Made by a program: the position numbers and the translations under genes. The notes below the pieces were generated by a model. It made no database searches. It was given only the letters and a program-made list of their open reading frames with translations, and had not been told where the DNA came from. Positions 1-25,982 of a stretch of DNA of 25,982 bases are shown here, piece by piece (within the stretch, counting starts at the first letter, position 1; each line of letters starts with the position of its first letter). This DNA comes from a virus. Where the stretch lies: positions 1-25,982 of IMG/VR virus record IMGVR_UViG_3300036791_001543, one strand, 5' to 3'.

Positions 1-754
1 CCTTAGTGATCTTCTTAGCGCCACTCGGGTCTATGGTATTCCACCCGGTGTAGTTTGCCGGAAGTGCGGCGGGGTTAAAAACTCCAGTGTAATCGGGTCT
101 CAGGTTTTTATCGTAGCCCAGCGTGTTACCAACATCGTCATCCAACTGCTGCTTCATCATTTTGTAGTTCTGGACGTCCTGATTGTGAGCGACGTTATGC
201 GCTGTGGCTACCTGACTCCTGAGTGCAAGCTGATCCTTGGAGGCCAGGTCATTATTGGTGGCTATTTTCTGAGCCAGGTACGGATATTGCGGGGTTCCCG
301 GCTTGGTATCGGGATTCAATGCCAGGTTGGCAAGCTGGTTTCCTGCGCTGGCCATAGCGTCTTTGGCTTTTTCCTGTGCGTCAAGCCGGTTCTGGGCGTT
401 GTTTCTCAGATCCTGCTCTCTCTGCGCCCGGAGACTAACTTGATTGTCCTGGTAATCCTTTAGTTGCAGCAGCCGGTCGTAATCGCGGCTTGATTTATCC
501 ATGGCCGCCTCATGGTGCCATTGATCGACTGTCTGTTGCTGCTGGAACTTCTGGGCCTGTTGCTGTCTCAAGTAGTACTCATTCTCCGACCGAAGGGCGT
601 ATGACTGAGCCTGCATTTCCAGGGCGCGTTGCCTGGCGTTATTCTGCATGGCCAACTGCACACCGGTCAGATAAGGAGTGGTGACATCGGTGCCTGTTGG
701 CATCTCGGGCGCGACCACCGGCCCCCATGGCCCTCCAAATGCTTGCATTGGCAT
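1..754 (-). CDS. Partial Gln-rich coiled-coil protein, possible internal virion protein
   Basis: Open reading frame that starts with ATG at 754 and runs off the left edge, so at least 251 residues are seen and the C-terminus is missing. It begins MPMQAFGGPWGPVV and then becomes very rich in Gln, Ala, Asn and charged residues (about residues 33-140), which looks like a long helical or coiled-coil segment; no membrane helix or catalytic motif is visible. The start lies 5 bases after the stop of the gene upstream, which fits the single minus-strand operon. Its place after the connector and nozzle genes is where podoviruses often carry internal or ejection proteins, but that role is inferred from order only. 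I do not recognise the family. Confidence 0.7.
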   Translation of the reverse strand, partial: MPMQAFGGPWGPVVAPEMPTGTDVTTPYLTGVQLAMQNNARQRALEMQAQSYALRSENEYYLRQQQAQKFQQQQTVDQWHHEAAMDKSSRDYDRLLQLKDYQDNQVSLRAQREQDLRNNAQNRLDAQEKAKDAMASAGNQLANLALNPDTKPGTPQYPYLAQKIATNNDLASKDQLALRSQVATAHNVAHNQDVQNYKMMKQQLDDDVGNTLGYDKNLRPDYTGVFNPAALPANYTGWNTIDPSGAKKITK

Positions 755-759
755 ACGTG

Positions 760-1671
760 TTATCCTTGGTTAAAGATGCCTCCCAGGTAGCCTCCCAGCG
801 CGCCACCAACTCCCTGTGTCTGATAATTGGGATCGGGGCTGCTCCAGGCATTACTGAAGTTGGTTCCGAAATTGGCCTGTCCTTGCGGGCCAACGCCTGG
901 GTAACCTCCGCCAGCGCCAGTGCCTTGTCCCATATTGCTGCCCCAGTTCGTCGGCCCGGAGCCGCCAGCACCGCCGCCGCCATAGAGCTGGGAATAGGTG
1001 TTCATGGAGTTTCCGGCACCCTGAGCACCTGCAAAACTTCCAGTAATGCTGGCGAAGAGTTTGGCCCTGTCCGCCCAGGCCGGATCCGGTTGAGCGGCCA
1101 CGTTGTATCGGAACTGCTGGGTGTTCTGCTTTGCCTGGTTCTGCTGCGCCATGAAATTGGTGAACCATTCAGGGCTGTAGAGCTGCTGGCTGGGCGGCAG
1201 TATAGTGCCGCTGGCGATCTGCGCCCACCTTTGGGCGGCATTGGTGCCAGCATCCAGGAATCCCGCGCCCTGTTTCATCACGTCGAGACTGGTCAGGCCC
1301 AGGTTGCGGGCGGCATTAGCGCCGCCTGCGGGACTGCCCATCAGGCCGCTCCCCAGGTTCTGGAACGCTGAGTCGCGGAATGTTTTGGCCATGACGTCCG
1401 GAGGAAGGTTTCCGGTGAGAAACTGCCCGGCGCGACCAAGAAGAGCCTGCGTGTCAGCTCCGCCGGTCTTCATGGAATCGGTAAACCCGGGGATGGCCTG
1501 ATCCAGCGCACCCATCATGTATTTCTGATAAAGATCACTGAGCTGAGTGATCTGCGGAAAATCAGTGATTTCGCCCGAGAGCAGCTTCTGAAGTTCCGCC
1601 ATCGGGTCGGTGGGAATGAAGGGAGCTACATCAGGCTTCCTTCCATGAATGAGTTCACCAAACGTGGCCAT
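760..1671 (-). CDS. Hypothetical virion-associated protein with Gly-rich C-terminus
   Basis: 303 residues, start ATG. The first two thirds are mixed alpha-helical sequence (MATFGELIHGRKPDVAPF...) with Ala/Gly-rich helices around residues 90-150. The last 80 residues are dominated by Gly, Asn, Gln and Ser, with runs such as YGGGGAGGSG and GQGTGAGGGY, and probably lack a fixed fold. No signal peptide, enzyme motif or metal site is seen. The start is 2 bases after the stop of the connector-like gene and the stop is followed after 5 bases by the next gene, so it is translated as part of the tail module. It may be an internal virion or ejection protein. I do not recognise it by sequence. Confidence 0.75.
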   Translation of the reverse strand: MATFGELIHGRKPDVAPFIPTDPMAELQKLLSGEITDFPQITQLSDLYQKYMMGALDQAIPGFTDSMKTGGADTQALLGRAGQFLTGNLPPDVMAKTFRDSAFQNLGSGLMGSPAGGANAARNLGLTSLDVMKQGAGFLDAGTNAAQRWAQIASGTILPPSQQLYSPEWFTNFMAQQNQAKQNTQQFRYNVAAQPDPAWADRAKLFASITGSFAGAQGAGNSMNTYSQLYGGGGAGGSGPTNWGSNMGQGTGAGGGYPGVGPQGQANFGTNFSNAWSSPDPNYQTQGVGGALGGYLGGIFNQG

Positions 1672-1673
1672 AA

Positions 1674-3110
1674 TTACAGAGTCCGGTTGCCGACATCACC
1701 CAGACCAAAGCCATAGGTTTGGACATGAATGGTGTGGCGGATTCCTCCAAGAAAATTACGAAGTTCGCTTTCCAGCACATCGAGCGCCTGCTGCTGATTC
1801 ATCTGGGCATTTTGCCAGTCCTGTTTTTCTTCCAGAAACTTGGCGACCATCATAAGCCGAATTGCTTCGTAGTTCTTGATGGTCATCATATCCCCGGGCT
1901 GCTTCATCATCCAGCGCAATTTACAAACCAGGGAGATGCACGCGCCGTCGGTGCAACTGGAAGTGAGTTTGTATTTTCGCCGCGGCGAATCGAATCCGGG
2001 CTGTTTATAGTCGCCCTGGTCGATCAGCATGTAGTCGCAGGTGCAGTCTCCGGGGCCATTGTCCAAATGCGGAAAGAACTGGCTGCGGATCGGGATGGGA
2101 CGCCCGTTCAGGTTGATGGCCAGCACCGATTCCACGTTGCGCGGCATGTAGATGAAGCCGCCCAGCACCGTGGCAGTGAAACTTTCCACGGTGTTTTTCC
2201 ATCTTCCTTTCTCCATCAGCCTCCGCTCGGCCTGATTGATGTGCCAGGTGAGATCACGCTTGCCCATTCGCAGCGCCTCCGCGATGTCGAGTGCGATCTG
2301 TGCGCGTGTCCACCCCAGTGTGCTCACCGCGAAAGTTGAAATGTCCTCCAGGTAACCGGCCTTGCGGAAGGCGTAGTTGCGCGGATCGAGCATGTGCTTC
2401 TTCACCTCGGCCTGCAAGATGTCGAAACCCTGCTGCCGGTATTTTACCGCGTCATCCGGAGCATTGTTTTCGTAGCGTTCTATGGCCAGGATGATGCATT
2501 TCACCGCCTCGATGTTCTGGACGATCAGGTAATCTTCCTTGCTGGTAATGGGCAGAAAACGCTTTGCTCCGGTCACCTGAATCACGGCATTCCCAGGCTG
2601 CAACCCCGGGTAAGAGTAGGCACGTCTCACATCGGAGGGGTCGTCAGGATTGGCGTTCAGCCCGAGATCAAGGAGCGGATTATCCATGGTTTGCTCGGGA
2701 TCGACGTAGGTAGAGGTGTTGACCATCTCGTACCACAACTGGGTAACATCTCCGTTACCAAATATTTTGGTGTTGGAATCGACTACGTGCGCCTCGATGA
2801 TGTTTTCCATGCTGGGCGGCAAGACCAGGATTCCAGACACCGCGGTGATATTACAAATGGACATGCCGCCCACCGGGATCATGGTGTCCAGGATGATCTT
2901 GGTGGCTTCGTTCAGGCGCACCATTACCCGCGGATCGTCGAAGCACACGCCATTGTCCACCACGCCGCAAATCATGGGCGCAGCGTCCTTGAAACGCAGG
3001 CCGCCCTGCAACGGCAACGTGGTTGGCGGCGGAGGGAAAAAAACATTGTCCGGAACCGGCTGCGTGAGATCAGGCGGCACAGGCTGGGTAATGTCCGGAG
3101 TAGTTATCAT
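1674..3110 (-). CDS. Probable head-tail connector (tail tubular A / gp11-like), internally duplicated
   Basis: 478 residues, ATG overlapping the upstream stop (ATGA). The N-terminal 35 residues are Pro-rich. The rest seems built from two copies of one domain. Residues about 65-111 (RLNEATKIILD, then a beta pair ending in ILVLPPSMENIIEAHVVD) align with 290-337 (HINQAERRLME, then GGFIYMPRNVESVLAINLNG). Residues about 197-245 (VQNIEAVKCIILAIERYE) align with 411-460 (IKNYEAIRLMMVAKFLEE). The pattern of a helix with a basic ridge, a beta hairpin with a Pro before a conserved Asn/Val, then a long C-terminal helical pair is that of podoviral adaptor or tail tubular A proteins. The position near the nozzle gene supports this. 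About twice the usual length of about 200 residues. The family call is by pattern and context. Confidence 0.55.
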   Translation of the reverse strand: MITTPDITQPVPPDLTQPVPDNVFFPPPPTTLPLQGGLRFKDAAPMICGVVDNGVCFDDPRVMVRLNEATKIILDTMIPVGGMSICNITAVSGILVLPPSMENIIEAHVVDSNTKIFGNGDVTQLWYEMVNTSTYVDPEQTMDNPLLDLGLNANPDDPSDVRRAYSYPGLQPGNAVIQVTGAKRFLPITSKEDYLIVQNIEAVKCIILAIERYENNAPDDAVKYRQQGFDILQAEVKKHMLDPRNYAFRKAGYLEDISTFAVSTLGWTRAQIALDIAEALRMGKRDLTWHINQAERRLMEKGRWKNTVESFTATVLGGFIYMPRNVESVLAINLNGRPIPIRSQFFPHLDNGPGDCTCDYMLIDQGDYKQPGFDSPRRKYKLTSSCTDGACISLVCKLRWMMKQPGDMMTIKNYEAIRLMMVAKFLEEKQDWQNAQMNQQQALDVLESELRNFLGGIRHTIHVQTYGFGLGDVGNRTL

Positions 3111-3886
3111 GTGGTGCTGTAGCCGACAAAGATGATGTAACCGAGGGCAATGAACGGTGGAATGATGTTGATGGGTTCTGGCGTGATCTCAGAAATGGCG
3201 TCCAGCAGCACTTGATTCTTGGTGTCGTCCGACGCGCTTTGCTTACCAAAGAGATTTCCACCGGAGGCCAGAGCCTCACCTCCGTTTGGAATGGTATATT
3301 TGCCAACCTTCACTTCCGGAACCGAAACGTAGGTGGTAGCAGGAGTGAGAGTGATCTCCCTGAAGCCGCCGGTGTGTTCCCCGGCGTCCTTGACTTCAGT
3401 GGTCACCCATTCGCTGCCGTCCCATCCCGGGACGGTGACGTTATTCATGTGAGCGGCGATGATGAACCGGTCGGACAGGTCAACGACGCCATCTTTGCCG
3501 TTGCAAATATGCCAGCCGTCATAGGTGCCGCCTACCACCCCGAGTCCGCCAGTATCGCCCGCAACGGGTGTCCATACTGATGCGTCAGTGGGATCGCCGC
3601 TGAAAATGCGGATCTCTCCCAGCATTCCGTTGTACACACGACGCCAGTTCCCATTGAACCAGGTTTTTACGGCAATAGGACGCTGCTGGCTGTCCACCTC
3701 TACCCAGATCTTGTCGTGGTCGTCAGACCCCGGGGGATTGTTCTGGACGAGGTAAGTAAGGTAAGTACCCTGGATCGCTGAACTGACCAGTGTGTTCAGT
3801 AGCTGAACCAGTTGCCCGATATTCAGCGGCGCGGCATTCGGATCGGGTGCGGCAAACTGCGTTAAAACTTCAGGAGGCGCGCTCAT
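3107..3886 (-). CDS. Phage tail collar-like fibre-tip protein
   Basis: 259 residues; the ATG overlaps the upstream stop (ATGA) and its own stop overlaps the next start. Residues 124-144 read GWHICNGKDGVVDLSDRF and the C-terminus has IPPFIALGYIIFVGY at about 242-256. This pair (Gly-Trp-x-x-Cys-Asn-Gly, a short insert, Asp-Leu-x-Asp-Arg-Phe, then Pro-Pro-x-x-Ala-Leu-x-Tyr-Ile-Ile) is the signature of the collar/knob domain of tail and short fibres. The N-terminal 90 residues are a probable attachment region with a Trp-rich stretch. Likely acts at the tail tip in host contact. It sits between the nozzle and connector genes, consistent with a tail-tip or short-fibre protein. Confidence 0.7.
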   Translation of the reverse strand: MSAPPEVLTQFAAPDPNAAPLNIGQLVQLLNTLVSSAIQGTYLTYLVQNNPPGSDDHDKIWVEVDSQQRPIAVKTWFNGNWRRVYNGMLGEIRIFSGDPTDASVWTPVAGDTGGLGVVGGTYDGWHICNGKDGVVDLSDRFIIAAHMNNVTVPGWDGSEWVTTEVKDAGEHTGGFREITLTPATTYVSVPEVKVGKYTIPNGGEALASGGNLFGKQSASDDTKNQVLLDAISEITPEPINIIPPFIALGYIIFVGYSTT

Positions 3887-4200
3887 AGGCTAGTTGCTCT
3901 GCTTTTCTCCACCTGCTTCTGGGCATGCAGCCGGAAACGGTTGATAATGACATGGCCATTGCCGACCAGTCGAACCTGAAAGTTAAATCCCCGGCGGGTA
4001 TTGCGCCCAGTGGTCTTGTCGCACACGTTTTGGGGCTTCCCGAAGGCAACCCGCGGTGCAAATCCAGCACGGGCCAGCGGGATTCCGCCTGCGTCCAGGT
4101 CGCCAGCCTTGCCGATCATGTCGAAAACCTCAACGAACTCCTTCCAGGGAATCCACTCCGGGTAATTGTCAGGCCGGTAGAATGTTTTCAGGATATTCAC
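3883..4200 (-). CDS. Small hypothetical tail-module protein
   Basis: 105 residues. The start is GTG, which overlaps the nozzle stop (GTGA), and the stop overlaps the collar-gene start (ATGA), so both ends are fixed by translational coupling. The sequence begins MNILKTFYRPDNYPEWIPW and ends with a basic segment; it contains a predicted beta-rich middle (GFNFQVRLVGNGHVIINRFRL). No Cys pair, membrane helix or known motif is seen. The tight packing between nozzle and collar genes suggests a small structural or accessory tail protein. I do not recognise it. Confidence 0.7.
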   Translation of the reverse strand: MNILKTFYRPDNYPEWIPWKEFVEVFDMIGKAGDLDAGGIPLARAGFAPRVAFGKPQNVCDKTTGRNTRRGFNFQVRLVGNGHVIINRFRLHAQKQVEKSRATSL

Positions 4201-5828
4201 TCAACAATCTCCTTCATCCAGATGTCGGCATCGTAGATCTCGTTCTCAGTAAAAGGCGTTGACGCCTGCTCCAGCTTTTCAAAATCAAACGCCCTGGTAA
4301 CCAATTCCCAGGTGATGCGCTGCCCGTCCCAGTCGTCCTTGTCGTCCTTGCTGAATTCAAACAGGTAATTCTGGTTGTCCGGCCCGAGGCAAAACATGAA
4401 GGCCCGCGTGATGCCATCAAAGGTGCCTGACAGAACCTGCAAAATCATGTATCCCCCGGGCATCACCCATTGTCCGTCCCACGCTGGCTGAGAATTCTGC
4501 CCAAAGGAACTCAGGATGTCGAAATCCACCGACATTAAGCCAACATGAATCGGTCGTTCCTGGTTGGGCATGGGGGAAGTGGTCACCAGCACGCGGTTGT
4601 CAAAGTAGATGGCCGAAGCGTATTTGAGCATCCAGCCACTGTCGTTGTTCAGGAACTGCTTGACGTTGGTGGACTGCGGAATGTGCGGCCAGCCAGTGGA
4701 CTCGCTGCGCGCCTGCCGGTAGGAGCGCATGCCGTCATCGCTCCTGAACCAGAGATCTTCGTTGGCCACGGCGATGGAGCGGTGGCCGCGCAGCCCGGTG
4801 GTGAGCAGCGACAGGATCTGGAACTGGCTGGCCTTCCACTCTTCACGGGGGAGCGACAGAAAGAACGATGCCGCCCCCCGCTCCGCGAAGACCATCAACT
4901 GTCCGTTTCCGGTGGAGGTATCCAACTGGGGAAAGAACACCGCGCCAGTGGCCACACCCTGTTGGAAGGGAATAGCCGCGTCAAAACCTTCTGCCAGGAA
5001 ATTGCGCTCCGTAAAAAGAACCAGAGAATCAGCAGGATCTGGCAGGTCGTGGCTGCCATAAAGGTCTCCAAAAGCAACGTCTCGTTCATTGACTATGACT
5101 ATGATTCGGCCCATTCCGTAGGCCATTATGGTTCCGACCGGCACTTCGGATTTGTTCGGATCGTCAGTAGTAATCGAGCGCCTGGCCGTCGAGCCATCGT
5201 ACAGGATCGGCCTGGCATCTCCATCCTGAATCAGCATCCACTTGTCGGCCTGGCACATGTAGGCAATGGAGTTGCTTTGGTCGTTGCGGAGACGCCGCTG
5301 GCCGGTTTGCGCAGGAGGACTGGATGGCGGATCCGGATCAAGACGCTCATCAATGATGATTTCCGTGACACTGGACGTGGTTACCTTCGGGACGATCCTG
5401 AACATCCGTCCCCCGATCATGGCCACGATGCAGTCTTCCCCGTGGTGAGGAGAATAGGCTGAGGCGCACTGAAACTTCCCGGTGCGATAAATGGTTTCAG
5501 AGCCATCCAGATTCGATGGAGGGGCAGGAGGGTTAGGGGGATTGACCAGGAAAGGCACACCCTCGACACCGGTGTATTCTCCGGTGATCCTGTGCGCAGA
5601 CGTACTGTCGAAAGGCTGGTTGTAAACGAATACCTGGTCGAGAATATCCGGGAATTGTTCGTCCAGTTTCCTGAACCCAGGGCGCGTGGTGACGCTTCCG
5701 CCACGGAAGGTCATGTTGATGGCGCTTTCGGACTGGTTGGGCGCAATCATGTCCGGTGAACGACCGGCATCGACGCCGCCTTCCAGGCTGATCCAGCCAT
5801 CAAAAATTCTGTTCTTATCGACTATCAT
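4197..5828 (-). CDS. Probable tail nozzle protein (tail tubular B-like)
   Basis: 543 residues from ATG at 5828; an in-frame ATG 33 bases upstream would overlap the previous gene by 30 bases and seems less likely. The N-terminus has the signature of podoviral nozzle proteins: GGVDAGRSPDMIAPNQSES (about 17-35), then Ala-Ile-Asn-Met, then RGGSVTTRPGFRKL, that is, Gly-Gly, Pro-Asp-x-Ile/Leu, Asn and a Arg-Pro-Gly-Phe turn. The rest is beta-rich with repeating short strands and Trp/Phe-Asp turns, consistent with a beta-propeller nozzle. No catalytic site is seen. Expected to form the hexameric distal tube of the short tail. It lies next to collar-like and connector-like genes, which supports the call. 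Confidence 0.65.
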   Translation of the reverse strand: MIVDKNRIFDGWISLEGGVDAGRSPDMIAPNQSESAINMTFRGGSVTTRPGFRKLDEQFPDILDQVFVYNQPFDSTSAHRITGEYTGVEGVPFLVNPPNPPAPPSNLDGSETIYRTGKFQCASAYSPHHGEDCIVAMIGGRMFRIVPKVTTSSVTEIIIDERLDPDPPSSPPAQTGQRRLRNDQSNSIAYMCQADKWMLIQDGDARPILYDGSTARRSITTDDPNKSEVPVGTIMAYGMGRIIVIVNERDVAFGDLYGSHDLPDPADSLVLFTERNFLAEGFDAAIPFQQGVATGAVFFPQLDTSTGNGQLMVFAERGAASFFLSLPREEWKASQFQILSLLTTGLRGHRSIAVANEDLWFRSDDGMRSYRQARSESTGWPHIPQSTNVKQFLNNDSGWMLKYASAIYFDNRVLVTTSPMPNQERPIHVGLMSVDFDILSSFGQNSQPAWDGQWVMPGGYMILQVLSGTFDGITRAFMFCLGPDNQNYLFEFSKDDKDDWDGQRITWELVTRAFDFEKLEQASTPFTENEIYDADIWMKEIVE

Positions 5829-5829
5829 G

Positions 5830-7413
5830 TTATTTCCACATTCTCGCTCCCAGCGCAGCAAGCTGATCCCTTCGCAAAAGGTGTTCCTTGCCTGGCACCG
5901 GCATCACCGCACCCTGCTGATTATGATTGAGCACCACTTCCCCCGGGGTCAGCATGGCAGGCACAGTATCGGTCGAACCTCCGGTTGGCGTTGTCAGGTT
6001 GGTCGCCATATTGGGTCGCGGCAGGGATCTTGTCATTGCGCTGGGAACGACCGCTCCACGCCATGCCATCAACGCTCCGGATGCGCGCTTGTCGTACATT
6101 TCAGGCCTGTAAGTGCCTTCAGACATCGGCTCCTGTTTTATAGGCCACGGGCCAGTGCGACCCCTGAATCCCCATGGAGGGAACTCCGGGTCGTAAACGC
6201 CCCCGAGACCGGCCAGTCGCATTCCACTGGCGCGAGAATAATTTTCTGCGCCGCTGGCAGGTCGCGGCCCCATCATGAAGTCAGACAAGCCGCCTCTGTT
6301 TGCCGGTTGACCCCATGGCGGAGGATTCGGGCCAAGCAGGTAATCGCGGGCGCTTGGCGGCGCAATGGCGTTGCCCCACGGCTGCGGATCAGGCGACTTG
6401 GTGAGATATTTTCCGAGTTCTCCCAGCGCATGGAAGATGTCCTCGGACTTGCGGCCTACATTGTAAACGGCCTGCCCGATACGAGACGGAGGAGAATTTT
6501 CATCCACGGCGTATGGCGTGCTCGGCTCTACCACTCCGCCGCCCTGGAGGGCTTGAGTCGGTGGCCTGCCAGCGCCTCCAATTCCCGCGCCGCTGCCGCT
6601 TCTAGTTCCCGGCAAAGTGAACCCGGTCTTACTTATCCAGTCGCCAACATTTTTGTAACCCTGTGACTGTGCCCAGTTCTGCATGCCCGTTCCGTGCAAT
6701 AAGAGGGCAGCCATGAGATTGCCACCGTAACCGCTTCCACCGCCGCCGAGGTTTCCGAGATTTCCGCCACCGAGCACCGTGGGCGACCCGCTGCCGCCGA
6801 AGAAACTTCCGCCACCGGCTGGAGAATTGGGACTGACGATTCCCCGAGTTCCAGGGCTGCCGCCAGGCCCGTATGGATTGTAGTCACCTGGGCCTCCGGT
6901 TCCACTGAAAGGATCGACATCCTGCCCAGAGGCAGCGCGCTCCTGTGGGGTTCCGGTGGTATCTGTCGGCAAAGTAGGAAGACCGGCATTATGCAACAGC
7001 ATGTTGATCCGGTCTCTGGGGCTGAGATCGACCCCGGGGACAACTCCAGAGTCATCTCCCCGGTTGCCCTGCCCTGGTGGCGTCACACCACTTGGCGGAT
7101 AGGCGCTCGATGGAATGTTACTGCCTGGCGGAAACGCCTCACTGGGAGGATTCACTAATTCACCTGGAGTCACAGAGCCACCAGCACCGTTCGGCGGAGG
7201 TAGTAAGTTTTGAGGTTCTATCGGTATTCCGGTCGGTTCAGTGGGGTCACCCCCGCCGAACTGAGGGATATTGGGCGGCGGCTGCGGGCCAAGGACTTCA
7301 GAAGGAAAACCCTGTCCTCCTCCGGTAGCAGCAAGAGGAGCGGACTGGGTTTGAAAAGTCGGTCGCTGAGGCCCGTATATCCTCATCCACCACGGCATGC
7401 TTTGAGAAGGCAT
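5830..7413 (-). CDS. Pro/Gly-rich virion protein with VPAMLTPGE motif
   Basis: 527 residues, ATG 1 base after the upstream stop. Most of the protein is low complexity: Pro, Gly, Ser and Asn with repeats of PPWG-like and DYLLGP/DFMMGP-like words. Only short stretches look foldable. Near the C-terminus, about residues 482-496, it carries DTVPAMLTPGEVVLN, followed by a short helical end (RRDQLAALGARMW). This motif (Val-Pro-Ala-Met-Leu-Thr-Pro-Gly-Glu-hydrophobic) recurs in phage tape-measure and internal virion proteins, from general knowledge; its function is not settled. With no long-tail gene set around it, an internal or ejection protein is more likely than a tape measure. This role is inference. 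Confidence 0.65.
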   Translation of the reverse strand: MPSQSMPWWMRIYGPQRPTFQTQSAPLAATGGGQGFPSEVLGPQPPPNIPQFGGGDPTEPTGIPIEPQNLLPPPNGAGGSVTPGELVNPPSEAFPPGSNIPSSAYPPSGVTPPGQGNRGDDSGVVPGVDLSPRDRINMLLHNAGLPTLPTDTTGTPQERAASGQDVDPFSGTGGPGDYNPYGPGGSPGTRGIVSPNSPAGGGSFFGGSGSPTVLGGGNLGNLGGGGSGYGGNLMAALLLHGTGMQNWAQSQGYKNVGDWISKTGFTLPGTRSGSGAGIGGAGRPPTQALQGGGVVEPSTPYAVDENSPPSRIGQAVYNVGRKSEDIFHALGELGKYLTKSPDPQPWGNAIAPPSARDYLLGPNPPPWGQPANRGGLSDFMMGPRPASGAENYSRASGMRLAGLGGVYDPEFPPWGFRGRTGPWPIKQEPMSEGTYRPEMYDKRASGALMAWRGAVVPSAMTRSLPRPNMATNLTTPTGGSTDTVPAMLTPGEVVLNHNQQGAVMPVPGKEHLLRRDQLAALGARMWK

Positions 7414-7414
7414 A

Positions 7415-8938
7415 TTAAAGAGGAATGTTTGAGAGCGCCGCTACCAGCACCCACTTTAGTTTCTGAGTTGAGTAAATGAACCGGTTAAACAGCCACAACC
7501 CGTTCTCGGCCACGGTAGGAAGCGGCAGATCCGGGGAAGCGTCATATTGCGCTCCCCAGAAAATACTCTTAACGAATGGCGCTGCGCTGCCCAGGATCCA
7601 GATGATAAGTTCCTGTCCGTCGAACGGGCTGCCGGTCAGGTTAGTGCTCATGGAAATGATGTTCTCGTTCAGGTTGGTGACGTAAAACATGTCCATGTTG
7701 TTGACGTTGATGGCAGGCGAGCCAGCACTGGAGATCTTGCCCACGCGCTTGGTGACGCGCTTGTTGGCCAGTATCTCGTCCCCGGCCCAGGTGGCCACTG
7801 TCCCCGAGTAGGGAATGTTCAGAACCACATCGTTCGCCATCATCAAAGTCAGGGTGCCATCGCCTCCGCCAAGTCGCCCAATGGCGAAATCCACATGGTC
7901 GAGTGAAATGGTGTTCAGGCCATTATTAACACCGGTGCCACCGTACTGAGGCGAGATGAGATCGGCATTCCATTCTCCGGTGACGATGCTGCCCAGTGTG
8001 TTGATGGAAGCCTGTCCGGCGTAGGCCGCGTCGATGTCCACTGCCGCGCCCACACTGATCCGGCTGGCTGTGCCAAGGACGTTGAGAGTGTTGCCAACGC
8101 GGTTGAGTCCATTGCCGGGCAGGACGTTGGTGGTGGGCGTGGAGGAAAACAGGACAAAAAGAACATCGTCACCAACGCCTGGCGGGCTACTGACTATGGT
8201 ATTGACCTGAACCCAGCTTGAACCGCTGTTGGTATCGCCTTCCCGTACCGCGACGTAAGCGCGTTCCAGTTCCGTGGCGGTGTCGGAGTCAACACTCCTT
8301 GTCCAGGCTCCGGTATGAGCGACATAAATCCCGTTGTGGTAAGGAATACTGAGCTGGTTTTTCACCAGCACCCGGTCGCCTTCCACCAGTTGGATTCCGT
8401 CAATGACACCAAGACCGGTCAGGACAATTTCACGGCCCACCGCGGTGGCCAGCCGCACCGATTCCTTGGGCTGGAGTCCCTGCAACATGAAATCCATGTA
8501 AGCCAGGGTGACGGCATCGTTGGGATCAATGGGCGCTGCCACATTGGTGAGCCTGAACCCGCCGAAATTCATGTTGGCCGCTGGCAGCCGCAGGGCGTCG
8601 ATAGTGGGAAGGAAGGGAGCTAAAACAATGTTGGCCTGCCACGTTCCCACCCGCACTATGCCCAACTGGTTGATGGCCTGCATCTGCACAGAGGTCAGGA
8701 CACCGCTCAGTTGCCTGAAATCAGGCTGCGTGGAAGTCCATTGCTGTAGAGTGGCGTCCCAGTCGTGCAGCCATTGGTTGATGGGAGGATGGATAGTGGG
8801 CGGAATCCCAACAGGCGGCAGATTGGAAGTATCCAGGTTAATCAGACGGTGATGTCCCATGTCCACATCGGTCTGTGCCAGCGCCTGGTACAGGAGGGTG
8901 CGTGCGTATTCGTCCGGGCTTACTTGATCGACGGCCAT
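7415..8938 (-). CDS. Phage tail fibre protein
   Basis: 507 residues, ATG start. Residues about 126-150 (FGGFRLTNVAAPIDPNDAV plus a Tyr-Met-Asp) and 157-225 (KESVRLATAVGREIVLTG, GDRVLVKNQ, HNGIYVAHTGAWTRSVDSD) are the classic phage tail-fibre repeat found in many podo-, sipho- and myovirus fibres. Further on, ISPQYGGTGVNN (about 329-338) is the Tyr-Gly-Gly-Thr-Gly turn that marks trimeric beta-helical fibre shafts. The C-terminal region is beta-rich and probably forms the receptor-binding head. The N-terminus would attach to the virion. Neighbours on the upstream side are two related fibre-like proteins, so several adhesins may share one particle. Confidence 0.85.
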   Translation of the reverse strand: MAVDQVSPDEYARTLLYQALAQTDVDMGHHRLINLDTSNLPPVGIPPTIHPPINQWLHDWDATLQQWTSTQPDFRQLSGVLTSVQMQAINQLGIVRVGTWQANIVLAPFLPTIDALRLPAANMNFGGFRLTNVAAPIDPNDAVTLAYMDFMLQGLQPKESVRLATAVGREIVLTGLGVIDGIQLVEGDRVLVKNQLSIPYHNGIYVAHTGAWTRSVDSDTATELERAYVAVREGDTNSGSSWVQVNTIVSSPPGVGDDVLFVLFSSTPTTNVLPGNGLNRVGNTLNVLGTASRISVGAAVDIDAAYAGQASINTLGSIVTGEWNADLISPQYGGTGVNNGLNTISLDHVDFAIGRLGGGDGTLTLMMANDVVLNIPYSGTVATWAGDEILANKRVTKRVGKISSAGSPAINVNNMDMFYVTNLNENIISMSTNLTGSPFDGQELIIWILGSAAPFVKSIFWGAQYDASPDLPLPTVAENGLWLFNRFIYSTQKLKWVLVAALSNIPL

Positions 8939-8940
8939 GG

Positions 8941-9933
8941 CTAGGGGAGTTTCAGGTTAGAGATTGTGCTGTTGTTGTAACCATCCCTGGCAGCATAGGC
9001 TTCAACGAAATCGCCACTGGCCAGAGAAAGGGAAATTTTGATGTCATTCGGATCTGCGGGCACAACTTCGATGAAAGCGCCCCCGTTTACCCGGTAAAAC
9101 AGATTGGATCCAGCCAGCTTGGATCGGATGACAACGTTGCTGAAACTGGTTCCAACGCCAATCCCCACTTTGATCTCCGGAGGGGTAGCAAATGGCTGGT
9201 AGGCCAGAATGAGCACAAATGGCCGCCATGTCATGTCTCGACCGAGGTAATTGTTGGGAGAACCGTCCAGCCCAGGATCCGGAATCGCCCCGGCAGCGTG
9301 GCCGCTTCCCATTCCAGTAGCCAATGGAAGCATGGATGGCAGCACATTTCCGGTTGTAAACTTGGAGGCATCAATACCAGGCAGGAGTGCAGCCGGTATC
9401 GGTGAAGGGAGGAAAGAGGGAGTTCCTCCCATCACGCCAAAGTAGGTGTTATTGTCCACTAATCCCCATCCCTGCGTTAGTTGCCCGGAATCTATCACCG
9501 GAACACTCTGGAGGCCGAACACAGTCGGCATGTGCAAGCCCACGAGGTTTACCGTTCCCGCGGCTGCACCGGTACTAATAACTGAAGAAGCGACCCTGCC
9601 GTTGACATCAATCCCGGGGTAACCGTTGGGGGCGTTCTTGTTGGCGACCCTTTCCACCAGATCGCCCTGGGCAGCCTGTTTACTCGATGCGCCCAGCCAT
9701 CCCGAAGGCAGGTTGCCATTAAGATTGAGTTTGCTCTGCGCGATGTCAGCGACAGGCGACACGCTCTCATTGGTGACACTTCCTTCCGGAGGCACGCGCT
9801 GGTCGTTGAGCCGCTGGTCGCCAGCGTCCAGAAGCGGCGGAGGCACAGGCAATAGAAGCGCGACATTTCTCAGGACAAAATCGTTGCAATCCAGGTTGGT
9901 TGCCAGCAGTGCATTTTCCAGTCTCGGGATCAT
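8941..9933 (-). CDS. Fibre-like protein, paralogue 2 (chitobiase-C-like end)
   Basis: 330 residues; the ATG overlaps the stop of its paralogue upstream (ATGA). It matches the 334-residue neighbour along its length: LENALLATNLDCNDFVLRN at the N-terminus, then GSVTNESV, a Leu-Gly-Ala/Thr stretch, GYPGIDVNGRVASS and IDASKFTTGNV in the middle. The last 85 residues form a beta-sandwich-like segment ending EAYAARDGYNNSTISN, a pattern I associate with the chitobiase/beta-hexosaminidase C-terminal domain and related carbohydrate-contact modules. The N-terminal part resembles fibre attachment and trimer-shaft sequence. No enzyme active site is seen, so an adhesin is the likely role. Confidence 0.75.
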   Translation of the reverse strand: MIPRLENALLATNLDCNDFVLRNVALLLPVPPPLLDAGDQRLNDQRVPPEGSVTNESVSPVADIAQSKLNLNGNLPSGWLGASSKQAAQGDLVERVANKNAPNGYPGIDVNGRVASSVISTGAAAGTVNLVGLHMPTVFGLQSVPVIDSGQLTQGWGLVDNNTYFGVMGGTPSFLPSPIPAALLPGIDASKFTTGNVLPSMLPLATGMGSGHAAGAIPDPGLDGSPNNYLGRDMTWRPFVLILAYQPFATPPEIKVGIGVGTSFSNVVIRSKLAGSNLFYRVNGGAFIEVVPADPNDIKISLSLASGDFVEAYAARDGYNNSTISNLKLP

Positions 9934-10934
9934 GTCGCGTTGGGATTGGTGTAGCTGACGATGTTGCTGTTGTTGTAACCGGCCCGGGCGCTGTAGATCC
10001 AGATCGTCCCCAGTGGCGGCACGCTGACGTATCCAGTGGCCGGAAGAACGGAAAAGCCGGTGGAACTGGAAGTAAGCGAATACATGAAAGTGGCGTTTAC
10101 AGTGCTGGTTGGAGTAATGGTTTGGCCGCCGGTCGGATTGGTTGGAGGTGTTATGACCGGATCGGGCAGGGTCGGCTGGTAAAGGACAGCGATGGTAGGG
10201 ACTGGCTTAAAGCTGATGTCGCGGGCCAGGTAATCGGTGGCCAACGCTCCGCTGCTTCCATCCCCGGGGTCAGGCACTGCGCCCGGCGCGTGAGATAGCC
10301 CCACTCCCACCGCCAGCGGCAGACGGGCAGCAGCAAAAACTCCGGTAGTAACCTGTGCCGCGTCCATGTTTGGAATCAGGGTGAGCGGCAGTGGATCGGT
10401 GTAAAACTGCGGCGACCCGGCCCCGCCCTGTTTGTTGCCGAACCAGGAAAGATTTGGCACCGATCCCCATGTCACCGCAAATGTTCCCGCTGCGGTGATG
10501 GGGCTTCCGGCCACAGCGAACTCCGGCGGCATGCTAAGTGCAACTGAAGTCACCGTTCCTGTGCCGGTAGTGCCAGGAAGCTGGCTGGAAGCCAGTTTTC
10601 CGCCGCTATCCAGACCGGGGTAACCTCCTGGCTGATTCTTGTGTGACAGGTATTCGGCCAGGTCTCCGCGTGCCGCCTGATTGGAACCGGTTCCCAGCCA
10701 CGCCACTGGGATGTCGTCATCAAACAGAAGCTTGCTCTGCTCGATGGCCGCGTCCGCCGCTACGGAGTCATCGGTCACGCTTCCCGGCAGCGGCTCGCGC
10801 TGGTCGCTCAGGCGCACATCGCTGTTCAGGGCCAGATTGCCGGGCACCGGATCCAGTCCACCCAGATTCAGGAGCGCATAGTTCCTGCCATCGAGGTCGG
10901 TGGCCAGAACGGCATCTTCAATAAGTGGTGTCAT
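9930..10934 (-). CDS. Fibre-like protein, paralogue 1 (chitobiase-C-like end)
   Basis: 334 residues; the ATG overlaps the upstream stop (ATGA). It shares with its downstream neighbour the N-terminal LATDLDGRNYALLNLGGL, the GSVTDDSV and EQSKLLF words, GYPGLDSGGKLASSQLP, AAQVTTGVF, and the ending IYSARAGYNNSNIVSYTN. Between about residues 125 and 230 lies fibre-shaft-like sequence (GTGTVTSVALSMPP, followed by a TWG turn) common in phage fibres. The C-terminal segment is Thr/Pro/Ser-rich and then forms the chitobiase-C-like strand pattern. The two genes are a tandem duplication that has diverged most in the last third, as expected for receptor-binding ends. Confidence 0.75.
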   Translation of the reverse strand: MTPLIEDAVLATDLDGRNYALLNLGGLDPVPGNLALNSDVRLSDQREPLPGSVTDDSVAADAAIEQSKLLFDDDIPVAWLGTGSNQAARGDLAEYLSHKNQPGGYPGLDSGGKLASSQLPGTTGTGTVTSVALSMPPEFAVAGSPITAAGTFAVTWGSVPNLSWFGNKQGGAGSPQFYTDPLPLTLIPNMDAAQVTTGVFAAARLPLAVGVGLSHAPGAVPDPGDGSSGALATDYLARDISFKPVPTIAVLYQPTLPDPVITPPTNPTGGQTITPTSTVNATFMYSLTSSSTGFSVLPATGYVSVPPLGTIWIYSARAGYNNSNIVSYTNPNAT

Positions 10935-11536
10935 GGCGTTCTTACATGCAGAAAGTAATTACCAGTGGGCGGCGTGGGGTTGACCGCTACCGCGCATCCG
11001 CTTTGGGTTTTCAGATAGACCTGAACCCGGATGATGGCCTGCCCCGCAGGAGGATCCACCAGGTTTTCCACACTCATCTCAGTGAACCCGTAGTTGATTC
11101 CGCTGCGCGGATTGATGAAGTTGATTCCCATCAGGTTGGCGCGTGGCATTGGCAGGTAAAGATCTTCCGGCGCGTCGATCTGGACGAGAGTAGTGGCCAG
11201 CCTGACCACCACCCGCCAGTGCAGGACGTGACCGGCCTCAACGGGAGCGCCGGTAAACACCACCGCGAAACCTTCCACTGACCGAACCGTGGGAACGACC
11301 ACCACGCCGCCGGGGTGCGAGATCCCCATGGCGTCGATGTAAAGGTACTCAAAATCGTAAGAGGCGTTGAGTTTAAGCACCTGAAACGCGACCACGGCGT
11401 TGGGTTGCCCCGGGGTGAGCGCCAGGTCGCCACGTTCGTCGATGTCGCTGGCAGATCCAGCGGTATCGACAATGAAGTCGTTCCGCGGCTCAATGATTTG
11501 AGTCGTGTCGCAGTCGGTTGGGCAGGAACAGCTCAT
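10931..11536 (-). CDS. Hypothetical protein with Cys-rich N-terminus
   Basis: 201 residues, ATG 1 base after the stop of the small membrane-protein gene, and the stop overlaps the first paralogous fibre gene (ATGA). The N-terminus is MSCSCPTDCDTTQ, a compact Cys cluster with three Cys in the first nine residues; one further Cys lies near the end. The rest is beta-rich (PNAVVAFQVLKLNASYDFEYL, GFAVVFTGAPVEAGHVLHWR), with a C-terminal IIRVQVYLKTQSGCAV stretch. The beta pattern is compatible with a small virion or adhesin-base domain. I cannot name a family. It lies directly before the fibre genes, so a fibre-base or assembly role is possible. Confidence 0.7.
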   Translation of the reverse strand: MSCSCPTDCDTTQIIEPRNDFIVDTAGSASDIDERGDLALTPGQPNAVVAFQVLKLNASYDFEYLYIDAMGISHPGGVVVVPTVRSVEGFAVVFTGAPVEAGHVLHWRVVVRLATTLVQIDAPEDLYLPMPRANLMGINFINPRSGINYGFTEMSVENLVDPPAGQAIIRVQVYLKTQSGCAVAVNPTPPTGNYFLHVRTP

Positions 11537-11537
11537 G

Positions 11538-11696
11538 TCATGCGTGACCGATCAGGTGGCCAGCGCCTCCCAGGAGAAACGCCAGCGTTCCAGTCCAGAA
11601 CAGGATCCGACCGATCTCCACGACTTTGGGATTGGCGGCCAGGACGTACATGAGGAGGCCGATGATGGCGACGAGTAATGGCAGGTAGATTATCAT
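11538..11696 (-). CDS. Two-helix small membrane protein, holin-like
   Basis: 52 residues; short, so easily missed. The ATG overlaps the upstream stop (ATGA) and the stop is 1 base before the next start, which makes the frame secure. The sequence is a helical hairpin: MIIYLPLLVAIIGLLMYVLA, a short polar turn with Asn-Pro-Lys, Glu and Arg, then ILFWTGTLAFLLGGAGHLIG. It has no signal peptidase site. Such two-helix proteins occur in many phage late operons and are often annotated as holin-like. With a lipoprotein and a coiled-coil gene immediately upstream, a lysis role is reasonable, but no endolysin is visible in the window, so the function is inference. Confidence 0.7.
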   Translation of the reverse strand: MIIYLPLLVAIIGLLMYVLAANPKVVEIGRILFWTGTLAFLLGGAGHLIGHA

Positions 11697-11935
11697 TTTT
11701 GTGGTGTGCTTTCTGTTGGTGGTTTGGGGGGTTTCTGTCCGTTGTTCAGCGCATTAAGCTGAGAAATGGCTCCATTGATCTGCTGGATGCGGATGGCGTT
11801 GTTATTGATGATCTCCTGCACCCGCTGCGACTGTGACTGGTGATCGCGCACCACCCGGTCGGTGGCCAGCCGCAGTTGCGCTTCCTCTTCCTGCAATTTC
11901 CTGACTGCTGTTTCGACTTGTTCAGTTGTTATCAT
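11693..11935 (-). CDS. Small coiled-coil protein
   Basis: 80 residues, ATG overlapping the lipoprotein stop (ATGA), stop overlapping the start of the next gene (ATGA). Nearly the whole chain is one charged helix with heptad-like spacing (EQVETAVRKLQEEEAQLRLA, RVQEIINNNAIRIQQINGAI), followed by a flexible tail, QKPPKPPTESTPQK. It has no membrane segment and no signal peptide, so it is not an inner-membrane spanin of the classic type. The place between a lipoprotein and a two-helix membrane protein suggests that the three act together. No family is recognised. Confidence 0.7.
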   Translation of the reverse strand: MITTEQVETAVRKLQEEEAQLRLATDRVVRDHQSQSQRVQEIINNNAIRIQQINGAISQLNALNNGQKPPKPPTESTPQK

Positions 11936-12099
11936 TGGTAATCATCCGATTCTGTTATCTTCTGGACGGTGGTGGCCTTTCCTCTGCCAATAGTGAGATC
12001 CACCGGCATTTCCGGCTTGGCCCGCAAGTGGACGTACCAGTCTTTGTTGGCGCATCCGGTCAAAAGCACGAATATCAAACATAGAGTCCATTGTTTCAC
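11932..12099 (-). CDS. Small lipoprotein (55 residues)
   Basis: The GTG start overlaps the upstream stop (GTGA) and the stop overlaps the next start (ATGA). The N-terminus is a textbook lipoprotein signal: MKQW, a hydrophobic core, and lipobox LTGC with Cys16, followed by a short mature chain of about 40 residues rich in charged residues (RAKPEMPVDL, QKITESDDYQ). A Leu-Thr-Gly-Cys lipobox with Ala at +2 predicts lipid modification and outer-membrane sorting in a Gram-negative host. It could be an outer-membrane spanin (Rz1-like, though it is not Pro-rich) or a superinfection-exclusion lipoprotein. A different reading frame across the same bases was rejected because it breaks the overlaps and has no such signal. 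Confidence 0.75.
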   Translation of the reverse strand: MKQWTLCLIFVLLTGCANKDWYVHLRAKPEMPVDLTIGRGKATTVQKITESDDYQ

Positions 12100-13013
12100 A
12101 GCATCTGCACCAGGATTGCCACCGGGCTATTGTTGTTAGGCAGGACACCGGAACTGCTCACAAAAGTCACCGGGATTGTCCACCATCCGGTGTTATTAAC
12201 GGGAGTGGAAGACACCTTTAGGCGAATGAAGTTGCCCGCAGTGCCCTTGTCCTGGATCAGGATGACGTCGCCTGTTTTCACCAGAACCAGGAATGCCGAC
12301 ATGTCGGTGCCATCCGAGTTGAGGGAATCCAGGTAGAGATTGCTGACCGATGGGCCGGAAGCGTTGTTAAAGGCCAGCTTGCCCGAACCGGGATCCGATG
12401 CCGAGGTGGAAGTCAGGAAATTGTACTGGGTGGAATTGGTTCCCGGCGCGCTTAACGTGTTATTGAGCATCACCAGCCCCGTTCCCAGCAGGATTCCCAC
12501 CGGTGGCCCGCTGCCTCCGGTAGATCCGCGCCCAAGCAGGCGGCTGTTTATCATGCTGGGCAGGTCGTTAAATCCCAGGGCGTTAAAACCCGGCTGGCCT
12601 ACGACGTCGGCGTTGTTTCCCCAGAAAAGGTGCGGGTTGACATTGGGAATAACGAAAGTCAGGTGAGGCGTGCTGTTGGGTGTAGAAACGCCGGTTAAAA
12701 ACAGCGCGGTATCGTCAGCCAGGAAATTTGTCACCGTGCCAGCCCCGGCGTTAGACCACACCATGGCGTAATTGGCAGCGGCACTCTTGGCCAGAACCTG
12801 TCCAGCGGCTCCGCCTGCCGGGACTCCGCGGTTGGTGGCGGCATAGAACGAAGCGTAATCCGACGCCAGCGGCACAATCGCGCCGATCCGGCCAAACACG
12901 CTGTACACCAGGCTTTGCGCCCCTCCGATGTCCACCTGTATGATAGGGCATTCCGCGCCACTGATCTGAACGCCGCCAAAAGGAGTAGATGGACTGATGC
13001 TGTCGAGGTTCAT
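12096..13013 (-). CDS. Fibre-like protein with LLGRGSTGGSG motif
   Basis: 305 residues from the ATG at 13013, which overlaps the upstream stop (ATGA); a longer reading to 13121 is ruled out by that overlap. After an N-terminal beta-rich part, residues about 85-125 read like fibre-shaft sequence (AAGQVLAKSAAANYAMVW, then GTVTNF). About 175-210 carry SRLLGRGSTGGSG followed by ILLGTGLVMLNNTLSA, a word pair common in phage fibre and adhesin proteins. The C-terminus is beta-rich with many Asn, Ser and Thr. No enzyme motif is seen. It is probably a third type of fibre or head-decoration adhesin; its location next to the capsid gene leaves both possible. Confidence 0.75.
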   Translation of the reverse strand: MNLDSISPSTPFGGVQISGAECPIIQVDIGGAQSLVYSVFGRIGAIVPLASDYASFYAATNRGVPAGGAAGQVLAKSAAANYAMVWSNAGAGTVTNFLADDTALFLTGVSTPNSTPHLTFVIPNVNPHLFWGNNADVVGQPGFNALGFNDLPSMINSRLLGRGSTGGSGPPVGILLGTGLVMLNNTLSAPGTNSTQYNFLTSTSASDPGSGKLAFNNASGPSVSNLYLDSLNSDGTDMSAFLVLVKTGDVILIQDKGTAGNFIRLKVSSTPVNNTGWWTIPVTFVSSSGVLPNNNSPVAILVQML

Positions 13014-13774
13014 ATCGCTGGGATTCCAGGATCGGTCATGCTCCAGACCAGGGTGAAAGCCGAGGTGCGGGTGTTCGTGTAGAGCCTGATCCAGTAGGTG
13101 ACGCCGGTAACAGCAGGCCATGAAACAGCACTGGGATCACCGGAGGAATGCGCGATCTGCCGGTAATCCCAGCCCGGAGGAACTGGAACCGGACTTTCAC
13201 CAGGCGTCGGAGGTGTAAAGTTCGACACAAAAATGGCGATGTTAAGCCAGTTCATCCCGATTTGCATGATGGCGGTCTTGTCGCGGTTGGGCGTCCACTT
13301 GTACCACACTGAGTTTTCTCCAACCGGTTCGCCGCTTTCACGGGTGGCACCGACGTTAGTGCCCACAAGGCTTCCGGATTCCCCGAAAATTTCAATGGCG
13401 TCAGCGATGTTGTCGTTAGACGAGGGCGGCACGATCACCACCGAGGAATGCGCGGTCTGAGGCTCTTTGATTTCAACGATGCCAGCCAGGAAAGGCGGGA
13501 AACGGTAAGGATCGCTGACGTGCTCCCAGATCCAGTCCCAGTGTTCCACTCCCAGTCTGAAGACGCCGGTATCGACCCGGGAAAGCCCCATCTGCACCAC
13601 GCCACCGGCGGGATCGGTCACCACTGGCTGAAAATCTATGTTGAGCGATTCCGCCCTGGGAATCCAGTCGGTAAGGTCGATGGGATTGCCACTGGCGTCC
13701 TTCCACTTGAGAACAAGCGGCCCCCAATCGCATCCTCTCCAGATGGTGGGAAGATTAACCGTAGCTGGTTTCAT
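13010..13774 (-). CDS. Chimeric virion protein with C-terminal PPC-like beta domain
   Basis: 254 residues from ATG at 13774. A GTG six codons upstream is buried in a hairpin, and the ATG has GGTGAT six bases before it, so the ATG is preferred. Residues 1-105 resemble a phage attachment module (RGCDWGPLVLKWKDASGNPI, DLTDWIPRAES). Residues 120-247 start SNDNIADAIEIFG and include GTNVGATRESGEP and NSVWYKWTP, ending VTYWIRLY, AFTLVWSM: the pattern of bacterial PPC (pre-peptidase C-terminal)-like beta-sandwich domains. The PPC-like half seems host-derived. The role is probably a surface or head-attached adhesion protein, by inference. It sits directly after the capsid gene. Confidence 0.7.
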   Translation of the reverse strand: MKPATVNLPTIWRGCDWGPLVLKWKDASGNPIDLTDWIPRAESLNIDFQPVVTDPAGGVVQMGLSRVDTGVFRLGVEHWDWIWEHVSDPYRFPPFLAGIVEIKEPQTAHSSVVIVPPSSNDNIADAIEIFGESGSLVGTNVGATRESGEPVGENSVWYKWTPNRDKTAIMQIGMNWLNIAIFVSNFTPPTPGESPVPVPPGWDYRQIAHSSGDPSAVSWPAVTGVTYWIRLYTNTRTSAFTLVWSMTDPGIPAI

Positions 13775-13784
13775 GCGCTCATCA

Positions 13785-13809
13785 CCCGGCACTCTTTGGG
13801 AATGCCGGG
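13785..13809 (-). promoter_or_regulatory. RNA hairpin after the capsid gene, overlapping the next gene's ribosome-binding site
   Basis: On the minus strand the 25 bases fold into a 10-bp stem with a 5-base loop CCAAA. The outer arms are CCCGGCA and TGCCGGG, perfectly complementary, and pairing continues through T-G, T-A and C-G. It lies 18 bases after the capsid stop. No U-run follows, so it is not a normal intrinsic terminator. The ribosome-binding-site-like GGTGAT that precedes the next ATG shares two bases with the base of the stem. It could lower translation of the downstream gene or protect the capsid mRNA end. The function is inferred. Confidence 0.6.
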
Positions 13810-13827
13810 GTATGAAAACACTACTTG

Positions 13828-15021
13828 CTAGGAGTAGCAGGAGCTGTGCGGCACCCTCAACGGCGGGCAGTTCATGTGAGCGATGGCCCAGCCCAGGTAG
13901 GTGTGGCCGGGCTGCGAGGCGCTGGCATACAGCGCGTCGAAGAATCCGGTTTCACCACGCGGATTACAGGCCTTGTCACGGATGACAAGGAACTGGAACT
14001 CGCCCATGTGACTGTAGGCATCGAACTTCACGCCCCCGCCCGGGGCTGTGGATGGACGCTCCATCAGGCAGGTGTACACCGTGGGAATGAAAACGAAACT
14101 CACCTGGATCGGCGCATAAATATACGCCGAGTTGATGATTCGCTTCCAGCCCTTGGTAGTGCTGCTTGGAGGCAGATACGGATACACGCGATTCCCGGCG
14201 GCATCATAACGAGGCGGGAACTTCAGCCATACGTGCTTGTAGCCGTTGTAGCTGTAAGGTGTTCCCAGCGTGTTAATGAGTTTGTCGGGGTCGGCATACC
14301 TGAAGTCCTGTCGCAGGTCGGGATCCTGCCGGATAAGATCGCGGGAGGTAACCGCATCGGTGAACAGCGCAAAGATCGGTTGATCGTTTGCGCCCTTTCC
14401 GATTGCGCCTGCCGTGGCGACCGCTCCGTCAAGAACCAACTGCGAGTAGATCTGCTCCAGAGTCCCCTGTAGGAGTCGGCTGGTGGGAGGCTTCCCAACA
14501 AAATCGAATGCCGTCGCGTTGATGTCGAAGCCAGCGGCGGTTTCCGTGACTTTGTGACCGCAGAGCGACATGTATTCGTTTTGGTAACGGTTCGACCACA
14601 CCCACTCAGTCACGGTCTCTAGCTGATCCATGACGTTGCTCAAGACCTGCGAGATCATGAAATCGTTTTGCAGGTCGTTGATGCAGAAGTCTTCCGTCTG
14701 GATGTTCCTTCGATACATCGTGAACGGAGTCAGCGTTTGACCGAATTTGAGAATTTCGGGTGTCGGCAAACAGTTATTGTTGGGGCCGGGGACGTCGCCG
14801 TTGCCAGAAGGCGTGGCGGCTGTCCATTCCGTGCCGGTCTCTGAGTCTGTAAGGGTTCGTTCCAGCATCATCGAGTTGATGGTGAAGCCCATGCCTTGAG
14901 GCCACTCGCCTTTTTCGACATAAGCCACCCAGGGATCGTTGATGCTGATCCGGTTGTACAGACGCGGGGAGATCTGCCCTGTGAGAGCGTAGAAAGCGTT
15001 TTTGATGTTATCGCAAGCCAT
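13828..15021 (-). CDS. Probable major capsid protein
   Basis: 397 residues with an ATG preceded by AAAGGA at a suitable distance. There is no diagnostic motif that I can name. The call rests on size, on a beta-rich composition with conserved-looking hydrophobic and Trp/Tyr patches (MYRRNIQTEDFCINDLQNDF, the YNRISINDPWVAYVEKGEWP N-terminal arm), and above all on place: it follows the portal and a scaffold-like gene and precedes adhesion and tail genes. It contains several Cys, including two near the C-terminus (HMNCPPLRVPHSSCYS). A long spacer and a strong ribosome site in front of it, and a hairpin after it, fit the high, separately tuned expression expected of a capsid gene. Confidence 0.7.
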   Translation of the reverse strand: MACDNIKNAFYALTGQISPRLYNRISINDPWVAYVEKGEWPQGMGFTINSMMLERTLTDSETGTEWTAATPSGNGDVPGPNNNCLPTPEILKFGQTLTPFTMYRRNIQTEDFCINDLQNDFMISQVLSNVMDQLETVTEWVWSNRYQNEYMSLCGHKVTETAAGFDINATAFDFVGKPPTSRLLQGTLEQIYSQLVLDGAVATAGAIGKGANDQPIFALFTDAVTSRDLIRQDPDLRQDFRYADPDKLINTLGTPYSYNGYKHVWLKFPPRYDAAGNRVYPYLPPSSTTKGWKRIINSAYIYAPIQVSFVFIPTVYTCLMERPSTAPGGGVKFDAYSHMGEFQFLVIRDKACNPRGETGFFDALYASASQPGHTYLGWAIAHMNCPPLRVPHSSCYS

Positions 15022-15137
15022 TAGGAAAATCCTTTCTGTAACTCAAACAGTAACGGCCCGGTGATGCCCTCACCTGTCGCGGCGAGGCACAGAGCCTCTT
15101 CCGGGTGGCTGGCTTCCGGTATTCAGCCGCGTACTGC

Positions 15138-15167
15138 TTGAGAACGGGACTATTCCTCGACTAACAT
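15138..15167 (+). promoter_or_regulatory. Candidate sigma70-type promoter for the plus-strand gene
   Basis: TTGAGA and TAACAT separated by 18 bases. Each matches the consensus at four or five of six positions, and the pair points to the plus-strand gene, leaving a leader of about 120 bases. It is one of several imperfect choices, so the call is weak. Confidence 0.3.
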
Positions 15168-15211
15168 CAAGCCCTGCGGTGGATGACTCCGCTTTACGAT
15201 CCTGAGATAAG

Positions 15212-15240
15212 GAAATCTCTTACCCCGGGGAAACTGTCAA
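15212..15240 (-). promoter_or_regulatory. Candidate promoter for the capsid gene
   Basis: TTGACA on the minus strand at 15240-15235 is a perfect -35. The best -10 at 16 to 17 bases is only AGATTT or GATTTC, which is poor. The spacer holds the palindrome CCCCGGGG, which could be bound by an activator or repressor. A phage-specific activator could compensate for the weak -10. Confidence 0.3.
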
Positions 15241-15288
15241 GAAATTTCTTCTTGCAGCCGAAACTTTTAACAGGCACGATTCGGGGAT

Positions 15289-15585
15289 ATGAATCCAACC
15301 TCCTACGAAAAAGAGCACAACATTCCGCCAGGAACATCACCAACACGCAGCGACATCCTTCAGGAAACCCCGGATCAGAAGGATGAGCGCGTGGAACGCG
15401 ACATCGAAGAGGGTTTACGCGCCCCCAAACCGGAAACCGTCGATGTTAATCAGTCCACGGTGACGGGAGAACAGGCCAAAGCCTTTGCCGACGCAGCTCC
15501 GCACGTTCACAACCCCGCCAAGGACGAAAAAGCCGCCAAGGACGACAAGAAACACTCCCCGGCGCACCATTCGTCTAAGAAATAG
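15289..15585 (+). CDS. Lone plus-strand small charged protein
   Basis: 98 residues, MNPTSYEKEHNIPPGTSPTR at the start, ending in a Lys/His/Ser tail (KDDKKHSPAHHSSKK). The composition is very hydrophilic, with many Glu, Asp and Lys, so the chain is probably disordered; no Cys or membrane segment. Codon use looks coding, and the opposite strand has no competing gene over most of its length. GGGG lies just before the ATG but closer than usual for a ribosome site. It is the only complete gene read rightwards here, and its stop overlaps the end of the minus gene at 15575 by 11 bases. It has its own candidate promoter, so it may be a moron or a gene expressed at a different time. No family is recognised. 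Confidence 0.65.
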   Translation: MNPTSYEKEHNIPPGTSPTRSDILQETPDQKDERVERDIEEGLRAPKPETVDVNQSTVTGEQAKAFADAAPHVHNPAKDEKAAKDDKKHSPAHHSSKK

Positions 15586-15769
15586 CTTCTTTCAGAACCG
15601 GAGGCGGCAGAGTTACGTCTGTGGCCACCCATTTGGCCTTGCGCGCAAAGAAATCAATGTTTTTGCGCAGCACGGGGGCGCATACTGTCACTTTGCCCTC
15701 CCGAACCACGAATCCAGCGGTGACGTTGGCGTGATTCACGATGTAGAGGCCGTCTTTTAGCTGGATCAT
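15575..15769 (-). CDS. Small conserved-type phage protein
   Basis: 64 residues; the ATG overlaps the preceding stop (ATGA). The sequence MIQLKDGLYIVNHANVTAGF followed by VCAPVLRKNI and a FFARKAKWV stretch resembles a short protein common in phage genomes with the pattern of a Gly-Leu-Tyr-Ile-Val start, an Ala-Gly-Phe-Val-Val strand and a Cys-Ala-Pro-x-Leu-Arg turn. From general memory these are annotated as hypothetical. It may fold as a small beta domain with a C-terminal helix. The role is unknown; it lies between the scaffold and capsid genes. Confidence 0.75.
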   Translation of the reverse strand: MIQLKDGLYIVNHANVTAGFVVREGKVTVCAPVLRKNIDFFARKAKWVATDVTLPPPVLKEAIS

Positions 15770-15927
15770 CGCTTTTTCTTTCCGCTGTAGAGATCGCCGC
15801 CTGGTTTGAACCTTCTGGCCAGTGCTTTACGGGCCGGGGTGCATGTCGATTTCGACATGGGAGTGCAATAACCGGCGTGTTTCGGGTTGATCGCCCCTTG
15901 CAGGAACTTTTTCTTTTCTGCTGGCAT
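15766..15927 (-). CDS. Small basic Cys-containing phage protein
   Basis: 53 residues with GGAGG six bases before the ATG. The stop overlaps the next start (ATGA). It is strongly basic: MPAEKKKFLQGAIN, then the middle KHAGYCTPMSKSTCTPARKA and the end RRFKPGGDLYSGKKKR. Two Cys are 8 residues apart. The Ala-Arg-Lys-Ala-Leu-Ala-Arg-Arg-Phe-Lys run is a pattern I know from short phage proteins; nucleic-acid contact is plausible. The function is unknown. The scaffold stop is 3 bases upstream. Confidence 0.75.
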   Translation of the reverse strand: MPAEKKKFLQGAINPKHAGYCTPMSKSTCTPARKALARRFKPGGDLYSGKKKR

Positions 15928-15930
15928 GTT

Positions 15931-17235
15931 TTACCTCCCTCTCTGTTGGTTTCTGTGAAATTCCCGCAGGAACACCTCGTTAAAAGGCCGTTTCAGGTCG
16001 GCCTGTAGCTGGCTTTCACTGGTCAGGTGAGAGGCATTCCCGCTGCTTTCGCTCAAGGTTGGTTCCTGCCAGCCTTTTTCCTTGATTACCTGCTTTAATT
16101 CGGCCACCTGCTTCTGGGCCTTCATAAAAAGGTTGCGATAAGCGTCCGCCGCCGGTGCCAGAAGGCAGGCATACGCCACCTTGTTCAGGTCGGTGTTCTC
16201 CAAAAACAGGCTGCGCGCCTGGTCGATCACGTTGTCTCCCTGCTCGTTCCACCATTTGGTCTCTGGATCGTTGGTTTTAAGGAAAACTTCCACCTTGGCC
16301 TCGTCCCGCAGAGTGGAAAGCGCCCGGTCGAACATGTCTTTCATGTCGTTGCGGGCTTTTCCCAGCTCCTGGTACTGCCGCTGATTTTCCCGCTGCTTCA
16401 AGGTTTCCAGCGTGCGTGGCGCATCCGCGATGGCGGCCCGCCGCGCCTCATCGTAACGCCGGTAATTGCGCAGCGCGTCATGCGCCTCGGCCTTGGCGCT
16501 CTCGGGGATGTCGGCAAAGAGATTGTCCAGCGCCTCAAACTGGGCGCGGCCACTCATCGACATGGCGGCGCGCAGATCTTCCGGGTTGCCTCCGGCCTCT
16601 TTCACGATGCGGGTGGCTTCATGCCAGTTGGCGTACAGCGGCTGCATGATGCTCTGCTGGAAATCGGGTGAATGTTCGACGCCCACACGCGAGAGCACTT
16701 CGGACATCTGCTTGTTTTGCGCTTCCAGGAAATTCATCCGCTCCAGGTTGGGCTGATCGGGCTGACGATTCCTGACAGTGGCCAGTTCGTCCTTAACCCT
16801 TTTGTAGGCGTCACGAAGACCCTTGATCCGGCTCTGTTTCTGCTCCGGCGGAAGATCCTCGGCCCACTCGGTTTCAACTTCATCTGCCCTGGCTGCTGTT
16901 GGCGGCTTTTCTGTTCGCAGCGCCTCTTCCAGGAAGGAAGGAATCTTGTGCTCCACTGGAGCGGCAGGTTTTTCTGTCGGCGGCTTTTGCGGTTCCGTCA
17001 CGGGAGGAGGCGGCTCGGTTTCCCGCCTTGGCTGCGTCGTTGGCGGCGCATGCGGCGCAGGCGGCTTCGCTGCTTCCTTTTCGGCAGGCGATGGCGGCAG
17101 CACCGCATCGAACAACGATTGGATCCTGTCGATTCCCGGGGAATTATCCACGCCCGCGGGAGGAGCTACGATTCCAGGTTCGTTGGCAGGCTGGGTGACA
17201 GTTGGAGTGGGCGGTACGATTTGCGGTTCGGGCAT
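15931..17235 (-). CDS. Probable scaffolding protein
   Basis: 434 residues. Residues 1-110 are a Pro/Ala/Glu-rich, probably disordered arm (PPAPHAPPTTQPRRETEPPP). From about 115 to the end the chain is almost all charged helix with coiled-coil character (SRIKGLRDAYKRVKDELATV, KARNDMKDMFDRALSTLRDE, KAQKQVAELKQVIKEKGW). It ends in a short basic tail (FHRNQQRGR), as scaffolds that dock to the capsid often do. It has no Cys-rich or catalytic motif, and sits between portal and capsid genes as podoviral scaffolds do. It is longer than T7 gp9 (about 300 residues) and closer to the size of P22 gp8. The call is by position and composition. Confidence 0.6.
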   Translation of the reverse strand: MPEPQIVPPTPTVTQPANEPGIVAPPAGVDNSPGIDRIQSLFDAVLPPSPAEKEAAKPPAPHAPPTTQPRRETEPPPPVTEPQKPPTEKPAAPVEHKIPSFLEEALRTEKPPTAARADEVETEWAEDLPPEQKQSRIKGLRDAYKRVKDELATVRNRQPDQPNLERMNFLEAQNKQMSEVLSRVGVEHSPDFQQSIMQPLYANWHEATRIVKEAGGNPEDLRAAMSMSGRAQFEALDNLFADIPESAKAEAHDALRNYRRYDEARRAAIADAPRTLETLKQRENQRQYQELGKARNDMKDMFDRALSTLRDEAKVEVFLKTNDPETKWWNEQGDNVIDQARSLFLENTDLNKVAYACLLAPAADAYRNLFMKAQKQVAELKQVIKEKGWQEPTLSESSGNASHLTSESQLQADLKRPFNEVFLREFHRNQQRGR

Positions 17236-17241
17236 AATTAT

Positions 17242-17547
17242 TTAGTGCGCTGTTTCGTGTTTTGGCGGTGCTTCGTAAGTGGACGGCCCGGGGTCAGGGG
17301 CGACCATCTTCGCTTTGGACAGAAGTTTAAGAGTGTCGCCATATTTAGAATAGCCACGGGTAACGCCCAATTCGATGGCTGCACGGGTGGGCGATACATC
17401 TTCGTTCTTGTCGCCGTTCAGGGCAAAGCGGGCGGGGTGGTTTTCTTCCATGAGCGACATGACCAGTCGCAGGATGCCGTTTGTCTGTAGTTCTTTGGCC
17501 CATTGGCTAGGCAGGTACTTGTGCCTCCTGAATTCTTCTACTGTGAT
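17242..17547 (-). CDS. Small phage protein with apparent ATC start
   Basis: 101 residues if begun at ATC 17547, which gives a chain starting (M/I)TVEEFRRHKYLPSQWAKE and LRLVMSLMEENHPARF. An AAGGAG lies seven bases before this ATC. The reading overlaps the portal stop by 10 bases, in keeping with this operon. The next in-frame ATG (17460) would drop 29 residues of convincing sequence and has no ribosome site in front; a CTG at 17514 has AGGAGG nine bases upstream and is the other candidate. The protein looks like a short helical phage protein (Val-Glu-Glu-Phe, then Gln-Trp-Ala-Lys). The role is unknown. It lies between portal and scaffold. Confidence 0.6.
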   Translation of the reverse strand: MTVEEFRRHKYLPSQWAKELQTNGILRLVMSLMEENHPARFALNGDKNEDVSPTRAAIELGVTRGYSKYGDTLKLLSKAKMVAPDPGPSTYEAPPKHETAH

Positions 17548-20213
17548 GACTGCTCTCCTTCCTGTTTACGCCTGGCCGCGGCAGCCGCAAGCGCGTTCTG
17601 GTTGCGTATGGCCGTGGCGGTCTTGGCAGTCTCGCGCTGGATCGACGTCCTGGTCTTAGCGCCTTCACGGGCAATGGCGGTCTTGGCCTTGGCGTCTTCA
17701 CGCTGGATCTGGGTCTGCGCCTTGAGGGTTTCCCGCTGGATGCCGGTGCCGGTTTTCTTGTCCGAAAGGGATTCCGAATGCGCGGCCTTGCGTTCCTTCA
17801 GCCCGAACTCATGCTGCTGTTTCTGGCCTTTAAGCTGAAGGTCGCCCATCACTTTCACCATCGCTGGATCGGGAGGCTGCGGCTCTCCCGGTGGCGGCTG
17901 CTGGGCCATCGCGCCAAGGTGCTCGGTCAACTGCTGGTGCAACTGATCGGAAATCTTCCCGACCATATCGAGTTGTTTCTGCTTTTGTTTGACCTCCATT
18001 TGTCGGGTGGGATCGCCTTGCAGCGCGGCGAGATGCTGCGCCATGTGCGGCCCGGCCTGTTCCATGTGGATCAATTTGGAAGTCATGTCCGCCGGATCCA
18101 TCGGGCCAGCGCCGTTGCTGCCGTTGCTGCCATTTCCCGCCACCACGCCGCCCTGCGCATATCCGATTGGCGTTTGCCCGCTTGGCGGAGGAAGCGGCAA
18201 CTGCCCGGCAGGAAGCGTCTGAATGGGCGGCCCTCCCATCGCACCAACTCCTCCCATCGCGCCCGACGGCGGCGGGCCGCCTTGACCGCCGCCCTGTCCC
18301 TGCTGCTGCATCATCTGAGCCATTTGCGGAGCGACATGCTGCATGACGTCCTGCATGTGAACATCGAAATGGATGGAGTGATTCTGCTGCGGTTCCACCA
18401 GTGCGCGTCCGCCCTGCGTCCGCAGCGCGTTATTTTCCAGGACGGCCAGCGCCGCGTGCGCGTCAGGGACGCCGCTTTTCTCAATGGGCTGAAAGTAGGA
18501 ATCGACCGAGTACATGCCCACCCCGGGGAGTGACGCCACCCGTGCGCGAAGGGCGTGATTACGGCCCACTTCGTTCATGTAGGGAATCAGTTGCACCAGT
18601 TGCGTGGTGGCGACATCGCGCAGTTGGGGCGAACCGTAGCCGATGGAGCGGGTGGAAACGACCCTTTTGATGTTCCGGAAATCGAGAATCTGGGCAGGAA
18701 TTCCGCGTATGATGCAGCGGGCCTTGAACTTCATGGCTTCCAGCCCACCGGGAATGGTTTCGTTCTGGGCCGGATCAAGGAGGCGGCGGAGGGTTTCCCG
18801 ATGCCATTTGTCCAGATTATTGTAGTAGCGATTGGTTGCGCCCTTGGTCAGCGTGCCCTGCTGCTGCGAAATGATCTGGGCCTGCCCGAGAGTCGGTTCG
18901 GGCCGCGATTCATCGCTGCGCTGCCGGTAAGAGCCGGTGTTTTGCTGGAGAGTTCCGTGCAACTCGCGCCGGATGGCCAGTGCTCCTTCAAGTGCTTCAG
19001 CGATTCGGGTTTGGGCAACCTTGTATCCAGGGGCGACCACCGAAGCGCCTCCGACCAGTGATATTTGGGTTTCCTCCAGGGAATTGGAGTCCTGAGTTTC
19101 CAGCGTAATACCAGAGCCAATGACCGCGCCATCAAGCATCTGGCAGAAGGTTCGGTTCGATATGTCGCAGTAGTCATAGATCTTCGGCCCCAAGCCCTTC
19201 ACCGAATGCCAGGTGCCGTCCGGCCCGGTGTCGAAGAAGAAGGGGCAAAGCACCTGCGCGAAAGAGTCGTACTTGTTGCGGCGCTTGAAGATATAACCGG
19301 TTTCCTCGGCTAACGAGTCATAGGGCTGATCCTGATTGATGGGGCTGTCGGTGATGATGTAGTGGGAGATTTTCCCGCCAAATTCCTTAACAAAAATGCT
19401 GGCCACATAGATTCGGTCGCTGCGATGAATCCCGTAGAAGAGATCGCCTGTGCGGATGGCGCGCTGGTAGAGGTCGTAGTTTTCCATTCCCCAGGTGGTG
19501 CGCATTTCGCGCATGGAGCAGTCGATGATGGCCTGTTTGCAAAGAGGGCGGTTCCATCCTTCCCCGGCTGGGTCGTCAGTAGCTCCCTTGTCCAGAAACG
19601 AATCCAGCTCATCGGCCCGGTAGGAATGCAGGACGACGCACATTTCCAGCTCATCCACGTTGGCCTTGGTCTCGATGGGGACAAGGACTTTGCGGGCCTT
19701 GGTGGCTTCGGAATGCCAGCCCAGGTAATGCGGCCAGAAGAGCGGCCCGGTGCCGTTGACGATCATCTGCCACTGGTGAAGCTGCATCTGGATGTCGAAG
19801 CCGTCCCAGGCTGAAAGCACATCGGTGTATTCCTCGGTGATCCAGCCGTTCCACTGATCGACCATCCATGATTCCTGACCGGCGGTGTCGAACTCGATCT
19901 GGGCAAAGCTGGGCACTTCAAATACCAGGTCGTAGTAAGGCGTCTTGGCCGCCTCTACGATACCCTCCGACTCACGAAGGTTGAAATTGGCCCGGTGTCC
20001 CTGCCCGATGTCGATCAGCTTTTGGGAATTCCAGGGCGGGTTGCCGTCCATGAGTCCCTGAATGGTGGTGTAACGGTACATGCGCTCGTCATCTTCATGT
20101 TTGAGGCGCTGCACCAGCGAGCGGGCGTTACCGGCGTTGCCAATCCTGGAAGTAGGCCGTTTCCCGGTCTCGGGATCGAGCGTGGCCAGCCGTTGTCCGT
20201 AGGTATCGGTCAT
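17538..20213 (-). CDS. Portal protein
   Basis: 891 residues from ATG 20213, which overlaps the upstream stop (ATGA); an in-frame earlier ATG is rejected. The body (1-620) is a podovirus-type portal: FKRRNKYDSFAQVLCPFF, GTWHSVKGLGPKIYDYCDIS, the long helix through TLGQAQIISQQQGTLTKGAT and the following YYNNLDKWHRETLRRLLDP stretch. Residues about 640-760 are Gly/Pro/Gln-rich linker. From about 760 the protein becomes helical, and at about 820-874 has five 11-residue repeats (IQRETLKAQTQ, IQREDAKAKTA and similar). Function: dodecameric vertex ring through which DNA enters and leaves. It is longer than P22 portal (725) because of the added tail. Confidence 0.85.
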   Translation of the reverse strand: MTDTYGQRLATLDPETGKRPTSRIGNAGNARSLVQRLKHEDDERMYRYTTIQGLMDGNPPWNSQKLIDIGQGHRANFNLRESEGIVEAAKTPYYDLVFEVPSFAQIEFDTAGQESWMVDQWNGWITEEYTDVLSAWDGFDIQMQLHQWQMIVNGTGPLFWPHYLGWHSEATKARKVLVPIETKANVDELEMCVVLHSYRADELDSFLDKGATDDPAGEGWNRPLCKQAIIDCSMREMRTTWGMENYDLYQRAIRTGDLFYGIHRSDRIYVASIFVKEFGGKISHYIITDSPINQDQPYDSLAEETGYIFKRRNKYDSFAQVLCPFFFDTGPDGTWHSVKGLGPKIYDYCDISNRTFCQMLDGAVIGSGITLETQDSNSLEETQISLVGGASVVAPGYKVAQTRIAEALEGALAIRRELHGTLQQNTGSYRQRSDESRPEPTLGQAQIISQQQGTLTKGATNRYYNNLDKWHRETLRRLLDPAQNETIPGGLEAMKFKARCIIRGIPAQILDFRNIKRVVSTRSIGYGSPQLRDVATTQLVQLIPYMNEVGRNHALRARVASLPGVGMYSVDSYFQPIEKSGVPDAHAALAVLENNALRTQGGRALVEPQQNHSIHFDVHMQDVMQHVAPQMAQMMQQQGQGGGQGGPPPSGAMGGVGAMGGPPIQTLPAGQLPLPPPSGQTPIGYAQGGVVAGNGSNGSNGAGPMDPADMTSKLIHMEQAGPHMAQHLAALQGDPTRQMEVKQKQKQLDMVGKISDQLHQQLTEHLGAMAQQPPPGEPQPPDPAMVKVMGDLQLKGQKQQHEFGLKERKAAHSESLSDKKTGTGIQRETLKAQTQIQREDAKAKTAIAREGAKTRTSIQRETAKTATAIRNQNALAAAAARRKQEGEQSSQ
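17587..17751 (-). repeat. Five tandem 33-bp units in the portal 3' end
   Basis: Units start at 17587, 17620, 17653, 17686 and 17719, each 33 bp, encoding 11-residue helical repeats with a hydrophobic residue, Gln/Ala-Arg-Glu and a Lys-Thr or Lys-Ala pair at fixed places (about residues 820-874). The first-listed unit is the most diverged. The spacing is that of a hendecad coiled coil. The copies differ at several bases, so they are old or under protein-level constraint. Confidence 0.75.
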
Positions 20214-21022
20214 GGCGCTGGGACTCCGTATTTGGCCGCCCATCCGGCCTGAAGACCCTGGATCTTGTCAAAAGCAAGCGCACTATTATACATGACCACC
20301 TCGGCAATCCCGCCGTTGAACGGCCAGGAAGTTAGATCGCCCAGCATGCCGATGACAATGTTGTTATTAAAAGCGTCTGTTCCGGAGTCACCGCTGTTGC
20401 GCAGGATGGCATCGCGGTAGATTTTACCGGAAGTGCCATTGAACACGGCGCAGTAAACGTTGTACTCCGAGGTGCTGGTGGCCACGGGAGAAACTAATCC
20501 TGTGGTGGAGGTAGCAGTGCCAAAGTGGTCGGTGCTATCGAAATACATCAACTGCCGCGCCCCAGGGTTGTAGGTGTCTATCATGGCAGTTGGAGTCCCG
20601 AAACCAGCCCGGGCTGCTATCACAAAGATGGTATCCGGCTGCGACAGTGAAACCGGGTTGGCTGATCCCATGTAACCTTGAGTGAATCCGAAAACAGGTT
20701 TGCCGTTTACCTGGTTGTTGAAAAACGTTGGCCGCCCCGACCCTCCAAGGTTCAGGGTCAACCCTTGTGGCCCCGACTCCACGATGCTGTTGGGATTCCA
20801 TCCGTCAGGAAAAGAGTAGGCATCGGCTTTCATCCAGAAAAACATACCGGCTACCTGATCCGGGGTAAGCGGCACGATGGGCGCTGGGCCGCTGCCGCCA
20901 TGCGGATGAAACCCCCGGTCGTTGAGCGCCCTGTCTCCGCCCCGGTTATAGCCGATGCCGCGGTCTAGCAGGCGGCGGTCGCCGCCAAACACACCGCGAT
21001 CAGGATCGGAACGGGTTCGCAT
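20210..21022 (-). CDS. LamG/ConA-like domain protein with Arg/Asp/Gly-rich N-terminus
   Basis: 270 residues; ATG 1 base after the upstream stop. Residues 1-45 hold repeated Asp-Arg-Gly and Gly-Gly-Asp-Arg words (DRGVFGGDRRLLDRGIGYN). From about 50 to the end the chain follows the concanavalin-A/LamG pattern: FFWMKADAYSFPDGW, GSGRPTFFNNQVNGKPVFGF, PDTIFVIAARAGF, AVFNGTSGKIYRDAI and GGIAEVVMYNSALAF, with the closing WAAKYGV. Such domains bind carbohydrate or mediate surface contact. No enzyme pair is visible. Its position before the portal is odd for an adhesin, so it may be a head-decoration protein. The role is inferred. Confidence 0.75.
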   Translation of the reverse strand: MRTRSDPDRGVFGGDRRLLDRGIGYNRGGDRALNDRGFHPHGGSGPAPIVPLTPDQVAGMFFWMKADAYSFPDGWNPNSIVESGPQGLTLNLGGSGRPTFFNNQVNGKPVFGFTQGYMGSANPVSLSQPDTIFVIAARAGFGTPTAMIDTYNPGARQLMYFDSTDHFGTATSTTGLVSPVATSTSEYNVYCAVFNGTSGKIYRDAILRNSGDSGTDAFNNNIVIGMLGDLTSWPFNGGIAEVVMYNSALAFDKIQGLQAGWAAKYGVPAP

Positions 21023-21023
21023 G

Positions 21024-21335
21024 TTATGCTATTTGTTTTCCTTCCACTCCGCGTGCCTTCCGGTCGTTGGTGCGCTTGTTAAGCCACATCAGGCATTCCT
21101 CCAGCTTGGTGATGACGATGGCGTTTTCCCGGCAGGGAAACTTCTTTTGCAGGAAACTTATCCGGCAGATCAAGACCGCCAGCACTTCCTCGTTGGTAGT
21201 GCCGTCATGGGCGGTCAGGAGTTTTTCCGGATCGTCGGGATTGGGGTATTTCTCGATGAACTGTAACAACTGAACGTTGTTGGGATGCTCGAAGTTACTG
21301 AGTTCGTATCTATGGCCGCGTGTTATTACTTTCAC
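21024..21335 (-). CDS. Phage protein resembling the Acb2/Tad1 hairpin family
   Basis: 103 residues, GTG start overlapping the upstream stop (GTGA). Sequence: GHRYELSNFE, then QLLQFIEKYP, GTTNEEVLAVLICRISFLQK (45-64) and CRENAIVITKLEECLMWLNK (68-87), followed by RTNDRKARGVEG (88-99). Two helices with a CRENA turn and a conserved RGVEG tail form a pattern I remember from short phage proteins, some annotated as Acb2/Tad1-domain proteins that bind cyclic nucleotides and block CBASS or Thoeris signalling. I cannot check this here; it could also be a conserved phage protein of another role. It lies directly before the LamG-like gene. Confidence 0.45.
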   Translation of the reverse strand: MKVITRGHRYELSNFEHPNNVQLLQFIEKYPNPDDPEKLLTAHDGTTNEEVLAVLICRISFLQKKFPCRENAIVITKLEECLMWLNKRTNDRKARGVEGKQIA

Positions 21336-21601
21336 AATTTTGTGTACCCTTCTTCAAACGCCTTGGCCGGGGAAAACGATTTGTAGCCGTCGTCATAGAC
21401 CACGTAATAACCGCCTTCCACGGGGTTGTGTTTGGTTACGTACTCCGGCGACACCGGGAAAGAGGCGTAACCCTGCTCTGCCGGTGTGATGACTCCGCTG
21501 TCATCGGGATTCTTCTGGAAATGGGCGATTTTCAGCGCGTGAACTTTCTTGTGGCACTGGTATCGCGGCATTTCGATCTGGGCTGTTGGTTCGTTTTCCA
21601 T
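21332..21601 (-). CDS. Small conserved phage protein (YQCHK family)
   Basis: 89 residues, ATG 3 bases after the upstream stop, stop overlapping the next gene start (GTGA). The motif MPRYQCHKKVHALKIAHF (about 11-28) and the end GGYYVVYDDGYKSFSPAKAF are typical of a short phage protein family seen across many podo- and siphophages; it has no assigned biochemical role to my knowledge. The single Cys-His pair could hold a metal but there is no second pair. It has neither membrane segment nor signal. Confidence 0.75.
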   Translation of the reverse strand: MENEPTAQIEMPRYQCHKKVHALKIAHFQKNPDDSGVITPAEQGYASFPVSPEYVTKHNPVEGGYYVVYDDGYKSFSPAKAFEEGYTKL

Positions 21602-21604
21602 AAG

Positions 21605-21928
21605 TCATGTTGCTCCAAAGAGCGGGTCGCCGGAATCCGGCATGATGATGGGTGAATGGTTGCCGCCTGGTTCGCTTTCCAGCGGGAAATTTCTCTGCTT
21701 ATGGAACTCTTCCAAGAGCACGTTGCGCATCCGGGAGATCAGTTGCTCCGGCGAATTGCCCCGGATCCCTTTCTGTCTTTCGTGCTGAATATCCAGCACT
21801 GCCGCGGCATAGCCCCGCTGCGCATCGAATCCGATGTCGATCCGGAAAAGCAACTTTACCTGGGTGGATTTGATGTCCGGCATGGCGTCCCTGTTATCTG
21901 TTTTGCTCCTGAGAAGGGTAAAAGTCAC
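21605..21928 (-). CDS. Small hypothetical protein
   Basis: 107 residues, GTG start overlapping the previous stop (GTGA). MTFTLLRSKTDNRDAMPDIK leads into two amphipathic strands (VKLLFRIDIGFDAQRGYAAA) and a helix pair (PEQLISRMRNVLLEEFHKQR). The end is an acidic, Pro-containing tail. I recognise no family. The even strand-helix layout suggests a small mixed alpha/beta fold. Function unknown. Confidence 0.7.
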   Translation of the reverse strand: MTFTLLRSKTDNRDAMPDIKSTQVKLLFRIDIGFDAQRGYAAAVLDIQHERQKGIRGNSPEQLISRMRNVLLEEFHKQRNFPLESEPGGNHSPIIMPDSGDPLFGAT

Positions 21929-22755
21929 GCATAAATATCTCCCTTGTTAGCCATCTGCCGGTAAAGATTCTCGACATCAGGGTCTTCAATGTCCCGAAAA
22001 ACGTCCATCAGCGGCAGATGAGCGTCAGAAAGGTAAGGCGGCGGAGGCGGCGGCGGTGCCCAGTCCGGGTAACTCATGCCCTGCCAGAGGTCTTTGGGTT
22101 TTCCCGGAGGCGGTTTCTGGGGAGAATACCAGTTCCAGTCCACCGGCCCGACCTGCTCATGCGTTGCAGGAGTCGGCGGGGGCGGCAGTTCGATGTCTTT
22201 GCCGGTTAGCTTTCCTCTGGGGTAAGGAGCTTCGGCGTAGGGAAGCGCCTCATAATCGAACAGGTTTACCCCGGGCGGACGGCTGCTCTGAATGGGTGGC
22301 GGAACGTATTGCGGCGGGGTGAAAGGATCGCCGCTGAAGAAAAATTGCGAGCTGGGAGGTGGTTGAGAAGGCGGTTGCGGCGGAGGCTCATAGGAGCGCA
22401 CCTTGTCCAGCAGCGTCTTTGTTTCCGGCGGCAGCATTTCTTCCGGGGAGACGGGCATTTCTGGGCGCATTCCTTCCAGTGCCGCACCCTCGCCGCCGCC
22501 TTTCCCCATGAAAAGAAGCGGTGCCAGGGTGGAAATGATGGGCAAAACATCGCGCTGGAAATTCCCCGGGCTTGTTCCAAAGACTGCGCCCTGCAACGCG
22601 CCCATGTCGCCATGCATGATGCGCGAGCGGGCCAGGTCGTTGTATTCCCGCTCACCCAGCACGGCTTTCCCCGCCGTGGCGTACCAGGGATCTTCGTCCA
22701 GCGTTTCCCACCAGGGTTTGATGGGAGGCGCTACATTGGAACGTGGGTCAGCCAC
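21925..22755 (-). CDS. Proline-rich hypothetical protein
   Basis: 276 residues from GTG at 22755, which overlaps the upstream stop by 8 bases. The N-terminal 100 residues contain helices (KPWWETLDEDPWYATAGKAV) with several Trp. From about residue 120 to 245 it is a long Pro-rich linker (EPPPQPPSQPPPSSQFFFSG; WAPPPPPPPYLSDAHLP), and the last 30 residues are acidic (DVFRDIEDPDVENLYRQMAN). No catalytic motif is seen. It could be a spacer or assembly protein; its function is unknown. Confidence 0.65.
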   Translation of the reverse strand: MADPRSNVAPPIKPWWETLDEDPWYATAGKAVLGEREYNDLARSRIMHGDMGALQGAVFGTSPGNFQRDVLPIISTLAPLLFMGKGGGEGAALEGMRPEMPVSPEEMLPPETKTLLDKVRSYEPPPQPPSQPPPSSQFFFSGDPFTPPQYVPPPIQSSRPPGVNLFDYEALPYAEAPYPRGKLTGKDIELPPPPTPATHEQVGPVDWNWYSPQKPPPGKPKDLWQGMSYPDWAPPPPPPPYLSDAHLPLMDVFRDIEDPDVENLYRQMANKGDIYA

Positions 22756-23353
22756 GGTAATTCTCGCTTTCCTTGTTCAGCCAGCAGTGGGACGGGTACA
22801 TCTGTTGCACCCCGGAGTTCTCTGTGTCAAGAATGGAAATCGGAAAATGCACCTTCGCTTTAAGGAAACACTTACATACAGCGCAAGTGCGCAGGGTGTT
22901 ATCGGCTTTTGTACGCTTCTCCCCCGTGATTTCGAGGACTGCCTTGTAGCAGGCCGAGCAACCTTCAACGTTGACATTGAGGTAGCAGCGCGAGCATACC
23001 TGTGCCCGCCTTTCTGCCTCAGCCTGCGGTGCATATTCGCATCCCCCTGCCACCCAGCGAGCGAAAGTTTTGAGTCCTTCCGCGACATCGTTCCAGCTTA
23101 ACCACATGTTGGGCCGTGGCCGGTTATCGTCATCGTAGCGGCAGAACCCGATGGGCAATCCCAGGCAAAGCTGGTGCTGCATGTCCTGTTCCAGTGTGTC
23201 TGGGACAGGTTTGTTATTAGTGAAGAGATGCTGCTTGGCGGCAGCCACCCAGTCCACGTAAGTCCAGGCGTGAACCACGTAGCCGTCGTCGGAAAACATG
23301 TAGCGATACCCGTTAGGCGGGCAATCGCCCCATTCATTGATTAGTGAGAGCAT
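22748..23353 (-). CDS. Cys-rich, zinc-ribbon-like protein
   Basis: 201 residues from ATG 23353, whose A is shared with the upstream stop (TAATG); a longer GTG reading is rejected. The C-terminal half holds paired Cys: CSRCYLNVNVEGCSAC (Cys120, 123, 132, 135), and CAVCKC (157, 160, 162), then CW (Cys190). This arrangement matches zinc-ribbon-like proteins seen next to phage terminase genes. The N-terminal half is Trp- and Asp-rich with a GYRYMFSDDGYVVHAW stretch. It may bind DNA or partner proteins during packaging. Role inferred from context. Confidence 0.65.
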   Translation of the reverse strand: MLSLINEWGDCPPNGYRYMFSDDGYVVHAWTYVDWVAAAKQHLFTNNKPVPDTLEQDMQHQLCLGLPIGFCRYDDDNRPRPNMWLSWNDVAEGLKTFARWVAGGCEYAPQAEAERRAQVCSRCYLNVNVEGCSACYKAVLEITGEKRTKADNTLRTCAVCKCFLKAKVHFPISILDTENSGVQQMYPSHCWLNKESENYRG

Positions 23354-23523
23354 TATTTCTGGTCGATGTTGGTTTCGGTATAGCGGCACAGATCGAAAAT
23401 CACCAGTATCAGGACTCCCAGTGCTTCCGCCACCGACAAATCGAATTCCTTCGAGAAGCGATCCACCACCTTGTCGATCTCCTGCTTGAAAGCCTGGGCC
23501 TGCTTAAAATCTTGATCCGGCAT
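23353..23523 (-). CDS. Small helical protein overlapping the terminase 3' end
   Basis: 56 residues; the ATG at 23523 lies 20 bases inside the large terminase gene and the stop shares a base with the next start (TAATG). The sequence MPDQDFKQAQAFKQEIDKVV and LSVAEALGVLILVIFDLCRY contains a charged helix and a hydrophobic segment of about 12 residues, too short for a firm membrane call. No motif. It is easy to miss because it is under 60 residues, but the fixed start and stop overlaps make it credible. Confidence 0.65.
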   Translation of the reverse strand: MPDQDFKQAQAFKQEIDKVVDRFSKEFDLSVAEALGVLILVIFDLCRYTETNIDQK

Positions 23524-25168
23524 ATTCGCTTAAAAGGTTGCGCTTCTTCAGGAAACGTTTCCAGGGTGAATCGGGGCGTTCCTCAGTGAAGGACTGGCTC
23601 TTGGGCGAAAGGCCGCAGCGGGCCGCGCAGGTCTGCGCCGTCACTACGTCGGCATCGGCCAGGTCGGGCGACTTGCGGGTGCGATCTTTCATCTTGGCCT
23701 TGGTTTCCAGCACAATGTACTGGCCGCGCATCGACCACCAGCGGCGGCAGAACTCGACGGCGGAATCCTCATCCAGTCCGCGGATCTGCTCGTTGAGAAG
23801 TAACAGCCGGAACTGAAACCACAGCTCGGTCACTCTGCGGTCGTATTCTTCATCGGCGCGTTTGGGATTGGTATCGCTGACTGGTTGCCTGGTTGGCCTT
23901 CCACCGAATTCCACACACAGGATTTCACGGCTCCATTCCCGATGGAAGATGGAAGCCAGCCCGCCGCCTTCGCCGGTTGAGTCGAGGCCAAAGTAGTAGG
24001 GCTGCACGCCGCGCTGCTTGCAGGCTTCCTTCACCTGCCGTACAATCTGGTAGTGAATGGGATCGTCGGGCTTGACCCGAGGAGTTACGAAAAGGCGGTC
24101 GGTAAAAAGAAGTGTCATTTTGCCGTTCACTTTCCCGCAGCGCCCGAAGCGCAGTACGCAGCGGTCTTCACCTTCAAAGGCCGGATCGAGGCCGGCCACA
24201 TTGATGGCTTCCTGGTCGAAGAAGCAGGAGTCCATGGCACTGCTGCGGGTAATCATGGGCATGGAGAGGACGGTCTTCTGAATGCCTTCCGGTGCCCAGA
24301 AGCCACGGCGCATCTGCCAGAACTGCGGGGAATCGACCCCATAAATCTTGGTGGTGGTGTCGATGTCGGACTGGTTAATCAACCCCGGGTAAAGGTGCTT
24401 GGATCGAATACTTGGGCTTTTGAGGCCGTCCAAGTGAATGCAAATGCCGCGGCGGGTTTCCCACGATTCGGTTTCCACGTCAACCGAATCCCAGCCACGC
24501 TTGGGTTCGCACATCCGTCCATGAGGATCGAGATGATCGTCCGCGTTCCCAAGGCCGATAAACTGGAACTTGGAAGCGCCGGACTCAAGGTTGACGCAGG
24601 CCTCCACGATGGCTTCAGGGGTATAAGGCATTTCATCGACAATGACAAACATCTTGGGCGCGTGGAAGCCAATCAGTTTGCCGAGGGCTTTTTCCACTTC
24701 ACCCTTGTCCGTGGCGATCCCAAAAACACCGCTTTCATCCGGGCCTTTGCGGTACTTGATGCAGTTGCGCGACTGAACCATGTAACCGTAAAGCGGCCTC
24801 AGCCGATGGAACTTGGCAATTTCCTTCCACACGCGACGTCTCAGCCCATCGAGAGTCGTACTTGTGCAGATGACCACAGTATTGGCGGGATCGGCGTAAA
24901 AAGCGCAAAGAGCGAAGATGGCGGCAGAAGTGGTCTTCCAGGAGGCGGCAGGGCCGGTGACAGTGGCCCAGGGATTCTCGCAAAAGGTGCGGATCAGGAG
25001 ATCCGACCAGTCGTTCCAGATGAAAGTGTCTTCCTTGAACTTGTTCCAGATGGCGTCAATGGCATTGCGGCAATGCAGGTAACGACCCAGCCCCAGAGGA
25101 GGATCGTTGCCGAAACTCCACAGCTCAATGGCCTGCGGATCGGTGGTCGGGAAGTTCTTGCCGTACAT
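23504..25168 (-). CDS. terL: Terminase large subunit
   Basis: 554 residues, the DNA-packaging ATPase/nuclease. The Walker A is VTGPAASWKTTSA (70-82), with Lys78-Thr79; the Gly normally before Lys is a Trp. Walker B is FVIVDE (174-179). The coupling motif FIGLGN is at 203-208. The RuvC-like nuclease domain shows GLDPAFEGEDR (Asp328), YYFGLDSTGEGGG (Asp396) and the closing Asp-rich KSPDLADAD (502-507). The ATG overlaps the small-subunit gene by 44 bases. Function: cuts concatemeric DNA and drives it into the prohead through the portal. Confidence 0.85.
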   Translation of the reverse strand: MYGKNFPTTDPQAIELWSFGNDPPLGLGRYLHCRNAIDAIWNKFKEDTFIWNDWSDLLIRTFCENPWATVTGPAASWKTTSAAIFALCAFYADPANTVVICTSTTLDGLRRRVWKEIAKFHRLRPLYGYMVQSRNCIKYRKGPDESGVFGIATDKGEVEKALGKLIGFHAPKMFVIVDEMPYTPEAIVEACVNLESGASKFQFIGLGNADDHLDPHGRMCEPKRGWDSVDVETESWETRRGICIHLDGLKSPSIRSKHLYPGLINQSDIDTTTKIYGVDSPQFWQMRRGFWAPEGIQKTVLSMPMITRSSAMDSCFFDQEAINVAGLDPAFEGEDRCVLRFGRCGKVNGKMTLLFTDRLFVTPRVKPDDPIHYQIVRQVKEACKQRGVQPYYFGLDSTGEGGGLASIFHREWSREILCVEFGGRPTRQPVSDTNPKRADEEYDRRVTELWFQFRLLLLNEQIRGLDEDSAVEFCRRWWSMRGQYIVLETKAKMKDRTRKSPDLADADVVTAQTCAARCGLSPKSQSFTEERPDSPWKRFLKKRNLLSEYAGSRF

Positions 25169-25646
25169 CGCCAGCTTCTACAACATGAGCCTCGATCTCT
25201 TTAACGTTGTCGGTCACCTTGGCAGCGCCAATCAGGATCGAGCCTTCAATCAGCTCGCTGCCTTCCTCCGGAGGGTAAAGGATCTGGTAAACCCCAGCCA
25301 CATCCCGCACCTTGCGCGCCACATCCAGCTTCTTTGGCGCATTAGCCGCCTCCGCCGAGGCGTGCTCAGTGTATTTGGCCAGGTTCAGAGTGCTCTTGAT
25401 GCGAGAATTCTCCAAGGACTCCTTAATCATGTCGGCAGCGTCCTTCTCCCCGTAATTCTTCCCGGCAGGCGCAGCAGTGCTCAATGGCCGCGAAGAAAAC
25501 GCAGCCTTCTTCCATTTGTATCGCCGTGCCCAGCTAAGAACAGTGCCAACAGGCAATTCAGCAATCCGCGCAGCAGCCCGCGGCCCGTGCAGGGTGACAA
25601 GTGCCTTCATGGCGCTCTTGTCGAGGGTGTAATCCCGATGCGGCAC
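25125..25646 (-). CDS. Probable terminase small subunit (HTH protein)
   Basis: 173 residues from GTG 25646; a Met at residue 13 is an alternative start. The N-terminal part reads MKALVTLHGPRAAARIAELP then VGTVLSWARRYKWKKA (about 13-48), a helix-turn-helix of the kind in small terminase subunits (Ala-Ala-Arg, a turn, then Thr-Val-Leu-Ser-Trp-Ala-Arg-Arg). The remainder is helical and charged, suitable for oligomerisation. The gene overlaps the large terminase by 44 bases, as small subunits often do. It would recognise the packaging site and hand DNA to the large subunit. It could also be a regulator. Confidence 0.6.
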   Translation of the reverse strand: MPHRDYTLDKSAMKALVTLHGPRAAARIAELPVGTVLSWARRYKWKKAAFSSRPLSTAAPAGKNYGEKDAADMIKESLENSRIKSTLNLAKYTEHASAEAANAPKKLDVARKVRDVAGVYQILYPPEEGSELIEGSILIGAAKVTDNVKEIEAHVVEAGDVRQELPDHRSAGH

Positions 25647-25884
25647 ACTATTGATTAACCCCGGGCTTCTATGAATGCAACACTTTTGGAGATACTTCGC
25701 ATTCTTCGCACCCTTTCCGTCGATCCGACTTCAAATCAGGCGTCCTTGCCGTCCCAAGAACCCCGGGGTTAGACAGGAAATCGCCTTTAAGCCGCCCGAC
25801 TCGACATGAAATCACCCCGGTTTTACCAGAATTGGATATTTTTTGATGGACGGGGCGCTCTCCTGCACAGTAACCGCTCTCCCT
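25647..25884. promoter_or_regulatory. Divergent non-coding control region upstream of the terminase genes
   Basis: About 240 bases with no well-supported gene; a 33-residue plus-strand ORF beginning at 25671 is not convincing. It holds a perfect palindrome AACCCCGGGGTT at 25759-25770 and a near copy AACCCCGGGCTT at 25657-25668, just in front of the small terminase gene. On the minus strand TTGCAT with TAATCA 17 bases later brackets the second copy, and TGGTAAAAC (25828-25820) resembles an extended -10. All promoter parts are weak, so the start of the late transcript cannot be fixed from sequence. Confidence 0.45.
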
Positions 25885-25982
25885 ATGAAACTAGCCCCCC
25901 CTACCCCCCCGCAGGAACAAAAAGCATTCTTAGGCACATGGCATGACGGTGTGCCACCCTTCAAGAGCTTGTGCATCCATGA
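25885..25982 (+). CDS. Possible start of a plus-strand gene (partial)
   Basis: ATG at 25885 opens a frame that reaches the right edge, 32 codons: MKLAPPTPPQEQKAFLGTWH, then DGVPPFKSLCIH. The sequence reads like the N-terminus of a real protein, but no ribosome-binding site is visible and only 98 bases are available. Two runs of seven C lie in codons 4-9. The minus strand also has an open frame across the same bases ending at 25812, which may instead be the tail of a gene cut by the edge. If the plus reading is right, the phage has a divergent right-hand gene block. Confidence 0.35.
   Translation, partial: MKLAPPTPPQEQKAFLGTWHDGVPPFKSLCIH

Follow-up and report, generated by a model that had tools for sequence, protein, structure and literature searches.

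A probable podophage-type tail adaptor with ring domains fused in tandem in a family of IMG/VR phages

The adaptor gp11 of phage T7 forms a twelve-fold ring; it has a helix bundle, a fibre dock and, at its C-terminus, an element that embraces the portal (PMC6702177). In phage SU10, twelve adaptors in two alternating conformations are located between the twelve-fold portal and the six-fold nozzle (PMC9509320). For both SU10 and P-SCSP1u, neighbouring adaptors were found to be inequivalent, with two adaptors per nozzle subunit and fibre trimer (PMC9509320, PMC10575957). In phicrAss001, five dodecameric rings encoded by four paralogous genes are stacked upon each other. These ring paralogs are about 15-31% identical to one another, and according to the same study other podoviruses have been seen only with one such ring of one protein (PMC10172136).

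Here we describe a protein from IMG/VR virus record IMGVR_UViG_3300036791_001543. The window, that is the whole stretch of DNA analysed, is the entire record of 25,982 bp. The protein is very probably a podophage-type tail adaptor in which two diverged ring-domain copies are fused head to tail; the repeat is demonstrated by sequence comparison and the fold is predicted. Its gene shares a 4-bp overlap with the upstream gene 3107-3886 and comprises the following features.

1674..3110, minus strand: tandem adaptor (connector/ring) protein, 478 aa; ORF with ATG start and 12 other distinct homologs, all fused
2352..3005, minus strand: first copy (N), residues 36-253; matched to the second copy by hhalign and HMM, AF2 elements
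2562..2864, minus strand: beta insert of copy N, residues 83-183; AF2 secondary structure
2304..2405, minus strand: spacer between the end of helix 4 (copy N) and helix 1 (copy C); family comparison
1677..2351, minus strand: second copy (C), residues 254-478; separate AF2 model, Foldseek matches to podophage adaptors
1905..2201, minus strand: beta insert of copy C, residues 304-402; AF2 secondary structure
1677..1748, minus strand: free C-terminal tail, residues 455-478; conservation, family pattern GIRHTxHIQTxGFGLGDVG

A first-pass annotation had proposed a connector protein built from two fused copies of the same gp11-like domain at 1674-3110. Its coordinates and residue numbers are correct, and the strand, which it left unstated, is minus.

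Internal repeat of the 478-residue protein

Relatives were first reached via the terminase and portal genes; their records were then searched, and family alignments were used as well. The fused protein is present in each of the 13 distinct family members, which come from uncultured IMG/VR phages, most of them about 50-55 kb in size, and an artefactual fusion of two genes is thereby ruled out.

The repeat within the protein is real. The segments that had first drawn attention to it, residues 65-111 against 290-337 and 197-245 against 411-460, align as described, and the sequence words quoted from them are present. When the window protein was split at residue 255, the halves reached a local BLOSUM62 score of 80, compared to a mean of 30 for shuffled sequences (s.d. 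4.4, maximum 58), which corresponds to a Gumbel p of ~2e-7. Family profiles of N and C were matched by hhalign with a probability of 96.5% (E 7.7e-10, 184 columns), while the highest of 40 column-shuffled controls reached 0.9%; an earlier run with fewer sequences had given 89.9% (E 1.7e-6, controls at most 3.1%). Furthermore, an HMM built from the N copies alone matches the C copy of the window protein (domain E 4.7e-6), as does the reverse (4.1e-6).

One might argue that the similarity arose by chance, or that the halves have unrelated folds. Residues 36-253 and 254-478 of the window protein are only about 16% identical (14-22% between N and C across the family), and in some relatives the single-sequence test is less significant (L043, p 5e-4; L049 and L050, p 2e-3), while it is strong in L081 (3e-7). 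However, the distance of the hhalign result from its controls, the reciprocal HMM matches and the same layout predicted for both halves bear out two fused copies of one domain, and we consider chance or unrelated folds extremely improbable. In a tree of the copies, a fully supported branch sets all N copies on one side. Consequently, the duplication is older than the divergence of this phage family.

Predicted fold and genomic setting

For the full protein, AlphaFold2 (AF2) yields a model of low confidence (pLDDT 57, pTM 0.39). In this model, both halves contain in the same order two helices, a six- to seven-strand insert and two helices; in copy N these elements are H40-47, H60-76, six strands at 83-183, H200-214 and H218-241. 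The predicted layout of either half is thus a bundle of four helices with a beta fibre-dock domain inserted into it, and the inserts of N and C are similar in size. According to the model, the insert of copy N sits where the T7 and SU10 adaptors carry their fibre-dock domain (PMC6702177, PMC9509320). Modelled alone, the C half reached a pLDDT of 76.9 and a pTM of 0.72, but this model is not wholly independent of N, since its alignment pools all copies (N, C and the middle copy M of the three-copy homologs described below).

A Foldseek search with the full model gave SU10 gp11 as best PDB match (E 1.8e-4, probability 1.00), followed by KHP30, Pa223, A4, phicrAss001 ring proteins and GP4; the matched part is presumably the better-modelled N half. 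The C half alone matched Pa223, SU10, Carin 1, phicrAss001, A4, KP32 TTPA and T7 gp11 (6r21), the podophage adaptors at a probability of about 1.00 and T7 6r21 at 0.96, and it also resembles many predicted viral adaptors in structure comparison. Two of the predicted viral proteins, A0A5Q2W8Q5 (410 aa) and A0A6J5Q433 (402 aa), are candidates for further fused adaptors. TM-scores of the structural matches are moderate (0.4-0.56), with an rmsd of 6-12 A.

By sequence, no homologs of the adaptor were detected in Pfam, PHROGs, NCBIfam, PDB sequences or 50,697 phages (tblastn), in agreement with the earlier remark that no named family is known to have this layout. Comparison by hhalign with T7 gp11, P22 gp4 and the phicrAss001 ring proteins was no better than negative controls, and the adaptor assignment therefore rests on fold and context. 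Consequently, the term 'gp11-like' used in the first-pass annotation is appropriate for the fold as judged by structure comparison, but not for the sequence, which has no detectable relation to T7 gp11 or P22 gp4. The top PDB sequence matches of a pooled profile were designed TIM barrels; they cover one helix region only and are not meaningful.

The genomic setting is provided by the following genes.

23504..25168, minus strand: terminase large subunit; tblastn to annotated phage terminases, E about 7e-7
17538..20243, minus strand: probable portal protein, from its size and its location between the terminase and capsid genes; relatives share 60-70% identity
13828..15021, minus strand: probable major capsid protein, from the top conservation in the module (83-87%)
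4197..5861, minus strand: probable nozzle (tail tubular protein B-like), from its position and an N-terminal motif; 56-67% conserved in relatives, start at ATG 5828 or TTG 5861

On the minus strand the order is terminase, probable portal, a 434-aa gene, probable capsid, fibre-like genes, probable nozzle, two small genes, the adaptor and then a 303-aa Gly-rich protein. Apart from the terminase, we infer gene roles from size, order and motifs. The gene order around the adaptor is conserved in relatives, the nozzle being a putative assignment there as well. The probable portal and nozzle have no family or PDB match (for the nozzle, by sequence), and the probable capsid protein has no match in public phages. 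None of these three candidates has a convincing relative in the 50,697 public phage records, and the family as a whole therefore seems to be undescribed there. No relatives of the adaptor or the capsid protein were found in cellular genome contigs, and thus no host is indicated.

Several further observations concern this module. In relative G017 (IMGVR_UViG_3300005937_000026, 54,405 bp) the ends are repeated (123 bp identical), which suggests a complete genome of ~54.3 kb for this family; its assembly break falls inside the terminase gene. In the window, a 105-aa ORF (3883-4200, minus strand) overlaps the probable nozzle gene (4197-5861, minus strand) by four bases. The two are separate ORFs in G003 as well, while they form one frame in G011 (605 aa) and G017 (760 aa). 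Two adjoining fibre-like proteins of 330-334 aa (8941-9933 and 9930-10934, minus strand) share the same best match in G017 and look like tandem paralogs. Between the portal and terminase genes lies a 270-aa protein (20210-21022, minus strand) that shares 30% identity with part of a 543-aa protein adjoining the capsid gene in G003, so that its domain seems to move within the module.

Beyond the adaptor, relatives carry a gene of about 330-350 aa and then a protein of 1945-2254 aa. Podophages encode their ejection proteins at this position. The representative in G003 (L067:6886-13650, minus strand) has 2254 aa and its counterparts 2192 aa in G011 and 1945 aa in G017. Its Pfam matches, HATPase_c (4e-9, residues 1403-1542) and Pyr_redox_2 (3e-9, residues 555-866), are unusual for a virion protein.

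Copy number and arrangement of the copies

Two copies are present in nine of the 13 family members, while the remaining four (L051, L052, L066 and L079; 579-588 aa) have three, with an extra 136-145 residues between N and C. A profile of the middle copy, built from L051, L052 and L066, matches C with an hhalign probability of 96.2% (E 2.1e-9, controls at most 6.8%) and N weakly (23.6%, controls at most 4.6%). Its beta insert has collapsed to about 20-30 residues, and both helix pairs, as assigned by alignment, are kept. No single-copy member was found in IMG/VR viral contigs. Likewise, the window record and three related records, among them G017 with its repeated ends, contain no other ORF matching the domain HMMs that could represent a second adaptor gene. 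The diverged member L081 has two copies, but is placed with the three-copy members in the N tree and with the two-copy members in the C tree. The two trees thus give no consistent direction of copy-number change.

The spacer, measured between the same two anchors, has a length of exactly 34 residues in each of the nine two-copy proteins. The free C-terminal tail is strongly conserved across the family; it is located where T7 gp11 carries its portal-embracing tail and might, by analogy, play the same role (PMC6702177).

If a hexameric nozzle and a dodecameric portal are assumed from other podophages, we lean slightly toward an arrangement in which twelve chains sit on the twelve-fold portal and each copy forms its own ring, the rings being stacked like those of phicrAss001. 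The N copies would build one ring and the C copies another. The portal would be gripped by the free C-terminal tail of the last copy, while the tail of each earlier copy would climb onto the ring above and run straight into its first helix. Such a path would be feasible in an up-down bundle, since both domain ends lie on the portal side. The resulting order would be nozzle - N - (M) - C - portal, with the number of rings set by the copy number in the gene and the third, middle copy reduced nearly to its helices.

Stacking is favoured because three-copy chains would have to contribute four per twelve-fold ring, which does not fit a six-fold nozzle, while six such chains would give eighteen domains. 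In addition, the N-C identity is within the range of the stacked phicrAss001 paralogs, and a low identity is expected, since stacked copies would have different partners. The fixed spacer counts for the stacking topology as well, and the conserved free tail for this topology with C facing the portal and N the nozzle.

Another scenario could be envisioned, which we regard as possible, yet clearly less probable: a planar pseudo-dodecamer, in which a single ring on the portal is built from six chains and its twelve positions are taken alternately by N and C domains. The fusion would then hard-wire the alternation that single-domain adaptors reach by conformation, and each chain would represent the repeating unit of the six-fold nozzle and fibres. 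This fits the inequivalent neighbours of SU10 and P-SCSP1u (PMC9509320, PMC10575957) and the similar-sized beta inserts that both copies keep in the window. However, the three-copy homologs would lead to 4x3 or 6x3 domains and clash with the six-fold nozzle or the twelve-fold portal. Copies at equivalent portal sites should furthermore have stayed more alike than observed, and the N and C tails differ. The first-pass annotation had suggested either a ring from half as many chains or two stacked layers with different jobs. While the former is possible for a two-copy protein, it is hard to square with the three-copy homologs, and the latter is the better fit.

It is unlikely that one copy alone forms the channel ring, with the other (and the middle) copy outside as a collar or fibre-docking module. 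The loss of most of the beta insert in the middle copy indicates that copies can specialise, and N is better conserved than C among family members (mean identity 62% vs 52%). However, the complete helix-insert-helix layout is retained in both copies, which also match ring-forming adaptors, and no known adaptor uses a second copy in this way. Taken together, the stacked-ring explanation as a whole, namely a fused podophage-type adaptor with stacked rings and C at the portal, its stoichiometry and ring order being inferred, is the one we favour with modest confidence.

Comparison with described adaptors and ring proteins

Domains of this predicted fold and role are already known, while the tandem fusion with two or three copies is new to the families, phage records and papers searched; in the literature covered, in which subscription journals are thinly represented, we found no tandem or fused adaptors. 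A fused adaptor of variable copy number would represent a second way of reaching multi-layered tails. In addition, the twelve-to-six symmetry change of podophage tails would become readable from the gene, since two copies permit a single alternating ring and three do not.

Like SU10 gp11, T7 gp11 and KP32 TTPA (7z47, 6r21, 5mu4), the protein is predicted to combine a helix bundle, a beta domain between the helix pairs and a C-terminal tail. It shares with them about 190-230 residues per domain and probably a place in the tail module of a short-tailed phage. In contrast to these adaptors, which have one domain per chain and twelve chains, it comprises two or three domains per chain and has no detectable sequence similarity to them. 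With P22 gp4 and Sf6 gp7 it shares the probable adaptor role and a helical core, and the middle copy of the three-copy proteins, reduced as it is, looks like an adaptor without dock domain such as these. They differ, however, in being single-domain proteins without a beta insert and in lacking sequence similarity to the protein described here.

Like phicrAss001 with its rings R1-R5 (gp43, gp40, gp35, gp34; 7qog, 7qoj), the window phage possesses diverged ring-fold paralogs within one virus, the two phages being otherwise without visible relation. While the phicrAss001 rings are encoded by separate genes and stack as dodecamers, the copies are here fused in one gene. Repeating a domain inside one gene suggests a lengthened or restructured DNA-injection channel. 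We regard the prospects as evenly balanced that this podophage-type family builds a multi-ring tail barrel from one polypeptide with tandem ring domains, and varies barrel length or composition as whole domains are gained or lost (two or three per chain), which would be the covalent equivalent of the separate rings stacked in phicrAss001.
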